A program made the position numbers and the translations under genes. The notes under the pieces were generated by a model, which ran no database searches, was not told the origin of the DNA, and saw only the letters and a program-made list of their open reading frames with translations. This document shows positions 1-64,000 of a DNA stretch of 64,000 nucleotides, piece after piece. How positions within the stretch are numbered: position 1 is the first letter of the stretch; each line of letters opens with the position of its first letter. Source of the stretch: a virus; IMG/VR virus record IMGVR_UViG_3300037104_000796, positions 1 to 64,000 of that record; one strand, written 5' to 3'.

Positions 1-125
1 TTCAAAGTTTTATTCTCTTTATCAATTTTGTCAACCCTGATGAGGTTTTTAGCTGTGTTAAAATATACTCCATTGAGAACTAGTTCTCCGGCTGGAATAG
101 CTGTTACTTTCGGTGATTCTTTCAT
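1..125 (-). CDS. Hypothetical protein, N-terminal part only (runs off the window)
   Basis: An open leftward frame starts with ATG at 125 and reads MKESPKVTAIPAGELVLNG before leaving the window at position 1. About 41 residues are visible and I do not recognise a family. It follows the interrupted kinase gene in the same direction, separated by about 33 bases, so the two probably share a transcript. Only the start and the uninterrupted frame support it. Confidence 0.55.
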   Translation of the reverse strand, partial: MKESPKVTAIPAGELVLNGVYFNTAKNLIRVDKIDKENKTL

Positions 126-158
126 ATGATTTTTTGTATAAAGTGTATGTAATGTATT

Positions 159-585
159 TTATGACAATTTTACTGAAAAGTTTTTGGCCATGTTTGCAAT
201 CATTTCATCAGGAACACCATGTTCATTCTGGCCTCCATGTCTGTTTTCAACAATTATTGAAAATACTGTGTAACCGTGTTGCTTTCCCATTTTTGTGTAG
301 CCATTAACGTCTCTTTCTCTAACATTTGTGTTTGCTACAACTATTACAGGAGCTCCTTCATCCATTAGCTTTTCGCATTTTGCTTGACATAACATGTGAG
401 CTCTTGAAACTCTTTGAGGAGTCCAAACGTACTCACCGTTGATATAAAGGTAATCATCGGCACAACATATAGGTGCGTTGAATAAGGTGGCAAGAGTGTT
501 CTTTCCTGAACCTGATTTATGGGAGCCCTCTTAGGATGATCAACGATCTTCCAGAGAGGGCTCCATTTTCATTTAAGTTTTTCAT
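159..585 (-). pseudogene. P-loop polynucleotide-kinase-like gene interrupted by 7 nt in the Walker A motif
   Basis: Reading from ATG at 585 gives MKNLNENGALSGRSL, then IILRGLP, then TAA at 519-517. Seven bases later another frame continues with GSGKNTLATLF and runs without a stop to 159, through ADDYLYINGEYVW, VIVVANTNV and RHGGQNEHGVP. Removing TAAATCA (519-513) restores GLPGSGKNT, a textbook Walker A, and a full kinase of about 140 residues of the AAA_33 / polynucleotide-kinase-like type, which normally phosphorylates 5'-OH ends or similar substrates. The start overlaps the stop of the upstream endonuclease as ATGA. The gene is either inactivated, read by recoding (a 7-nt hop), or carries a sequence error. 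A GC-rich hairpin ends at the codon before the stop. Family assignment is likely; functionality is unknown. Confidence 0.75.
522..564 (-). other. GC-rich hairpin ending at the kinase interruption
   Basis: The arms GGAGCCCTCT (522-531) and AGAGGGCTCC (555-564) are perfect complements. The loop holds a second stem in which two GATC tetramers and GGA/TCC pair. In the leftward mRNA the 3' arm ends on the first base of the CCA codon that precedes the in-frame TAA. A 10-bp GC-rich stem is striking in DNA this AT-rich. Confidence 0.75.
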
Positions 586-1415
586 AATTTATTAAATTTT
601 TCTTGATATCTTTTTGTAAATATAAGTTTTTCTTCTTTTATTAATTGTTTTATTTCTTTTAGTTTGAGCAATTTTGTACTTTCTGTTAATTTGTAGATAA
701 AGCTATGTTCTTTACAAAATTCTATTGCAGCTTCTTGTTTTCGTTGTACGCTATCGCTTTTCCACAACATCTTGGGTTTAATTTCAACTAAAAATTTATC
801 ATTAATAAAGAAATCAGGATGATAAGTTCTTTTATTTCCCGTATAATCGATATACTCTATCCTAAATTTTCTTTTTTCACCTGTTTCCCATTTTAAATTA
901 AATCTTTCAATAACATATATCATATATGAGAGTTCTTTTAGTGAGCGAAAAAACCAACCTTTATACCATCCACACCATCCATTTCCTGAACCCTGTGGTG
1001 AAGGCTTTCCATACATTGGATTTTTATCGCCTTTAATAGCTTTAGATATATTTGTTTTCCAATTTTTATATCTTATTTCTGCTTCTTCTTTTCCATATTT
1101 TTCAATCCATGTGTCTTTTATTGTTTTTCCAAACATTCCATTTTTTTCTCCTGATGTAATATTACTCATTGTTTGTCTAAATTCTGGAGATTGATAATCA
1201 AAACCATTTTCAAGACGAGATTTACTTATTTGCTTTTTTGTAATATCGGAATGATTTTTGTTTTTAAATGCATTTTCGTGTGTTTTATTGTATTCTCTCC
1301 AATTACTTCGGCAAGAAGCGCACTTTGAATTTTTATTTTTAGCGTTATTAAATGATATTAAATTTTTATATTTAATTTTTTTATTACATTCAGGACACTT
1401 TCTTATGTATGTCAT
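582..1415 (-). CDS. Homing endonuclease, zinc-finger plus PD-(D/E)XK type
   Basis: 277 residues. The N-terminus has CPEC and CASC pairs that suggest a zinc-binding DNA-recognition element. The middle carries NUMOD3-like motifs (GEKNGMFGK, GDKNPMYGK). The C-terminus has YHPDFFINDKFLVEIKPK, a D...ExK nuclease core seen in phage homing endonucleases related to Vsr / EDxHD folds. It is a close paralogue of the protein at 60201-61106, nearly identical in the FRSLKELSYMIYVIERFNL stretch. Start and stop overlap the neighbouring genes by ATGA, so it sits translationally coupled between a small ORF and the interrupted kinase. Function is inferred from motifs; cleavage specificity is unknown. Confidence 0.8.
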   Translation of the reverse strand: MTYIRKCPECNKKIKYKNLISFNNAKNKNSKCASCRSNWREYNKTHENAFKNKNHSDITKKQISKSRLENGFDYQSPEFRQTMSNITSGEKNGMFGKTIKDTWIEKYGKEEAEIRYKNWKTNISKAIKGDKNPMYGKPSPQGSGNGWCGWYKGWFFRSLKELSYMIYVIERFNLKWETGEKRKFRIEYIDYTGNKRTYHPDFFINDKFLVEIKPKMLWKSDSVQRKQEAAIEFCKEHSFIYKLTESTKLLKLKEIKQLIKEEKLIFTKRYQEKFNKL

Positions 1416-1591
1416 TTTTTCTTGGTAGTATTTTTTCTTTGCTTAACATTACTTTTAATTTTTTCAATGTGGTCAACTATTTCTTGTATTTTTTCTCCTG
1501 CGCAAAAGATACTATATTTTCCTTCGTATTTTACGAGAAGAATATAATCTGGTCCTTTGCCTTCAATAAGATCTTTAATGTTAATGGCCAT
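1412..1591 (-). CDS. Small conserved-looking protein, 59 residues
   Basis: ATG at 1591 opens a 59-residue frame (MAINIKDLIEGKGPDYILL..., lysine-rich end) that stops at 1412 with TGA overlapping the endonuclease ATG. A late-promoter-like TATATAAATATTAA lies just upstream at about 1619-1637 on the same strand. The product is basic with a short beta-like N-terminal half. I do not recognise a family. Confidence 0.6.
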   Translation of the reverse strand: MAINIKDLIEGKGPDYILLVKYEGKYSIFCAGEKIQEIVDHIEKIKSNVKQRKNTTKKK

Positions 1592-1618
1592 ATCATATAT
1601 AATTATTTTGGTTGGATA

Positions 1619-1637
1619 TTAATATTTATATATAATA
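1619..1637 (-). promoter_or_regulatory. Late-type promoter candidate
   Basis: The leftward strand reads ATTATATATAAATATTAA, which contains TATAAATA, identical to the T4 late promoter core. It lies about 28 bases before the start at 1591. Its form is looser than the GATATATAAAATAAA version elsewhere. Confidence 0.4.
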
Positions 1638-1654
1638 TGAATTTAAACTAGTAG

Positions 1655-1734
1655 CCGCCTTGGAAAGATTCGAACTTTCAACCATTTCTGGACCCATGTC
1701 TATCATCTGGGCTATAATCCAGAGTAGCAAAGCA
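1655..1734 (-). tRNA. tRNA-like gene with non-canonical anticodon arm
   Basis: On the leftward strand a perfect T arm is visible: GAAAG, loop TTCGAAT, CTTTC. Acceptor strands TGCTTTG (1734-1728) and CAAGGCG (1662-1656) pair over 7 bp with two G-U wobbles. TCTGG/CCAGA could form a D-type stem, and CCA-GAAA-TGG a small variable-arm hairpin. The best central stem, GCCCA/TGGGT, leaves an 11-base loop, so no anticodon can be assigned. No CCA is encoded. It lies directly downstream of a strong promoter motif at 1782-1806. It may be a degenerate tRNA, a tRNA mimic, or a tRNA whose fold I have not resolved. Confidence 0.5.
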
Positions 1735-1781
1735 GTGTATCATTAAGTTAAAAGAACTATTCCTGATTAATTTTGATAGTT

Positions 1782-1806
1782 AAATATAACAATAATTTCT
1801 GACACG
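1782..1806 (-). promoter_or_regulatory. Early/middle promoter driving the tRNA-like gene
   Basis: The leftward strand reads TTTTTTCG then TGTCAGAAA, seven bases, then TATATTTA. It matches five other sites in the window with the same 7-nt spacing between TCAGAAA and TATATT. The expected start lies about 40 bases before the tRNA-like element. Confidence 0.65.
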
Positions 1807-1846
1807 AAAAAATATTTTGCCACTTATTTTTAACAAAAATTTAATT

Positions 1847-2068
1847 TTATTCTTCAAAGGCTTCTATAAGATTCAAATCTCCTAAGAATTCATTTATCAT
1901 TTTTATTTTACTGATGCACGTTTCGGCTCCGGTAAGATAAATGTCTTGAGCATATTTAGTGGTAGCTTTTCTAGCTTCGTCTTCATATTTTTTCTGTCCT
2001 TCTTTAAGTACGTCAATCATTCTACCATACTTAATTCTCATTTTAGCTTTTAATTCTTTTGAATCCAT
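1847..2068 (-). CDS. Hypothetical helical protein, 73 residues
   Basis: A short, charged, mainly helical protein (MDSKELKAKMRIKYGRMIDVL...) with no transmembrane segment and no recognised family. Its start overlaps the 3' end of the metalloprotease gene by 19 bases, which suggests co-transcription from the promoter at 2848-2873. Confidence 0.65.
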   Translation of the reverse strand: MDSKELKAKMRIKYGRMIDVLKEGQKKYEDEARKATTKYAQDIYLTGAETCISKIKMINEFLGDLNLIEAFEE

Positions 2069-2844
2069 AGTGGTTGTGTTTTATTAAATTTGTAATAATA
2101 TTTGCTTGGGTATAAAAGTTCTTCCATATTTGGAGGTGTTGCTGCTACAAGCATTTGAATGCCTTTTTTAATCCCGTAATAATCTAAGAATCCTTGAACG
2201 TACTCAAGCGAATATTTATACATTATAATTGAATACATGTCTTTACTTTGTATTTCTTCAGTTGATTCTGGAATATATTCGGGACCAACTATTGCTTGAC
2301 CCATTTTATAAGGGATGTAAACTGCTATTCCTTCTTCCAAAAATAAAGAGCCAAATGAATGTATAGGAATAAGTGAAAAGTTATTGTATGCAGGATTAAC
2401 ATACATGCTATCCATTCTCATTTCTCTGATAACCTGATTGAAATATATGTGTGTCAACTCATGAAGTATTGTAGTCTTTACAAAATTGTTTGCTTCTAAT
2501 AAAGAACGCTTCTTATACTTAGGAAGCCAATCCAATTCGTATTCATAATACTTTTCTTCATTTGTGATAATGATTTCACCTGAGCCTTTATAAGATAACG
2601 TTAATCCTAATACGTCTGGATTTTCATCGTATTGGCTTATGTCATCTGCTATCATTTCAATATCATACACACTATCATGTACAAACTTTGAGAATTCATC
2701 AGCCAATTTGAATTTGTTATCTTTCACATATTGCTCTATACCTTTTGTGGTTGGGATTCCTTTCTTAGTTAAAGGATAGCCATTATCGGTAATCAACGAG
2801 AGGTTAACGAATAAAAACAGTATGATAAAAAGTAGTTTATGCAT
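2050..2844 (-). CDS. Secreted or membrane-anchored zinc metalloprotease (HExxH)
   Basis: The chosen start is ATG at 2844 (MHKLLFIILFLFVNLSL), which gives a typical hydrophobic signal peptide; an upstream ATG at 2859 would overlap the promoter. The motif TILHELTHIYF is an HExxH zinc site, and LFLEEGIAVY about 40 residues later supplies a likely third ligand glutamate, as in gluzincins. The length is about 264 residues. It is the first gene of a leftward unit. It probably acts in the periplasm or at the host surface; the substrate is unknown. The zinc-protease call is well supported, the role is not. Confidence 0.75.
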   Translation of the reverse strand: MHKLLFIILFLFVNLSLITDNGYPLTKKGIPTTKGIEQYVKDNKFKLADEFSKFVHDSVYDIEMIADDISQYDENPDVLGLTLSYKGSGEIIITNEEKYYEYELDWLPKYKKRSLLEANNFVKTTILHELTHIYFNQVIREMRMDSMYVNPAYNNFSLIPIHSFGSLFLEEGIAVYIPYKMGQAIVGPEYIPESTEEIQSKDMYSIIMYKYSLEYVQGFLDYYGIKKGIQMLVAATPPNMEELLYPSKYYYKFNKTQPLWIQKN

Positions 2845-2847
2845 GTA

Positions 2848-2873
2848 CAAATATAACAAATTTCTCTGACACG
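2848..2873 (-). promoter_or_regulatory. Early/middle promoter of the metalloprotease gene
   Basis: The leftward strand shows TTTTTTCGTGTCAGAGA, seven bases, then TATATTTG. The -7 box ends only 4 bases before the ATG at 2844, so the transcript would be almost leaderless. Confidence 0.65.
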
Positions 2874-3071
2874 AAAAAATAAATTTAACATTATTTTAAA
2901 AAACTTTTAATACCTTTAGATATACATGCACGCGCGGGTACACGTACACGACTCAGAGCAAATCTTTCCTTGAGGCTTAAATACTTAAGTTATATTGCAC
3001 ACTGGGAACAAGTTTTGTACTTTGAGTTAAATTTTTGTTAAAATTGTTGAAAATAAATAGATAAATATTTC
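2874..3071. other. Divergent intergenic region
   Basis: There is no open frame of note here. The region separates leftward and rightward transcription units, with promoters at both edges. It contains a stretch of mostly alternating purine and pyrimidine at 2921-2950, GC-rich in parts, unlike its AT-rich surroundings. It could hold a replication or regulatory site; the sequence does not decide. Confidence 0.4.
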
Positions 3072-3099
3072 TTCGTTTCAGAAATTTGTATTATATTAG
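3072..3099 (+). promoter_or_regulatory. Early/middle promoter
   Basis: TTCGTTTCAGAAA, seven bases, then TATATTAG, about 17 bases before the ATG at 3117. It matches the six-member motif family, with the last two bases of the -7 box diverged. Confidence 0.6.
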
Positions 3100-3116
3100 T
3101 ACTATAGAAATTAAAA

Positions 3117-3317
3117 ATGGATAGATGTATTACATGTAAACACTGGACTCCGAGAACATTTTATGTTTATCCGGGTGCTATTAACGATGGAAAATGCGCT
3201 AAGTTGCCGGGTAGTAAAATGACTATAAGTTTACAAACTGGATGGGAAGGCGGATATGTAGATTACATTGAAACAGAAAGTGATTTTGGATGTACAGAAC
3301 ATAAAGCAAAAGAGTAA
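3117..3317 (+). CDS. Small cysteine-containing protein, 66 residues
   Basis: The N-terminus reads MDRCITCKHWTPR and later cysteines lie near residues 27 and 59, so a zinc-binding knuckle is plausible. It is the first gene of the rightward unit, directly after a promoter of the TCAGAAA class. No family is recognised. CxxCxxW-type small proteins are common in phages and usually have no known function. Confidence 0.7.
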   Translation: MDRCITCKHWTPRTFYVYPGAINDGKCAKLPGSKMTISLQTGWEGGYVDYIETESDFGCTEHKAKE

Positions 3318-3337
3318 GGTCTTTAAAGAATTTTGTG

Positions 3338-3353
3338 GATATATAAAATAAAA
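3338..3353 (+). promoter_or_regulatory. Late-type promoter abutting an endonuclease start
   Basis: GATATATAAAATAAAA directly precedes the ATG at 3354. It matches the motif found before virion genes. Confidence 0.6.
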
Positions 3354-3992
3354 ATGGATTCACATTATTACTGTTATATCACTATCAATAAAACTAATGG
3401 CAAATGCTATGTTGGTTCTCATACACATACTGATACTTTTGATAAAAAATATTTAGGTTCAGGAAAAATTCTATCAAATGCAATAAAAAGATATGGTAAA
3501 GAAAATTTTGTTTCGGCACCTTTAAAATATTTCAAAAATAGAAAAGAATCGTACAGCAATGAAGAAAAATACATTCTATTATTTGATACACTTGAGCCCA
3601 ATGGGTATAATATAAGCCCGAATGGCGGGATAATGGGTCCCAGATTTTTTTCAGATAAAACAAAAGAAGAGTATAAATTACAAAGAAAAGGAAAAACCTT
3701 GGTCGAAATTCTCGGAGAAGAAGGAGCACGAATTAGAGGTGAAAAAATAGGTAAAAAGAAAAAAGGACAACATCATACTAAAGAAGCAAAAGATAAAATA
3801 AGTAAAGCTTTAATAGGAAAAACATATCCTCCGCGAACCGAAGAACATAAAAAACATCTTAGTGAAGCTAGTTTAAATAGAAAAATGTCCGAAACTGCAA
3901 AAGAAAAAATGAGAAAAGCAAAAAAAGGACAAATTCCTTGGAATAAAGGTATAAAACAAAAAGACTACAAAAATGGAATCAAAATTTTTTAA
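3354..3992 (+). CDS. GIY-YIG homing endonuclease
   Basis: The start at 3354 is preferred over an earlier ATG at 3333 because a late-type promoter occupies 3338-3353 and the protein then opens MDSHYYCYITINK. The GIY-YIG domain shows YCYITINKTNGKCYVGSHT, YLGSGKILSNAIKRYG and a conserved glutamate in NEEKYILLF. The C-terminal half has NUMOD3-like DNA-binding repeats (TKEAKDKISKALIGK, TEEHKKHLSEASL). It cuts DNA to spread its own gene. It lies between two small genes of the early region but carries its own late-type promoter, as do several endonucleases here. Confidence 0.85.
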   Translation: MDSHYYCYITINKTNGKCYVGSHTHTDTFDKKYLGSGKILSNAIKRYGKENFVSAPLKYFKNRKESYSNEEKYILLFDTLEPNGYNISPNGGIMGPRFFSDKTKEEYKLQRKGKTLVEILGEEGARIRGEKIGKKKKGQHHTKEAKDKISKALIGKTYPPRTEEHKKHLSEASLNRKMSETAKEKMRKAKKGQIPWNKGIKQKDYKNGIKIF

Positions 3993-4128
3993 AATAGTAC
4001 AAGAAGTTAATAGAAAATCTGCGCTTTCTCAGGGATTTTACGACGGGAGATTTCGTTCACGCACCATCCCTGATAAGAAAAAGTGCGTTCACATAAAATT
4101 ACGCAAAAACAAAGTAATCATCGATTAA
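3973..4128 (+). CDS. Small basic protein, 51 residues
   Basis: ATG at 3973 opens MESKFFKIVQEVNRKSALSQ and the frame ends with KVIID and TAA at 4126-4128. It overlaps the end of the endonuclease by 20 bases and ends 11 bases before the RNase H-like gene. It is rich in lysine and arginine. No family is recognised. Confidence 0.55.
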   Translation: MESKFFKIVQEVNRKSALSQGFYDGRFRSRTIPDKKKCVHIKLRKNKVIID

Positions 4129-4139
4129 TATAACAAGAA

Positions 4140-4637
4140 ATGGAAAAATTAATATTTCATAAGGTAGACGGACAAAACATCGAAGATGTTGAAAAGTACG
4201 TTAAGGACTGGACTAAGGAAAACCCTTTTGGTTCAGTTATCATAGGTTGTGACTCACAAGTTCATGGACGTAGAGTTAAATACTCAATTGCTGTTGTTAT
4301 GCACTATATCGATAGAATGGGTGGTGGACACGGTGGACACGTTCTTATTGCAGACGTTTGGGAAAAAAGAATGGCAAAAACTCCATTGGAAGAAATGCCT
4401 GCAAAACTTTGGAAAGAAGCAGAATTTGTTCTTATGGCTGCACAAATGGTTGATGGTGGAAGCGAAATGTTCAGAAAAAGAATCACTATTCACCTTGATT
4501 ACAGTGATGACGCTAAAAACAAATCAAATATGATGTTTGCTGCAGGTATTGGTTATCTTACTGGTATGGGTTACACTGCAATGGGAAAGCCCCACGCATA
4601 TGTTGCAACTCACACTGCAGATGCATTCTGTAGATAA
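4140..4637 (+). CDS. RNase H-like protein of the YkuK / DUF458 type
   Basis: 165 residues. SVIIGCDSQVHGRRVKYSIAV matches the first strand of RNase H-fold YkuK proteins, with D at the catalytic position. VLMAAQMVDGG and HLDYSDDAKNKSN give further acidic residues (the DYSDD segment), and the ending AYVATHTADAFCR is typical of the family. It may be a nuclease acting on RNA or RNA-DNA hybrids, but the biochemical role of the family is not settled. A strong terminator follows. Confidence 0.75.
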   Translation: MEKLIFHKVDGQNIEDVEKYVKDWTKENPFGSVIIGCDSQVHGRRVKYSIAVVMHYIDRMGGGHGGHVLIADVWEKRMAKTPLEEMPAKLWKEAEFVLMAAQMVDGGSEMFRKRITIHLDYSDDAKNKSNMMFAAGIGYLTGMGYTAMGKPHAYVATHTADAFCR

Positions 4638-4640
4638 TAT

Positions 4641-4671
4641 AAAGGGTCCAGAGTAATTTGGACCCTTTTTT
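4641..4671 (+). terminator. Rho-independent terminator
   Basis: AAGGGTCC and GGACCCTT form an 8-bp stem around AGAGTAATTT, followed by a T run. Confidence 0.85.
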
Positions 4672-4690
4672 AAAAATAAATGGCAAATAA

Positions 4691-4722
4691 TTTTTTATTG
4701 TCAGAAATAATGATTATATTTG
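4691..4722 (+). promoter_or_regulatory. Early/middle promoter
   Basis: TTTTTTATTG, TCAGAAA, seven bases, TATATTTG. This is the best match to the class, about 18 bases before the ATG at 4741. Confidence 0.7.
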
Positions 4723-4740
4723 CTATAGAATTAATAAACT

Positions 4741-5505
4741 ATGAAAAATTTAGTTACTCAGTTCAGAAAAGGTGCACCTCTTAAAAGTGCTAAAGATACT
4801 ATTCACGAAAGTATCAAATACGATTGGGACCGTAGACACAATTCTGCTTATCATCCTACTGATGGTATTTGGCCATGGAAACGTGTAAAACGTATTTGTA
4901 AAGCTTTTGTTGGCAAACCTTTCGCTGAAGCATTTTCAAAATATTGTTCTGAAGTTCCTGTTTATCAACAGAAGATATTCCTTGACGAATTCAATAACAG
5001 TGGAAGACCTAACAACGATTACTGGAATTATTATTTCGTTGACAAACAAGGTAACATTCAACTTCACGTTGGAACATATTTCAAAAATAAAGCTAAAAAA
5101 GTTTACTACTATTCAGACGATTACAAAACTACAAAAGTACATAAAATTACAGGTGCTGCTTATCCAGAAGATTGGTTTTTAAGAAATAAAAAGAATTTTA
5201 ATGAAGAAGATTACGAATCTGTGGTTGCTTCAGGTTTTTTTCTTGAATTTTCTTCTCCAAAAGACCCAGAATACATCAGACTTACTACTGACCAAAGAAA
5301 ACGCAGAAAAGCAGCTAAAAGAGTAGCAGAAAAAGAAGCTGCTGAAAAAGCTTATTCTTTCATTAGCAAATCTGAAAAAGAACTTGAAAAAGAAAAAGAG
5401 AATAACAAACTTAAAATAGAAGTCAAAGGATTTGATTATGAAACATCATTCAGGAATGCTGGAATTAATCCAGACACTATCAAAGAACATCAAGGCTTCG
5501 CTTAA
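4741..5505 (+). CDS. Hypothetical phage protein, 254 residues
   Basis: A basic protein with a globular N-terminal two-thirds (WDRRHNSAYHPTDGIWPWKRV, many aromatic residues) and a long charged helix near residues 200-235 (RKRRKAAKRVAEKEAAEKA, then KELEKEKE). No catalytic motif is recognised. It heads a rightward unit after a strong promoter and precedes the nucleotidyltransferase and RNA ligase genes. It might bind nucleic acid, given its charge, but that is a guess. Confidence 0.7.
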   Translation: MKNLVTQFRKGAPLKSAKDTIHESIKYDWDRRHNSAYHPTDGIWPWKRVKRICKAFVGKPFAEAFSKYCSEVPVYQQKIFLDEFNNSGRPNNDYWNYYFVDKQGNIQLHVGTYFKNKAKKVYYYSDDYKTTKVHKITGAAYPEDWFLRNKKNFNEEDYESVVASGFFLEFSSPKDPEYIRLTTDQRKRRKAAKRVAEKEAAEKAYSFISKSEKELEKEKENNKLKIEVKGFDYETSFRNAGINPDTIKEHQGFA

Positions 5506-5515
5506 TAATCAAAAC

Positions 5516-5650
5516 ATGAATACAATTTCAATTAACGGACGATCAATCTCCGTATCAGGCAATAGTGTTTCTGTCATTAACGGAAAAATCATTGTTGATG
5601 GCCAAATTGTTGAAGAAGGTTGGAAATTTAAAATTGAAAGACAGTACTAA
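5516..5650 (+). CDS. Small beta-rich protein, 44 residues
   Basis: The chosen start at 5516 gives MNTISINGRSISVSGNSVS and then NGKIIVDGQIVEE, an alternating hydrophobic pattern of short beta repeats with repeated NG turns. An upstream ATG at 5432 in the same frame would overlap the preceding gene by 74 bases and is less likely. The pattern resembles small phage and bacterial proteins of unknown role. Confidence 0.6.
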   Translation: MNTISINGRSISVSGNSVSVINGKIIVDGQIVEEGWKFKIERQY

Positions 5651-5651
5651 T

Positions 5652-6317
5652 ATGAATTATTTAGCAGAGTTAGTTAATAAAGAATTGGATAAAAAGTACG
5701 CTAAAATGAATAGAGCAGAAGAAATTTGCAAAGCCCTCAAAATCGATTACAATCAGATTTTGAACATTTATCCTTACGGATCAAGAGTTTATGGGTCGAT
5801 TAATGAATTTTCTGATGAAGACTTTATTATCGTATACAAAGCTTCTTTACTTCCAAGCGGAGCATTCAAAGATAATGCTATTTCTTCAGAAGATAGAGAA
5901 ATTCAGGGCACATGTTTTTCACGTGGTGGATTTATTGATGCTTTGAATAACTACCAGATTGTTGCATTAGAATGTACATTTTTACCTGAAGACAAAATAG
6001 TTCAGAAGAAAATGAACTTTCCTTTGAGACAACTTGATAAAAAAGTGATGGCAAACAAACTTATTACAACTGCCTCAGCAAGTTGGCATAATGCAATTTT
6101 ATCTCACAAAGATAACAACATTTTGTACGCAAAGAAAAATATCTACCATGCTCTAAGAATACTCGAGTTTGGAATTCAGATTAAGAAATTTGATAAGATT
6201 GTAGATTATTCAGTAATGAATGATTTTAAAAGAGAATTGGACTTCAGAGCAGCAGATTTTCATGTTAGTTCATTTTTCCCAAGATTTACAGAATTATGTG
6301 AAATATTAAAAAGATGA
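5652..6317 (+). CDS. Nucleotidyltransferase of the DNA polymerase beta superfamily
   Basis: 222 residues from ATG at 5652, one base after the upstream stop. YPYGSRVYGSINEFSDEDFIIVYKA is the signature: a GSxxYGS turn followed by an acidic DED pair that binds metal ions and NTP. No HEPN or effector domain is visible. Its stop overlaps the RNA ligase start by ATGA, so the two are translationally coupled and may act together on RNA ends, perhaps adding nucleotides before ligation. The superfamily call is good; the substrate is inferred only from context. Confidence 0.75.
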   Translation: MNYLAELVNKELDKKYAKMNRAEEICKALKIDYNQILNIYPYGSRVYGSINEFSDEDFIIVYKASLLPSGAFKDNAISSEDREIQGTCFSRGGFIDALNNYQIVALECTFLPEDKIVQKKMNFPLRQLDKKVMANKLITTASASWHNAILSHKDNNILYAKKNIYHALRILEFGIQIKKFDKIVDYSVMNDFKRELDFRAADFHVSSFFPRFTELCEILKR

Positions 6318-7480
6318 CATATCAGTTAACATATAACGACGCAATTAAACTTTGCGAAGCATACAAGAACTTTAACTTCTATAAGACTGAACACATGTTC
6401 GGTAATTACAAAGTAGTTACATTCAACTATTTCTTGTGTGAATACAAAAACTTTGTGAAGCCATTAGAGAATGAGCCAAACATCAATGGACTTGATATGC
6501 GTGGTGTTACTTTCGTTTTCAATGAAGATGGAACTTTGTACAAAAGATTTTTGATGCTTAAGAAATTTTTCAACGTAAATCAGGTTGAAGAAACTCAGCT
6601 TTCCTTGCTTAAGTCTAAGAAGATTAAGAGTGTAACAGTTAAGGAAGATGGATCATTAATTGCATTTATGCAGTTACCTAATAAGAGTGTTTTTGCCAAA
6701 ACACAGGCAGGATTTACGAACGAACAGTCCTCAGCTGCTATGCAGTTATACAATCACCAGAAGGGAGTTAAAAAATTAGTTGATGAAGCACTTGAAGTTG
6801 GAATGACTGCTTTATTTGAATACGTTGCTTACGATAATAGAGTTGTTTTGAAGTACGCTACAAAAGAACTTCGTTTCATAGGTGTACGTGATAACAAATA
6901 TGGCGAATATATTTCAGCTGCCGAAATGGTTAACGACTCTTTATCAATTGTTCCTCACGTTAAAACAATGAAATTCAACTCATTGAACGAAATTGATGAA
7001 TTAATGAAGACCACTACCGATATGGAAGGTGTTGTAGTTGAATTTGAAGATGGACAGTTAGTGAAGTGGAAGACTGCATGGTATTTCAATCTTCATGGAA
7101 TTCGTACCGTAAATATTTTTAGAGAAGACTTCGTTATCAAAAATTACTTAGAAGGAACTCTGGATGACGCTACACAGGAATTGAACATGACTGATGATGC
7201 CGATGCTTTCAAATTCATCGATATAGTCAAAAGAGCAGTTGGAAATTGGGCGATAAATATTGAAGAAAACGTAGATGCTTTAGTAGCAGATTACAATACT
7301 TCGTTTTACTTTGGACATTGGTCAAAGTTTGCAACTGATAAACATAAATCAAAATTCTTCGGATTGGCTAGAACAAAAATAGAAACTCCGGAAATGTATA
7401 ACAAGAAAAAAGTTGGTTATATGTTGAATGCTACCAAGCATTTATTCGATGCGAAATATATAGTAGAAAAGTGGACATAA
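6314..7480 (+). CDS. rnlA: RNA ligase, T4 Rnl1 type
   Basis: 388 residues, close to T4 RNA ligase 1. Motif I is VTVKEDGSL, with K110 as the expected adenylylated lysine. Motif III lies in ALFEYVAYDNRVVLKY, motif IV is EGVVVEFEDG near residue 238, and motif V is LVKWKTAWY with K251 and K253. It seals 5'-phosphate and 3'-hydroxyl RNA ends using ATP; in T4 this repairs tRNAs cut by host defence nucleases. It is coupled to the upstream nucleotidyltransferase and overlaps a small downstream gene. With the kinase-like gene at 159-585 it suggests RNA repair. Confidence 0.9.
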   Translation: MTYQLTYNDAIKLCEAYKNFNFYKTEHMFGNYKVVTFNYFLCEYKNFVKPLENEPNINGLDMRGVTFVFNEDGTLYKRFLMLKKFFNVNQVEETQLSLLKSKKIKSVTVKEDGSLIAFMQLPNKSVFAKTQAGFTNEQSSAAMQLYNHQKGVKKLVDEALEVGMTALFEYVAYDNRVVLKYATKELRFIGVRDNKYGEYISAAEMVNDSLSIVPHVKTMKFNSLNEIDELMKTTTDMEGVVVEFEDGQLVKWKTAWYFNLHGIRTVNIFREDFVIKNYLEGTLDDATQELNMTDDADAFKFIDIVKRAVGNWAINIEENVDALVADYNTSFYFGHWSKFATDKHKSKFFGLARTKIETPEMYNKKKVGYMLNATKHLFDAKYIVEKWT

Positions 7481-7644
7481 AATTATTAGAAAAGTTACCA
7501 ACTAAAAGATTGTTAACTTTTTATAAAGCAGAAAGAAAAAGACAAAATTCAATTGGACACAGTCCTGACGATCATTGGGATGTTGATTTAAATGACATTA
7601 AAAAAATGCTTGACGCAAGAGAGCACGTAGAAAAGAATAAATAA
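7471..7644 (+). CDS. Small protein with GTG start, 57 residues
   Basis: GTG at 7471 overlaps the end of the RNA ligase by 10 bases. The frame reads (M)DIKLLEKLPTKRLLTFYKAE and continues through SPDDHWDVDLNDIKKML to TAA at 7642-7644. The charged, helical product looks like a genuine conserved phage orphan. No function is recognised. Confidence 0.6.
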   Translation: MDIKLLEKLPTKRLLTFYKAERKRQNSIGHSPDDHWDVDLNDIKKMLDAREHVEKNK

Positions 7645-7664
7645 ATAAAATAGTTTCTGATAAA

Positions 7665-7696
7665 TTTTTATTTGTCGGAAATTATTGTTATATTCA
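7665..7696 (+). promoter_or_regulatory. Early/middle promoter
   Basis: TTTTTATTTG, TCGGAAA, seven bases, TATATTCA. The -7 box ends 3 bases before the ATG at 7700, which predicts a leaderless mRNA. Confidence 0.65.
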
Positions 7697-7699
7697 ATT

Positions 7700-8179
7700 A
7701 TGAAAGTATTCGCATATAGTAAACAAAAGTTTAATCGTTTTATGAGAGAACAAAATATTGATGACTCAAATGTAGAGTCATATGATATATATGCTTTCAT
7801 ATCTATTCTTGATGTGGTTGGTTTAGATTGTGACGGCCATTTTGAAAAAAATCATAATAATGTACTAGTACAGCATTTTGGAGATTATGGAGAACCTGAA
7901 GAAGGCAAAAAACCAGGTCCTGGACATTTTAATAATAAACAAGCAAAAGAAATAATTGAATTTGTTGAACTGAATAAAAATAAACAAATTATGATTGTAC
8001 ATTGTACGGCCGGAATTGCACGGTCTGGAGCAGTTGCAGCTTTTATAAATGATTTATACGGTAACTCTTATAAAGAATTTTTTAATGATAATAGACAAAT
8101 ACAACCCAATTCATATATTTCAAGAATATTACGAGAAAAATATAGAAATAAATTTTTAAGTTCTTATAAAGAAGAATAA
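7700..8179 (+). CDS. Dual-specificity / tyrosine phosphatase-like protein
   Basis: 159 residues from ATG at 7700. IVHCTAGIARSGAVAAF is the HCx5R(S/T) active site, with C102 as nucleophile and R108 binding phosphate. An upstream aspartate in the FGDYGEPEEG loop could be the general acid. The substrate could be a protein, or RNA 5' or 3' phosphates, since the family includes RNA phosphatases and the RNA ligase is nearby. Its 3' end overlaps the convergent endonuclease by 16 bases. Confidence 0.8.
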   Translation: MKVFAYSKQKFNRFMREQNIDDSNVESYDIYAFISILDVVGLDCDGHFEKNHNNVLVQHFGDYGEPEEGKKPGPGHFNNKQAKEIIEFVELNKNKQIMIVHCTAGIARSGAVAAFINDLYGNSYKEFFNDNRQIQPNSYISRILREKYRNKFLSSYKEE

Positions 8180-8877
8180 TCTTTATCTAAAATCATAAGA
8201 TATTTAAAGCCATTAGCAATAGTGGCTTTTTCTTTTATTGTATCTATAATTGAATTATACGTCCATGTACTTTTAATTTCAATTATAGTATTTAATAAAG
8301 GGATGTAAAAATCTGGATGATAAACTTTATTTTTTCCCTCAAAAATATACTTAATATCAGGGCCTCTTTGTATATCAGGAAATTTATCATAAAATTTTTC
8401 AAGAAAATCTAATTCATATGAACCTTGATACCAAATATTTGTATTTTTATATTTTTTAATTTCTAAACGAGTTTTTTGACCCTTTTCATATATTTCTTTA
8501 TTTTGTGCAGGATTTTCTACTCCATATTTTTTTAAATTATTTTGTTTAATTGTGGCTTTATTTTTTTCTAAACCATAACCACAATTTCCATATTTTTTAA
8601 AAATTTCTTCATGAGTTCTTATTCCGTCATATTTGTTACTACATTTTTTACAACAGCAATTTTTATATCCTTTGCCGCTTAAACCATTAAATTTTGTTAA
8701 ATTACCACAAATTTTACATACATCATCATTATTTTCTTTTAGCCATTTATCAAAATATTCTTTTTGATTATTGTGATATTTATTTACATGACGACCCAAA
8801 TCACATTTCCTATCAAATATTTTGCCACACTCTTCACATATAAAAAGTCCATCTTTTGTTTTCCTAAATTCTTTCAT
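8164..8877 (-). CDS. Homing endonuclease, zinc-finger plus PD-(D/E)XK type
   Basis: 237 residues. The N-terminus has a C2H2-like finger, CEECGKIFDRKCDLGRH, and a second set of cysteines (CKICG, then CCCKKC). The region KKYGVENPAQNKEIYEK is a repeat common in phage homing endonucleases. The C-terminus has VYHPDFYIPLLNTIIEIKS, a D...ExK nuclease core. It is transcribed against its neighbours, which suggests insertion between the phosphatase and HD genes. Its architecture differs from the other two PD-(D/E)XK endonucleases in the N-terminal half. Confidence 0.75.
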   Translation of the reverse strand: MKEFRKTKDGLFICEECGKIFDRKCDLGRHVNKYHNNQKEYFDKWLKENNDDVCKICGNLTKFNGLSGKGYKNCCCKKCSNKYDGIRTHEEIFKKYGNCGYGLEKNKATIKQNNLKKYGVENPAQNKEIYEKGQKTRLEIKKYKNTNIWYQGSYELDFLEKFYDKFPDIQRGPDIKYIFEGKNKVYHPDFYIPLLNTIIEIKSTWTYNSIIDTIKEKATIANGFKYLMILDKDYSSL

Positions 8878-8941
8878 GATTAATAGTTAATAATATTATA
8901 TGCCAATATTATTACTTTGTTTTAAAATAAATGTACTCAAA

Positions 8942-8973
8942 TTTTTTAATATCGGAAAAATTGATTATATTTA
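8942..8973 (+). promoter_or_regulatory. Early/middle promoter
   Basis: TTTTTTAATA, TCGGAAA, seven bases, TATATTTA, about 22 bases before the ATG at 8996. Confidence 0.65.
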
Positions 8974-8995
8974 ATTGAAGATAAATAAAATAAAA

Positions 8996-9517
8996 ATGAG
9001 AGCAAAAACTATAAAACCCGGAATACATAGCACATTCAAAGATTTTTATGATGACGCCCCGGCCGAAATAAAAACTTACATAGACAGATGTGCTTCAACA
9101 CCACAGTCATTTTGTTGGCATCCAGAGGGCGATGTTAAAAAACACATAAACATCGTTTTCAATAGAGCTAAACGAACAGGCGACATTAACTTCATGTTAG
9201 CCGCATTTTTCCATGATCTTGGAAAAGCTGATGCTACACGTCCACACCGTAACACACCTGGAAAATGGAGTGCTCATGGACACGAATTCGCATCTGCTCG
9301 ATTGGTAGAAAAATATCGTGATTGGATTGAAAGTTTAGGTGGAGATTTCGAAAAAGTTCATTTCATTGTTTATGAACACATGCGTGTAAAACATATTCAT
9401 GAAATGAGACCATCAAAACAGGCCACTCTTCGTCAAAACAAATATTTCGATCTTGTACATCAATTTTCAGATTTTGATGACATGCTTAAAGACTATTCAA
9501 ATGATATTGACGACTGA
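8996..9517 (+). CDS. HD-domain metal-dependent phosphohydrolase
   Basis: 173 residues. The start is ATG at 8996 (MRAKTIKPGIHSTF), because an upstream TTG at 8975 lies at the promoter. The HD signature is spread as WHPEGDVKKHINIVF, FFHDLGKADATRPH and GHEFASARL, giving the H...HD...H metal ligands. Such domains hydrolyse phosphate esters of nucleotides or RNA 2',3'-cyclic ends. It resembles the HD part of tRNA nucleotidyltransferases, which would fit RNA repair, but the substrate is not determined. It overlaps the next gene. Confidence 0.8.
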   Translation: MRAKTIKPGIHSTFKDFYDDAPAEIKTYIDRCASTPQSFCWHPEGDVKKHINIVFNRAKRTGDINFMLAAFFHDLGKADATRPHRNTPGKWSAHGHEFASARLVEKYRDWIESLGGDFEKVHFIVYEHMRVKHIHEMRPSKQATLRQNKYFDLVHQFSDFDDMLKDYSNDIDD

Positions 9518-10268
9518 ACAGTTACAACTATTAACGACATGCATAGGAGGAGGCCCATTAAATAAGGCCTCCATTGTCATCTTTGGGAACGAACTTGGCA
9601 CCGCAGAAGGTAAAGATACTAATCGTACTATTCAAAATTTTGAACGTGATTGGGCCGGTGATAAAATTGTAACAGACCCAGGATTTGCAACTCTTAACAT
9701 CGGAACTCCGCCTGTGAATAGCACATTCTTGCAGTTTATAGCTCGATTGGTTCTTGGATTAAATGATAATAATGACAGATATTTTGAAAAGTTGGAACCG
9801 ATAGCTAAAGTGTTAGTGAATAACTACATAATGAATCGACTTTACAAATTCGAAACAGCAATTATCAATTTACGTCCCTTACCACAAAGCACTGAGAGAC
9901 ATTGGGATTATGAAAATATAAGTGAAAAGGATTACTATAAACAGTACAATTTCACTCTTCGTAATAGACCCAGTGATCCGTGGAGTGATCTAAGAGTCAA
10001 AGCTATCAAATCAGGATTCGATCTTGCTAAAAATGCTATAATCTTAGGAAGTGGAGATAAGAACAATAAAAGAGCTTTTTTTGAACTGATTTATCCCGAT
10101 ATCGAATTTAGAACTATCACATTAAATTTGAACACACAAGTTTATGTGGCTAAAAATCCCAATATAATTCTCTCCAATTATTATGATAATCGAAATGGGA
10201 TACGATTATCTGGACTATTCGACATATATCAATACATCAAAAATGAAAATTTACTGAAGGACTTTTAA
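9501..10268 (+). CDS. Unrecognised protein, 255 residues
   Basis: The start is probably ATG at 9501 (MILTTEQLQLLTTCIGGG), overlapping the HD gene by 17 bases; an earlier ATG at 9453 overlaps more. ASIVIFGNELGTAEG and the late AKNPNIILSNYYDNRNG look like strand-loop motifs of a Rossmann or uracil-DNA-glycosylase-like fold, but I cannot confirm either. A hairpin terminator lies at its 3' end. It closes the metabolic block before the fibre genes. Confidence 0.6.
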   Translation: MILTTEQLQLLTTCIGGGPLNKASIVIFGNELGTAEGKDTNRTIQNFERDWAGDKIVTDPGFATLNIGTPPVNSTFLQFIARLVLGLNDNNDRYFEKLEPIAKVLVNNYIMNRLYKFETAIINLRPLPQSTERHWDYENISEKDYYKQYNFTLRNRPSDPWSDLRVKAIKSGFDLAKNAIILGSGDKNNKRAFFELIYPDIEFRTITLNLNTQVYVAKNPNIILSNYYDNRNGIRLSGLFDIYQYIKNENLLKDF

Positions 10269-10281
10269 CAAAGTCCTTTCG
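10257..10281 (+). terminator. Hairpin terminator candidate
   Basis: AAGGACTTT and AAAGTCCTT form a perfect 9-bp stem around TAAC, at the stop codon of the preceding gene. The downstream T tract is interrupted, so efficiency is uncertain. Confidence 0.6.
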
Positions 10282-10310
10282 TGTTATGTTTTATTTCGTT
10301 CCAAGATAGC

Positions 10311-10327
10311 GAATATATAAATAAAAT
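10311..10327 (+). promoter_or_regulatory. Late-type promoter for the fibre cluster
   Basis: GAATATATAAATAAAAT, 12 bases before the ATG at 10340. It contains TATAAATA, the T4 late core. Confidence 0.6.
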
Positions 10328-10339
10328 ATAAGCGTATTT

Positions 10340-13048
10340 ATGCAATTTTCAAATTTCTCAAAATCTCAAGAAGGATTAGCAATTACCTTTTATAGCGAAT
10401 ATCCCATTTCAAACGTAGGTGTTATTAAATACTATAAAGACAATTCTACGCCTCAATCAGGATTTGCCAAAAAAGAATTCCGTTGGTCTTTTAATAATGA
10501 GTACTGGTCTGCGTGGGAAACACTGACACAAAATAATATATCTTCAGTCGATACTCACAATAACTATTATTTCTTTTTACAAATACGCTATACTTTAATT
10601 GCCTTAGATTCAGGTACTGTTTCATCATTTACTTTAAATTACAATGAAGGAACAGCTATTAATTGTGTTCCTTGTGGAGATACAAATGAAAGGAATTTAA
10701 TCAATGATATCAAGAGAGAAGATGCATCTGCAATTCTTATTCATGATGTACTTCAAACTTATAAAATTGTTCCTATCACAGATGCTAGCTTTTTGAATGG
10801 CTATCCTGGAAGTTGGTACTTAGATAGATCACACCAATGGGGTTATCAACCAATCAGCAGTATTACAAATTTACAAACTATTTTAAATCAATTAAGTAAT
10901 ACTTCATGGGTTTCGTTAGCATATATTGATGGCTCTTTAGCTATAAGGGATGCATCTATATCATGGATAATTAATCAAAACTATCTTAAGGAAAGCTCTT
11001 TAAATATCGGACAGGGATTTGCGTGGGCGCCCAACGGACAGTTATATGTGGATGTTAGTGTTGTTGCCGGAAGTGTTAATCAATTTTATGTTGATAGTTC
11101 ATTATTAGCAAGAGATGCTTCAATATCGTGGTTATTTGCAAATAAACAACCGATAGGTGCTTATATAAGAGATACTTCTAATGGAATAGGCCTTTTTTGG
11201 AATAATGGATTTTTAGATGTTTCAGTCGCAGGCAAAAATTATGATGCATCCATAAGTGATATTTATAGTTATATTGATGGTTCTTTAGTTTCAAGAGATT
11301 CCTCAATAACTGCTTTATTTTCAAAAAATACTCAACAAGATTCTTTAATTGCATGGCTTATAAATAATCATTATTTAAAAGAAAGTTCAATAGGAACTGG
11401 ATATAAATGGAATCTTGGAAAATTAGATGTAAGTGTAAATATTGGCATATTAGATCCTTCATATAATATTCTATTTGATATGATTATCGAAAACTCTACA
11501 AATATCGGAGGAGTTAATTATGATAGTTCAAATTTTATTTTTAATGGAAATAATCTTGAACAAAGCATTTCTAACTTGGATAGTATAATGGGTTTATTGG
11601 CTCCTGCCAGACCTAATTTATTAACTAATAAAACTTTATTATTAACGAATTCTGCAGTATATGCAGCTAAATTACCGACAGGATTAACTGGAGCTTGGTA
11701 TTATGATTCCATTGCGCCCGGTGCTATTATAAATGATTATGCAGTTGATAATACTTTTAGACTTACTACACCAAGTTTTGTAGATACTTTTAGAGCAGGA
11801 TTTTTTGGCAATACAGATACAAGAGGTACTCTTTATGGGTATGTTAATGGAGTTTTGGATGCTTCATATAATATGACAACTGGTTTTGGAAATACTCCAT
11901 TTTCAACAACTGAAGCAATAGGTATTTTAAGATTTAATAATGAAGCAGGATATGGTGGAATTAATTCCGACTTCTGGAGAAGAGTTGAAGCTTATATCGA
12001 TATAACTACTCAACAAACAGGAGGAGTAAAATATTCTATAGGACACTCAGAAGCATTAATCTCTAATGAATTCTTTTTACGATTTGATCCAAGCCCAGGA
12101 TTAGCAAAATGGTCTATTTCTCCGAGTGCATCTGAAGGAGCATTAAGTGTGGTATATTTAAGTGGAATAGAATATTATGGCATAAATTCAAAAATTCTTG
12201 TATCATTTACAGCCGGTTCAGGGATATTTAAAAATGCTTATCATTCGTTAGCTGTTGGAAAAATAACTTCTGCGTACGGATCTCAAATATTATTAAATCC
12301 ATTATCAGTTCCTAATTACAATGATACATTTGTGGTTACTAATCAGCAATTTACATTTGACATAGCTAATTTATCAACAGGGGCCACTTATCCAACATTA
12401 GCCGTAACGTTATATAAACCTAATTTTACAGGAGATTCAAGCACATTAACTTTAGCAAAAAGACTTAACACATATTCTCCAACACGTGCAACAGTTACAA
12501 CTGAATATTTTACTGATGAAAGTAAAAGGATTTTAACAGCTGCAGGCACAGGAGGAACCGATGGCCCATGGACTTCTTCGGATTATGCCATTTTTAATCC
12601 CGGAAATGGAGCACACGCTCAAGTACAAAATGGAACTTTACGATATCCAGTTTCAGTTGATTATGCTAATTTTGCCTTTTCTGGAACAGATAAACAATAT
12701 TTAAGAAGATTTACGAAATCTGGAGCACTAAGTAGTGGAATTCTTACATTTGGAGGATTCAATCCATTAACAGATTCAAGTTCATACGGAAATGGCAATA
12801 CAAATCTTATTATGTGGTTAACAGATCAAAATATATACTATGATTTGGCATTAGAATTTGGAACTGGAGGTGACGGTTCTTCGATTAGTTTAGCAAAAGG
12901 AGCATGGACAGCAAGATCAAGTAACGCAATAGCATGGTCTTTAGGAACTACAAGTTTAGGAAATGAACTTACACATACAAATCAATTTGCACTTATTGTT
13001 ATATTTAGAAATACATCCAAATCAATGACACAAATTACTTTAAGCTAA
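10340..13048 (+). CDS. Virion fibre or baseplate-associated protein, 902 residues
   Basis: The N-terminal 110 residues form a beta-rich domain (FSNFSKSQEGLAITF...). Residues of roughly 150-380 contain repeated segments of the form DASISWLINQNYLKESS, then GxGxxWxxGxLDVSV, typical of trimeric phage fibre shafts. The C-terminal 500 residues are glycine, serine and threonine rich and probably beta-sandwich or receptor-binding. The DASIxWL / LKESSIG module also occurs in the gene at 17242, so these proteins share a common origin. It lies first in a late fibre cluster after a late-type promoter. The exact tail position is unknown. Confidence 0.7.
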   Translation: MQFSNFSKSQEGLAITFYSEYPISNVGVIKYYKDNSTPQSGFAKKEFRWSFNNEYWSAWETLTQNNISSVDTHNNYYFFLQIRYTLIALDSGTVSSFTLNYNEGTAINCVPCGDTNERNLINDIKREDASAILIHDVLQTYKIVPITDASFLNGYPGSWYLDRSHQWGYQPISSITNLQTILNQLSNTSWVSLAYIDGSLAIRDASISWIINQNYLKESSLNIGQGFAWAPNGQLYVDVSVVAGSVNQFYVDSSLLARDASISWLFANKQPIGAYIRDTSNGIGLFWNNGFLDVSVAGKNYDASISDIYSYIDGSLVSRDSSITALFSKNTQQDSLIAWLINNHYLKESSIGTGYKWNLGKLDVSVNIGILDPSYNILFDMIIENSTNIGGVNYDSSNFIFNGNNLEQSISNLDSIMGLLAPARPNLLTNKTLLLTNSAVYAAKLPTGLTGAWYYDSIAPGAIINDYAVDNTFRLTTPSFVDTFRAGFFGNTDTRGTLYGYVNGVLDASYNMTTGFGNTPFSTTEAIGILRFNNEAGYGGINSDFWRRVEAYIDITTQQTGGVKYSIGHSEALISNEFFLRFDPSPGLAKWSISPSASEGALSVVYLSGIEYYGINSKILVSFTAGSGIFKNAYHSLAVGKITSAYGSQILLNPLSVPNYNDTFVVTNQQFTFDIANLSTGATYPTLAVTLYKPNFTGDSSTLTLAKRLNTYSPTRATVTTEYFTDESKRILTAAGTGGTDGPWTSSDYAIFNPGNGAHAQVQNGTLRYPVSVDYANFAFSGTDKQYLRRFTKSGALSSGILTFGGFNPLTDSSSYGNGNTNLIMWLTDQNIYYDLALEFGTGGDGSSISLAKGAWTARSSNAIAWSLGTTSLGNELTHTNQFALIVIFRNTSKSMTQITLS

Positions 13049-13062
13049 AATATTTTTATATA

Positions 13063-14478
13063 ATGTCTTGGAATCAAAACGATATATCATTCAAAACTTT
13101 ACTTAACAAGCGTCAAACAGACTCTAATAAGCAATTTTATGAAGAATTTGGAGATAATACCATCAATATTCACTTAAAAGAAATTTGGATTAATGATATT
13201 CCTGCAGATGCTAGCGATGCCGCTGTATTGCCATATTCAGGATATATTGATTCATTTGATCATTGGACTCTTAAAGTTGATCCAACTGTTCCGGGAAATT
13301 TAACATGGGCTGCTGTTACAAATCCTTCAGATGGTTTTGATTTTACTCAACCCGATGATATTACAAATCCAAGATTAAAAGATTGGATATCAGATAAATA
13401 TGGTTTGGGATATGATTTAAAATTATATTCTAATGGAACTCAAATTCAAAAAACAAGTGTTCCGTATCCATGGCGTTTTGATTATATGACTGGTAATTTA
13501 ACGTTTAACGCTGTTCCTCCTGAGCCTATTCAAATTACTGCATTTAGATATAATGGCGTAAAAGGTATTATTGCTCCAACCGATTCCAGCGGAACTGTAT
13601 CTCCTACATTTCAAATTTATATGACTCATAATGGAGTTTTATTAAGAGACTCTAGTGGAAATCTCGAAATAATAAATCCTATTGATAGTAGTTATAGCGG
13701 TATTCGCGCCGGCGCATTAAATATAGGAACAGCTTCAGGCTTATATTTACTTAATCTCAAAGAAGAAGTAGTTGAAAATTTATTAACATCATATTATATA
13801 ATTGACAATTCAATTTTTAATGGAGTTTATTCAACTCCTCCTATTTCTGGTACAGCAATTGTTAATGACGCAAGTGTTTATTCGAATGCTTCTGGAGATA
13901 AATGTCTTTATAAAGTAGGAAACACATGGTTTTTACAATCAATTGATTCTTCTGCATTATCACCAGCACAAACACAAAGTTGGAATGGTCCATTTTGGTT
14001 TAATGAAGGTGGAGTAATTGGAGCATATTTTGGAAATAGTACTTATTATGGACAAAATTTAACGATATACAATTATGAAAATTTATATCCGGAAGTTATT
14101 GGGAGATTTAGAAGATCACTTGGAATTAAAGGAAATGCAGATATAATTGGGAATCTTGGAGTTCACGGAAAAATTATTGCTGAATCATTAAAATTAGACC
14201 CTTCATTTAATGGAGTTTTGATTGCGTCAAATGGAGAAGTAACAGTTTCTTCTTATCCGAAATCACGAAGTTATAATGAAACTATTACAAGTACAGGAGT
14301 TACAAGTGTTGCTATTAATCATGGTTTGCAGACTCTAAATCAATTAATTGCAGTATATGATCCTATTACACAAGAAGAAATATTTCCGCAAAAAACAAGA
14401 GGATCAAATAGTTCAATATTAGATTTTTATGAGTTTCCTTTAGGAAAAAGTTATGATGTAATTATCATAGGATATTAA
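13063..14478 (+). CDS. Virion structural protein, fibre or baseplate, 471 residues
   Basis: The N-terminus (MSWNQNDISFKTLLNKRQTDS) looks like a docking segment and DITNPRLKDWISDKYGLGYD is a globular part. The C-terminal region carries AESLKLDPSFNGVLIASNG and ends in a beta-rich domain (SVAINHGLQTLNQLIAVYD) resembling fibre tips. No enzymatic motif is visible. It lies 14 bases after the preceding fibre gene and is probably co-transcribed. Confidence 0.65.
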   Translation: MSWNQNDISFKTLLNKRQTDSNKQFYEEFGDNTINIHLKEIWINDIPADASDAAVLPYSGYIDSFDHWTLKVDPTVPGNLTWAAVTNPSDGFDFTQPDDITNPRLKDWISDKYGLGYDLKLYSNGTQIQKTSVPYPWRFDYMTGNLTFNAVPPEPIQITAFRYNGVKGIIAPTDSSGTVSPTFQIYMTHNGVLLRDSSGNLEIINPIDSSYSGIRAGALNIGTASGLYLLNLKEEVVENLLTSYYIIDNSIFNGVYSTPPISGTAIVNDASVYSNASGDKCLYKVGNTWFLQSIDSSALSPAQTQSWNGPFWFNEGGVIGAYFGNSTYYGQNLTIYNYENLYPEVIGRFRRSLGIKGNADIIGNLGVHGKIIAESLKLDPSFNGVLIASNGEVTVSSYPKSRSYNETITSTGVTSVAINHGLQTLNQLIAVYDPITQEEIFPQKTRGSNSSILDFYEFPLGKSYDVIIIGY

Positions 14479-14480
14479 AA

Positions 14481-14496
14481 GAATATATAAATAAAA
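14481..14496 (+). promoter_or_regulatory. Late-type promoter
   Basis: GAATATATAAATAAAA, 12 bases before the ATG at 14509. Confidence 0.6.
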
Positions 14497-14508
14497 TAAG
14501 TTTGTAAT

Positions 14509-17184
14509 ATGGCAAAATATGTTCAACCCACATTTATAGTTGACTCTAGTGCCTCATTTTTTGGAAATGTGGGATTTGATTCATCTGTATTTTTACAGGG
14601 GTCAACTTTTATAAGTAGTCCTGCTACATCAGGTTCAGGAACTCCTTATGCCTTAGTCGTTGATTCAATAGGAGCAAAAATACAAATTAAAAGTTTTCTT
14701 CTTGGAACAATGGCTGCTAAGCAATCGGCAAGTTATGATGCATCTATTTTCAATATCGAGACTTCATTAGGAACACTAAATGGTTTAATTAATACTAACA
14801 TAACAGATATTTCTAATATTGAGACTTCGTTAGGAATTCTTAGTAATTGGGATATTTCACAAGATGCTTCTATAGTTGCTTTAAGAGCAGCTGGAACAAG
14901 ATCATGGAATGGTTTAACAACAACAGATAATTCAGTAGGACTTGGTGGAACATTAAGTATTCCTACAACTATTACAACTTCTGTTACAAATTCATTAAAA
15001 ATAGCAGGTTTAGTTACTTCAACAGCAAATACTCCATCCGTCATTGTAATAGAAGGTGCTGATGGTTCGCTTAGAGTAAGAACATTGGGCACAATGGCAT
15101 GGGAAACTTCAACCAACTATTATGGCAAAGGTGAAGTAGATATTTTATTATATCCTTTTGCAACAAATGCCAGTGTCGGTTTAGTTAAAACTACTTTAGA
15201 TGCAAGTATACAATTACTTATTGATGCTGATAAAACATTTGCAACAAATGCTTCAGTTGGATTAGCTTTTGGACCTTACGCAACTAACGCTTCAGTCAAT
15301 GCCGCTTTCGTTACAACCAACGCTTCGTTTGGAGCTTATGCAACTAACGCAAGTGTAGGATTAGTTAAAACTACATTAGATGCTTCAATACAATTACTTA
15401 TAGATGCAGATAAGACTTTCGCAACTAACGCATCAGTTGGTTTAGCAATTGCGCCTTTTGCCACAAACGCTTCGGTAGGTTTAGTCGTTACAACTATTAA
15501 TGCCTCTCTTGGATTGATGGCAACAAATGCCTCAGTTGGTTTAGCCATAGCACCATTTGCAACGAATGCTTCTGTAGGATTAGTTAAGTTAGATGTAGAT
15601 GCTTCAATTCAGCTTTTAATAAATGCAGATAAAACATTTGCTACAAATGCTTCAGTGGGTATCGCTTTAGGCGCTTATGCAACAAACGTTTCAGTTAATG
15701 CAGCTTTTGCAACTAACTCTTCAGTTGGTTTAGCTTTAGGACCTTACGCAACTAATGCTTCAGTTAATGCAGCATTATTTACAACTAACGCTTCATTTGC
15801 CGCTTATGCTACGAACGCTTCAATAGGTTTAGCAGCTTTTGCAAAAAATGCATCATTATCACTTTATTTAGAAAAAGAAGGCGGTACAATGACTGGCCCT
15901 TTAAGCATTACTGCTGGAGGTTTATCAGTTACAAACAACGCTTCTATTAATGGAGGATTATCAGTTGTTGGAGATACTTACATCGGAGGAACATTAACCA
16001 TTGATGGATCTTTATATGTTAGATCTGTTGAAACAATCGATGTATCTGCTGCTTATATTAGATTAAATACAGGTATGACTGGAGTTCCTCCAGCTTATAT
16101 GCAATCAGGTATTGTAATTGAAAGAGGATCAGATGCTCCATACGTATTTTTATACGATGAAACTTTACAAACTTTTAGAATAGGAATAGTAACTGATGCA
16201 TCTTCTTTTGCAGATGCCTCAACTCAAGCAGTTGCAACAAGAGAAGATTCACCAGTATCATTTGGTGTACCATTCTTTAATAATACATTATTTAGATTTG
16301 ATACTTCTGTTGGATTTACATTTACACCGGGAGTTGGTTTAGGATTATCAATTGCAACAAATCAGGGAACTGAAAAAACTGTTTTATCATTAGTTGCTGG
16401 AACAGTTGGTTCTGTAGAACTTGGAACAATGGCATTCGAAGCTTCAATAAACTATTACAGTAAAGGTGAAGTAGATATCTTATTATATCCTTACGCAACT
16501 AATGCATCAGTAGGTCTTGCTATCGCTCCATTTGCAACGAACGCTTCTATAGGTTTAGCTTTAGGACCTTATGCAACAAATGCTTCAGTTAATTTGCAAA
16601 TTAATCAATTAGATGCTAGTATTATTCGTATAGATGCATCTCTTAATGATACATTAGATATAGCCGTTGTATTAGCTCCTTATGCTACTAATGCTTCTGT
16701 AGGATTAGCTATAGCTCCATTTGCAACAAACGCTTCTGTAGGTTTAGCAATCGCTCCGTTTGCAACAAATGCTTCTGTTGGAATCGCTTTAAGCGGAAAA
16801 CTTAATAGTGTTGCAAATATAGGTGTAGCAGGAAATGCATCTGTATTCTCATATGAACTTAGTAATATTGCATATCTTAAGAAATTAGTTCAAGGAACAG
16901 GAATAGCCATAACAGAAGACGTTTCTACAATTACAATTACTTCATCTGGAGCACTAGGATACGCTAACAAATATAGAAGCACGTTTGATGGCACAGCTGC
17001 TAGTCCATTTGTAATTACAGCAGCAACACACGGTCTTGGAACAGGCCCAATTACAGCTACAGTATATGAAAATAATGCTCAAGTTTATACAGGAGTGGAT
17101 GTTAATGGTTCAAATGATGTAACATTATCATGGGCTTTAGGTTCATTAACAGATGCTTCATGTAAATTTATATTAATGGGATAA
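14509..17184 (+). CDS. Repetitive tail fibre protein with ATNASVG repeats, 891 residues
   Basis: The protein carries many copies of short units such as FATNASVGLAIAP, YATNASVNAAF and LDASIQLLIDADKTF, clustered at residues of about 210-450 and 660-765. The units are reminiscent of YadA-like or trimeric coiled-coil stalk repeats. Between them lies a globular insert (GGTMTGPLSITAGGLSV...), a motif common in phage fibre and neck-appendage proteins. The C-terminus (THGLGTGPITATVYENN...) is beta-rich and matches fibre ends. It probably forms a long trimeric fibre for host binding. The near-identical repeats invite recombination with the next gene. Confidence 0.75.
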   Translation: MAKYVQPTFIVDSSASFFGNVGFDSSVFLQGSTFISSPATSGSGTPYALVVDSIGAKIQIKSFLLGTMAAKQSASYDASIFNIETSLGTLNGLINTNITDISNIETSLGILSNWDISQDASIVALRAAGTRSWNGLTTTDNSVGLGGTLSIPTTITTSVTNSLKIAGLVTSTANTPSVIVIEGADGSLRVRTLGTMAWETSTNYYGKGEVDILLYPFATNASVGLVKTTLDASIQLLIDADKTFATNASVGLAFGPYATNASVNAAFVTTNASFGAYATNASVGLVKTTLDASIQLLIDADKTFATNASVGLAIAPFATNASVGLVVTTINASLGLMATNASVGLAIAPFATNASVGLVKLDVDASIQLLINADKTFATNASVGIALGAYATNVSVNAAFATNSSVGLALGPYATNASVNAALFTTNASFAAYATNASIGLAAFAKNASLSLYLEKEGGTMTGPLSITAGGLSVTNNASINGGLSVVGDTYIGGTLTIDGSLYVRSVETIDVSAAYIRLNTGMTGVPPAYMQSGIVIERGSDAPYVFLYDETLQTFRIGIVTDASSFADASTQAVATREDSPVSFGVPFFNNTLFRFDTSVGFTFTPGVGLGLSIATNQGTEKTVLSLVAGTVGSVELGTMAFEASINYYSKGEVDILLYPYATNASVGLAIAPFATNASIGLALGPYATNASVNLQINQLDASIIRIDASLNDTLDIAVVLAPYATNASVGLAIAPFATNASVGLAIAPFATNASVGIALSGKLNSVANIGVAGNASVFSYELSNIAYLKKLVQGTGIAITEDVSTITITSSGALGYANKYRSTFDGTAASPFVITAATHGLGTGPITATVYENNAQVYTGVDVNGSNDVTLSWALGSLTDASCKFILMG
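15150..15850 (+). repeat. Tandem ATNASVG-coding repeats, first block
   Basis: Imperfect units of about 13-16 codons built on GCAACTAATGCTTCAGT-like DNA recur here. The same units return at about 16490-16790 and in the next gene at about 17830-18110, which makes them intragenomic repeats. Confidence 0.8.
16490..16790 (+). repeat. ATNASVG-coding repeats, second block
   Basis: Units encoding YATNASVGLAIAPF and variants, homologous to the block at 15150-15850. Confidence 0.75.
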
Positions 17185-17241
17185 TAAAAAAATAAAGCTA
17201 TATAGAATTATTTCTGGATAGTGAAAGAAAATAATTAAACA

Positions 17242-18408
17242 ATGGCAGGCGAATTTAAAATTAAAACGGGCTTAATCTTAGGAGCTACTCCTACAGTACC
17301 TGTATTCAGCATTCAAAATGCTTCAACATCAATTGTTATAGATGCCTCGGACATTTTAGTAACAGCAAAAGCAATCTACGATTTTGTGAATTCACGTGTA
17401 AGTCCCAACACATTGGCGGGGTTAAGTGACGTGTCAATCGTTAATGCTTCTGATTTTAACATGATCAGATATGATTATGCGTCAGGAAAATGGAAAAATA
17501 TAGCTCCTACGGAAGCTTCGTTATATTTTTGGGAATTATCAACTCCTTTATTAAGAGAATCATCTATTGGCTCAGGATTAGTATGGAGTGGAGGAATGCT
17601 AAACGTAAGTGTAGGTATAGCTGATTATGCTACAACTGTTTATGTTAATAACATAACAAACCCTCTTATAATTCAACAAGGAAATCAAGACACATCTGTA
17701 TATAATATGGGTGTATATATTGATGGTTCTTTGGCTTTAAGAGATGTTTCAATACTATGGCTTCAAGATAATAAAGCAAATTTATCAGATTTAGCAGGTT
17801 TTATAACGGCATCTTACGTAACTAATGCATTATTACCTTACGCAACAAATTCTTCAATATCTACAGCTGATTTTGCAAAAAATGCTTCGCTTGGGATTTA
17901 TGCCACCAACGTAAGCGTTGGTTTGGCAATAGCGCCTTTTGCTACAAATGCTTCTGTAGGTCTTGCTTTAGGACCTTATGCAACTAATGCTTCAGTTAAC
18001 GCTGCATTTCTAACTACTAATGCTTCTTTTGGAGCTTACGCAACAAATGCAAGTGTTGGTACTGCTTTAGGAGCTTACGCAACCAATGCTTCAATTAGCA
18101 CTGCAGCTTTTGCAAAAGCTTATGGTGGATTTACACCTTTAGGCACAAACACTAGCTATTTAGTAAGTGCTAGTGATAATAACGGGTTTATAACAGCAGA
18201 TGTTTCTGCTACAACTATAGTTTTTCCAAATACATTAACTAACGGATTTTCAACAGTAGTTATAAATGATACAAATGGACCGATCACACTTAATGCTTCA
18301 ACATTATTAAGTCAAGATAGTTCAATAGTTTTAAGAAATAAATATGCAGCAGCAACAGTAATTTGCAAATCTGCAGGAGTATTTTACGCATTTGGTAATT
18401 TGAAATAA
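17242..18408 (+). CDS. Tail fibre protein sharing modules with both upstream fibre genes, 388 residues
   Basis: The N-terminus (MAGEFKIKTGLILGATPTV) is a likely attachment domain. Residues of about 95-180 carry LRESSIGSGLVWSGGMLNVSV and YIDGSLALRDVSILWL, the module also found in the protein from 10340. Residues of about 195-290 carry the ATNASVG repeats of the preceding gene. The C-terminus (FTPLGTNTSYLVSASDNNG... to FYAFGNLK) is a small beta domain. It looks like a mosaic built by recombination within the fibre cluster. Confidence 0.7.
   Translation: MAGEFKIKTGLILGATPTVPVFSIQNASTSIVIDASDILVTAKAIYDFVNSRVSPNTLAGLSDVSIVNASDFNMIRYDYASGKWKNIAPTEASLYFWELSTPLLRESSIGSGLVWSGGMLNVSVGIADYATTVYVNNITNPLIIQQGNQDTSVYNMGVYIDGSLALRDVSILWLQDNKANLSDLAGFITASYVTNALLPYATNSSISTADFAKNASLGIYATNVSVGLAIAPFATNASVGLALGPYATNASVNAAFLTTNASFGAYATNASVGTALGAYATNASISTAAFAKAYGGFTPLGTNTSYLVSASDNNGFITADVSATTIVFPNTLTNGFSTVVINDTNGPITLNASTLLSQDSSIVLRNKYAAATVICKSAGVFYAFGNLK
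17830..18110 (+). repeat. ATNASVG-coding repeats, third block
   Basis: Homologous to the blocks at 15150-15850 and 16490-16790, but in the neighbouring gene. Confidence 0.75.
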
Positions 18409-18411
18409 AAT

Positions 18412-21400
18412 ATGATAAGAAGTTACGCAGGAATTTTAAGCATTAGTCGTGCAACAGGTATAAGTAGTATCTGGGCTGGCATTTTTACGTATGTTACGAA
18501 TGCTACAACTTCCTATGTTACGGACTGGATTGGCCAAGCTGTTTCTACTTCTCCAAACGTTCCAAATATCATTGATGGCGAACCCACATTAATCGATCCA
18601 AATACATTCAATGGAAAAACGGCTTTAACAAACTGTATCATTAATGCCGGTGTAGTATATTTAGGAAATAGCATGCTTAATGCTTTTAGAGGATGTACAA
18701 ATTTGGTAAATGTCACAGGAATTCCTTCAAATATTTCTACTTTGGAAGGAGCTTTTGCAGGATGTATTAAAATTGTTACTCAACCAACTCTTCCGCAAGA
18801 TGCAACTACAATGGCTTCAACATTTGCTGGATGCACAAATATAAATGGCGTATCAGTAACACGCGCAACTACAAATTTATACAATACGTTTAGTGGGTGT
18901 ACAAATATCGGTGCAGGCATAACCTTTGTGAATTCCCATATAACAAACATGACTAATTGTTTTAACGGCACATCAGCAGCAAAAACTGTATTTTGTGTTG
19001 AAGGCTCTGCTACATATAATTTAGCAATCGCAACTATCAATGGAATTAACGGTGTAACAGTTGCAACAACTACAAACTGGGCCAACACTTATATTTTTTC
19101 TATAGGAGCTGTTGGAGCAACTGATGCTTCTATATTCGGATGGGTAGGAGCAAATCTTACAACATCACCAACTATTCCGGATTCAATTGAAGGATATCCT
19201 GTAGTTGTAAACGAAACAACCTTTCGAGGTAATGGTGTGGTAACAAACATCAATATTTCTCCAAATGTTGTTTTTGCAAATAATATGTTTAATATGTTTG
19301 CGGGATGCAGCGTTTTAATAGGAGTTAACGCGATTCCTAATACAGTAACAAGTATGGTGAATACGTTTAACGGGTGTTATCAATTGGCAAACCTACCTAC
19401 TATTCCAAATACGGTAAAATCTTTATCAAATACTTTCTATTATTGTTATATTGGCCTCATTAATGCTGCTAATTTTGTTATTCCAAATAGTGTTGTTAAC
19501 ATGGCCAACACATTTTTACAATGTCAAGAATTAGTTAATGCTCCTAACATCCCAAATAGTGTAACTGACATGAGTAACACATTTAAAGGATGCGCTAAAC
19601 TACTTAATGTTCCTACACTTTCCAGCAGTATGACTAACATGGATTACACATTTGCCGATTGTACTAATATCGTTAACGTACCTACTATTCCAAGCACGGT
19701 TACTACTATGAATTATACATTTCAGTCGGCGTCAAATGTCAATTTTGTAGGCATGACTATTCCTGCTGGTGTAAATACTTTGAATGGCACATTTTATGGA
19801 TGTTATCAAATTTTCGGGCCTTCAACAATGCCAACTATTCCAAACACTGTAGGCAATTTAATAAATACGTTTACAGGTTGTGCGAATTTATCAACTGCCC
19901 CCACTATTGCTAATACAGTTACAAATCTTATTTATACATTTACTAGTTGCACTAATCTTATCATCGCACCTGCCATACCAAATAGTGTAGTTAACATTAG
20001 CGGTGAATTTTCCTCATGCACGAATATTATTAATGCTCCTACGATACCTAATAGTGTAACTTCAATGGTGTATACGTTTTATGGTTGTACAAATTTAAAT
20101 TTAGGCACAGTATCTATTCCAAATTCTGTAATTACATTAGAAGGAACTTTTAGACAATGTAGTCAATTGACTACAGCTACTATACCAACTATACCAAATA
20201 GTGTAATAAATTTAGCTTACATAGTTGCGCAATGCCCAAAATTAACAAATATGCCGGTTATTAATAGTCCAGCAGCTAATATAGATGGAATGTTTTACAG
20301 TTGTGGTAATTTAGTTAATACGTCAACAATTCCAAATAGCGTAACAACTATGGTTATTACGTTTTACAGTTGTACTAATCTTGTTAACGCACCTGTTATT
20401 CCAAACAGTGTAATAAATATGCAAGCAACTTTTCAAAGTTGCTACAATATGGCCAATACACCTACAATTCCAAATAGTGTAACTGATCTTTCTAACGGCT
20501 TTAGATCATGCAACAGATTAGTAAATGTTGTAGCACTACCGAATAGCATAATAAATTTAAGTTCTACATTTTTTGGATGTTCTAATCTCGTTAATGCGCC
20601 TGTTATACCAAATAGTGTAATTTATTTGTCTAGCACATTTGGAAGTTGTGCTAAAATTGTTAACGCACCTGCTATTCCAAACAGTGTTATTAATATGAGT
20701 GGTACATTTCAAAGTTGCGTACTTCTTGTTAATGCTCCAAACATACCAAATGGTGTAGCTAATATGTATAGCACTTATTTAGGATGTAGTAATCTTACGA
20801 ACGTACCAAGTATTCCTAATAGTGTAATAAACATAGGATCTTTATTTCAATCATGTTATAATCTTGTTAATGTTCCTACAATTCCAAGCAGTCTTAATAT
20901 TGATTCAATGAATTTAACCTTCTATGGATGTAATAATATTGTTAATGCTGCAGGTTTAGTTATTCCTAATAGTGTATTGAATTTAGTACAAACATTTCAA
21001 GGCTGCAGCAAACTCGTAAATGCTCCTGTTATTCCATCAGGACCGAATTTATTATCTGCAACATTTCAAAGTTGTACGAATCTTGTTAATGCACCAGCAA
21101 TTCCTAACACTGTTATTAATATGTCGACAACATTTTCAAGTTGTACAAATATTAACATAGCTACTGTAAATATTCCTAATAGTGTAACTACCATGCCTGG
21201 TACTTTTACATCATGCACAGGCATTGTTAATGCTGCAGGTTTGACTATTCCGAATAGTGTGGTTAACATGTATCAAACATTTTATCAGTGCTATAATTTG
21301 GTTAATGCTCCTAAACTGCCTTATGGAATTAACAATTTAACTTATACATTTGCGTATTGTTATAACATTAATCTTTCTACAGTAAATATTCCAAATACAG

Positions 21401-23004
21401 TAACTAGTTTAACGAGCACATTTTCACAATGTTACAATGTTACATCGGCCGCTGGATTAACTATTCCTAATAGTGTAGTTAACTTGTATCAGACATTTTA
21501 TAGTTGTAATCACCTTACAGTAGCTCCTACAATTCCGAATAGTGTTACTAATTTGTACGGTACTTTTTATTCCTGTAGTAATCTTGTCAATGCTCCTACG
21601 ATACCTAATAGTGTAACTTCAATGGTGTATACGTTTGCGTCTTGTACAAATATCAAAGCAGCAACGGTAATAATACCTAATAGAGTAACTGATATAAATT
21701 CATGTTTTTATTCTACTAACTTTGCAAATGGATTGGTTATAACTCTTCCAAATAGCATAATAAATATGCTTCAAACATTTCAATCATGCACCAACTTAGT
21801 TAATGCACCTATTATTCCAAATGGTGTAGTGAATATGTATTATTCATTCTCGCAATGTCCTAATCTTTTAACAGCTCCTGTTATACCAAATAGCGTAGTT
21901 AACATGTATGCAACATTTTCTGGAGATTCACTTATTATGACTACACCTAATTTTATTGGCACAAGCGTACGTGACATGACTCAATCATTTAGTATGTGTG
22001 GGTTCGTTAATGCGCCAAATATTCCAGCAAGTGTAGTAAATATGAACTGTACTTTTAACGGATGTTGGAGATTAGTTAATGGACCTTCAAGTATTCCGGC
22101 CAACGTAACTGACATGTCAGGAACGTTTAACGGGTGTTCAAATCTTGTTACAATACCAGCAATTGGAGCTAATGTAACTACTATGGATCAAACTTTTGGA
22201 TATTGTTATAATCTTGTTAATGCTCCTACAATTGGCATAAATGTAACAAATATGTCAAATGCTTTTATGAATTGTAATGGTCTTGTTAATGCAACTACGA
22301 TTCCAAATAAAGTAACGAATCTATATAATGCGTTCTTTGGGTGTACACGCCTTGTAAATGCTCCTACAATAGGTACAGCAGTAACACTTATGTATTACAC
22401 ATTTGGTTCTTGCGCGAATCTAACTACTGCTCCATCTATTCCAAATAGTGTAACGAATCTATATGGGACATTTTCAGCATGTTCTAATCTTGTAAACGCG
22501 CCAAATATCCCTAGCAGTGCTATAGATATGACAGCTATGTTTGCACAGTGTGGTAATCTTGTTAATGGTCCTGCAAATATTGCTACTGGTGTAATTACAA
22601 TGACTACTGCATTTTCACAATGTACTAACCTTGTAAATGCTCCAGCTATTCCTAATAGTGTAGTAAATATGTTTCAAACGTTTTATGGATGTACTAGCCT
22701 TGTAAATGCTCAAGCTATTCCTAATAGCGTAACAAATATAGCATGGGCATTTACTCAATGTTTTAATCTTGTTCACGCGCCAACAATAGGTGCAAACGTA
22801 ACTGATATGTCGTATACATTTTATCAAGCCACGAATGTTACTGGAAATATTACAATTATAAGTCCTAGCGTAAGTAATTTTACAAGCTGTTTTGATGGAA
22901 CTTCAGCACCTAAAACTGTAAGATGTCCGGCCGGTTCTGCTACTTACAATTTAGCCATTAACGTTATTCATAGTTTTAATGGTGTTACAGTAGTGGCTTA
23001 TTAA
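18412..23004 (+). CDS. Giant leucine-rich-repeat-like adhesin, 1530 residues
   Basis: Most of the protein is a solenoid of repeats near 23 residues with the form NSVTNMxxTFxxCxNLVNAPxIP, resembling BspA-type LRR_5 or DUF285 repeats; I estimate roughly sixty. Each repeat has a conserved cysteine. A short first solenoid ends near residue 220 in CFNGTSAAKTVFCVEGSATY, and the protein ends in a near copy, CFDGTSAPKTVRCPAGSATY, so the same cap closes a small and a large solenoid. It lies last in the fibre cluster, the usual place for a receptor-binding protein. It probably sits at a fibre tip and binds a host surface molecule; this is inferred. Confidence 0.8.
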   Translation: MIRSYAGILSISRATGISSIWAGIFTYVTNATTSYVTDWIGQAVSTSPNVPNIIDGEPTLIDPNTFNGKTALTNCIINAGVVYLGNSMLNAFRGCTNLVNVTGIPSNISTLEGAFAGCIKIVTQPTLPQDATTMASTFAGCTNINGVSVTRATTNLYNTFSGCTNIGAGITFVNSHITNMTNCFNGTSAAKTVFCVEGSATYNLAIATINGINGVTVATTTNWANTYIFSIGAVGATDASIFGWVGANLTTSPTIPDSIEGYPVVVNETTFRGNGVVTNINISPNVVFANNMFNMFAGCSVLIGVNAIPNTVTSMVNTFNGCYQLANLPTIPNTVKSLSNTFYYCYIGLINAANFVIPNSVVNMANTFLQCQELVNAPNIPNSVTDMSNTFKGCAKLLNVPTLSSSMTNMDYTFADCTNIVNVPTIPSTVTTMNYTFQSASNVNFVGMTIPAGVNTLNGTFYGCYQIFGPSTMPTIPNTVGNLINTFTGCANLSTAPTIANTVTNLIYTFTSCTNLIIAPAIPNSVVNISGEFSSCTNIINAPTIPNSVTSMVYTFYGCTNLNLGTVSIPNSVITLEGTFRQCSQLTTATIPTIPNSVINLAYIVAQCPKLTNMPVINSPAANIDGMFYSCGNLVNTSTIPNSVTTMVITFYSCTNLVNAPVIPNSVINMQATFQSCYNMANTPTIPNSVTDLSNGFRSCNRLVNVVALPNSIINLSSTFFGCSNLVNAPVIPNSVIYLSSTFGSCAKIVNAPAIPNSVINMSGTFQSCVLLVNAPNIPNGVANMYSTYLGCSNLTNVPSIPNSVINIGSLFQSCYNLVNVPTIPSSLNIDSMNLTFYGCNNIVNAAGLVIPNSVLNLVQTFQGCSKLVNAPVIPSGPNLLSATFQSCTNLVNAPAIPNTVINMSTTFSSCTNINIATVNIPNSVTTMPGTFTSCTGIVNAAGLTIPNSVVNMYQTFYQCYNLVNAPKLPYGINNLTYTFAYCYNINLSTVNIPNTVTSLTSTFSQCYNVTSAAGLTIPNSVVNLYQTFYSCNHLTVAPTIPNSVTNLYGTFYSCSNLVNAPTIPNSVTSMVYTFASCTNIKAATVIIPNRVTDINSCFYSTNFANGLVITLPNSIINMLQTFQSCTNLVNAPIIPNGVVNMYYSFSQCPNLLTAPVIPNSVVNMYATFSGDSLIMTTPNFIGTSVRDMTQSFSMCGFVNAPNIPASVVNMNCTFNGCWRLVNGPSSIPANVTDMSGTFNGCSNLVTIPAIGANVTTMDQTFGYCYNLVNAPTIGINVTNMSNAFMNCNGLVNATTIPNKVTNLYNAFFGCTRLVNAPTIGTAVTLMYYTFGSCANLTTAPSIPNSVTNLYGTFSACSNLVNAPNIPSSAIDMTAMFAQCGNLVNGPANIATGVITMTTAFSQCTNLVNAPAIPNSVVNMFQTFYGCTSLVNAQAIPNSVTNIAWAFTQCFNLVHAPTIGANVTDMSYTFYQATNVTGNITIISPSVSNFTSCFDGTSAPKTVRCPAGSATYNLAINVIHSFNGVTVVAY
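19260..22880 (+). repeat. Tandem repeat array of about 69 bp period inside the adhesin gene
   Basis: The DNA repeats ATTCCAAATAGTGTA-like cores (coding IPNSV) about every 69 bp across this span, with enough divergence that it is a coding solenoid and not a satellite. Confidence 0.8.
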
Positions 23005-23067
23005 TTTCCGAAACAGAAAACTATTCCTTTATTTTGCGATATAATACAAAACAATTAATATTTACTT

Positions 23068-24624
23068 ATGATTAGATTTGAAGATTTGCCTCAAGGATGG
23101 TTCCATATAGGTGATATAAAAATGTATAGAAATTTAGTTAGTCAGATTCCTTACGGTGGAAAAATGATTGAACTTGGAACGTGGAAAGGCAGAAGTCTCT
23201 GCGCTGTATCAGATATCATAAAAGAAAGAAATATTAAAGTTTATGGTGTAGATACATTTCAAGGATCAGATGATGAAGGAGATGAACACAAAGAAGCTAA
23301 ATCCTCTGATATCAAACAATTATTCTTAGATAACGTTAAAAAATTTGGCATTGATGTTGAAGTTTATGCCATGACTACAGATGAAGCGGCAGACGAAATA
23401 AATGAAAAATTTGATTTGATATTTATTGATGCTGATCACAGTTTTGAATCAATCACTAAAGATTTAACAAATTGGATTCCAAAATGTAAAAGTGCCGGAA
23501 TTATAGCTGGCCATGATTTCGAATTAGAATCAATAAGAAAAGCCGTTAAAAAAGAATTTCCAGATGTTGATTACACACATGATGTTTCCGATACAGGAAG
23601 AAGCACTATGTGGTGGCACAATTATAAAAACAAAAACAATATGAAAAAGAAAATTGACGTAATTATTCCTGCCTTTAAGGCTCAAAATACAATAGCTCGA
23701 ACTATATCATCTGTAGTTATTCAATCAATAGTCGACGAAATTTCAATAACGATAGTAAATGATGCTGACGGAATTGGATATGCCGATTTTGTTAAACATT
23801 TTAAACCATACGTTGATATCAAAGAAATAACAATGAAAAAGAACGGTGGTCCTGGAGTAGCACGCCAGTATGGAATTGATAACACAACAGCGCCTTATTT
23901 TACTTGTATTGATGCTGATGATACATTTGCTGGTGCCTTTGCGCTTGAAATTTTATATCGATCAATGAAAGCAAATCCTGAATATCACACTATTGTAGGT
24001 ACTTTTGTTGAACAACATGAAAATTTACAATTCATAAGCCATCCAAACGATTTAGTTTGGATGTTTGGCAAACTTTATACAAGAGAATTTATAAACAAAT
24101 ACAATATTCGTTTTAACGAAACACGAGCTAATGAAGATAATGGCTTCAACACCATTATTCGTTTAGTTAGTTCTGAAACAGAAAAAATAATGTTCTTGGC
24201 CGATATAGTTTATTACTGGCATCATAAAGAAGATTCAATCACAAGAATAAATAATGCTCAATATTCATACGATCAAAGTTTTGTAGGGTATGTCGATAAT
24301 ATGATTTATGCAATTCAACAGGCCAAAAAAGTTAAGCCTTTTAATAGCTACATTGATATGTGGGCAATTCAAATGATGGCTCAATTATACATCTATTATT
24401 ACCAAACCTGCAAACGAGATAAAAGATTTATCGATCAAAATTATTCATATTGTGTTAAATATTATAAGGAAATTTTTAAACATTTTCATGAAACTTTAAC
24501 AAAAGATAATTTTGAAGCAATTTTCGGAGAAACATTATCAGGACAAGCTGCAAACATGAAAGATATTGTTCCTGACAAATCCATTTATCAATTTATTGAC
24601 GATTTAAGAAAAGATGTTAAGTAA
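23068..24624 (+). CDS. Fusion of a SAM methyltransferase and a GT-A glycosyltransferase, 518 residues
   Basis: Residues 1-190 are a class I methyltransferase: MIELGTWKGRSLCAV is the SAM-binding loop, GVDTFQGSD the acidic end of strand 2, and FDLIFIDADHSFESI the motif IV region, resembling the Methyltransf_24 group. Residues from about 195 are a family-2-like glycosyltransferase: IDVIIPAFKAQNTIARTISS, NGGPGVARQYGIDNT and CIDADDTF (a DxD-type metal site). An internal ATG at residue 192, after an asparagine- and lysine-rich linker, could also make a separate enzyme. Placement after the fibre genes suggests it decorates a virion protein or host surface sugar; this is inferred. Confidence 0.8.
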   Translation: MIRFEDLPQGWFHIGDIKMYRNLVSQIPYGGKMIELGTWKGRSLCAVSDIIKERNIKVYGVDTFQGSDDEGDEHKEAKSSDIKQLFLDNVKKFGIDVEVYAMTTDEAADEINEKFDLIFIDADHSFESITKDLTNWIPKCKSAGIIAGHDFELESIRKAVKKEFPDVDYTHDVSDTGRSTMWWHNYKNKNNMKKKIDVIIPAFKAQNTIARTISSVVIQSIVDEISITIVNDADGIGYADFVKHFKPYVDIKEITMKKNGGPGVARQYGIDNTTAPYFTCIDADDTFAGAFALEILYRSMKANPEYHTIVGTFVEQHENLQFISHPNDLVWMFGKLYTREFINKYNIRFNETRANEDNGFNTIIRLVSSETEKIMFLADIVYYWHHKEDSITRINNAQYSYDQSFVGYVDNMIYAIQQAKKVKPFNSYIDMWAIQMMAQLYIYYYQTCKRDKRFIDQNYSYCVKYYKEIFKHFHETLTKDNFEAIFGETLSGQAANMKDIVPDKSIYQFIDDLRKDVK

Positions 24625-24625
24625 T

Positions 24626-24880
24626 ATGTGGACTACGATAAAACAAATAATCAAAGGCTATTATCAATGGTTTAAATTCCAACTCAATAAAGAATATCGA
24701 GAAAAAATGGAAAAAGAAGCAGAACGGCGAATAAAAATTTGTGAATCTTGTGAATTATTCTATAAACCCGCTAGAAATTGTATGATCTGTGGATGTTTTT
24801 GTGATATCAAAACAAAAGGCGATTATGATTATGACGATGAACATATAAGTATTGATGGGTGTCCCGAACGTAAATGGTAA
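24626..24880 (+). CDS. Small zinc-binding protein, 84 residues
   Basis: The start is ATG at 24626 (MWTTIKQIIKGYYQW) just after the upstream stop; an ATG at 24614 overlaps it. Cysteines occur as CESCELF, then CMICGCFC, then a last C near the end (GCPERKW), which suggests one or two zinc sites similar to DUF6171-like small proteins. It follows the methyltransferase-glycosyltransferase gene and probably shares its transcript. No function is known to me. Confidence 0.65.
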   Translation: MWTTIKQIIKGYYQWFKFQLNKEYREKMEKEAERRIKICESCELFYKPARNCMICGCFCDIKTKGDYDYDDEHISIDGCPERKW

Positions 24881-25479
24881 TGAACGAAACACGAAAATAT
24901 AATTACGTGTATATCACCACAAATTTAATAACTGGAAAACAATACATAGGAGATCACTCTACCAATAAATTAAATGATGGGTATTTAGGAAGTGGTATAT
25001 ATTTAAAACGTGCAGTTAAAGAATATGGCAAAGAAAATTTTAAAAGAGAAGAATTAGAATTCTTTGATACAAAATTAGATGCTATAAATTCTCAAGAAAA
25101 GTACATTCAACAATTTAATACACTAGTTCCATCCGGGTATAATATAAGTGCTAAAGGTGGATATGGAATTCCAGGTTCATTTTTGAGTGAAGAATCAAAA
25201 AAACGTATTGGAGAGAAAAACAGCAAAAATCTAAAAGGACGAAAACAAACTCCTGAATTTATTGAAAAAAGAGCATGCTCAAATCGAGGGCAATTTCGTT
25301 CTCAAGAAACATGTGATAATATTTCAAATGCATTGCAAGGTCACGGGTTTTCTTCGTTAACAATCGATAAAATTAAAAATACATTAAAAAGTAAAAAGAT
25401 AATATGTGAGCATTGCGGGAAAGAACTTCCATATAGAAATTATTATCAATGGCATGGAGATAAATGTAAATTCAAATAA
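24880..25479 (+). CDS. GIY-YIG homing endonuclease
   Basis: The likely start is ATG at 24880, which overlaps the upstream TAA by one base; an ATG at 24874 is possible. The GIY-YIG signature is YNYVYITTNLITGKQYIGDHS, with YLGSGIYLKRAVKEYGKENF and the glutamate in SQEKYIQQFNTL. The C-terminus ends in a zinc-finger-like CEHCGKELPYRNYYQWHGDKC, shared with the endonucleases at 43006 and 56562. A rho-independent terminator follows at once. Confidence 0.85.
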   Translation: MNETRKYNYVYITTNLITGKQYIGDHSTNKLNDGYLGSGIYLKRAVKEYGKENFKREELEFFDTKLDAINSQEKYIQQFNTLVPSGYNISAKGGYGIPGSFLSEESKKRIGEKNSKNLKGRKQTPEFIEKRACSNRGQFRSQETCDNISNALQGHGFSSLTIDKIKNTLKSKKIICEHCGKELPYRNYYQWHGDKCKFK

Positions 25480-25485
25480 AAATGG

Positions 25486-25509
25486 TAGAGGACTTCGGTC
25501 CTCTTTTTT
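25486..25509 (+). terminator. Rho-independent terminator
   Basis: AGAGGAC-TTCG-GTCCTCT with a UUCG tetraloop, followed by seven T. Confidence 0.9.
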
Positions 25510-25513
25510 TGTA

Positions 25514-25528
25514 GATATATAAAATAAA
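25514..25528 (+). promoter_or_regulatory. Late-type promoter
   Basis: GATATATAAAATAAA, 7 bases before the ATG at 25536. It follows directly on a terminator, so a new late transcript begins here. Confidence 0.7.
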
Positions 25529-25535
25529 GCATAAT

Positions 25536-27362
25536 ATGGCTGACCTTTGTGGAAATGAACCGATTTTAGGCGCGAATCCTGGGCTAGTTACTCCTAACCC
25601 TGCATTTACTGAATGCGACCCTGGTGGTGCAACAAGTGGTGTAGGCACGGGAAGTTCAAAAGCAGGAACAACTACGGTTAATAATGGAACAGGAGTGCAA
25701 ACACCACCAACAGTATCAAAGGTAAGTGTTGCAAGTAGCGTATTAAACCCAAATAATTTACTTAAAGCACTAGAAGATTATCTCGCAATTAATTCTGCAG
25801 CCAACGCTTTATTCGGATATGATTTTAAATGGTTTAGAGCTGTTCCTCAACAACGTTCCAAAGATGTTATTTTTCAAGAATACACACTATATAATGTAGA
25901 CGAATGTCCTCTTGATATTAAAGCCGTTATTCCGGGAGGCACTATGCCAGATAGCAAATACACATTTGATTTAATGGGTCTTGAATATGAAGTGCCATTC
26001 GAATTACAAATTGATAAAAAATATTGGGAATCAATTGCCGGTTTTGGAACTGCCCCTCAAAAGAAAGACATAGTTTATTGGCCGATGGCGAATAAATTAT
26101 ATCAAGTTGAATCAGCATATCTCTTTAGAGGATTTATGGAACAAGAAACTACTTGGAAATGCAATCTTAGAAAATATATGCCAGAAGCTGCAAGAAGAGA
26201 ACCATCTATGCTTCAAAAAACTATCGATATTTATACAGTTAGTGCTGAAGAAATATTCGGTGCAGCAACTAAAGCCAATGTTGAAAAATTAGTTGATGAT
26301 AAACAAATGAGTCAATTTAATGGAACTTCTCAGGACAAATACAAAAAATATGATTCTGAATTGAAAACTGTTGCGCAATCTTTACAAATTTATGGAACTA
26401 TTGTAGCTCAATCATATTATGATATGCAAACCCCAATATGGTTCAATGCAATAACATATAACGGTTCTGATATAATAAACAAAACTACTGATAGAGCTTT
26501 AATGGCTTGGGTTCAACCTCGTATTCCAATTTCTATTTCAAAGGAATATGACATTAAAAATATATCACCTATAGTAACTTGGCCGGATGTTTCTTCTTTT
26601 GATTCTTCTATTGGAGAATCTGTAGATGCATCTATATTTAGTGGTACTAACTACATTATCACACTTAATTCACCAGCATCACTTTTAGATATTAAAATAG
26701 ATAATAATGTAGTGATATCTCGACCAGGAGCTCTTAATTTTTATGCAAAAATTGCAGCTATAAGTATTAATCCATTAACATATTATTGTGTAATTAATAC
26801 GATGGTTGTTGAAGACCTTAATGAAATTAAATCTGATTGGTTTTCACAAAAAGGATATAAATTACAAGTTAAAGATCCAATTTCTATTATAGATGGGATA
26901 AATGATTTTGGAGATCATGTTATGTCTGTAAATATTTTTGCAAATCAATATATTGCAATCAATTATGGCGATAGATATTTGAATAATGACGCTTATGTAA
27001 TTAAATTAGACGATAAATTAGTTGATGGACAATGGTATGGCATAGTTGTTAACATAGGAAATAGTTGGGGACAATATAACGTTTATGTTTGGGAACCAAG
27101 CTTAACAGATAAAAATGCTAAATTACAAAATATATTCTATGAAACACTTAAGTTATATACTGAAGATATTGGTGTTGCTTCTTATTCAATTAATAAATCT
27201 CCATCATTCTTAACTAACATACGTTTATTTAAGACTACAGTTGAAGAAGAAAGACAATCAAATGAATTGTTATCATACTTCTCACAAGACGGTGATCAGT
27301 TAATAATTGGAGATAACGCAGACACAATTATGAAATTACCTTATGTAACAAAACAACGTTAA
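25536..27362 (+). CDS. Virion structural protein, possibly neck, 608 residues
   Basis: The first 65 residues are glycine, threonine and proline rich and look disordered. LLKALEDYLAINSAANALFGYDFKWFRAV starts a folded domain that includes DIVYWPMANKLYQVESAYLFRGF. The C-terminal half is beta-rich (VMSVNIFANQYIAINYGDRY). It sits upstream of the terminase genes where T4-like phages carry neck proteins, so a neck or head-completion role is reasonable but unproven. No enzymatic motif is visible. Confidence 0.6.
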   Translation: MADLCGNEPILGANPGLVTPNPAFTECDPGGATSGVGTGSSKAGTTTVNNGTGVQTPPTVSKVSVASSVLNPNNLLKALEDYLAINSAANALFGYDFKWFRAVPQQRSKDVIFQEYTLYNVDECPLDIKAVIPGGTMPDSKYTFDLMGLEYEVPFELQIDKKYWESIAGFGTAPQKKDIVYWPMANKLYQVESAYLFRGFMEQETTWKCNLRKYMPEAARREPSMLQKTIDIYTVSAEEIFGAATKANVEKLVDDKQMSQFNGTSQDKYKKYDSELKTVAQSLQIYGTIVAQSYYDMQTPIWFNAITYNGSDIINKTTDRALMAWVQPRIPISISKEYDIKNISPIVTWPDVSSFDSSIGESVDASIFSGTNYIITLNSPASLLDIKIDNNVVISRPGALNFYAKIAAISINPLTYYCVINTMVVEDLNEIKSDWFSQKGYKLQVKDPISIIDGINDFGDHVMSVNIFANQYIAINYGDRYLNNDAYVIKLDDKLVDGQWYGIVVNIGNSWGQYNVYVWEPSLTDKNAKLQNIFYETLKLYTEDIGVASYSINKSPSFLTNIRLFKTTVEEERQSNELLSYFSQDGDQLIIGDNADTIMKLPYVTKQR

Positions 27363-27363
27363 T

Positions 27364-28569
27364 ATGAATAAAAAAATACTTTGTGAATCTCTCGATGAAT
27401 TTCGTAAATTAAATGAAAATGACGAACCACTTGCGCTTGCTATTTTAGGTGCACCTGCTGGGGGAAAATCATTTCAAACCAAAAACATCAAACAATTTGT
27501 AAAAGATAATCGAATTTCTGATACATTAGATAAAGGTGTTGCGCTTACAATTGATAAATTGAGAAGTGAATTTCAAAGCAAAAATCCTCTTCAACAATTA
27601 GTCGGTTTTGTAAGAGCATTTTATTATTTACGAAAAAGATCTTTAGAAGATAATGTTGAATATGGAAAATGGTTTGAAGATATTTCAGCGTTATGGAAAG
27701 ATAAAATTACCAAATTAGCGCCTGCTCTTAAAATAACTATTGATAAGTATCACATTTATTTTGATGGTGCACCAGCTTGGAAAAACTTAAAAGCTCTAAG
27801 AAATACAGGTTATTCACCAGAAAAACTTATTAAAGAACTTGATAAATATAGTGATTATAAAAGAGTAGTACGATATTTTCAAAATATACAACAAACAAAG
27901 GCAATTAAGAAATTGTTAAATATTTCTTATGATGAATCAGGAGATGAACCTAAAAAAATCATTAATACTATGCGTCAATTGCATAAAAAAGGGTATGTAA
28001 CTGATGTATTTTTAATTCATCCTGAAAACGTTGCATCGAATCTTATTCAAAATTATTATCGTGTTGTAACAGGTCGTGATGAAGGAAGAGATTCAAGTGA
28101 AGCGATTGTAGATGCATATAATCAAATTGAAAAGAATAAAGATTTGTACAGCACAAACGCAGAAGATGATTTACAAACAACTTCAAAAGATTTGCAAAAA
28201 GAAAATCCTAAAATATCAGATACAGTAGAAAAAGCTAATGTTGAAGATGATCCTCGAAGAGGAGATAAACCTATTGATGTATTTACAGAAGTAGAGACAA
28301 TGAAGCCTATCGAAGCATACAATTTCTTTAACAAAAAATTAAATAAAGAGCAACAAATTATATTCCGTGCATTACTAAAATATTGTATAGTGGGAATAAA
28401 AGATTTACCTGAAAATGCAAAAAGTGTATTAAGTCAAATTACAAAAAGTATAAATAATAAACAAGCACTCAATATTTTAAAGAAAACTGCCGATAGTGGT
28501 AAGTACGCTTTTCAATGGGGAGGCATAACACAGAAGCTTGTAAAGAAAGCAGAAACAGTATTAAAATAA
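27364..28569 (+). CDS. P-loop (zeta-toxin-like) protein with a capsid-tag-like N-terminus, 401 residues
   Basis: ALAILGAPAGGKSFQTKNI is a Walker A motif near residues 28-46 in a zeta-toxin or kinase-like context (FDGAPAWKN and VFLIHPENVASNLI fit the fold). The start MNKKILCESLDEFRKLNE resembles the (L/I)xE-containing N-terminal tag seen in several leftward genes. The C-terminal 120 residues are helical. It begins one base after the preceding stop. It could be a virion-packaged ATPase or kinase; the substrate is unknown. Confidence 0.65.
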   Translation: MNKKILCESLDEFRKLNENDEPLALAILGAPAGGKSFQTKNIKQFVKDNRISDTLDKGVALTIDKLRSEFQSKNPLQQLVGFVRAFYYLRKRSLEDNVEYGKWFEDISALWKDKITKLAPALKITIDKYHIYFDGAPAWKNLKALRNTGYSPEKLIKELDKYSDYKRVVRYFQNIQQTKAIKKLLNISYDESGDEPKKIINTMRQLHKKGYVTDVFLIHPENVASNLIQNYYRVVTGRDEGRDSSEAIVDAYNQIEKNKDLYSTNAEDDLQTTSKDLQKENPKISDTVEKANVEDDPRRGDKPIDVFTEVETMKPIEAYNFFNKKLNKEQQIIFRALLKYCIVGIKDLPENAKSVLSQITKSINNKQALNILKKTADSGKYAFQWGGITQKLVKKAETVLK

Positions 28570-28575
28570 AATTAT

Positions 28576-29253
28576 ATGAAACTAAAAGAAGAGAGGGTTG
28601 AATTATCAAAAATGTTAGATACTTCACCTAAAGAAATAAATAAAAATGTTCCCGAATCCGAAGCAAGCATTCCCGGCTTAAAAGCAGAACCAGTCACCGA
28701 TGTTAATTTTGATGAATTAAAATTAAAATGTGAAGTTGACGCTCGTATAATGATAACAAATGCAATCGCATTTATTCTACCTTTAGACATGATTGAAAAC
28801 AATGAATATCTCAAGAATAAACTTGAGGTTGATGTTATCTCATTAGCGAGTATGATATATCAATTACGTACTAATGAAGTTATGCAAAAAGCATTAATCG
28901 ATCAGGTAAATTTAGGAATGGTAAATGCAATGATGTTTAGAGTGTTTGCCGAAATGTCAAAAACTATCGGAGAGCTTAATAAACAACTTATTCAAACAGT
29001 TGAAGCTATAAAAGAAACATATAAAACATTCCGTGAGGATGTTAAAGAAAAAAGAACTGAAGCTTTAGGACCATCAACACAAGGACCAACAGGAATGTTA
29101 ACAGCCCATGATGGTAGTGTTGTTACTCGTGGTACTAAAGAACTTATAAATAATGTCAAACGAATTAAACGAGAAAATGGAATTGCAAATGAATTTATTG
29201 ACGAAGCTGAATTAATTCCAGACATTCCAATAAAACCAATCGAACAAAAATAA
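28576..29253 (+). CDS. Possible small terminase subunit, 225 residues
   Basis: The protein is mainly helical. Its central region (MITNAIAFILPLDMIENNEYLKNKL) is followed by a long coiled-coil-like helix (FAEMSKTIGELNKQLIQTVEA) and a charged tail. Its place just before the large terminase (with an endonuclease inserted between them) matches T4 gene 16. Sequence alone does not show a terminase-specific motif, so this is a positional call. Confidence 0.5.
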   Translation: MKLKEERVELSKMLDTSPKEINKNVPESEASIPGLKAEPVTDVNFDELKLKCEVDARIMITNAIAFILPLDMIENNEYLKNKLEVDVISLASMIYQLRTNEVMQKALIDQVNLGMVNAMMFRVFAEMSKTIGELNKQLIQTVEAIKETYKTFREDVKEKRTEALGPSTQGPTGMLTAHDGSVVTRGTKELINNVKRIKRENGIANEFIDEAELIPDIPIKPIEQK

Positions 29254-29283
29254 TCAAAACTTTGTTATATTTATTACATATAA

Positions 29284-29300
29284 TTATATAAATGAAATAA
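29284..29300 (+). promoter_or_regulatory. Late-type promoter candidate
   Basis: TTATATAAATGAAATAA just before the ATG at 29303, a diverged copy of the late motif. Confidence 0.45.
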
Positions 29301-29302
29301 TT

Positions 29303-30010
29303 ATGAATCATCAAAAACTATATGATACTATAATTCAAAAAACAAAATATGAAAATAGAATAAAGATAAGAAAAAATAAAAAAGGCTATGTCTGTTATGA
29401 AAGACACCATATAAATCCAAGATGTTTAGGCGGAAGCGATGAAAAAGAAAATTTACAATTAGTAACTACCAAAGAACATTATATTTGTCATAAATTATTA
29501 ACATACATTTATCCTGAAAATAGAAAAATAGTTTATGCTTTTTTTAGGATGACTACAAGTAAAAAATTTGGACACATTAATTCTGCAAAAGATTATGCAT
29601 ATACAAAAGAATTATTAAATTCAATACCTGTATCTAAAGAAACAAAAGAAAAATTAAGTATATCATTAACAGGCAAGTCTAAATCTCCAGAACATTGTAA
29701 AAATATATCAGAACATCATGCGAATGTATCAGGGGAAAATGGCCCAATGTATGGAAAATATTTTTATGATATGTGGGTAATTAAATATGGAAAAGAAGAA
29801 GCAGATAAAAAAATGCAAAAATATAAAGAAAAACAAAGTGAATCTCATATTGGAAAAATTCCAACAAAAGAAACAATAGAAAAAATTACAAAAAGTAATA
29901 AAGGAAAACATGATCACGCAGGAATTAAAAATTCAATGTTCGGGAAAAGTCATTCACCTGAATCTATTGAAAAAATGAGATTAGCAGCAAAAAATAGAAA
30001 AAAGAAATGA
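29303..30010 (+). CDS. HNH homing endonuclease
   Basis: 235 residues, one of four paralogues starting MNHQK. The HNH core is YERHHINPRCLGGSDEKENL, then TTKEHYICHKLLTYIY. The C-terminal half has NUMOD-type DNA-binding repeats (GENGPMYGK, IKNSMFGKSHSPESIEKM). It lies between the putative small and large terminase genes, and its stop overlaps the large-subunit start as ATGA. The insertion therefore couples the endonuclease to an essential gene without disrupting it. Confidence 0.85.
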   Translation: MNHQKLYDTIIQKTKYENRIKIRKNKKGYVCYERHHINPRCLGGSDEKENLQLVTTKEHYICHKLLTYIYPENRKIVYAFFRMTTSKKFGHINSAKDYAYTKELLNSIPVSKETKEKLSISLTGKSKSPEHCKNISEHHANVSGENGPMYGKYFYDMWVIKYGKEEADKKMQKYKEKQSESHIGKIPTKETIEKITKSNKGKHDHAGIKNSMFGKSHSPESIEKMRLAAKNRKKK

Positions 30011-32010
30011 GTAATATAACAGTATGGAATAGTTTACTTATCCAACAAACATTGGATAAATTACGTATGGGAATTATAACCGATTTAAGCGCTTTTCATA
30101 TGAGTGATATCGAGTTAAAAGCTGGAAACATACTTTATCAATTAACGACTGATGAAATAGACGAATTCCACAAATGTTCACAAGATATAATTTACTTTGT
30201 AGAAAAATATTGTAGATTCTTAACTGATAGTGGACGTAAAACAGTTAAGTTAAGAAGTTTTCAAACAGAGATTTTGCGTGCTTTAGCAAGAGAAGAATAT
30301 AGTGAAAAAATTGAAGAGATGATTCCTGAAATTCGTAATCTTATTATGATGCAGAGTAGACAATCAGGAAAAACAACGACCATTGCAGCTTATTTTGCAT
30401 GGTATTTGTGTTTTCATAATGATAGAAACTTAGCAATTCTTGCAAACAAACAGGCAACCGCTTTTGAAATTGTAAACAAAGTAACAGACGTATTCAAAGG
30501 ACTTCCATTCTTCTTAAAACCCGGAATGATAAGTGGCGGATCAGGTGGTATGAGACTTGATAATGGGTGTTTTCTTACATCACAAGCAACTACCAAAACA
30601 GCACAAATCGGTTTTACTATTCACGTACTTTATGCCGATGAATTTGCCCACATTCAGAAATTTATAGCAAATGATTTCTGGAGATCAGTTTATCCTACAT
30701 TAGCATCTTCTGAAATATCACAATGTATCATATCATCTACACCAAATGGTGATGATAACGTATTTTATGATATTTGGGAAAAAGCACAAAAAGGCATAAA
30801 TAGCTTTATGTCAATACGTGTTGACTGGTGGGAAGTACCAGGACATGACGAAGCATGGGCAACTAAAATGAAAGCCGACTTTGGTGAAGAAAACTTTGCT
30901 CAGGAATTTGGACTTGACTTTGGAACCAATGCATCAAATCTTTTATTAAGTGCAATGGATCTTTTATTTATGAAAAAGATTCAAAAAGAATATCAATTCC
31001 AAGAGTTAGAAAAATCAAAATTAGATGATCTCTTATATCGTAATTTAAAATGGCATCCGGATTTTGATCCTAATGAAGATTTTAGCTCAAAAGATAATCG
31101 TTTTGTTTTAAGTGTTGATACAGGTGAAGGAAGAGATGAAGAAGAATTAAAAGATAATGACTATAACGTTTGTAATGTTTTCCGTGTAGTTCCTAAAAGT
31201 ATTGTGCAACTTAAGAAACTTAGAAATGATGAGATGACCATCAAGAATATGTTCAAGATCATGCAAGTTGGATTGTATAGGGATAATATAAAAGATGAAG
31301 AAAACTGTGCTCAAGTCACACGAGCACTTGCTTTTGATCAATTTGGAACAGAAATTACAAAGGCTATTATTGAAATGAATTTTAACGGAAAACATTTTCT
31401 TGATAAATTTTCACAGCATGATAAATATGACGAAGCTGTCGTTTTACATACATATCATACAAAACCTATTGTTGGAGAAAAACCACCAAGAAGAAAAGCT
31501 GGATTCAAAGTAACTGCTGGAAATAAAGATTTTTTCTGTAAATTAGGAAAGAAATTAGTTCATCAAAGAAATTTGATATTAAATGAATTAGAAACAGTTA
31601 AAGAATTTAAAGCTTTTGGAAAAGGAAAAAACGGAAGATGGAAAGGAATTGGAACTCACGATGATATTGCAATGAGTGCTGTAAATGTTAGTCATTTATT
31701 TGAAGAACCTGAATATGAAGATTGGCTTTTTGATTATTTAGAAGAAATGGAAGATACGCCAGTTAAAAAATTGATTAACGAATTATTAGAAAAATATACT
31801 GAATCTGGAGATGTAGATGATGATTCATTTACCGCATTATATAAAGATACTGTTTCGGGAAATAATACACCACCTAATATGCCTAAAAGCACACCAAATA
31901 ACGAACCAGTGTATAGTAACCCCTATGCCAATAACAATATACCGCGATATACACCAAGTTCTACTTTTGGAAGAGGAGCGTATACCATGCCATGGAGTAA
32001 CAATAGATAA
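30007..32010 (+). CDS. Large terminase subunit
   Basis: 667 residues, T4 gp17-like. The ATPase has Walker A SRQSGKTTT (K122), Walker B VLYADEFAH (D211, E212) and the coupling motif SSTPNGDD. The C-terminal nuclease has FVLSVDTGEGRD (D371) as first acidic residue and GIGTHDDIAMS near the end as the last. It packages DNA into the prohead using ATP and cuts concatemers. It is followed by the sheath gene, as in T4. The C-terminal 60 residues are proline and asparagine rich and probably disordered. Confidence 0.92.
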   Translation: MSNITVWNSLLIQQTLDKLRMGIITDLSAFHMSDIELKAGNILYQLTTDEIDEFHKCSQDIIYFVEKYCRFLTDSGRKTVKLRSFQTEILRALAREEYSEKIEEMIPEIRNLIMMQSRQSGKTTTIAAYFAWYLCFHNDRNLAILANKQATAFEIVNKVTDVFKGLPFFLKPGMISGGSGGMRLDNGCFLTSQATTKTAQIGFTIHVLYADEFAHIQKFIANDFWRSVYPTLASSEISQCIISSTPNGDDNVFYDIWEKAQKGINSFMSIRVDWWEVPGHDEAWATKMKADFGEENFAQEFGLDFGTNASNLLLSAMDLLFMKKIQKEYQFQELEKSKLDDLLYRNLKWHPDFDPNEDFSSKDNRFVLSVDTGEGRDEEELKDNDYNVCNVFRVVPKSIVQLKKLRNDEMTIKNMFKIMQVGLYRDNIKDEENCAQVTRALAFDQFGTEITKAIIEMNFNGKHFLDKFSQHDKYDEAVVLHTYHTKPIVGEKPPRRKAGFKVTAGNKDFFCKLGKKLVHQRNLILNELETVKEFKAFGKGKNGRWKGIGTHDDIAMSAVNVSHLFEEPEYEDWLFDYLEEMEDTPVKKLINELLEKYTESGDVDDDSFTALYKDTVSGNNTPPNMPKSTPNNEPVYSNPYANNNIPRYTPSSTFGRGAYTMPWSNNR

Positions 32011-32029
32011 TTGTCCCTTTCTAAAAAAA

Positions 32030-32046
32030 GATATATAATAAAAAAG
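32030..32046 (+). promoter_or_regulatory. Late-type promoter for the sheath gene
   Basis: GATATATAATAAAAAAG with a 55-base AT-rich leader before the ATG at 32100. Confidence 0.5.
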
Positions 32047-32099
32047 AGCAACTATCTTTAGAATAAATAAAATAAATAGAATAAAAATAACTTAATAAT

Positions 32100-34556
32100 A
32101 TGGCAAGAATCGCATTAAATTTATCACAATTTAAGTCAGCCGGAGTTTACACTGTAGAAATTGACAATTCACAACGTATCGTAGTGACTACGCAATCACT
32201 AAGATTGCTTCCAGGATTTGCAGCTCAAGGTCCTTATAATACACCTGTATTCATAACTTCAACTCGAGACCTTCAAAGATTTTATGGCGACATTGATCCT
32301 AAATTAGAAAGAAAAGGTTCTTTCTTCCAAAGATCAATAGGAACAAGTTTATTGGCAGCTCCTGTATTTGCAATTAACTTATTAAAAACTCTTGATACAT
32401 CTGTAGGTGATAAAGTTCAGGCTGCAGCATTTTCATTAGACTCGAGTACAATTTCAGCACAATTAGGTACGGATTCATCTACATCAGATTTATACGTTAA
32501 TTTCTTTAATCGTCAAAGATTCTGGACTCCTGATCCTGATTTTCTACAAGGTGTAATAGTTAATAAAGGCGGATATGGAACAATTTATAATGCTCCGTTA
32601 TTTGATCTTGTTAACATTGGAATAAAAAATCTTTCATTTATTATTAGAAAAGCACAAAACTTAACACAATATAGTGTTTATGCAAAAGATTGGTACGGCT
32701 CAAAATCAAACATTCCTTATGAATGGATTAGAGAATATGATTATATAAAAGACTATTTTATTCAAGTTATTGCAGTTGAAGGTGATTGGACAAATTATAC
32801 TAACTTAGCAACGGACCCATATTATTCACAATTCTTTAATGTAAAGGGAATAATTCCAACACAACTTCAAAACTTTTTGAATTCGTCAAATGTTAATTTA
32901 ATTGGTTCTTGGACAGGATGTATTATTCCTGATTTCAGAGATCAAACTGGTTCAGAACAATATATTGAAACTGTTATTAATGCAGCTACTCCTTTAACAG
33001 GTGTATTATGCAATATTAACCAACAAGCACTTGACCAATTAAATTGGAATCAAGATGTTAGTTTATGGACATTAGGCGAAGGAACAACACAAGCACCATT
33101 TATGGTTGACTTAGTAGGACACGATTTGATTAGTGCTACGGGCGATGTTTCAACAGGATTCTTAAGCTACAGCATTGATGTAAGCAACTTAGTATTCCAC
33201 ACAGACGTAAGTCTTGTCACATATCCTGCCGGCGATACAACAAAAAGATCATTTTATGTTGGCAATTCTTCAACAGGATTAGCTAATACTACAGTAAATG
33301 TAGGTTCTCTTATTCAAAAAGCAAATTCTGAAATTCCAGGTGTAACTTATGTAACTGGAAAAACTTATGATGCATCATTCGGATATCTTATCACAACTGC
33401 TGAAGAAGTAACTGCTGGTACAGTAACTATTCAAAAAACTATTGATGATCCATCAATTGCAACAGCATACAAATTTATCAAACTTAATGGATTGACTCTT
33501 AAACTAAGACATCTTCCAGGATATAATACAGCTGGTGCACAAGATGCAGAAGCAGGTGTTTCAAAAATCTACGGAATGCTTGAAGATTCAGGAATTCAAA
33601 GAGGTTTAACAAACAAAGACATGATCAGCTTCAGATATGTAGTTGATACAATGGCTTATGGGCTTCAAGCTGAAATGGGTGGAAAAGCCTATCTTTCAAG
33701 ATTAGCAAAAGCAAGAGGTAAATGTACTGCAATTTTAAGTGCTCCTTCAATCGCACAATTTGCAGCATCAACTAATCCTTATTTCTGCGATATTTTCGTA
33801 GCAGGAGTAGACCCAGTTCCTGTATTTGATACAGCATTTATTCCAGTAGGAGGTAATCCAAATATGCCAAGAGCATTCAGATTCAGTTTTCCAACTGAAG
33901 AAGATGGAGCTAAATACTGCGGTGTATTCGGACCATTCTTGAAATATAGTGACGGAGGAAAACTTATCAGTATTCCACCAGCTGCAGATGTAGCAAACGC
34001 ATACGTACAAAAATTCTTAGGTGGTAACCCATTTGCAATCGTAGCAAACCAAGCAGGTATACTTTCAAATCCAAATCTTGCAGGTCTTGAATATATGATT
34101 GATAAAGTTGATAGAGATTCTCTTGAACCATTTGGTTATAACTCAATTATTCAAAGAGCATCAAGTGGGCAAATAATGATTTATGCTAACACAACTGCAT
34201 ATCAACTTGTTAAGAGTGACTTCAATAACTTACATGTTAGAGAATTACTTAATACACTTGAAATTCAAACTGAAGAAGTTCTTGAACCTTATGTATTTAC
34301 ATTTAATAACCCTGTTACAAGATTGAACATTATTAATTCACTTACCCCAATTCTTGAAACAACAAAAGATGCAGGTGCATTACTTGATTACAGTATTGTT
34401 ATGGATGAAACAAACAACACTGCAAGTATTATAGCTGACGGATTCGGAATCGTAGACATAGGTGTAACTGTAACAGGTGCACTTACAAAAATTATCAATA
34501 GAGTTACAGTTAATACAATAACCGGAGCAATTTCTTCTGGAGGATTTGTATTCTAA
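32100..34556 (+). CDS. Contractile tail sheath protein
   Basis: 818 residues, longer than T4 gp18 (659). The C-terminal third has the conserved sheath fold: SKIYGMLEDSGIQRGLTNKD, SFRYVVDTMAYGLQAEMGGK, RLAKARGKCTAILSAPSI, and a terminal NNLHVRELLNTLEIQTEE segment that forms the inter-subunit handshake in contractile tails. The extra length lies in variable domains at residues of about 100-450, facing outward in known sheaths. It sits between terminase and tube as in T4. Confidence 0.88.
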   Translation: MARIALNLSQFKSAGVYTVEIDNSQRIVVTTQSLRLLPGFAAQGPYNTPVFITSTRDLQRFYGDIDPKLERKGSFFQRSIGTSLLAAPVFAINLLKTLDTSVGDKVQAAAFSLDSSTISAQLGTDSSTSDLYVNFFNRQRFWTPDPDFLQGVIVNKGGYGTIYNAPLFDLVNIGIKNLSFIIRKAQNLTQYSVYAKDWYGSKSNIPYEWIREYDYIKDYFIQVIAVEGDWTNYTNLATDPYYSQFFNVKGIIPTQLQNFLNSSNVNLIGSWTGCIIPDFRDQTGSEQYIETVINAATPLTGVLCNINQQALDQLNWNQDVSLWTLGEGTTQAPFMVDLVGHDLISATGDVSTGFLSYSIDVSNLVFHTDVSLVTYPAGDTTKRSFYVGNSSTGLANTTVNVGSLIQKANSEIPGVTYVTGKTYDASFGYLITTAEEVTAGTVTIQKTIDDPSIATAYKFIKLNGLTLKLRHLPGYNTAGAQDAEAGVSKIYGMLEDSGIQRGLTNKDMISFRYVVDTMAYGLQAEMGGKAYLSRLAKARGKCTAILSAPSIAQFAASTNPYFCDIFVAGVDPVPVFDTAFIPVGGNPNMPRAFRFSFPTEEDGAKYCGVFGPFLKYSDGGKLISIPPAADVANAYVQKFLGGNPFAIVANQAGILSNPNLAGLEYMIDKVDRDSLEPFGYNSIIQRASSGQIMIYANTTAYQLVKSDFNNLHVRELLNTLEIQTEEVLEPYVFTFNNPVTRLNIINSLTPILETTKDAGALLDYSIVMDETNNTASIIADGFGIVDIGVTVTGALTKIINRVTVNTITGAISSGGFVF

Positions 34557-34568
34557 TAATTAACAAGT

Positions 34569-35273
34569 ATGAATCATCAAACAATATATGATGAAATAAT
34601 TCGAAAGGCACAACTGAAAAACAGAATTAAATTAAACAACAAAGATTTGGCGTATACATATTACGAAAATCATCATATATTACCAAAATGTTTAGGAGGA
34701 ACAAACGAAAAAGGAAACAAAGTTTTATTAACACCAAGAGAACATTTTATTTGTCATAAATTACTTACATACATTCATCCACATCATTCTGGAATATCAC
34801 ATGCTTTTTTCAGAATGGTATTTGACAAAATAAAAAAACGCGAAATATCTTCAGCAGATTATGAATATGCTAGAAAATTATTAGCGATAAATGGATATGA
34901 TGATAAAACTAAACAAAAAATGAGTTTGGCGAAAAAAGGAAAAACATACGAAGAAATATACGGTGATGAAAAAGCAGAAGAACTAAAAACAAAACGAAGA
35001 GAAAGAAAACATACTAAAGAAGAAAAAGATAAAATTAAATCAGCTAGAAACAAATTAGAGTTAGATTCATCGTATAAAGAAAAACAAAAGAATTCTCGTT
35101 TAGGAATAAAAAATCCAATGTATAAAAAAACAGTTTATGACATCTGGGTTCAGAAATACGGAAAAGAAATAGCTGATAAAAAATACAAAAATTGGAAAGA
35201 AAATATATCTTTATCTTCAAAGGACAAAAGTAAACCAAGAAAATTAGTTAAAGAATATATAAATTATAAATAA
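34569..35273 (+). CDS. HNH homing endonuclease
   Basis: 234 residues, paralogous to the endonucleases at 29303, 35993 and 63249. The core is YYENHHILPKCLGGTNEKGN and LTPREHFICHKLLTYIH. It is followed by NUMOD-like motifs (TYEEIYGDEKAEEL, GIKNPMYKKTVYDIWVQKYG). It separates the sheath and tube genes, which are adjacent in T4-like phages. Confidence 0.85.
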   Translation: MNHQTIYDEIIRKAQLKNRIKLNNKDLAYTYYENHHILPKCLGGTNEKGNKVLLTPREHFICHKLLTYIHPHHSGISHAFFRMVFDKIKKREISSADYEYARKLLAINGYDDKTKQKMSLAKKGKTYEEIYGDEKAEELKTKRRERKHTKEEKDKIKSARNKLELDSSYKEKQKNSRLGIKNPMYKKTVYDIWVQKYGKEIADKKYKNWKENISLSSKDKSKPRKLVKEYINYK

Positions 35274-35288
35274 AATAAACAAACAACG

Positions 35289-35885
35289 ATGGCAGATTTT
35301 ACGTCACAAGGTTCATTCGGATTATCACACTTTAGAAATTCTCGTGCATCACAAGAATTATACGAACCCGTATATTTGAATCTCTTTACAGTGCAGATTC
35401 AATTACCAGATGGTGTTGGTTCGACTCCTGAAAGTACTAATTTAATCTTAGAAAACGTACAAACGATAGGGGGTCTTAAATCGCACAAATTCCCTGGTTC
35501 GCCTATTGCTCAGTATTACAAATGGGCTGCAAGACGTTTCGCTGGTGCTAAACCTTCAGAAACAACAATGGATTTAACTTTAGATTTTCAAGTAAACATA
35601 GACAGAACACCAAGTGCTTACGTTCTCAAAACATTAAGAAAATGGTGCGATTTGGTTTACGATCCACTTACTGGACGTACTGGAATCAAAGCCGATTATG
35701 TTGCTCCTTGGATGTTAATTACTATGTACGACAGAGCAGCTCGTCCATTCTGGCAATGGAAGTGTTACAACGTATTTCCAATGACCGCTTTACCAGAACC
35801 CGCTTTAGGATATCAAAGTGAAGAACTTTATAGTATCGCAGGATTCGGAATAGCTTGTGACATGTGGGATGAAACGATTGTTTAA
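35289..35885 (+). CDS. Tail tube protein
   Basis: 198 residues, T4 gp19-like in size, position and motif. VYLNLFTVQIQLPDG, then NLILENVQTIGGLKSHKFPG, and the ending AGFGIACDMWDETIV fit the tube fold. It stacks as hexamers inside the sheath and forms the DNA channel. A terminator follows. Confidence 0.85.
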   Translation: MADFTSQGSFGLSHFRNSRASQELYEPVYLNLFTVQIQLPDGVGSTPESTNLILENVQTIGGLKSHKFPGSPIAQYYKWAARRFAGAKPSETTMDLTLDFQVNIDRTPSAYVLKTLRKWCDLVYDPLTGRTGIKADYVAPWMLITMYDRAARPFWQWKCYNVFPMTALPEPALGYQSEELYSIAGFGIACDMWDETIV

Positions 35886-35907
35886 TAACTACTTAGGACA
35901 TTTATAT

Positions 35908-35938
35908 AAAGGATTGGTTTAATTACTGATCCTTTTTT
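35908..35938 (+). terminator. Rho-independent terminator
   Basis: AAAGGAT and ATCCTTT pair around a 14-base loop, followed by T residues. Confidence 0.7.
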
Positions 35939-35976
35939 GTGTTTATTTCTTAATTTATGAAACTTTTATGGGATGA

Positions 35977-35992
35977 GATATATAATATAAAA
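35977..35992 (+). promoter_or_regulatory. Late-type promoter abutting an endonuclease start
   Basis: GATATATAATATAAAA directly before the ATG at 35993. Confidence 0.55.
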
Positions 35993-36805
35993 ATGAATCA
36001 TCAAAAAGTTTATGAATCTATAATTCAGAAAGCTAAATCTGAAAATAGAAAAAGATTAAGAAAAAATAATATCAATTATATTTATTATGAGAATCACCAT
36101 ATTCTGCCAAGATGTTTAGGTGGTAATGATAATAAAAATAATTTAATGTTGTTAACTGCTAAAGAACATTATGTTTGTCACAGATTGTTAACATACATTT
36201 ATAAAGGAAATTATAAAATCGAATGTGCATTTATATACATGTCATTTAGTAAAAAATATAATAAATGCATGTCATCTACAGATTATGTTTATGCAAAAGA
36301 ATTAAACGCAAAAGGACCATCAAAAGAAACATTGGAAAAATTAAAAAATAATCCATATATGAAAAATCGTCCATTTCCTTCTCCAGAAACTTGTTTAAAA
36401 TTAAGTGTAGCAAATACAGGGAAGGTTCGTTCTGAAGAATTTAAACATAATTTATCTATTCAACGAACAGGTGATTCGAATCCCGCAAAAACCACTGAAG
36501 CTAAAGCTCATATTTCTGCTAAACTTAAAGGAAAATTTAGAGGGGATGCAAATCCTATGTCAAAATCATCTCGCAAAAGAGAAAATTTAAATTTATTAGA
36601 AGAAAAAGGAATTAAATTAAAGGGTGATATGCATGAATATCTTCGCAAAAAAATTATATGCACTAATATTGAAACAAATGAAAATAATGTATTTGATGGT
36701 GTGCAAGAATTATTACATACATTAAAAATTAATAAAAGAAAATATTATTCTCATTTAAAAGATAACAAACCGATTTTAGGAAAATATAATTGCGTAGTCG
36801 TGTGA
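35993..36805 (+). CDS. HNH homing endonuclease
   Basis: 270 residues from ATG at 35993, which starts MNHQKVYESIIQKAKSENR like its paralogues; an in-frame ATG at 35957 would translate through the promoter. The core is YYENHHILPRCLGGNDNKNN and LTAKEHYVCHRLLTYIY. The C-terminus differs from its paralogues and resembles a helix-turn-helix target-recognition domain (NVFDGVQELLHTLKINKRKY). It follows the tube gene. Confidence 0.85.
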   Translation: MNHQKVYESIIQKAKSENRKRLRKNNINYIYYENHHILPRCLGGNDNKNNLMLLTAKEHYVCHRLLTYIYKGNYKIECAFIYMSFSKKYNKCMSSTDYVYAKELNAKGPSKETLEKLKNNPYMKNRPFPSPETCLKLSVANTGKVRSEEFKHNLSIQRTGDSNPAKTTEAKAHISAKLKGKFRGDANPMSKSSRKRENLNLLEEKGIKLKGDMHEYLRKKIICTNIETNENNVFDGVQELLHTLKINKRKYYSHLKDNKPILGKYNCVVV

Positions 36806-36868
36806 AACTTTGATGGTTTTTCTACATACTATAATATATACTCTATAGAACCATAAAAATATTTAAAT

Positions 36869-37852
36869 ATGCAATTAGACGGCACAGACGAAAAGAAAGA
36901 AGAAATTCTCAAAAATTACGTTGAAGAACAAGAAGGCGTTACTCAAAATACTACAACCTTCGTTTCAACAGTTTCATCAATAGGTCCCAAAATCACCGAA
37001 ATCCCAGGCACAAATCTTCCTTGGGAAAAACAACGACCATTAGGCAATCAAATAGGATGGATTCCACTTCCAGTAGAAGACTTACCGACACGCGGTTTGT
37101 TTTATCCTGAAGGAACAGGTCTTGCTATTCGTTCTGCTACAGGCGAAGAAATACGACACTGGTCAATTTTGGAAGAAGCTGATCTTTCAGCTTTAGACGA
37201 TATGCTTAATTATGTTATCGAAAGATGCGTAACAATTAAAGCAAACAATCCCGAATCAGGTGTTTATTTATCGTGGAAAGATATCAAAGAAGTTGATAGA
37301 TTTTATTTACTTCTTGCTATTCATGAATTAACATTTCCAAATGGAGAAAATAAACTTCAGGTTAAAATATCAGAAAACAAAATGGTTGATGTTAAAAAAG
37401 ATATGGTAAGTTACATATCATTAGACCCTGTTTTAATGAGATATTACGATGAAGTTGAAAGATGCTTCGTTTTAAGAATTAAAGGCGGAAGAGTTCTTCG
37501 TATTGATATCCCAAGTGTTGGAGTAACTCAATGGCTTAAAAACTTTATAATCAGAAAACAAAGAGCTCAAGAATATTTTGAAGAAGATTATTTGAACTAC
37601 GCTCCATTTGTTATTCGACAATGGAAAGGTTTAAACGATGATCTTTACAAACAATTTGTTGAAGATTCTCATAAATGGGATATCACAACAATTTCATTGT
37701 TAGTTCATGTTAAAAAATTATTTGCAGATACAATCGATCCTGTAATAAAATTCAAGGACGAAGGAGGTGTGGAGCATATAGCTCCATTAAACTTTCAAGG
37801 CGGAATTAAATCTCTTTTCCTTATTTCAGATCCGTTTGGACAATTGGAATAA
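36869..37852 (+). CDS. Baseplate hub protein, T4 gp26-like
   Basis: 327 residues. The region WIPLPVEDLPTRGLFYPEGTG, followed by AIRSATGEEIRHWSILEE and LNYVIERCVTIK, resembles the T4_baseplate (gp26) family, in which LPSxGxxYP is a landmark. The C-terminal half (VTQWLKNFIIRKQRAQEYFEE) is helical. It overlaps the next small gene and precedes the tape-measure-like gene, consistent with baseplate hub or tail-initiator assembly. T4 would have the portal gene near this position; I see none here. Confidence 0.55.
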   Translation: MQLDGTDEKKEEILKNYVEEQEGVTQNTTTFVSTVSSIGPKITEIPGTNLPWEKQRPLGNQIGWIPLPVEDLPTRGLFYPEGTGLAIRSATGEEIRHWSILEEADLSALDDMLNYVIERCVTIKANNPESGVYLSWKDIKEVDRFYLLLAIHELTFPNGENKLQVKISENKMVDVKKDMVSYISLDPVLMRYYDEVERCFVLRIKGGRVLRIDIPSVGVTQWLKNFIIRKQRAQEYFEEDYLNYAPFVIRQWKGLNDDLYKQFVEDSHKWDITTISLLVHVKKLFADTIDPVIKFKDEGGVEHIAPLNFQGGIKSLFLISDPFGQLE

Positions 37853-38075
37853 GATCGAGTTCATATTCTGTCATAAACTTCATGTTTCTCCAGTTGATTT
37901 ACAACAATTAGAATTCTATCGCATTCAATACATTCTGAAAGAATTCGAAGAATACATTGAAAGAGAAAATAAAGAATATGAAAAACAAAAAAGGCATGCA
38001 GATGATCAATCAAAAATAAAACCACCCAGTTTCGGAGGTTTTCAAATGCCCAAATTTGATCTACCAAAATTTTAA
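37836..38075 (+). CDS. Small protein before the tape measure gene, possible tail chaperone
   Basis: 79 residues, overlapping the gp26-like gene by 17 bases. IEFIFCHKLHVSPVDLQQLEFYRI is a compact helical start and the rest is a charged helix with a proline-rich end (PPSFGGFQMPKFDLPKF). Small helical proteins directly before a tape measure gene are often tail assembly chaperones; this is a positional guess. The terminator hairpin starts at its stop codon. Confidence 0.55.
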   Translation: MDNWNKIEFIFCHKLHVSPVDLQQLEFYRIQYILKEFEEYIERENKEYEKQKRHADDQSKIKPPSFGGFQMPKFDLPKF

Positions 38076-38102
38076 AAGACTCGAAAGAGTCTTTTGTTTT
38101 TT
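38074..38102 (+). terminator. Rho-independent terminator
   Basis: AAAAGACTC-GAAA-GAGTCTTTT, a 9-bp stem with a GAAA tetraloop, then a T-rich tract. Confidence 0.85.
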
Positions 38103-38107
38103 CTAAG

Positions 38108-38123
38108 GATATATAAAATAAAT
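38108..38123 (+). promoter_or_regulatory. Late-type promoter for the tape measure gene
   Basis: GATATATAAAATAAAT, 12 bases before the ATG at 38136 and just after a terminator. Confidence 0.7.
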
Positions 38124-38135
38124 TCTATATACTGA

Positions 38136-40919
38136 ATGAAGACATCGCCCGAACTATTATCTGACATACTTGGCGTACTTGGGCAAATGAGTACAAAAAT
38201 GGATGCTGCGAATGCTAAAGGTCCTGCAACCAAAAAAGAAACAAAAGTTACGTTTGGTGCTGCGGGTGTATTAGGAACATTAATGGGACAAAAGGGTGCT
38301 GCAGCAAAAATGGCTGAAGATGTTGAAAAACTTAAAACAGCCATGAAAGGATTTAATCTTGTTCGATTAAATCAAATGATCGATAGTCTTCGAAAATACA
38401 ATGACGTTTCAAAAGAAGGAGCCAGATCTAAAAAAGTTAGTGGATGGGCAATGGCAGCTCAAGATATGGGTAAAGCTCTTGTTTATATCGCAGGCGGAAT
38501 AGGATTGTTTGCAGGTGTTATTGCCGCTTCTGGAGGCTTATTAGGTGTATCGCCTTTAGGTGTATTCGGATTTATTATGGGATCAATGATAGCTTTGTCA
38601 ATAACAATGATGATTATTTCTGGAGGCGACGCAGGTGCAGAAAAAATAGCAGGTTTTTTAGGAGGAAAATCATCAACATTAAAAGCTGCAAAATCTGATG
38701 AAGGACGAAATAAAAAAGCTATTCAGAATGCTAAAGATATGGGTATTGCTCTTATGTTTATAGCAGGTGGAATAATAGCATTTGGACTTTCAATGAAAGT
38801 AGCCGGAGCAGTTTTGGGTATTGGAGCCTTATTAGTTCCTGTAGCCATAATGGCAGTGATAGGAGTTTTAGGTTTAACAATGTTAGGATTAGCAGAATTA
38901 ACTGGTATGGGTGATAAAGCTGGAGCCGGAACAGGAAAAAATAAAGGCAAATCCAAAGATGCAATACAAAATGCAAAAGATATGGGACTTGCTCTTATGT
39001 TTATAGCAGGTGGAGTAGTAGCATTCGCAATTGGTATGGCATTAGTTCCTGTTATTTTGAAAAAAACTTCGGTATTGTTAGCAATGGGAGAAATAGTGTT
39101 AATCATTGGTGGAATGGCTGCTTTAATTGGCATATTAGGATTAGCACAAAGATTTATACAACCCGGAATTGCAGTCGCCAAAGGAATTGGAGTTGCTTTA
39201 TTAATTTTATCAGCCGGTGTATTTGTAGTTGCTCTTACATCAAAACTTTTACTTGAAATGTTTAAAGGTTCGAAAACAGTCACTGATGAACATGGTAAGA
39301 AAACAAAAGAAAGAGGTGGACCGCTCGCAGCTATCGGGAATGCTGCAGCAGGATTAGGCATATTTGGTTTATTTGTTGCAGGTTTAGGTGCTCTTTTATG
39401 GGTAATGGGTCTTCCAATTATTTCAGGACCAATTGCTTTAGGTTCTCTTGCTTTAATAGGAATGGCATTTAGTTTAATAATGACTGCTGTAGCTATTAAA
39501 AAAGTTACCGATGTAATGAAAACTATGGACGTAAAAACTATTAAGACAAATGTGTCAGATATGGTTGGTGGAGTAATGAGTGGAGTAATTGAAGGTGTAA
39601 TGGGTTCTGGAGTTGATAAAAATAATGATGGAAAAATAAGTATAAAAGAAGTAATGCAATTCAGAAGAGTTACGAGAATGGTTCGTATGCTTGGAACAAT
39701 TTCATCTTCAATATCAAAATTTGCAGATGGTCTTAGAGCTTTTGCAAAACTTGGCGAAATTGCTTCTTTGGAATATGAATATAATGAAGATGGAACTGTT
39801 AAGAAAGCAAAAATTGGTGAAGGTGGAAAAATACATGTTAAAGAAATAGCGCAATCAATTGCAGATACATTTGGATTGTTTATCAAAACTTTAGTTACAA
39901 GTACTGAAGGAATGACCAGAAAACAAGCTCGATCATTAAAGATTTTAGGAAAAGCTTTAACAGGTGATAGAGGTTTAATTTCAGGTGTAAGTCAATTTGC
40001 TTCTGTATTGAAACAATTTGCAGAATTTGGTGCTGAAGGAAGTATATGGGTACCACCTCAATATGAAGATGAAAAACAAACAAAAGTTAGAAAAGGAACA
40101 GGTGAAAGCGTTCCAATAACAGTTATTGTTAAAAATATTGTTGATTCATTTGGAAAATTTGTATCAGAAATTGCTTCTCATGCTTCTGATTTTGAAGTAG
40201 GTGGTAAAGTAGGAAGAAAGATGCAAAAGTTTACTGAAGCTTTAATGGGTCAAGAAAAAGGATTTTTACGTAGAGCTAAACCAGGCATTCTTTCAGGAAT
40301 AACAGGATTTAGTGATGTATTACTTTTATATGCCGATTATGGCGCTGGCGGAAAAATTCCTAAAAAAGATCCTAAAACAGGCGAAATAATTCCGGGACAA
40401 TTTATTTTAGTAGATGAAGTTGCAAGAAATATGGTAAGTGGAATTACTACATTTACTAATTCTTTAAGTGCTGCTCTTAACGGACAAGACTTAGACAAAT
40501 CAGCCAAAGCAATTGATAAGAAAATGGGTTCATTCACAGATATCATAACTCAATTTGATAAAATGGCTGAATCACAAGAAGGATTAGATAAACTCGCTAA
40601 TTCATTAGGATTACTTGCAACAAATATGGGATTACTTGTAACGAATATGGGTAGTTTAAATACTGATAAGTTGCAATCATTAGCTACTATGTCAGCACAA
40701 CATGCTGTAACTACAAAAGGTATTCCAATAGCTCCAGTAGGTTCTGCTGCAGCAAATACCTCACCGGCTTCATCAGGCCAAGCTGATTGGGATAAAATAG
40801 CAGATAGAATGGGTGACATAATTGCTGCTAAACTTTCAGGTGGTAGAAATGGTGAGTTCAATTTCACGTTTTATGATGGAAACTCAGGCGGGAAACTCGA
40901 AATAAAAGAAAATAAATAA
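38136..40919 (+). CDS. Tape-measure-like tail protein with a central EF-hand loop, 927 residues
   Basis: The N-terminal half alternates charged helices with long glycine- and alanine-rich hydrophobic segments (ALVYIAGGIGLFAGVIAASG, ALMFIAGGIIAFGLSM and others), typical of tape measure proteins that insert into the host membrane. AIQNAKDMGxALMFIAGG occurs twice as an internal repeat. Residues 494-505 (DKNNDGKISIKE) form a canonical EF-hand calcium loop. The C-terminal half repeats segments of the type VDSFGKFVSEIASHASD. Position after tube and hub genes agrees with T4 gp29. Confidence 0.7.
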   Translation: MKTSPELLSDILGVLGQMSTKMDAANAKGPATKKETKVTFGAAGVLGTLMGQKGAAAKMAEDVEKLKTAMKGFNLVRLNQMIDSLRKYNDVSKEGARSKKVSGWAMAAQDMGKALVYIAGGIGLFAGVIAASGGLLGVSPLGVFGFIMGSMIALSITMMIISGGDAGAEKIAGFLGGKSSTLKAAKSDEGRNKKAIQNAKDMGIALMFIAGGIIAFGLSMKVAGAVLGIGALLVPVAIMAVIGVLGLTMLGLAELTGMGDKAGAGTGKNKGKSKDAIQNAKDMGLALMFIAGGVVAFAIGMALVPVILKKTSVLLAMGEIVLIIGGMAALIGILGLAQRFIQPGIAVAKGIGVALLILSAGVFVVALTSKLLLEMFKGSKTVTDEHGKKTKERGGPLAAIGNAAAGLGIFGLFVAGLGALLWVMGLPIISGPIALGSLALIGMAFSLIMTAVAIKKVTDVMKTMDVKTIKTNVSDMVGGVMSGVIEGVMGSGVDKNNDGKISIKEVMQFRRVTRMVRMLGTISSSISKFADGLRAFAKLGEIASLEYEYNEDGTVKKAKIGEGGKIHVKEIAQSIADTFGLFIKTLVTSTEGMTRKQARSLKILGKALTGDRGLISGVSQFASVLKQFAEFGAEGSIWVPPQYEDEKQTKVRKGTGESVPITVIVKNIVDSFGKFVSEIASHASDFEVGGKVGRKMQKFTEALMGQEKGFLRRAKPGILSGITGFSDVLLLYADYGAGGKIPKKDPKTGEIIPGQFILVDEVARNMVSGITTFTNSLSAALNGQDLDKSAKAIDKKMGSFTDIITQFDKMAESQEGLDKLANSLGLLATNMGLLVTNMGSLNTDKLQSLATMSAQHAVTTKGIPIAPVGSAAANTSPASSGQADWDKIADRMGDIIAAKLSGGRNGEFNFTFYDGNSGGKLEIKENK

Positions 40920-40983
40920 TCATTCTTTTAACAAATACTTAAAACTCTTCAATCTAAGTACATATAATATCTAAACAACAAAA

Positions 40984-41739
40984 ATGAAACAGTACTTAGA
41001 TTTATTACAGAACATTCTTGATAATGGTGTAGAAAAAGAATCAGGCCGTGTGATGTATTATCTCTATATAAAAACGAGTCCTCTTGGATTAAAATATTTA
41101 GGAAAAACAACTAAAGATCCTTTTGTGTATATGGGAAGTGGAAAGATATGGTTAAGACATATAAAAAAACATAACTTAACTTTGAAAGATATACAAACAG
41201 AAGTAGTTTTTGAAACTACAGATGTTAACGCTTTAATTAACGAGGGAATAAAATTAAGTAATGATTTAAATATTGTTAAATCACCAGAATGGGCGAATTT
41301 AAGAGTTGAATCTGGAGACGGAGGAGATACATCAAAATTTATAGATTATTCTAATCCAATATTTCATGAAAAAAATCGATCTGATCACTTAAATGGAATA
41401 GGAAAAACTGAAGAAGAGAGAAAAACTTTATTCAAAGAAAGAAGTCAAAAAATTGATTATGAAAATATACAAAGACTTCAAAAAATAAAAGATAATACAG
41501 ATTGGGAATCTTGGTACGAATCTATTAAAAATCGAAAAACGGATTACGCTAAATCACATGAAAATTTAAAAAAACCTATTTTGGTTATTAATATCACTTC
41601 AAATAAAATAAATGAATACAAATCTCTGAAGGACGCTTCTGAAGAACTTGGAATAAAATCTGAAACTATAAGAAAAAGAATTCAATATAATAGAATAATA
41701 GATGGATGTAAATGGGTACACAAAAATGAAATAAAATGA
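40984..41739 (+). CDS. GIY-YIG homing endonuclease fused to the first 22 codons of thymidylate synthase
   Basis: 251 residues. Residues 1-22 start MKQYLDLLQNIL and end GVEKESGR, matching the N-terminus of the adjacent thymidylate synthase at 16 of 22 positions. Residues from 23 are a GIY-YIG endonuclease: VMYYLYIKTSPLGLKYLGKTT, YMGSGKIWLRHIKKH and a glutamate in NEGIKLSN. The C-terminus has a NUMOD1-like helix-turn-helix (SLKDASEELGIKSETIRKRI). Its stop overlaps the thymidylate synthase ATG. It looks like an endonuclease that entered the enzyme gene and took over its old start. Target specificity is inferred. Confidence 0.85.
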   Translation: MKQYLDLLQNILDNGVEKESGRVMYYLYIKTSPLGLKYLGKTTKDPFVYMGSGKIWLRHIKKHNLTLKDIQTEVVFETTDVNALINEGIKLSNDLNIVKSPEWANLRVESGDGGDTSKFIDYSNPIFHEKNRSDHLNGIGKTEEERKTLFKERSQKIDYENIQRLQKIKDNTDWESWYESIKNRKTDYAKSHENLKKPILVINITSNKINEYKSLKDASEELGIKSETIRKRIQYNRIIDGCKWVHKNEIK

Positions 41740-42770
41740 AACAGTATTTAGACGTATTAAATAAAATTTTAACAGAAGGTGTGGAAAAAGAGTCAGGAAG
41801 ACTTAACATGCCGAATACTATAGGAATTTCTAACGCTTTGATAAAAATGGATCTTAGTGAAGGTTTCCCATTATTGACTACAAAAAAGATGTTTTTGAAG
41901 GGAATAATTTATGAGTTACTTTGGATATTACGCGGCGAAACAAATATTAAATATTTAGTTGATAAGGGTGTTAACATCTGGTCGGGTGACGCATACAGAT
42001 GGTATTTAACATTAATGAAAGGTAGAGTATCATCAATTCTTCCAATTGAAAGTCAAGAACAATTTATAGAATATATTAAATCTGGGAGAAAATTTACAAG
42101 AACAGATGAAAAAGGAAACGTGATATATTCGTTGGGTGATTTAGGTAAGGTTTATGGATATCAATGGAGGAAACAGAATGGTGTCGACCAAGTTCGAGAT
42201 GTGATTGAGGGACTTCGAGACAATCCATATAGTCGTTATCATATTATAGACGCTTGGAACAAAGCAGACTTCAAATATATGGCGCTTCCTCCTTGTCATT
42301 TACTTTATCAATTTATCGTACGACCAATATCACCTGAAGAAAGAGGAAAAATTGGATATGATAAATGGGAATATTTAAGAAAAACTAAACCTAAAAATTA
42401 TGTTGATAGTGATGTTCCTAAATTTTATCTTGATCTCAATATGTATCAAAGATCATGCGATACATTCTTAGGAGTTCCCTTTAATATCGCTTCAATGTCT
42501 TTGTTACTTATGATATTTGCGAAAGTATCTAATATGATTCCGGGTGTTTCAACTTGGATAGGTGGAGATACACACATATATGTTGATCATATAGATGTTG
42601 TTAAAGAACAAATCTCAAGAAAACCTAAAAAATTACCTACATTAGAGATTAAAAAAGATTTAAAAACGTTAGAAGATATTTTAGCGTTAACGATCGATGA
42701 TTTTAATTTACAAGGATATCAATCTGATGATAAACTTTTTGGCGAACTATTTACAGGAAATAAAAAATGA
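41736..42770 (+). CDS. thyA: Thymidylate synthase (ThyA type)
   Basis: 344 residues. It makes dTMP from dUMP using methylene-tetrahydrofolate. Motifs include GFPLLTTKKMFLKGIIYELLW, LGKVYGYQWR, LPPCHLLYQF with catalytic C187, RSCDTFLGVPFNIAS and WIGGDTHIYVDH. The usual RTGTGT segment after the N-terminal helix is altered to SGRLNMPNTIG, exactly where the endonuclease copy diverges. The start overlaps the upstream endonuclease stop by ATGA, so translation is probably coupled. With the thymidylate kinase at 59488 it raises dTTP supply. Confidence 0.92.
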   Translation: MKQYLDVLNKILTEGVEKESGRLNMPNTIGISNALIKMDLSEGFPLLTTKKMFLKGIIYELLWILRGETNIKYLVDKGVNIWSGDAYRWYLTLMKGRVSSILPIESQEQFIEYIKSGRKFTRTDEKGNVIYSLGDLGKVYGYQWRKQNGVDQVRDVIEGLRDNPYSRYHIIDAWNKADFKYMALPPCHLLYQFIVRPISPEERGKIGYDKWEYLRKTKPKNYVDSDVPKFYLDLNMYQRSCDTFLGVPFNIASMSLLLMIFAKVSNMIPGVSTWIGGDTHIYVDHIDVVKEQISRKPKKLPTLEIKKDLKTLEDILALTIDDFNLQGYQSDDKLFGELFTGNKK

Positions 42771-42774
42771 AATA

Positions 42775-43002
42775 ATGCCAATAGATTTTTCAGACACATC
42801 TAAATTAATAGATGAAATAAACGAAATGATTATGAAAGAAGAGATTGAAAACAAAGAAAAAACGGAAATTTGCGTTATTTGCGGAAAAGATACAGGAGTT
42901 CCTGTTAATCAAAATATAGATTTAAGAAAAACATATGTAGAAGGCGCAGGGCAACTTTGCAGTACTTGCTATAATAAACTTTATAATCCTAAATTAACAT
43001 AA
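42775..43002 (+). CDS. Small zinc-ribbon protein, 75 residues
   Basis: The start at 42775 gives MPIDFSDTSKLIDEINEMI. CVICGKDTGVP and LCSTCYNKLY provide two CxxC pairs for one zinc ion. It lies 4 bases after thymidylate synthase. Similar two-CxxC proteins are common in tailed phages; no function is known to me. Confidence 0.7.
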   Translation: MPIDFSDTSKLIDEINEMIMKEEIENKEKTEICVICGKDTGVPVNQNIDLRKTYVEGAGQLCSTCYNKLYNPKLT

Positions 43003-43005
43003 TAT

Positions 43006-43728
43006 ATGAATAAATTTCATTATGTTTATATTACTACAAATTTAATTAACGGGCATCAATATGTTGGAGATAGAACTTGTAATTGTGAACCCGAAAAAGA
43101 TGCATATTTAGGAAGTGGCAAATTATTTACAAAAAAGAAAAAGGAATATGGAATTCAGAATTTTAAAAAAGAGATATTGGAATTATTTGAAACAAAAGAA
43201 AAAGCATTTAATGCTCAAGAAAAATATATCATTCACTATAATACTTTAATACCAAATGGATATAATATAAGTCCTAAGGGTGGATATGGTGTGCCGGGAT
43301 CATTTTTACATGAAGAAACAAAGAAAAAAATAAAAACATCTAATAAAGGAAAACATAAAGAACAAATTAAACTTAATAACAAAAAATATAAAAAAGGAAA
43401 AAATTATGAAGAACAAATGATTAATACTTATGGAGAAGAAAAAGGAAAAATAAAAGCGGTAGAATATCATAAAAAAATATCGGAAAAAACATCAAAAGAA
43501 AATAATGGTATGTTTGGAAATGGATATTTAATAACAGGAGAAAATAATGGTATGTTCGGAAAAATATCTCCAATGAGGGGAAAACAATTTAATATAGAAC
43601 ATAACAAAAAAATAAGTGAATCAAAAATTGGAAAAGAACGAAACACACATCTATGTCCATATTGTAATAGAGAAATTGGAGATGGAAATTATGAAAGATG
43701 GCACGGAGAAAATTGTAAACAAAAATAA
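43006..43728 (+). CDS. GIY-YIG homing endonuclease
   Basis: 240 residues. The signature is FHYVYITTNLINGHQYVGDRT, then YLGSGKLFTKKKKEYGIQNF and the glutamate in AQEKYIIHYNTL. Repeats of the type NNGMFGN and ENNGMFGK are NUMOD3-like. The C-terminus ends in a CPYCNREIGDGNYERWHGENC zinc finger, shared with the endonucleases at 24880 and 56562. It lies between the zinc-ribbon gene and a glycosyltransferase gene. Confidence 0.85.
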   Translation: MNKFHYVYITTNLINGHQYVGDRTCNCEPEKDAYLGSGKLFTKKKKEYGIQNFKKEILELFETKEKAFNAQEKYIIHYNTLIPNGYNISPKGGYGVPGSFLHEETKKKIKTSNKGKHKEQIKLNNKKYKKGKNYEEQMINTYGEEKGKIKAVEYHKKISEKTSKENNGMFGNGYLITGENNGMFGKISPMRGKQFNIEHNKKISESKIGKERNTHLCPYCNREIGDGNYERWHGENCKQK

Positions 43729-43737
43729 AATAAAAAT

Positions 43738-44568
43738 ATGGGTCGCATAAAAAAATTATGTTATAATATAAACGCTTTTGATGCAAGCGAACTGCTTGAA
43801 ACTATGCTTACAGAGATAAAAGACGAAGTTAATTGCGTTAATGCTATATGGCAAGCAAAATCCTATTGGCAAAATCCTATGGATCCTATTGATATGGAAG
43901 AATTACATCGTTTAAAAAAAATAGGTTTAATTGATAATTTAATTGAATTTAAACCTGATTTTTTGGCATATGCTCGTCAACAAGAAACTGACAAAAGAAA
44001 TATGGGAATTATGTGGGCCAGAGAACATGGATATTCTCATGTGTTATCACTAGATGCCGACGAGCTCTACGACAAAGATCAATTCAAAGCTGCTAAAGCA
44101 GAAATTAATGCAAAAGGCTGGCCAATCACATACTGGAGTTACGTAAATTACTACAAAGATTTCAATCATTATTTAGTTTATCCGTTCAGGCCTTTCGTTA
44201 ATGGAATCCACTCAACTTATTTTACATATACCTTCAATGGTCCAGCTCCCGGACCCACTGATCCAACGAGAAGAATTTTGAATCCGCTTAATATAGGTAC
44301 CTATCTGTTTCCAGATGAAGTAATTAGAATGGCGCATGGAGCGTGGATAAGAAAGAATATTCGTAAGAAACTCGAGAACTGGAGTGCTAAAGATAATTTC
44401 AATAGACAACTTATTGATAAATGTGTACAACAATACGAAAATTGGAAAGAAGGTGATAATGCAGTAATGTTATTCAACGTTCCAGATAATAATGTATACG
44501 TAAAGAAATTGGAAACAAAAATTCATAAATTTGAAGTTCCGTGGTTACAAAACAAAAAAGAGGCTTAA
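43738..44568 (+). CDS. Glycosyltransferase-like protein, 276 residues
   Basis: VLSLDADELYDKDQF is a DxD-type sugar-nucleotide site in a GT-A-like fold, and the following WPITYWSYVNYYKDFNHYLVYPFRPF fits family-2-like enzymes that lack a full N-terminal signature. The start MGRIKKLCYNINAFDASELLETML would be the first Rossmann strand and helix. The last four codons (KKEA and stop) are formed by the terminator palindrome. Together with the fusion at 23068 this gives two glycosyltransferases. The acceptor is unknown. Confidence 0.65.
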   Translation: MGRIKKLCYNINAFDASELLETMLTEIKDEVNCVNAIWQAKSYWQNPMDPIDMEELHRLKKIGLIDNLIEFKPDFLAYARQQETDKRNMGIMWAREHGYSHVLSLDADELYDKDQFKAAKAEINAKGWPITYWSYVNYYKDFNHYLVYPFRPFVNGIHSTYFTYTFNGPAPGPTDPTRRILNPLNIGTYLFPDEVIRMAHGAWIRKNIRKKLENWSAKDNFNRQLIDKCVQQYENWKEGDNAVMLFNVPDNNVYVKKLETKIHKFEVPWLQNKKEA

Positions 44569-44580
44569 GCCTCTTTTTTT
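44554..44580. terminator. Bidirectional terminator shared by convergent genes
   Basis: AAAAAAGAGGCTTAAGCCTC followed by seven T is a near-perfect palindrome. It encodes KKEA and the stop codon of both converging genes, which overlap by 4 bases. Confidence 0.9.
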
Positions 44581-45227
44581 ATGGGTGGATGAATTGATAT
44601 ATTTTTATTTTTATTCTTACTAAGTTTTGGTAAACTTTTTCTACGTTCTTGATCTTTTAATGTAGATTTGGCAGACTCTTCGGGTGATTCATCTTCATCA
44701 TTTGTAGATATTGATTCTCTAACTACTTTTCCTTTTCTAGCTGCTTCAATCTTTTCTTTTCTTCTACTTGGAATATTGTCTGTAGTTACACTTACATCAT
44801 CGTAATATTCAACAGGATCGAAGATAACAAGTTTTGTTGTTAGAGGATCAATTTTAACTGGAAGTTGATTATCTTGATCTAAAACAACATAATATTTTAT
44901 TGCGCCATCATCAGTTTGAGCAATTTTATTTACAATTCCAGTTACATATTTTTTATCTGGAGTAGCATTTGATCTTACGGCGATGCCTCTAATTTTTGAA
45001 CCTAACTGAATTTGTTCTACTTGAGAATTTGCATCAACAGTAGGTTTTTGTTCGAGAGTATGATTGAGAGGTTTAATTTCGTAGGTATACATAGAGTTTT
45101 GACCTCCAAAGTTACTAGCACCGCCAAAACCACCTCTGGTTGTGCCACCTAAGCCACCTTTAAAACTATTCATGCTGAAGCCAGCACCGTAGCCTTCTTC
45201 AATTATACTTTCTCTAACTATTTTCAT
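44565..45227 (-). CDS. Tagged virion-associated or accessory protein, 220 residues
   Basis: ATG at 45227 gives MKIVRESIIEEGYGAGFSM; a GTG at 45236 is an alternative. The N-terminus matches the ESLNE-type tag of neighbouring genes. A glycine-rich segment (GGLGGTTRGGFGGASNFGG) follows, then a beta-rich domain (IRGIAVRSNATPDKKYVTGIV...) and a charged tail. It follows the MoxR gene closely, so it may belong to that system. No family is recognised. Confidence 0.65.
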   Translation of the reverse strand: MKIVRESIIEEGYGAGFSMNSFKGGLGGTTRGGFGGASNFGGQNSMYTYEIKPLNHTLEQKPTVDANSQVEQIQLGSKIRGIAVRSNATPDKKYVTGIVNKIAQTDDGAIKYYVVLDQDNQLPVKIDPLTTKLVIFDPVEYYDDVSVTTDNIPSRRKEKIEAARKGKVVRESISTNDEDESPEESAKSTLKDQERRKSLPKLSKNKNKNISIHPPIKKEA

Positions 45228-45228
45228 A

Positions 45229-46893
45229 TTATCCACCCATTACATCTTCACGTTTTCCGAATTTAACATTTCCGAAAGCTTTTCTGAAGATGTCCATTGC
45301 TGGTTTGTATTTTTCTTTTCCTTTAATATCGCCTGTTTCTTGGTGTATGTAAGGATGTGTTTCAACGATTAACCATAAAGCTTTTGCTGCTAATGATGCA
45401 TCACCTAATTTACACCAATACGCAACATAATTTTCAAGTTCCTGCGCAGTTAATTTTTTATCTTTTGATTGTGAACAAGCTGCACCAATTAAAGCGTTAG
45501 CTTGAAGAATATCAAATCCAGTTCCTTTTGCTTTTGGTTTAGGAGCTTTATCAGGATCAGAAAAGATCATCAATATTTCTTTTGGTTTAAATGATTCTAA
45601 TAAAATAAGAAATGCGTTAAATGCTTCAACTGTAGATGAGTGAATTGTTCCAGCCATAACATTTTCCATATCTGATCTTGAAAATACAATATCACCATAA
45701 TTTTGGCATTCTGCAAGCATTTTTGAAAGTGCTTCCCATGTACGAGGAGTTGTGTTAACTTTTACTTCATTATCAAATAGATAATAATGATCTCTGTTAA
45801 AGTCTACGAATGTTAAAATTCTATCATCAATCTTAGCACCTTTTCCCCATTCAATCCATTCATCAACAGTAGGAACAAAATTCCAGTGTTGAAAACGGTT
45901 TGCAAGTGCGGAACCCATTTCAGTTTGACCGCCTTCAGGGTCATCAGTAGTTCTGTTAGATGCAGCAATTATCGCCCATTTACTTCCAAGTTTTCTATCA
46001 CCTACAATTCTTTCGTCAACTAATTTTAAGCAAGTATTTTGTACTTCTGCATTTGCTCTTGAAATTTCATCTAAGAAAATAACTCCGCCTTCGCCATCAT
46101 TTGCGATACTATCTCGTCTTGCATTTTCTTCTGGATCTTCATGAGGTTCGTATGTTGGAAGCCAATTTTTTGGAATATCTCTGGCTTCAATACGTTCTGT
46201 ATTATCTGGTGCAATTATTTTATAAACTGATGGTAATGACCAGTCGTCAGGAGCCATTTTTGATGTTTGAACGTCGATACATCTGTGACCTGGGCCTAAT
46301 GTTTTAATAACTGCTTTTGTAATTGCAGTTTTTCCAATTCCTGGTGCACCCCAAATACAAGGTGACATTAATTTAGGATTTTTTGTTTGTAACAAAATTC
46401 TTTTAACAAGAAAATCTGAACCTACGTTTCTAATTTTATCTGTTCCTGAATAAGGTAATTTAACTGCATCTTCATTAAGTCTTTTAATTACCATATATGC
46501 GAATCTTTTGCTTTCACTTAATCTAGCTAATTTACGATTTGCTTTATTTTTTGCAGCTTGTGCCAAATAATCAGCTTTAATTCTTTTTATAATTTGATCA
46601 CCTGTTTTCATTCCTGCCAAGCCGGGTTCCATTGAAACATCGCCATCATTTGGAATGTATGAAAGAAATTTAGGATTTTTATCTTTGCAAACAACTCCAG
46701 TGTTAACAGGAGGGCTTGCTGGCACTGGTTTATCTTTGTAAAAACCTACAAAGAAATTTCCCACTTTTTTAAAGATTCCTTTAATAAGATTTTTGGCTTT
46801 ATTAAACCAATTAGCTACTACACCTTCGTTCATTGCAGGACCTTCTTTAAGTTGTAAAGTTTCTTCTATTGATTCAGGTACTAATTTTTTCAT
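45229..46893 (-). CDS. MoxR-like AAA+ ATPase, 554 residues
   Basis: The ATPase core has Walker A CIWGAPGIGKTA (K188), Walker B GGVIFLDEIS near residue 272, sensor AIIAASNRT and an arginine finger region LANRFQHW. The first 160 residues are an added domain that begins with the tag-like MKKLVPESIEETLQL and a basic amphipathic stretch (FNKAKNLIKGIFKKVGNFF). MoxR ATPases usually work with a VWA protein to remodel or activate a partner; the VWA gene lies just upstream on this strand. A late-type promoter precedes it. The target is unknown. Confidence 0.85.
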   Translation of the reverse strand: MKKLVPESIEETLQLKEGPAMNEGVVANWFNKAKNLIKGIFKKVGNFFVGFYKDKPVPASPPVNTGVVCKDKNPKFLSYIPNDGDVSMEPGLAGMKTGDQIIKRIKADYLAQAAKNKANRKLARLSESKRFAYMVIKRLNEDAVKLPYSGTDKIRNVGSDFLVKRILLQTKNPKLMSPCIWGAPGIGKTAITKAVIKTLGPGHRCIDVQTSKMAPDDWSLPSVYKIIAPDNTERIEARDIPKNWLPTYEPHEDPEENARRDSIANDGEGGVIFLDEISRANAEVQNTCLKLVDERIVGDRKLGSKWAIIAASNRTTDDPEGGQTEMGSALANRFQHWNFVPTVDEWIEWGKGAKIDDRILTFVDFNRDHYYLFDNEVKVNTTPRTWEALSKMLAECQNYGDIVFSRSDMENVMAGTIHSSTVEAFNAFLILLESFKPKEILMIFSDPDKAPKPKAKGTGFDILQANALIGAACSQSKDKKLTAQELENYVAYWCKLGDASLAAKALWLIVETHPYIHQETGDIKGKEKYKPAMDIFRKAFGNVKFGKREDVMGG

Positions 46894-46910
46894 AATTATG
46901 ATTTGTGTTA

Positions 46911-46926
46911 TTTTATTTTATATATC
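46911..46926 (-). promoter_or_regulatory. Late-type promoter before the MoxR gene
   Basis: The leftward strand reads GATATATAAAATAAAA, 17 bases before the ATG at 46893. Confidence 0.65.
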
Positions 46927-48597
46927 TTATGTCATATCACCTACAGATGTCTTTATAGCTCTTCCGAATGGTTTTTCCCATTCAAAATTGTCATAAACAA
47001 TCCAAATAAATTTGCCTGAATATTTTGGTGTTGCAGGATTACTTGCAAAACCATCAGTCAAAAATACACAAAGGCTAATTGCATCATGATATTCAGATTT
47101 AATCCAATCAAGAGGTTTTTGGAAGTTTGTTCCGCCACCACCCTTAACATTTTTTGGAAGCCAAATTTTAGATCCGCCATGAGGTTTAATAATTTGAATA
47201 GAGCCTTTATCGACTCCATCATCAAAGAAGATAACTATGATTTCTTTAATTTTCTTTGAGAATATAATTGCGTTTATTTCTCCAATAATCTTTTCAAATG
47301 TTTTTCCACCACCGCCACCACTGAATATTGATCCTGAAACGTCTACACAAACTACAACTTTTTTAAGAGCATCTTTTTTAATTTTAAGACCTCTCTTAAG
47401 ATATTCGTCACTTTTGTATAAATATTTTTTGGCACCAATTCTGTATTCTTTTTCAGGTGATAAAGCTGTTCCTACATATGCTTTTAATATTGACTTCCAG
47501 TTTGATGAGGATTTCAATATTTTTCCAATTCTACTAATCAATGCATCACCTCTGCCACTTCCGGCTTCTTTAGCTTTTTGAGCTGCTTTCGATATTTCCT
47601 TAGCATTTGATTCCCATTTGGCACGTGCATCATCTCCAGCTCTGGCTTCTGCTTCATCATACCCTGATGCTGCAGCAATCTGTTCTCCGGTACGTTTATC
47701 GATAATTGCACCGGCTCTTCCACCATCTATTTTTCCTAACTTACTAGCAAGACCTCTTGCATCTGCCGCTGCATCTTCTTGAGCTTGTTTTTGTTTTTTG
47801 GCTTTTTCAGCTTCTGCACCAGCGCCACCGCCTTGGCCTTGTCCAGGTTGCGGTTTTCCTTGACCCTGTCCTTGACCTGGCTGTCCCTGGCCACTACCTT
47901 GTCCCTGGCCTTGTCCCTGACCTTGTCCTTGTCCAGGTTGTCCTTGTCCGGGTTGTCCCTGACCTTTTTGAGGTTGACCATTTCCGGCACTTGGAGGTGG
48001 AGGTGGTAACTTAGGTGGATGTTTTAAAAGATCTGCATAAATTTGTTCTGCAGGGATATTTAAGTATTGTTTATCATACAAACCATGAATTTCATCTAAA
48101 ACAAACTTATCAGTAAAATCATCTGTTGTATCTACAATAATATCATTGATCTCATAATCTGCGGCTATATTGAATAATTCGTGATCAAAACCTTGACCTC
48201 TTTGATCATGCAATAAAATGCAATGCATAATTTCGTGAATGATAACAAATATTTTACCCATCCATGTAAGTTCTGCAGCAAATTCAGGGTTAACAAATAA
48301 TCTAATACCATCAGTAGCCATTGTTTTTATAATCCACGTATAAATAGTTGGGTCCATATCATGAACATAAGGACGATAAAGTGGAGACTGAGTAACAATT
48401 TTGTATTTTGCTTTCTCCATTTCTTCATGAACTTTCTTAACGTTAATAGTTTTTCCTGTGTATGGAGAAATAGCAGCTTCGCTCTCAACTAATTTAGGAA
48501 TTCCCGCAATTACTTCTTTACTTGCTACTTCGTTAATATTTCCTGATCTTAGTTTTTCGAGAAAATCTTCCAATAAAGGATAGTATTCTTGTTGCAT
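46927..48597 (-). CDS. VWA-domain protein with N-terminal metallopeptidase-like domain, 556 residues
   Basis: Residues of about 80-170 hold IHEIMHCILLHDQRGQG, an HExxH metal site (H121, E122, H125) as in the DUF2201 N-terminal domain. A long Gly-Gln-Pro linker (GQGQPGQGQ repeats) covers about residues 200-260. The C-terminus is a VWA domain with MIDAS motif VCVDVSGS (D419, S421, S423) and FLTDG. Such proteins pair with MoxR ATPases. They lie back to back here, the VWA gene first. The pair could modify host or virion complexes; the function is not established. Confidence 0.85.
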   Translation of the reverse strand: MQQEYYPLLEDFLEKLRSGNINEVASKEVIAGIPKLVESEAAISPYTGKTINVKKVHEEMEKAKYKIVTQSPLYRPYVHDMDPTIYTWIIKTMATDGIRLFVNPEFAAELTWMGKIFVIIHEIMHCILLHDQRGQGFDHELFNIAADYEINDIIVDTTDDFTDKFVLDEIHGLYDKQYLNIPAEQIYADLLKHPPKLPPPPPSAGNGQPQKGQGQPGQGQPGQGQGQGQGQGQGSGQGQPGQGQGQGKPQPGQGQGGGAGAEAEKAKKQKQAQEDAAADARGLASKLGKIDGGRAGAIIDKRTGEQIAAASGYDEAEARAGDDARAKWESNAKEISKAAQKAKEAGSGRGDALISRIGKILKSSSNWKSILKAYVGTALSPEKEYRIGAKKYLYKSDEYLKRGLKIKKDALKKVVVCVDVSGSIFSGGGGGKTFEKIIGEINAIIFSKKIKEIIVIFFDDGVDKGSIQIIKPHGGSKIWLPKNVKGGGGTNFQKPLDWIKSEYHDAISLCVFLTDGFASNPATPKYSGKFIWIVYDNFEWEKPFGRAIKTSVGDMT

Positions 48598-48613
48598 AAT
48601 TTTTATTTATTTT

Positions 48614-49264
48614 TTACTGTGAGTATATTTCGCCAGTTACATTACATATTCGTAATATAGTTGCTATGTCTGGAATTAATTTTGATCCTGTTATATGTAA
48701 GTCACCTTTAATTTCTTTAGGAAAATGTTCCAATGTGCCAATAGGATTATTTGACATATACAAATCTCCAATTTTTTCAGGCATAAATTCTAATGAATAC
48801 AAACTATTATCATTAATGTACACTTCACCTTCTATTTTTGTAGCTATTCCTTCTAATGATTCTAATCCGCAATTTGATGCAGCATACGCTCCTATTACCT
48901 GTTTTGGCCCGCCTATTAATCCTGAACTTTTAAGAGGATTGCCACTGCAGAAAAATGAACCCTGAACTAATTCAGGTCCACCTTTTAAATTTTCTAAACC
49001 ACAATTATTTACATGAAAACTTCCGTTAATGTGTGCAAATTTAATATACTCGGGAAATTCTTTAATTTGTTGATGCGAAAAAACAACTGAATCATCTCCG
49101 ATAATTCTCTTTTTGGGTGTTATTCTGTATTTATGTTTTGCTACGCCATGTTCACTCATCCATTTATGAATAAGTTCATCCATACCAATACCCATATTTT
49201 TTACAGGATCGCCATCTTCGGTGAACCCTAAATATTCATTTAAAGATTCTCGAACTAATTTCAT
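48614..49264 (-). CDS. Tagged LRR-like protein, 216 residues
   Basis: The N-terminus MKLVRESLNEYLGF, followed by DGDPVKNMGIG, is the fullest copy of the shared tag. From residue 80 short repeats appear (VNNCGLENLKGGPELVQGSF, ASNCGLESLEGIATKIEGEV, MSNNPIGTLEHFPKEIKGDL) with about 20-residue spacing, an LRR-like beta solenoid. It has no signal peptide. It might be injected with the DNA if the tag is a capsid-targeting sequence; that is a hypothesis. Confidence 0.7.
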   Translation of the reverse strand: MKLVRESLNEYLGFTEDGDPVKNMGIGMDELIHKWMSEHGVAKHKYRITPKKRIIGDDSVVFSHQQIKEFPEYIKFAHINGSFHVNNCGLENLKGGPELVQGSFFCSGNPLKSSGLIGGPKQVIGAYAASNCGLESLEGIATKIEGEVYINDNSLYSLEFMPEKIGDLYMSNNPIGTLEHFPKEIKGDLHITGSKLIPDIATILRICNVTGEIYSQ

Positions 49265-49265
49265 A

Positions 49266-50390
49266 TTATGCTATAATCATATAATCAAGTCTTACTGGAA
49301 AAGATTGTGGGTTAAATACATAAAATCCAGATATTAAATTTTCTACTTGTGACGATGCCGGGTCTTCAGCTGATAACCAAATTTGAAGAAGTCCTATTTT
49401 TTCCCATAAATTATATGAATTAACATAATCAAGATAATCTCCAGCACTGAATATTGCCGGATCGCAATTAACTTGTGAGTTTAATCCTACATCAACACTA
49501 CTAGTATGACTAATGAAGAATGATGATGAATCATAGGTTGCTTGAGTTTGAAATACTGAAACATCTAAAGCGTTTCCATTTATTGACGCGTCCCATAAAG
49601 ATACGTCTGTATATGTGGCAAAAGAACGAATAACACTAACATCAACAGGGGTAAAATATGTTAAATTATTCGTAACATGATTTACTTCTACAAATCTTTC
49701 TGAAAGTAAAATTCCATCAGGATAAGTTATTTTTAAAACATATCCTAACATTGCTCCATTTGGATATTTATATGCTGGAAGATCAGATGATGCATCATCT
49801 GGAAGAAGACCACCATAATACATCGTTCCTGTTGAAGGATTTGGAGTATTCCAAGTAGATGCATTAACTCTGGTTATATCGAAATAATATCCAGCTTTGG
49901 TACTTGAAAAGGATAATACACTAGCATCATATGATGCTTCTATATTAATTCCGTTATTGCCAAAAAGAATATTTAATGCTGTATCAAGAGAAACGCCAGC
50001 ATTATAATTTGATGATGCAGCAACGTATGTTGAAACATATCTAAAATTAGTGTAATAATTAATAGACATGTCTACACTCATAAAAGAATTATTATAACTA
50101 CTATCTAACAAAAAGTTTTGGGTTTTAAAACTAATGCCTTTTGTTAAACCAGCTATATATGTTACTTCTCCTGGCTCTAAAATTTTTGTTTGTATTGTCC
50201 ATGCATCGACATTTAACATTATGTCACCAAGATTCATAGCACCTAAAATGGTGTTACCAGAAACAATACCAACTTGATTTCCGGGTAAAAATTTAAAAAC
50301 ATCGTTTCCAGCACCGTTACTGTCAGGACACGGAGGTAAATCAGGAAAAATGTAATCGTTCGAAATATTATTAAAAAGGTCTTGATACAT
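49266..50390 (-). CDS. Virion structural protein, 374 residues
   Basis: A beta-rich, aspartate-serine-rich protein with segments such as TDVSLWDASINGNALDVSVF that share composition with the fibre proteins on the other strand. GMLGYVLKITYPDGILLSERF-like strands suggest a beta-sandwich. It starts MYQDLFNNISNDYIFPDLPP. Its late-type promoter is weak (AATAAATAAATAAAATAA at about 50401). It may be a baseplate or fibre-attachment component; no family is recognised. Confidence 0.6.
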   Translation of the reverse strand: MYQDLFNNISNDYIFPDLPPCPDSNGAGNDVFKFLPGNQVGIVSGNTILGAMNLGDIMLNVDAWTIQTKILEPGEVTYIAGLTKGISFKTQNFLLDSSYNNSFMSVDMSINYYTNFRYVSTYVAASSNYNAGVSLDTALNILFGNNGINIEASYDASVLSFSSTKAGYYFDITRVNASTWNTPNPSTGTMYYGGLLPDDASSDLPAYKYPNGAMLGYVLKITYPDGILLSERFVEVNHVTNNLTYFTPVDVSVIRSFATYTDVSLWDASINGNALDVSVFQTQATYDSSSFFISHTSSVDVGLNSQVNCDPAIFSAGDYLDYVNSYNLWEKIGLLQIWLSAEDPASSQVENLISGFYVFNPQSFPVRLDYMIIA

Positions 50391-50458
50391 AATTACAGAA
50401 TTATTTTATTTATTTATTCAAGATTTAAAGATGCATATTGCTTTAACTCTTATTTCAT

Positions 50459-50481
50459 AAAAAAAGAGGCCATAGCCTCTT
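50459..50481 (-). terminator. Rho-independent terminator
   Basis: AGAGGC-TATG-GCCTCT on the leftward strand followed by T residues, starting at the stop codon of the gene ending at 50480. Confidence 0.8.
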
Positions 50482-50782
50482 AATAATTCACAGATATTGT
50501 ATGATTACCACTATCCCATTCTTCTTCCGCATCAAAAGGATCATCTTCAACTCTTTCAGCATAAGGTTTAAGATCACTCCAATTCATGTTATTCTGAACC
50601 CAATCAAATATTTCAAATTCATCTTCTAACGCGTGATTTATTTCATCCAAATATTCTTGAGAATCTCTTTCATATCCATCAACTTCAGCATAATAATTTG
50701 CTCGTGATTCAGCTATTACAAATGCCGGTACTTCATAAGTTACACCTTTGTGGAATTTTATGATTAATTTTTTTTCTTTCAT
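50480..50782 (-). CDS. Acidic hypothetical protein, 100 residues
   Basis: A strongly acidic protein (ERDSQEYLDEINHALEDEFEI, then EDDPFDAEEEWDSGN) with a beta N-terminus (KLIIKFHKGVTYEVPAFVI). No family is recognised. Its ATG overlaps the stop codon of the upstream membrane protein when that is read in the -1 frame (50779), as ATGA. This supports the frameshifted reading. Confidence 0.65.
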   Translation of the reverse strand: MKEKKLIIKFHKGVTYEVPAFVIAESRANYYAEVDGYERDSQEYLDEINHALEDEFEIFDWVQNNMNWSDLKPYAERVEDDPFDAEEEWDSGNHTISVNY

Positions 50783-50859
50783 ATTTTATCAAAATTTCTA
50801 TATTCTTTAGGATTTATTGGAATCCCGAATTTATCTATTTTTGGTTCAAGTTTTTTTTT
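50779..50859 (-). other. A9 slippery run and -1 frame extension
   Basis: The mRNA reads CCA followed by nine A and CTTG, which contains the heptamer A AAA AAC. Slipping by -1 gives KKLEPKIDKFG and continues to KEYRNFDKI, then TGA overlapping the next ATG. It is either programmed frameshifting, a mutation or a homopolymer error. Confidence 0.55.
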
Positions 50860-52454
50860 GGAATTGCTTTCGCGTCAATTACTTCAACACCGTCCAAAAT
50901 TACAGAAGCATAATCATCTTTAAGTTCTGGAGGCACCAGGATTGAATCTTGTGGATTCTCATTAACTATATTTAACGGAGTAATAGATTCCTTTTGCTTC
51001 TTTTTATCTATCTTCTCGAGTAACGCTATGACTTCGTCACCCTTAGAGAGTTTGTTGATCTCTTTAAGATTTTTTAACGGTTTTATTTTCTTTTCTTTTA
51101 GCTTTAGAGGATGTACGATTCTTTTTGTTTTTTGCGGAACCTTTACGGCCTCTTTTGGTAGAAGTTCCTGTTCTTTTTTTGGTTCAACCACTTTATTTTT
51201 ATCTTTTGGTGGTCGCCCTCGTTTTTTGATTTCTTTTTTTAAATTCTTATCAACTAACTCAAATTGCGGTAAATTTGCAGACGAAACAGGAGAAGTTTTT
51301 GGAAGTGAAGCAATTGTATCTACGTCAGTTGCTGTTGATTCATTCTCTAATTCTTCTGCATAATCATCAAGAAATTTTTCAATATCTTCAGATGTTTCTT
51401 CTTTACTGGTTGTTTTATCAATTGATTCATTTATTTCTTGAATAGCTTTTTCTGCTGCTGATTCATCATGAATTTCTAATGAATTATTAACATCAGGGGT
51501 TAGTCTTTCAGCCTCGCTATCCATATCATTTATCGCATCTTCTTCGATAGTAGTATTTTTGATATCTGTTTCTTTATCATCAATGATTTCACTCATTTCT
51601 GTACGAGGATTTTTTTCTCCTTTTAAAGATTGAGCAAATTCTTTAGTGGCTTCTTCTTCAGATTGCAAATTAATTTGAAAAGGCTTTTGAAGAACGGGCA
51701 ATCCATTCTCTTTATCAATTGGAGAATTTTTTTCTTTCGATGTTGCATTAGAAACTGTGTTAGCAAGAAGTTCATTTTTTAACGTTTCTAATTGTTCTTC
51801 ACGATCTGGAGCTGTAGATGGTTCTTCGAGAATCCAATCAGTTGGTTTTTCTTCTTTTTTAATGCCATCAACATATTCTTTAGACACACTATTATCGGAA
51901 ATAGGCAAGTTTTCAATAGGATAAGGAATAGATTCTTTTTCTTCTGGCTTTTCTTCTTTAGTCTCATTTTCTTCATTCATGAATTTCATATTCTGAGCAA
52001 CTAAAGCAGTCATACCTAAAGCAACAATAGGAAGTAAAGCACCTGATATCCACGATATAATCATTTGATATATTTCAGGATTTGATGATTGCACACCAAA
52101 TAAAATTGCTTTTTGCCAATATATCCAATCATTACTGCCGCTTTGAGCCATATATTTAAATGATGCATAAACGTTTGCAGTAACTTGTAAAGCAGTTAAA
52201 AGAAACATTAAAGCCCACGGCAAATATTTCCCTTTATTCTTTTCCGACATTAATATTGAAAACAATACTGATGCTTGACCTACTTCGTATGTCAAACCAA
52301 GAAGTACTGCTAAACTCATTGTATTTGCCAAGTGAAAGAATGTAATAGAGTGTAATGTTGATACAAACCCTACACACAAATACAAAAGCGCAAATGTTAT
52401 GATAAGTCCCCAATAGAGACCTCTGTTTGTAATTTTAAACTTTCCTAATTTCAT
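50835..52454 (-). CDS. Membrane protein with long charged tail and a 3' frameshift site, 539 residues
   Basis: The first 170 residues contain about four transmembrane helices (GLYWGLIITFALLYLCVGFV, MSLAVLLGLTYEVGQASVLF, LPWALMFLLTALQVTANVYA, WISGALLPIVALGMTALVA). The rest is a long, low-complexity charged cytoplasmic tail, including an AT-hook-like KKRGRPPKDKNK. The zero frame stops at 50835, just after a run of nine A (50859-50851). In the -1 frame the protein runs on to 50779 and ends in ATGA overlap with the next gene. The function is unknown; the host membrane is the likely location. Confidence 0.7.
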   Translation of the reverse strand: MKLGKFKITNRGLYWGLIITFALLYLCVGFVSTLHSITFFHLANTMSLAVLLGLTYEVGQASVLFSILMSEKNKGKYLPWALMFLLTALQVTANVYASFKYMAQSGSNDWIYWQKAILFGVQSSNPEIYQMIISWISGALLPIVALGMTALVAQNMKFMNEENETKEEKPEEKESIPYPIENLPISDNSVSKEYVDGIKKEEKPTDWILEEPSTAPDREEQLETLKNELLANTVSNATSKEKNSPIDKENGLPVLQKPFQINLQSEEEATKEFAQSLKGEKNPRTEMSEIIDDKETDIKNTTIEEDAINDMDSEAERLTPDVNNSLEIHDESAAEKAIQEINESIDKTTSKEETSEDIEKFLDDYAEELENESTATDVDTIASLPKTSPVSSANLPQFELVDKNLKKEIKKRGRPPKDKNKVVEPKKEQELLPKEAVKVPQKTKRIVHPLKLKEKKIKPLKNLKEINKLSKGDEVIALLEKIDKKKQKESITPLNIVNENPQDSILVPPELKDDYASVILDGVEVIDAKAIPKKNLNQK

Positions 52455-52470
52455 AATATTTATTTTGTGT

Positions 52471-52782
52471 TTAATTTATTTTTTTCCACCCTTTTTCGTC
52501 AGTGTTAGGTGTGCATTCTTTTTCAATTGTAACATTTATATTTGCATAATCACCATATTTAATAGCTACAGCATCTTTAATAAACATTTCAAGATCAATA
52601 CCTTCAAATGGATTTGAATCTCCTAAGCATACAAATATTTCTTCTGTAAGTTTATTGAAATAAACATCACCATATTCTCCATTACAAATAATCGCAATAG
52701 CCTCAGCATATTCTTTTAATTTCCTAATATTAACTTTTTTGGACATAATTTCTTCATTCAAAGATTCTCTAATTAATTTCAT
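52471..52782 (-). CDS. Tagged small protein, 103 residues
   Basis: It starts MKLIRESLNEEIMSKK, another copy of the shared N-terminal tag with an L-N-E site. The remaining residues (KEYAEAIAIICNGEYGDVYF...) form a small alpha/beta domain with no recognised motif. It precedes the membrane protein gene in a leftward unit. Confidence 0.65.
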   Translation of the reverse strand: MKLIRESLNEEIMSKKVNIRKLKEYAEAIAIICNGEYGDVYFNKLTEEIFVCLGDSNPFEGIDLEMFIKDAVAIKYGDYANINVTIEKECTPNTDEKGWKKIN

Positions 52783-52799
52783 TGTTTTATTTTATTTAT

Positions 52800-53330
52800 T
52801 TACCCTGGCCAAGGGCAATTGCCCGGAAGCCCGCATTCAGAACAAGTACAAAGCCCTAAAGTTTTTCCCTGGTCGCCTTTACAAGTTTTGCATGTTGAAG
52901 TTCTGCGAATATAATCTCGTAATTCAACGTAATCTTTTTGAAATTGTTCTGTTTGTCTTTTTTCACCTTTTATTTCAGATTCCAAATGTCCAATGTATGT
53001 TCCATCATCGCATGTGCAATAAACACAAATTTCTTCATCAAATAAAACAAATCCATCTTCATCATACAATACTTTTCCGTTCATAGGTTTATCACATGAT
53101 ACACGATACCAAGCTTTTAAACCTGCACAACGAGGACACACATTATATTTTCGAAAATCAAATTCTTTTCGATCAAGGTCTTCAATTATTGTGAAGTCTT
53201 TTATGTCTTTATTCGCATCTTTAAATACTTTATGTGATCTATAACTGTATAAATATTGGCCATCATTAGTAGTTCCTATAAAATGACCGCCAGCTAGATG
53301 CAAAAAAGATTTTACTACAAATGTATTCAT
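52800..53330 (-). CDS. Cysteine-rich zinc-binding protein, 176 residues
   Basis: ATG at 53330 (MNTFVVKSFLHLAGGHF) overlaps the upstream stop as ATGA. Cysteine pairs occur as CPRCAG, CVYCTC, CKTCKG and CTCSECG, enough for about two to four zinc sites, and a coiled-coil-like helix lies between them. The pattern resembles DnaJ-type zinc-finger arrangements (CxxCxG), but no J domain is present. The role is unknown. Confidence 0.65.
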   Translation of the reverse strand: MNTFVVKSFLHLAGGHFIGTTNDGQYLYSYRSHKVFKDANKDIKDFTIIEDLDRKEFDFRKYNVCPRCAGLKAWYRVSCDKPMNGKVLYDEDGFVLFDEEICVYCTCDDGTYIGHLESEIKGEKRQTEQFQKDYVELRDYIRRTSTCKTCKGDQGKTLGLCTCSECGLPGNCPWPG

Positions 53331-53599
53331 ACTATTGGATGATCGTAATTGAAACAATCTTCATTTGTACAGTAGTATTCAAGATCAGAAAGCCATGACT
53401 TTTTAACAATATTTGCATAGCATTTTGGACAAGCGCTTTCAAGTGTTGCCACTCTTTCAAAATCATTTACTGAAAGATCAGGATTATTTTTATGAAAATC
53501 TTGATCTGAAGAAAAATGATAAAGTTCTCGATTATCAATTCGAGATTTTCCTAAGGCTTTTCCGCCTTTAAGGATTTTATCGGATTTAATGATGTACAT
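53327..53599 (-). CDS. Small zinc-binding protein, 90 residues
   Basis: The C-terminal third holds CPKCYANIV and YYCTNEDCFNYDH, a four-cysteine zinc ribbon. The N-terminus is basic (MYIIKSDKILKGGKALGKSR). It is translationally coupled to the next cysteine-rich gene by ATGA overlap, which suggests related roles. Confidence 0.65.
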   Translation of the reverse strand: MYIIKSDKILKGGKALGKSRIDNRELYHFSSDQDFHKNNPDLSVNDFERVATLESACPKCYANIVKKSWLSDLEYYCTNEDCFNYDHPIV

Positions 53600-53600
53600 A

Positions 53601-53753
53601 TTATTTATTATTTTTTAAAAAATTGGCTGAAGGACCTTCAAAAAGGCGCATTATTTCTTCAAATAATTCTTTCTCAGTATTTACATAAGGTTTCATAATT
53701 TCAATCATACCTTCTAATTGTTCAAGAGTAAAACTTATACATCTGACACACAT
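53601..53753 (-). CDS. Small protein, 50 residues
   Basis: ATG at 53753 overlaps the upstream TAA as TAATG. The frame reads MCVRCISFTLEQLEGMIEIM and ends PSANFLKNNK. The coupling and the tight packing support it as a gene. It has a CxxC at the N-terminus. No family is recognised. Confidence 0.6.
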   Translation of the reverse strand: MCVRCISFTLEQLEGMIEIMKPYVNTEKELFEEIMRLFEGPSANFLKNNK

Positions 53754-54088
53754 TATCTTTTCTTTATTGTATCTCTTTCAGCACCACGAACATTAACTGT
53801 TGTGTTTGCGCGTATTTTTTCAGCAACAGATTGTACAGCAGTTGCTCTTTTATCCGCTTCTTCTGCAGTTTTGCTTTGAAGTTTAAGTTCAAATTTAAGT
53901 TTTTCGATGGCAACATTATCTGTAGCTATTTTATTCTGTAATGAATCGATTGTATGAGTGTATTCTTTTTCGCTCATAGAAGTACTCATTCCTCTGGTGC
54001 AGCTTTGTACTGATTTGAATAAAAATAACACAAACAAAATAAGTGCTATCCATTTCATGTTTTTTGCAAAAAATTGTTCTGGTGTCAT
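53753..54088 (-). CDS. Membrane-anchored coiled-coil protein, possible spanin-like, 111 residues
   Basis: Residues 12-28 (WIALILFVLFLFKSVQS) form one transmembrane helix or a signal followed by a cysteine in VQSC, which only weakly resembles a lipobox. The remainder is a charged coiled coil (TIDSLQNKIATDNVAIEKLK, EEADKRATAVQSVAEKI). This layout is like i-spanins, but no partner gene is evident. A late-type motif precedes it. Confidence 0.6.
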   Translation of the reverse strand: MTPEQFFAKNMKWIALILFVLFLFKSVQSCTRGMSTSMSEKEYTHTIDSLQNKIATDNVAIEKLKFELKLQSKTAEEADKRATAVQSVAEKIRANTTVNVRGAERDTIKKR

Positions 54089-54099
54089 AAATTGAATTA

Positions 54100-54116
54100 T
54101 TTTTATTATATATTTG
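54100..54116 (-). promoter_or_regulatory. Late-type promoter candidate
   Basis: The leftward strand reads GCAAATATATAATAAAAA, 12 bases before the ATG at 54088. Confidence 0.45.
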
Positions 54117-54132
54117 CTTATATTATATCAAC

Positions 54133-54161
54133 AAAAAAGACCTAAGTTTTAGGTCTTTTTT
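54133..54161 (-). terminator. Rho-independent terminator
   Basis: AAAAAAGACCTAA and TTAGGTCTTTTTT pair, with T residues after the stem on the leftward strand. It ends the protease gene. Confidence 0.85.
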
Positions 54162-54170
54162 AAGTTTAAT

Positions 54171-54920
54171 TTATTTTACGGTGTAAATCACCCAAAAGTC
54201 ATCGGTTAAAGCAGGTGTGAAATACGAATAAGGAAGATAAAAATATCCTTTGTTACCCCAGTCAGGACCCCATGAGTTTCTTACAATAAACCATTGTTTA
54301 TTATCATCATAACCAGCTGCAGCAACTGCATGCCCTCCAAGAAGTTTTTCTGATAATTTTGGCATTGGAACAATACCGGTTTTTGCAACAGCATCAGATT
54401 CAAAACTTTCATAAACACTAAATCCGAATACAAATGGATATCCTTGAGCTAAAGCATTTTTATACATATTTACTCCTGATAATGCTTCATATTTTGTAAC
54501 AATATCTTTTAATGCTGCGTTATAGCATTTAACTGTAGGTTTCTTTGCAAATTTATCTACATTATAAGGCCAAAGTTTTTCATCACAAACGCCTTGTTTA
54601 ACAACAGTTTTTATGCCATCTCTTATCATTGCCCCAGAATCAGATTTAACTGAATGTTCAATAACTCTTTCGTTATAATAAATAAATAATCTTGAGGGAA
54701 CCCAAACAGGATGTAATTCTTTGATAAAATCATATTCAATAATTCCTGAGATTGCATTTCCTGTACATGATCCTAGTGTTGTTTGATCATAAACAGGAGG
54801 AAATTTTGATGTTAAATCAACTGCTATTGGATTAATTACCGATGTATTAATCGTAAATTTTAAATCGTGAATATCGGGTAACTGGGGTTTCCACCCATAT
54901 TTTCTTTTAATCTCTGCCAT
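54171..54920 (-). CDS. Papain-like cysteine protease (C1A), 249 residues
   Basis: The mature papain fold is visible without an inhibitory propeptide: PPVYDQTTLGSCTGNAISG with catalytic C52, LLGGHAVAAAGYD with H197, and FIVRNSWGPDWGNKGYFYLP with N215. There is no signal peptide, so it acts in the host cytoplasm or is packaged. The N-terminal 40 residues (YGWKPQLPDIHDLKF) match the short lead seen in phage and bacterial C1A proteins. The substrate is unknown; prohead processing or host-protein cleavage are possible. Confidence 0.85.
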   Translation of the reverse strand: MAEIKRKYGWKPQLPDIHDLKFTINTSVINPIAVDLTSKFPPVYDQTTLGSCTGNAISGIIEYDFIKELHPVWVPSRLFIYYNERVIEHSVKSDSGAMIRDGIKTVVKQGVCDEKLWPYNVDKFAKKPTVKCYNAALKDIVTKYEALSGVNMYKNALAQGYPFVFGFSVYESFESDAVAKTGIVPMPKLSEKLLGGHAVAAAGYDDNKQWFIVRNSWGPDWGNKGYFYLPYSYFTPALTDDFWVIYTVK

Positions 54921-54973
54921 ATTTTTATATTATTTTAGTTTCTATATCTATTCACCAAAACAATATGACATAA

Positions 54974-55000
54974 AAAAAAGACCCAGTAGATCTTTTTTAA
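54974..55000 (-). terminator. Weak AT-rich terminator candidate
   Basis: AAAAAAGA and TCTTTTTT pair around a 9-base loop, downstream of the gene ending at 55075. It is stable only marginally. Confidence 0.35.
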
Positions 55001-55074
55001 ATACTCGAAATTAATCGATTGAAGATTGCATAGAACGTGTTTTATCATAAAACAGTTCGAAAGGACTGAATATT

Positions 55075-55716
55075 TTAATCTTTGTTAGGTGTCATTACAA
55101 TTACTTTAGCATCACCTTCTGATTCAACCTCAGGTGTAGTTTGATCAGGTTCTGTTGCCGGAACTTCTTCCTTTTTTGGTTCAAGGTCTGCAAGGAAAAA
55201 TCCTTGTTCTGATGCCGCATATTTTTCTTGAAGATATTGAACTTCTTTAAGTTTTACACGTGCTTCTTCAACTTTGGTGCCAACAATTATTCCAATTTTT
55301 GAATATTGATCAGCAATTTTTTCAAATTCCATAGCCAATTCAAGACCTACACCACCGGGACTGGTCATCATATATGCGCAAAATTCAAGAGCCTGATAAT
55401 CTAAACAAAATGCTGTAGTTTCGTTAGCGGCATTCATTGCTTTTTTAACTTCTTCATCCATTTTTATCATACCCATCCAACCGGTTTTTGTCCAGAATCC
55501 GAATCGTTTCATATAATCCATAAGAAACATACCAACTACATTAGCTGCATAATTTCCTTTATCACTGATTTCCCATTTTGTTTCTTGAAAATCTTTAACT
55601 GCTGCTTCAAATTCTGCTTTAAATTTGGCTATTTCTTCAGGAGTGGGTTTGCTTATTTCTTTAACTTCTTCGACACCGTCTTTAACGATAGTAAGTTTTG
55701 TTTTTTCGTCTGCCAT
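55075..55716 (-). CDS. Hypothetical acidic protein, 213 residues
   Basis: A helical protein with no recognised catalytic motif (MKRFGFWTKTGWMGMIKMDEE, LDYQALEFCAYMMTSPGGVG). The last 40 residues are acidic and proline rich (EEVPATEPDQTTPEVESEG) and probably disordered. It lies 14 bases downstream of the RecB-like nuclease gene and may work with it. No further evidence is available. Confidence 0.65.
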   Translation of the reverse strand: MADEKTKLTIVKDGVEEVKEISKPTPEEIAKFKAEFEAAVKDFQETKWEISDKGNYAANVVGMFLMDYMKRFGFWTKTGWMGMIKMDEEVKKAMNAANETTAFCLDYQALEFCAYMMTSPGGVGLELAMEFEKIADQYSKIGIIVGTKVEEARVKLKEVQYLQEKYAASEQGFFLADLEPKKEEVPATEPDQTTPEVESEGDAKVIVMTPNKD

Positions 55717-55730
55717 TACGTTTATTAATT

Positions 55731-56504
55731 TTAATTTTGTATCAAATATTCTTGTTTATTTTTTATATGATATTCACGTACTAAAGTTTTAAATTTTTCT
55801 TTAAAATCTTGTAAACTTGTACCCGAAAGATCAATTTCTTGTAACTGATCATTTTGCTTATCAACACAAAGTATTGAAGCTCGATTTATGATTATATTCT
55901 TTTCTTTATACATTTCATCTAATGCTGCAGCATAGCCACCCAACTGATAAAAATACTTCAATTCTTTTGTACTGCCTTTTTTAATTTTTCCATTTGAAGA
56001 TTTAAAGTCAGTTAATGAAAGACCAAACAATTTGTCTTTGAATAAAATATCTAACTTTCCACGATAAAATAATGAAGCAGAATAAATACCCATTTCTAAC
56101 GCAACTACATCAGAATATTTTGTAGGATAGTCTGAATAATAAAATTTGTAAAAGTATTTTCGTCCTTCTTCTATTTTATCATCGGGGATGTTATCAAGTT
56201 TAAGTGCCTTAGGAGATTCTTCTTGAGTGTATTTAAGTGCTTCTGATACATCTTTACTTTTGGAGTAAGTGGATATAAAATTTTCTATGAATAAGTGCAT
56301 GGATGAACCTCTATTGCCTGCAGCAATCATAATTGCATCTGCTTTTGCTTTACCTACTTGAGCAACGAAAGCATCCCATTCAGGATCGGGAATGCACTCT
56401 GCTAAAATAGTTGATACACTTGGAATTTTTATTTTATACACACATTCAGGAAGACCGTATGAGCCCTTCTGCCATTTTATATTTTCTTTATTAAATTCAA
56501 ACAT
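55731..56504 (-). CDS. RecB/Cas4-like PD-(D/E)XK nuclease, 257 residues
   Basis: AAGNRGSSMHLFIENFI contains the conserved histidine helix of RecB-type nucleases. LFYRGKLDILFKDKLFGLSL supplies the metal-binding aspartate (GKLDI), TDFKSSNGKIKK the D..K pair and YFYQLGGYAAALDEMY the QxxxY motif. Such enzymes process DNA ends in recombination and replication. No iron-sulphur cysteine cluster is evident. It is the upstream member of a pair with the gene at 55075. Confidence 0.8.
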   Translation of the reverse strand: MFEFNKENIKWQKGSYGLPECVYKIKIPSVSTILAECIPDPEWDAFVAQVGKAKADAIMIAAGNRGSSMHLFIENFISTYSKSKDVSEALKYTQEESPKALKLDNIPDDKIEEGRKYFYKFYYSDYPTKYSDVVALEMGIYSASLFYRGKLDILFKDKLFGLSLTDFKSSNGKIKKGSTKELKYFYQLGGYAAALDEMYKEKNIIINRASILCVDKQNDQLQEIDLSGTSLQDFKEKFKTLVREYHIKNKQEYLIQN

Positions 56505-56540
56505 ATTGTTTATATGAAAAATAAAACAAAAAGTTTTAAT

Positions 56541-56556
56541 GAGTATATAAAATATA
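56541..56556 (+). promoter_or_regulatory. Late-type promoter for an endonuclease
   Basis: GAGTATATAAAATATA, 5 bases before the ATG at 56562. Confidence 0.5.
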
Positions 56557-56561
56557 TAAGT

Positions 56562-57188
56562 ATGTTCATTATGAGAAAATTAAAATATCATAAATTTTAT
56601 TTAATTTATAAAATTACAAATATATTTGATAACAAAAGTTATGTAGGTTTTCATTGCACTGATGATGAAAATGATAAATATTTTGGAAGTGGAAAATTAC
56701 TTAAGTTTGCTATTAAAAAATATGGGAAAGAAAATTTCTATAAATCTATAATAGAATATGTACAACCAGATAATTGGCAAAAAAAAGAAATATTTTGGAT
56801 AAAAGAATTAAAAACTCATATAAGTGAGGGCGGTTATAATTTAACGTATGGGGGTGATGGCATAATTCCAGCCCCAAATACAGGAAAAATTATGTCCGAT
56901 ATTACAAAACAAAAAATCCGCAATTCTTTAAGCTTAATTAATTCAGGAGAAAACAATCCAATGTTTGGAAAGCATCACTCTTGCGAATCTATTCAAAAAA
57001 TTAAAGATAACTTAGATACTAAGGGAGATAAAAATCCGATGTTCGAACATGTATATACTGATGATACTCTTCAACTAATGTCTGAATCACAAAAAAATAG
57101 GACAAAAATTCAATGTCCTATTTGTAAAAAATTCTTCGATCCTGGCAATTTTGGTAAATGGCACGGAAATAAATGTAAGTTACAATAA
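56562..57188 (+). CDS. GIY-YIG homing endonuclease
   Basis: The start is ATG at 56562 or 56571; an ATG at 56514 would translate through the promoter. FYLIYKITNIFDNKSYVGFHC, YFGSGKLLKFAIKKYGKENF and the glutamate in KKEIFWIKEL form the GIY-YIG domain. ENNPMFGKHHSCESIQKI is a NUMOD3 motif and the end is CPICKKFFDPGNFGKWHGNKC. It is the only rightward gene in the leftward block, a sign of insertion. Its 3' end overlaps the convergent gene at 57180. Confidence 0.85.
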   Translation: MFIMRKLKYHKFYLIYKITNIFDNKSYVGFHCTDDENDKYFGSGKLLKFAIKKYGKENFYKSIIEYVQPDNWQKKEIFWIKELKTHISEGGYNLTYGGDGIIPAPNTGKIMSDITKQKIRNSLSLINSGENNPMFGKHHSCESIQKIKDNLDTKGDKNPMFEHVYTDDTLQLMSESQKNRTKIQCPICKKFFDPGNFGKWHGNKCKLQ

Positions 57189-57461
57189 TTTTTTATTATT
57201 GTCAACTTGTTTAATAAGTAAATTGATAAATTTTTCTAATGACTTATCCGTTGGTTCTTCTGAGCTATATGCTGTTATATCTTTTATTCTTACATTAGAA
57301 AGATTTTCAAGAAATAAATCTTCTTCTCCTACATCTTCAAGAGTTGCGCATGCTATAACATCCTTTGTAGTTTTAAGATCGATAGCATCTTCAGTATTAC
57401 TTAATTCAGGAGTATCTCCTTTAATTATTAAGTTTTTGTCAAAAATTATTGTGTTATTCAT
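57180..57461 (-). CDS. Hypothetical acidic protein, 93 residues
   Basis: A short acidic protein (MNNTIIFDKNLIIKGDTPEL, EDVGEEDLFLENLSNV) with mixed beta and helix and a helical lysine-rich end. It lies 31 bases downstream of the tail-anchored membrane protein gene. No family is recognised. Confidence 0.6.
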   Translation of the reverse strand: MNNTIIFDKNLIIKGDTPELSNTEDAIDLKTTKDVIACATLEDVGEEDLFLENLSNVRIKDITAYSSEEPTDKSLEKFINLLIKQVDNNKKLL

Positions 57462-57491
57462 TTTTTAAAGTTTTAAATTATTTTACGTTGT

Positions 57492-58004
57492 TTAAATCAA
57501 ACTGGAAAGCCATGTGATAAGTAGTGTAATCAAATGAAAGTGTATTACTACATAGGCTAAGATTGCAAGGATGATCAAGGATTTGATTATCCATTTAATT
57601 GAAAAAGTTTCGAATCTGAAACGATAAACCATTAAGTAAGATAATGTAGGAAGTCCTTTATCATCTTCAAATTGATTAAATTCGCAGTTTAAACATTCAG
57701 CAAATCCAAGTTCATCATCCAAATATCTGTGTAAAGGATTAAGAGATTCAACTACTTTTGTTTTTTGAACAGCTTCGGGTAATTGAGCATCTACTTCATC
57801 AAGAGATACAATTGTGTAAATATCATAAAGTTTTGTTCGTGATAATTTCCATTGATTGTATTTAGACTTCGGATCTGCTTCCTGTTCTTTTACAACTCGT
57901 TTCCAATCAAAGAAATTTTCAAAATCTCTATAGACTTTAACAATTCCCCAGTTTCTTGGTTTTAGCCAGTTAAACATACTTGTTTTTTTATTCTTCGTCT
58001 TCAT
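57492..58004 (-). CDS. Tail-anchored membrane protein, 170 residues
   Basis: ATG at 58004 gives MKTKNKKTSMFNWLKPRNWG; ATG at 58010 is equally possible. The cytoplasmic part (YRDFENFFDWKRVVKEQEAD...) is mixed. The C-terminus has a hydrophobic stretch (WIIKSLIILAILAYVVIHFH then LITLLITWLSSLI) that makes one or two membrane helices. It overlaps the sigma factor gene, an arrangement in which an anti-sigma or regulator might be expected, but no such motif is visible. Confidence 0.65.
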   Translation of the reverse strand: MKTKNKKTSMFNWLKPRNWGIVKVYRDFENFFDWKRVVKEQEADPKSKYNQWKLSRTKLYDIYTIVSLDEVDAQLPEAVQKTKVVESLNPLHRYLDDELGFAECLNCEFNQFEDDKGLPTLSYLMVYRFRFETFSIKWIIKSLIILAILAYVVIHFHLITLLITWLSSLI

Positions 58005-58620
58005 TTCCAAAATAAGAATCCACTAAATCTGGATATTTTTTGTATAAAACTCCGGCTACATCTTTACGTGCTTTACGAAGTCTTGTTTTTACAGTTGAAC
58101 AATTCCAACCCAAATCATTAGCAATAGTTTGAAGTTGTTTTTGATTAATCTCTCTTTCAATCATTACCGTTTTATATGGCTCATCTAATTGATGAATCGC
58201 AGAAATGGATGCGTCAAAAAGCTGTTGCGTAAGTTCTTCACCTGTTGGGCCCATACATTCAGTATTCATACTAAATACTGGGTTGTACATTTGAAGTAAC
58301 TTTGAATGATTATTCATATACTTATCAAAAGATAAGTTTTTGTTTTTGTTTCGTAAAATTCCGAGTGCTTCATTCTTTGCAATAGCATAAACCCAAGTTG
58401 AAAAATTATATTTTGGATTATATTGTTCTATTTTTTCCCAAAGAACTATAAAAGTTTGTGCTACAACTTCTTGTGCTAAATCACCATCTTTTACATATTT
58501 GTATGCAAATGATGTGAGACCCGGTTTTAAACGGCTTAATAAAATTGAAAAAGTTTCGTTGTTTTTGTTTTCTATAAAATTTAATGCAATACTCTGTATA
58601 CTTATAATTTTTTTGCTCAT
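57988..58620 (-). CDS. Sigma-70 family (ECF-like) sigma factor, candidate late sigma
   Basis: 210 residues. Region 2 is visible as YKYVKDGDLAQEVVAQTFIVLWEKI followed by FSTWVYAIAKNEALGILR. Region 4 is LDEPYKTVMIEREINQKQLQ with the helix-turn-helix IANDLGWNCSTVKTRLRKAR. Regions 1.1 and 3 are missing, as in ECF sigma factors and T4 gp55. It would direct host RNA polymerase to phage promoters. The GATATATAAAATAAA motif before virion genes is the obvious candidate target; this link is inferred. Confidence 0.85.
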   Translation of the reverse strand: MSKKIISIQSIALNFIENKNNETFSILLSRLKPGLTSFAYKYVKDGDLAQEVVAQTFIVLWEKIEQYNPKYNFSTWVYAIAKNEALGILRNKNKNLSFDKYMNNHSKLLQMYNPVFSMNTECMGPTGEELTQQLFDASISAIHQLDEPYKTVMIEREINQKQLQTIANDLGWNCSTVKTRLRKARKDVAGVLYKKYPDLVDSYFGNEDEE

Positions 58621-58685
58621 AAAATTAGGTTAGTTTAGATATGTGTAATCTGTGTGTAAATGTGAATAAAGAAATGACAGACTGA

Positions 58686-59087
58686 TTAGTCTACCATAAC
58701 TTGTGTTACGTAGTTTCCAACGTTTTTGAGAATTGATTCAACTCTCATATATGGGAACTGACCTATAGCATTTACAATCTGTGTAAGTGTATTATGATCT
58801 AATATATCAACATCAATTGCATTTACAAGTCCTGCAATTTGGTTGAATGGCAAATCACCAATAGCTTTTAAAAGTGCTTGTTTAAATTCTGGTCTAACTT
58901 TATATGTTGGAACATAAGCGTTAGTTTCAATTGCTTGTTTTGCATCTACTTTTGGAGCTTCTACAGGAGTTTCTGGTGCAGGAGTTTCTGGTGCAGGAGT
59001 TTCTGGTGCAGGAGTTTCTGGTGCAAGTGTAGGAACTTCTTCTGTTTTAACAACTTCAGGGGTAGTTTCTTCTGATTCAAGTGTCAT
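58686..59087 (-). CDS. Protein with APETP tandem repeats, 133 residues
   Basis: The N-terminal third is acidic and proline rich, with four tandem copies of APETP encoded by identical 15-bp units. The C-terminal 80 residues (YKVRPEFKQALLKAIGDLPF, then ANVVGNYVTQ-like helices) form a small helical domain. A late-type promoter precedes it. It resembles abundant low-complexity phage proteins. The function is unknown. Confidence 0.65.
   Translation of the reverse strand: MTLESEETTPEVVKTEEVPTLAPETPAPETPAPETPAPETPVEAPKVDAKQAIETNAYVPTYKVRPEFKQALLKAIGDLPFNQIAGLVNAIDVDILDHNTLTQIVNAIGQFPYMRVESILKNVGNYVTQVMVD
58966..59025 (-). repeat. Four perfect 15-bp tandem repeats
   Basis: GGAGTTTCTGGTGCA occurs four times in a row on the forward strand, encoding APETP repeats on the reverse strand. 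Copy number could change by slippage without shifting the frame. Confidence 0.95.
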
Positions 59088-59126
59088 AGTAATGATTATT
59101 TTAGTTTAATAAATTTATTTTGTACT

Positions 59127-59139
59127 TATTTTATATATC
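59127..59139 (-). promoter_or_regulatory. Late-type promoter
   Basis: The leftward strand reads GATATATAAAATAA, about 40 bases before the ATG at 59087. Confidence 0.6.
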
Positions 59140-59225
59140 AAAGTTGAACTAAAGTTTTACTTTGTATAGTAAATATAATACATTTTATGTGTTATGGTTT
59201 GTTAAGAAAGTTAATTGTTTGTTAT

Positions 59226-59495
59226 TTATGCTTCAACATATCCAACTGCTTTCAGGTGAGTCAATCGTGTTGCAACATCAGAAGCAATTATTTGACTCGA
59301 GTCGGTTATAATACCGCTTTTTGTTTTGTATGTCTTAACATATACGAACCACGGGTCTTCTTTGTCTTCTACAAAGACAATTGTCTGCGGTGAATGAGGT
59401 TTTGATAAAGTATAAAGAATTTTATTATCCATAAAATCTTTAATGTTTTCTGTGCTTTTTTCTTTAACGGTTTTTGCTCGATATTTGTTATACAT
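59226..59495 (-). CDS. Hypothetical protein, 89 residues
   Basis: The start at 59495 gives MYNKYRAKTVKEKSTENIKD; an upstream ATG at 59522 overlaps the kinase gene more. The core (QTIVFVEDKEDPWFVYVKTY) is beta-rich. It overlaps the thymidylate kinase end by 8 bases, so it is probably co-translated. No family is recognised. Confidence 0.6.
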   Translation of the reverse strand: MYNKYRAKTVKEKSTENIKDFMDNKILYTLSKPHSPQTIVFVEDKEDPWFVYVKTYKTKSGIITDSSQIIASDVATRLTHLKAVGYVEA

Positions 59496-60219
59496 TGGGT
59501 TTATTGAATAAAGTGTTATCAAGATATTTTTTATAGGTATCGAATAATGCTTCTGGTGATAATGTTTCCCAAAGCACTACTTTTGATCCTGGGACTGTAG
59601 TTGTATGAGCGCATTCAACAATTTGATAATTTTGATAACCTTTAAGTGCTAAATAGTTATCACGAACTCTTTCCTGAAATTCAATATCATTTTCATGAAT
59701 ATCTACCTTTCCTTGAAGATAATCACGATTTTCTGCTATTTTTCTTTCTTTTAATCTTTCTTTTATAAAGTCAATTGGAACATCAAAGAAAATATTCAAA
59801 TCAGGATAAGGAAGTTCCAAAAATCCAAATTCAAATTCATCAATCCAATCTCTCATTATTTGAGATTGAGCTTCATTAAAATGTTTTGCTCCTTGAAAAG
59901 CCATGTTTGAAAATACATAGCGATCTAATAATACTACATCATTAGATAAAAGTTGTTTTTGAAGAGTGGGAAGATATAAAAATCTATCCATTGCATAAAT
60001 ATTAGCAACAAATATAGGATTGACATCATTAATACTTCCGTATTCTCCTCTTAAATAAGCTGAGATACAATTGCTAGCTTCATTATTTCCATAGATAGGG
60101 AAATGAATAAATTCATATTTAAGGCCATGTTCTTCAAAATATTTTTTAATCAGTTCAATTTGAGTAGATTTTCCACTCCCATCCAATCCTTCTAAAACTA
60201 TTAATTTTGCGCCATCCAT
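59488..60219 (-). CDS. tmk: Thymidylate kinase
   Basis: 243 residues. It phosphorylates dTMP to dTDP. LIVLEGLDGSGKSTQIELI is the Walker A motif, LLDRYVFSNMAFQGAKHF the DRY-type substrate motif, and FDVPIDFIKERLKERKIAEN the lid region. Its start overlaps the upstream endonuclease end by 19 bases. With thymidylate synthase at 41736 it forms a dTTP supply route, although the two genes are far apart and on opposite strands. Confidence 0.88.
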   Translation of the reverse strand: MDGAKLIVLEGLDGSGKSTQIELIKKYFEEHGLKYEFIHFPIYGNNEASNCISAYLRGEYGSINDVNPIFVANIYAMDRFLYLPTLQKQLLSNDVVLLDRYVFSNMAFQGAKHFNEAQSQIMRDWIDEFEFGFLELPYPDLNIFFDVPIDFIKERLKERKIAENRDYLQGKVDIHENDIEFQERVRDNYLALKGYQNYQIVECAHTTTVPGSKVVLWETLSPEALFDTYKKYLDNTLFNKPNV

Positions 60220-61106
60220 AATTCCTGATATTTATTTGTGAATATTAATTTTTTATCTTCTACCAATTGTTTTATTTCATTATGAGAAATAAGTTTTGTA
60301 CATTCTGTTAATTTATATTTAAAGTTATGTTGTTTACAAAATTCTATGGCAGCTTCTTTTTTTCTTTTTACACTATCACTATTCCATAAATTTTTTGGCT
60401 TAATTTCAACTAAAAATTTATCATTAATAAAAAAATCAGGATGATAAGTTCGTTTATTTTCTTTATAATCGACATAATCAACTTTATACTTTTTATTTTC
60501 GCCTGATTCCCATTTTAAATTAAATCGTTCTATAACATATATCATATAAGAAAGTTCTTTTAAAGAACGAAAAAACCAACTTTTATACCAGCCTGACCAG
60601 CCATTTCCGGAGCCTTGAGGTGAAGGTTTTCCAAACATATGATTGTTTTCACCTGAAGAAGCTAATGATATTTTGTTTCGTATTTTTATAGATTTTTCTA
60701 ATCCATAAATTTCTTCTAAAGTTTTTCCTTTTTGATGTAACGATGGATGATTTCCATGCCACGATCCATTAAAATTATGATTTTTTTCACCTGAAATACT
60801 TTTTGAGTGTTCAGCATTCATTTTAGACGCTAATTCATCACCATATAATTCTTCATAAGATTTTCCAGCCATTTTAGCGGCAGCACCTAATCCTGCGTTA
60901 ATATACTGTTTGTCTCTTACACCAGATAAAGCTTGTTCATGTTGTTTGCAACCTCTGCATAAATCTTTTGAATATTTTTTTAATCCAGCTTTTTGATTAC
61001 ATAAAGCAGATTTCCATTCTTTTCCACAAACATCACACTTTACAATAATAGATTGATAATTCGTTGTTGTTAAAGTTTTAAGTTGTTTAATTTCCGACAA
61101 AATCAT
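60201..61106 (-). CDS. Homing endonuclease, zinc-finger plus PD-(D/E)XK type
   Basis: 301 residues, a paralogue of the protein at 582-1415. The N-terminus has CDVCGKEW and CRGCKQH cysteine pairs. KSYEELYGDELASKM and GKTLEEIYGLEKSIKI are repeated NUMOD-like units. The C-terminal 130 residues share FRSLKELSYMIYVIERFNL and YHPDFFINDKFLVEIKPK with its paralogue. Both endonucleases lie directly upstream of a P-loop kinase gene, here thymidylate kinase. Confidence 0.82.
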   Translation of the reverse strand: MILSEIKQLKTLTTTNYQSIIVKCDVCGKEWKSALCNQKAGLKKYSKDLCRGCKQHEQALSGVRDKQYINAGLGAAAKMAGKSYEELYGDELASKMNAEHSKSISGEKNHNFNGSWHGNHPSLHQKGKTLEEIYGLEKSIKIRNKISLASSGENNHMFGKPSPQGSGNGWSGWYKSWFFRSLKELSYMIYVIERFNLKWESGENKKYKVDYVDYKENKRTYHPDFFINDKFLVEIKPKNLWNSDSVKRKKEAAIEFCKQHNFKYKLTECTKLISHNEIKQLVEDKKLIFTNKYQELWMAQN

Positions 61107-61107
61107 G

Positions 61108-61124
61108 TTTTATTTTATATATTC
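61108..61124 (-). promoter_or_regulatory. Late-type promoter abutting an endonuclease start
   Basis: The leftward strand reads GAATATATAAAATAAAA just before the ATG at 61106. Confidence 0.6.
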
Positions 61125-61158
61125 ATGATTTTTTATTCAGTAGTGTCAAAACCTTCAT

Positions 61159-61431
61159 TTAAGATTTATTGTTATAGAATAATTCCGATACAAATGACAT
61201 AAGTAGATTGATTGCTATACCTATGCATGCAACTTTCCAAAAATTCCAATCAGTATTAAAAATAATTTTTGTACTGTAGCCAAATATTAATACTTTGTAT
61301 ACAGTATATAACGCCAAGAATATTGCAGACAAAGATTCGACTACAGAATTTTTTGGAATATTCTCTGTAGTCGAATTTTTGTTATTTTTAAAGTCATTTA
61401 AACGGTCGCCTAAAGATTCGTTTTTAATCAT
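61159..61431 (-). CDS. Small membrane protein, holin-like, 90 residues
   Basis: Two hydrophobic segments (AIFLALYTVYKVLIFGYS and VACIGIAINLLMSFVSELF) separated by a short loop, with a charged N-terminus. Size and topology fit a holin, but no lysis enzyme gene is adjacent, so the call is weak. The start overlaps the end of the upstream gene as ATGA. Confidence 0.5.
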   Translation of the reverse strand: MIKNESLGDRLNDFKNNKNSTTENIPKNSVVESLSAIFLALYTVYKVLIFGYSTKIIFNTDWNFWKVACIGIAINLLMSFVSELFYNNKS

Positions 61432-62045
61432 TTCTTTTTGGTTTTAAGGTCAATTTTTTTAACCTCGGGTTTATCTTTTTCTTCTTCTTTCTTTTCTTCT
61501 CCAGGAGTTTCGCTAGCTTCGTGTTCTTCTTTCTTTTCTTTTTCTTCTGATTCGCCTTCTTCGTGTTCCTGGTGTTCTTTATTCTTTATATCATCTTTTG
61601 GAGCATTAGTTTTCGGTTCCCCTACTTTTGCTTCGCCAGGTTTTCCTTCTTTCTTTGGAAGTTCTTTTTTCTGAGCATTGCCTTCGTCACCTGCGAATGA
61701 TCCTTGTTCTTTTTTACCGTCTAAGGATGCAGGTTTTTTAGGATTTGGATTTTCAGCAGTTTTAACTTCTCCAAACATACCGGGTTTAAAATCTTTAACC
61801 GATTTAAGATCTGTTTGAAGATCATATCCTGGTTCGAATTTGGCACCACCCATGCTTATTTCAACTTTAACTTCTGTCTGTCCTTTTTGATATTCTCTTT
61901 TAAGCCAGTCATAAGACTTTTTATTTCCATCAGGAATAATTATGCCTTCGGCATCAGTTAAACCTTCTCCACCTGTCATCATAGGAGTTGATTCTTCATA
62001 AAGCTTGTCTAAATAGTCGTTGATGTTAAAATTACCTGCTTTCAT
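61428..62045 (-). CDS. Lysine- and glutamate-rich protein, 205 residues
   Basis: The N-terminus MKAGNFNINDYLDKLYEEST is followed by a short domain (AEGIIIPDGNKKSYDWLKRE). The C-terminal 100 residues are low-complexity charged sequence (EHEEGESEEKEKKEEHEASE). A late-type promoter precedes it. Highly charged, disordered phage proteins are sometimes internal head or scaffold proteins; this is speculative. Confidence 0.6.
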   Translation of the reverse strand: MKAGNFNINDYLDKLYEESTPMMTGGEGLTDAEGIIIPDGNKKSYDWLKREYQKGQTEVKVEISMGGAKFEPGYDLQTDLKSVKDFKPGMFGEVKTAENPNPKKPASLDGKKEQGSFAGDEGNAQKKELPKKEGKPGEAKVGEPKTNAPKDDIKNKEHQEHEEGESEEKEKKEEHEASETPGEEKKEEEKDKPEVKKIDLKTKKK

Positions 62046-62051
62046 AAGTAT

Positions 62052-62068
62052 ACTTTATTTTATATATC
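62052..62068 (-). promoter_or_regulatory. Late-type promoter
   Basis: The leftward strand reads GATATATAAAATAAAGT, 6 bases before the ATG at 62045. Confidence 0.65.
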
Positions 62069-62104
62069 TTATATATTTTATATTAAAATGATTTTCGATT
62101 CTTT

Positions 62105-62779
62105 TTATTCGTCAAATGTTATGAATTCAAAATATTTATTCATGTTTTTTCGATCCGTTCTAAAAAAGTTAGTTTGATTAGCTTTCATGTTAGTTTCTGT
62201 ATGAAGACGTTTTATCGTATATAAAACAACTTTTACATCTTTTAATTTATCTGAAGTTTTAACATAATATACTGTTGCAAGGTTTTCATCGTATTCCGCT
62301 TTTAATACTATGATGTATTGTTTTTTATCAATTGCCTGATAATCATGTGAAGCGCCAAATCCCATATTTGGTATAAAAATTTTTATAAGCTTATTGCCTC
62401 CATTCGTATCCATGACTTCAAATTCATGTTTAGCACGAAGTATACTTCCTAATCGTAAATTATCAATGTTTCCTGTGCCAATACCCATATCTGTTATAGG
62501 ATCGCTTTCATCATTAAATTTTTCATGTAAATTTTCTTTAACTAATTTTGCTGTTTCTAAAGTATCATAAATTCTGTATTGACGATCTTTTTTACGCATT
62601 TCTATAAACTCTTTAATTTTGGCCTTTGTTCCTACAAATGTTCTATCAAATTCTTGATTATCCCAATTTCTAGTCCAAGCATAATCTATAGAATATATTT
62701 TTTTATCTATTCCTATTTTCATATCTTTAATAGGATCGCTTGCATCACTGAATTTTTCAAATACGAATTGAGCTCTCAT
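62105..62779 (-). CDS. Protein with two copies of the tag motif, 224 residues
   Basis: The N-terminus reads FVFEKFSDASDPIKDMKIG. A second copy near residues 80-105 reads VKENLHEKFNDESDPITDMG. The first unit holds a small domain (YSIDYAWTRNWDNQEFDRTF) and the second a beta-rich one (ILRAKHEFEVMDTNGGNKLI). It looks like a tandem fusion of two tagged proteins. No enzymatic motif is visible. Its start abuts the stop of the upstream tagged gene. Confidence 0.65.
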   Translation of the reverse strand: MRAQFVFEKFSDASDPIKDMKIGIDKKIYSIDYAWTRNWDNQEFDRTFVGTKAKIKEFIEMRKKDRQYRIYDTLETAKLVKENLHEKFNDESDPITDMGIGTGNIDNLRLGSILRAKHEFEVMDTNGGNKLIKIFIPNMGFGASHDYQAIDKKQYIIVLKAEYDENLATVYYVKTSDKLKDVKVVLYTIKRLHTETNMKANQTNFFRTDRKNMNKYFEFITFDE

Positions 62780-63231
62780 TATGTTTTAAAGAATTTTTCA
62801 TTAGGTTTTGGAAGTCTTGTTAATACCCATTTTTTATTATTTGGATTTTTATGACAATATGTGAGAAGTATTCCTTGAGGATATCTTTCTCCATGATTAC
62901 CATTATTACTACCTATAAGACGAGTATTCCAATGACCACGTGTTCTTCTTGCTGATGTGTCATACATCAATTTAGTTTTAGGATTGTAATTTCTAACGGG
63001 TTCTTTTTTCCAAAATTTTTCAGGATTATGTCCTTCACATTCAGTCCAAATGAAAAACTGTATTTCTGTAAGTGACGCACCTTCTTCGCCTTTTTCTTCA
63101 ATGAATTTTAGAATTTTCCAAGCTGCTCTATTCAATTGACTTTCAGGATACCCGATGTTCATATCTTTTATTGGATCTGTTACATCTGCAAACTTTTCAT
63201 TAAGGCATTCGTTGACATATTTTGCTTTCAT
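62779..63231 (-). CDS. Tagged protein with possible winged-helix domain, 150 residues
   Basis: The start at 63231 gives MKAKYVNECLNEKFADV, followed by TDPIKDMNIGYP, the full tag. The rest (AAWKILKFIEEKGEEGASLT, IQFFIWTECEGHNPE, then RGHWNTRLIGSN) resembles a helix-turn-helix followed by strands. It overlaps the next gene by one base. Function unknown. Confidence 0.65.
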   Translation of the reverse strand: MKAKYVNECLNEKFADVTDPIKDMNIGYPESQLNRAAWKILKFIEEKGEEGASLTEIQFFIWTECEGHNPEKFWKKEPVRNYNPKTKLMYDTSARRTRGHWNTRLIGSNNGNHGERYPQGILLTYCHKNPNNKKWVLTRLPKPNEKFFKT

Positions 63232-63248
63232 TCGCAATCATAGTTTTT

Positions 63249-63713
63249 CTATATATTCAGGCAATTGTTAGGCCGTTTCCCTTTCATTCTTTCACTTTTC
63301 TTTTTATTTTGTTGCGTTGTATGTTTTCTTCCTACATTTTTTCCAATCATTGATTTACTTCGTTTTTTTCTTGTTTCTTCAGATATAGGTGTATTTGAAA
63401 GTAATTCTCGAGCATATACGTAATCTCTTGAAGAAATTTTATCTCTTCCATGTTTATCAAATGTCATTCTATGAAATGCCAAAGTAATTTTTCTATTTCC
63501 TTTATAAATATAAGTCAATAATTTATGACATACATAGTGTTCTCGAGCAGTTAATAAAATTCGATTAAATCGGTCATTACTTCCGCCTAAGCATTTCGCA
63601 ACAATATGATGATCTTCATAATAAACATACTTTGGATCGTTTTTCTTAAAACGCATTCTATTTTGAGATTTTGCGTTACTTATTATGTTATTATAGATTT
63701 TTTGATGATTCAT
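63249..63713 (-). CDS. HNH homing endonuclease, short version
   Basis: 154 residues from ATG at 63713 (MNHQKIYNNIISNAKSQNR); a longer frame upstream would run into the terminator. The HNH core is YYEDHHIVAKCLGGSNDRFN and LTAREHYVCHKLLTYIY. Only one NUMOD-like motif remains (SEETRKKRSKSMIGK), so the DNA-binding half is much shorter than in the paralogues at 29303, 34569 and 35993. It may be a truncated, possibly inactive copy. Confidence 0.8.
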   Translation of the reverse strand: MNHQKIYNNIISNAKSQNRMRFKKNDPKYVYYEDHHIVAKCLGGSNDRFNRILLTAREHYVCHKLLTYIYKGNRKITLAFHRMTFDKHGRDKISSRDYVYARELLSNTPISEETRKKRSKSMIGKNVGRKHTTQQNKKKSERMKGKRPNNCLNI

Positions 63714-63734
63714 TTGTGCATGCATTACTTCAAT

Positions 63735-63762
63735 AAAAAAGCTGAGCATGTGCTCAGCTTTT
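63735..63762. terminator. Bidirectional terminator after the tmRNA gene
   Basis: AAAAGCTGAGCA-TG-TGCTCAGCTTTT, a perfect 12-bp stem flanked by A and T runs. It would end the tmRNA transcript. Confidence 0.85.
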
Positions 63763-63912
63763 AAAAGCCGGACATTGAGGCCGCCGGCAGTTTCCTGTAA
63801 ATGAGTGCTTCTTAAGCAGCCATTTTCATTTCATAAACTGTATTGTCGTTTATTTACGTATCAAGTACTATCTTTACTACTTCCTTATCGCTGTCAAATC
63901 TAAGTCATCCCC
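63763..63912 (-). ncRNA. ssrA: tmRNA coding piece (permuted ssrA)
   Basis: On the leftward strand the piece starts GGGGATGACTTAGATTTGAC, a clear match to the tmRNA 5' end with its acceptor strand and D-like loop. A tag frame follows: AAC GAC AAT ACA GTT, reading NDNTVYEMKMAA and ending GCT GCT TAA at 63814-63812. The alanine-alanine end is the tmRNA degradation tag hallmark. The acceptor strand GGGGATG pairs with CATCTCC, which lies upstream in the transcript and not downstream, so the gene is circularly permuted. AGCGATA (63892-63886) pairs with TATCGTT of the acceptor piece as helix P2. After the tag only about 50 nt remain before the terminator. Confidence 0.85.
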
Positions 63913-63957
63913 TAAAAACCGTACTAACGCGACGGGTTAGCGCAATAAAAGTGATAG
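63913..63957 (-). other. Intervening segment of the permuted tmRNA
   Basis: 45 bases between the acceptor 3' end and the coding-piece 5' end. They include CTAAC and GTTAG, which can pair as a small stem. In known permuted tmRNAs this loop is cut out to give a two-piece RNA. Confidence 0.65.
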
Positions 63958-64000
63958 TGGAGATGCCGGTTTCCGCCACCGGGTCCAAACGATAGTCTCT
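63958..64000 (-). ncRNA. ssrA: tmRNA acceptor piece (permuted ssrA), cut by the window edge
   Basis: The leftward strand shows P2 strand TATCGTT, a T arm of CCGGT, loop GGCGGAA, ACCGG, then acceptor strand CATCTCC and A. The pair G3-U70, the identity element for alanyl-tRNA synthetase, is present at the right position. The T loop lacks the usual TTC and AA pattern, which is odd. CCA is not encoded. Its 5' end lies beyond the window. Confidence 0.8.

Follow-up and report, generated by a model that had tools for sequence, protein, structure and literature searches.

Organization of the thyA locus

The window analysed here is a stretch of 64,000 nucleotides (64 kb) belonging to a 162-kb virus record. 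On its plus strand, which holds all the features of this locus, it contains an endonuclease open reading frame (ORF) of 251 aa (positions 40984-41739) followed by an intact thymidylate synthase gene, thyA (41736-42770), coding for a protein of 344 aa (PF00303, E=1e-84). The endonuclease stop and the thyA start overlap in the ATGA at 41736-41739, as reported in a first-pass annotation of this DNA, and the same overlap occurs in a related viral locus, L004.

Both genes begin with a version of the same 22 codons: copy A (40984-41049) is in frame with the endonuclease and copy B (41736-41801) forms the start of the present thyA. Homology to uninvaded, syntenic relatives extends from the upstream gene into copy A and stops at 41049, where a junction codon follows, GTG (41050-41052), across which the frame remains open. 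Directly after the junction codon lies an internal ATG (41053), and related endonucleases begin near this position (MIYYLYIK, MYYLYLK). The body of the endonuclease extends from 41053 to 41739, with a GIY-YIG-like domain at approximately 41056-41268 and a NUMOD1 DNA-binding domain at 41572-41676. No notable microhomology was found at the junction, and a degenerate search of IMG/VR yielded no second case of it.

The endonuclease is preceded by 64 nt (40920-40983) that leader alignments identify as the original thyA leader. Upstream of it lies an ORF of 927 aa (38136-40919) for which no significant Pfam or PHROG match was obtained; from its length and position our guess is that it is tape-measure-like. 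A similar gene lies just 5' of the uninvaded thyA in L048 and L009 and was used as a syntenic anchor: flanking synteny is preserved on both sides of the junction.

An intron at thyA was considered and rejected: no Rfam model matched in 39500-44000, and the endonuclease and thyA are separate open frames overlapping by ATGA, which leaves no space for one.

A further ORF, coding for a GIY-YIG endonuclease, is located just 3' of thyA (43006-43728) and has a homologue in L048. In L048 a NUMOD3-bearing endonuclease-like ORF (6080-6907) lies directly 3' of the uninvaded thyA; it is not found there in the window.

The endonuclease protein

The ORF combines a nuclease-like domain with a DNA-binding module, as homing-type endonucleases do: NUMOD1 was matched above the Pfam cut-off (E=2.8e-5) and PHROG 314, a homing endonuclease family, with E=9e-7. 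The match to TIGR01453 was weak and below cut-off. A structure search showed a resemblance between the C-terminal part and the DNA-binding end of I-HmuI.

The N-terminal domain appears to be a divergent relative of GIY-YIG, as suggested by profile comparison and by the predicted order of strands and helices. Profile-profile matches to recognised GIY-YIG ORFs, one of which is located just 3' of thyA in the window, gave E values of 5.6e-5 to 2.3e-6 with probabilities of 66-80%, and the predicted beta-beta-alpha-beta-alpha order fits the fold. The Pfam GIY-YIG model (PF01541) did not match the ORF, and structure searches with the whole protein and with the domain matched no solved GIY-YIG fold significantly. 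In an alignment of 19 sequences neither the canonical catalytic arginine nor the glutamate was invariant at the expected place; invariant residues included Y28, Y38-L-G-K, Y49, G-S-G, W56, H59, S92, N105 and E109. With the Pfam model missed, the catalytic residues not evident and no structural match, the nuclease role is argued from family membership and from the genetic pattern described below.

In the structure model the 22 residues encoded by copy A have low confidence and lie apart from the nuclease fold. No relatives of the endonuclease came to light when bacterial and archaeal genomes were scanned, and named phages gave distant matches only.

Uninvaded relatives and other carriers

IMG/VR was scanned with ThyA, which yielded 67 loci, and with the first 90 residues of ThyA, which yielded 51 loci, partly overlapping with the former. 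Uninvaded relatives with an uninterrupted thyA, which the first-pass annotation had proposed to look for, were found (L048/L003, L008 and L009), with L048 and L009 syntenic to the window. The locus is thus polymorphic for the presence of the endonuclease, the same site being empty in L048, L008 and L009.

Besides the window, the endonuclease was found directly 5' of an uninterrupted thyA of the same type only in L004 and L035/L071; the three, with the window counted as one, are referred to as carriers. The endonucleases of L004 and L035 have a methionine start of their own and lack the 22 codons. Identity between the window and L004 was 83% for the endonuclease and 67% for ThyA, and the higher conservation of the endonuclease is as expected for a mobile element.

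Two copies of the thyA start with different ancestries

Copies A and B are identical at 48 of 66 nucleotides and 17 of 22 residues and diverge right after Ser-Gly-Arg, as first noticed in the initial annotation. Their likeness exceeds chance, since the translated self-match gave E=1.3e-4 and codon bootstraps placed copy A nearest to an uninvaded thyA start in 99.98% of cases. The comparison drew on about 45 distinct 5' ends of related thyA genes.

Measured against the consensus of endonuclease-free relatives, copy A is identical at all 22 residues and copy B departs at five, which bears out the earlier remark that the more ordinary ThyA start is the one on the endonuclease. When copy A was compared with the uninvaded L003/L008, 57 of 66 nucleotides and 22 of 22 amino acids were identical, every difference being synonymous. 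Copy B was closest to L004 and L035 (55 of 66 nucleotides each; the next best, 51), and its nearest match was a carrier with 76% support in codon bootstraps over the 66 nt. The three carriers were mutual best matches over codons 1-22 but not over codons 46-340.

The leader groups with copy A. It aligned to the leaders of uninvaded thyA genes in L009 (score 72), L008 (45) and L103 (42), in each case with none of 1000 shuffles scoring as well, and showed no similarity to the leader shared by the endonuclease relatives in L071, L076 and L093. With L008, local alignment covers the leader and copy A and goes no further than the final base of codon 22. This codon aligns with the conserved arginine near the N-terminus of solved thymidylate synthases, the residue that binds the dUMP phosphate.

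By these alignments copy A with its leader is identified as the original thyA start of the uninvaded relatives, and copy B as a start of carrier type. The proposal that the endonuclease retained the old thyA start, with leader and copy A matching uninvaded relatives through codon 22, is in agreement with them. As to the replacement start, which had been thought either brought in or generated in place, the match of copy B to carriers supports the former and speaks against local making. Nor did the 22 codons turn up as a feature of the endonuclease family: none of the 18 aligned endonuclease relatives has them.

Mosaic structure of thyA

In most comparisons, maximum chi-square analysis located a break in the window thyA around nt 233-395, corresponding to an approximate 3' breakpoint zone at 41985-42125; 5' of the break the sequence is of L004 type. 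The mosaic tests gave p values of 0.0002-0.006 for L004 against six non-carriers; the comparison with L014 broke elsewhere, at nt 626. Control tests between non-carriers gave p values of 0.18-0.51. For the three carriers, the carrier partner was favoured on the 5' side in 63 of 64, 64 of 64 and 64 of 64 comparisons; for six non-carrier queries a carrier was favoured there in 6 to 57 of 93.

Twelve nucleotides were common to all three carriers and present in fewer than 15% of 32 non-carriers. All of them lie within thyA nt 27-248 (41762-41983), which would represent the co-conversion tract, and no carrier-typical nucleotide was found at nt 265-1032 in the same comparison. Seven of the twelve are located within the first 75 nt of thyA, where random triples of non-carriers had a mean of 0.07 and reached seven in none of 500 draws. 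This recoding is concentrated at codons 9-23. The first base of codon 23 (41802-41804) is C in 3 of 3 carriers and 0 of 32 non-carriers.

These tests describe the window thyA as a mosaic, with a 5' part of carrier type and a 3' part of uninvaded type. From codon 31 on, the window ThyA is weakly sister to that of L004 (92/83), so plain descent could account for part of the shared 5' signal. L035 is placed apart from both by the rest of ThyA, with weak support, so that common descent alone is not a ready explanation of the shared 5' end.

Origin of the locus

The reading that we consider probable, argued from comparison of the sequences, is that the locus is the fossil of a one-sided, intronless homing event. 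It is built on four observations, namely the junction itself, the separate ancestries of the two copies, the mosaic thyA and the haplotype linked to carriers; the cut and its position are inferred.

The donor would have been an L004-like phage with the endonuclease directly 5' of its own thyA and with the 5' end of that gene recoded; the recipient would have been a co-infecting phage similar to L003, L008 or L009, with an empty thyA. The endonuclease would have cut the empty gene close to codons 22-23, where the conserved arginine is encoded. The site of I-TevI in the thymidylate-synthase gene is a different one. At the downstream end, homologous gene conversion would have imported the endonuclease together with about 250-390 nt of donor thyA. 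At the upstream end, non-homologous joining to the start of the endonuclease would have left the recipient leader and 22 codons in place as a stub, which would thereby have become the new start of the endonuclease. ThyA would have remained whole because the imported copy B supplies codons 1-22, and the recoding, especially that of codon 23, probably makes the imported allele uncuttable. In T4, one-sided homing is described to yield illegitimate junctions (PMC2988022).

The first-pass annotation had described the endonuclease as having captured the thyA 5' end. This needs amending, in that the end was not taken up as cargo: in its closest relatives, L004 and L035/L071, the endonuclease already adjoins an intact thyA, with the recoded 5' end travelling along; the stub is best read as the cut remnant of the recipient at a one-sided junction.

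The 22 codons could instead have been kept for the benefit of the endonuclease, for instance as a translation start or for expression timed with thyA. In the window the usual family leader is missing in front of the endonuclease, where the leader and start of thyA stand instead, and copy A has no amino-acid change. Against this, the stub occurs in no relative, its residues are those modelled poorly and outside the nuclease fold, and a recent insertion accounts equally well for the intact frame. Such a benefit is rather unlikely to be the explanation of the stub; it is compatible with one-sided homing as a later gain. Since the stub occupies the place of the family's usual leader, expression of the endonuclease should follow the thyA start.

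Phage genomes are mosaic and the catalytic residues of the endonuclease have diverged, as might be expected had ordinary recombination joined two pieces with no cutting involved. However, most of the loci seen for the family of the imported endonuclease are thymidylate-synthase genes, the tract is one-sided and of little length, and the carrier-linked recoding clusters at codons 9-23. We hold this alternative to be improbable.

Duplication of the thyA 5' end in place when the endonuclease inserted, followed by divergence, would agree with two copies that lie on either side of the endonuclease, point the same way and have 48 of 66 nucleotides in common. It was rejected as still less probable: the nearest relatives differ, being uninvaded in the case of copy A and the two other carriers in that of copy B, and the carrier-linked variants reach nt 248, past the duplicated part. 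A chimeric metagenome assembly, to which the absence of the junction from other contigs might point, is hardly credible, as the two sequences joined there have no stretch in common that is long enough to mislead an assembler, the endonuclease-ATGA-thyA join was found independently in L004, and the frame is open through the junction with synteny kept on both flanks.

Comparison with known systems

Hybrids between mobile ORFs and genes are known from fungal mitochondria, in atp6 of Allomyces and in atp6, atp9, cox2 and nad3 of Glomus (PMC3630166). As at the present locus, an endonuclease ORF lies in the target gene, a diverged end has been imported and the displaced native end persists; in Glomus atp6 all differences between this end and the empty relative are synonymous (PMC3630166), as they are for copy A. 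In the fungal cases, however, it is the 3' end that has been replaced, with its native counterpart located downstream (PMC3630166), whereas in the window it is the 5' end, and in a phage. The displaced native start of the window is, moreover, fused in frame to the endonuclease and would provide its start, unlike in the fungal hybrids. The window locus works like the hybrids of the fungal type and is not one of them, but a mirror image at the 5' end.

The free-standing T4-type endonucleases SegF, SegG and MobE are likewise intronless, adjoin their target and co-convert flanks into relatives lacking the endonuclease, but the sources consulted describe none that bears a remnant of its target gene (PMC2988022). 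Homing of the T4 td intron can also proceed with one end joined by homology and the other illegitimately; that one-sided repair was experimental and involved an intron, whereas the window case is natural and intronless (PMC2988022). I-TevI, in T4 td, is a GIY-YIG nuclease on a thymidylate-synthase gene, which the window endonuclease would resemble in its GIY-YIG-like domain and presumed target; I-TevI is intron-borne and belongs to another protein subfamily (PMC2988022). The nrdA gene of phage Aeh1 is split by mobE, as thyA is split by relatives of the window endonuclease, while the window thyA is unsplit (PMC2988022).

In the open-licence literature no phage endonuclease was found to be reported with the cut stub of a target gene attached, nor was there a paper on split or fused phage thyA. 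The locus appears to record intronless homing in a form that is seldom encountered. Intronless homing inside a target gene should damage that gene; here a phage endonuclease would have entered a nucleotide-synthesis gene and yet spared it by means of an imported 5' end. The locus suggests where the cut fell (probably at codons 22-23) and where the conversion tract begins and ends, in a pattern otherwise described, in searchable papers, for fungal mitochondria only and at the opposite gene end.

The endonuclease family at other thymidylate-synthesis genes

At least 15 other viral contigs carry a member of the same endonuclease family between two thyA halves, the split point falling in a variable loop around residues 91-106. 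Split genes were noted in L072, L073, L076-L091, L094, L096 and L101 (for example L076, 3630-5618), with an N-terminal ORF of about 105 aa, the endonuclease and a C-terminal ORF; these are candidate two-piece thymidylate synthases. Three of the split loci were examined for introns, and no match to an intron model was obtained. In L079, L080 and L096 the C-terminal half appears shortened or broken.

In L093 (3986-5365) a family member lies directly 5' of a ThyX-like ORF, recognised by eye, and in L092 (3995-5516) directly 5' of a distant ThyA-like ORF; both loci come soon after a dUTPase-like gene. In view of the split thyA loci and of the ThyX-like neighbour in L093, the family looks tied to thymidylate-synthesis genes, with L095, L097 and L100 as exceptions.

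The window and the fetched loci were scanned for adjacent ORFs with similar starts; judged by eye, no other pair resembled an endonuclease with its target behind it, so that stub capture was not found to be a general habit. It is conceivable, as a tentative view, that an intronless family specialised on thymidylate synthase spreads through phages by carrying a recoded, cut-resistant 5' end of its target, with upstream placement, capture of a 5' stub or permanent splitting of thyA as three stable outcomes, and with the stub giving the endonuclease the start signals of the host gene.

A conserved leader precedes the endonuclease in L071 (4900-4985), L076 (3900-3988) and L093 (3900-3985) (CCATCACCATA..TTTATAT), where the neighbouring genes differ; it is a possible promoter or operator.

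Other ORFs in the record

GIY-YIG matches occurred at 11 places in the whole 162-kb record. Two ORFs of the window, at 34569-35273 and 35957-36805, have similar N-termini and are probably paralogous HNH-type endonucleases. Two adjoining ORFs on the minus strand, at 770-1896, also have similar N-termini and are likely to be tandem paralogues.
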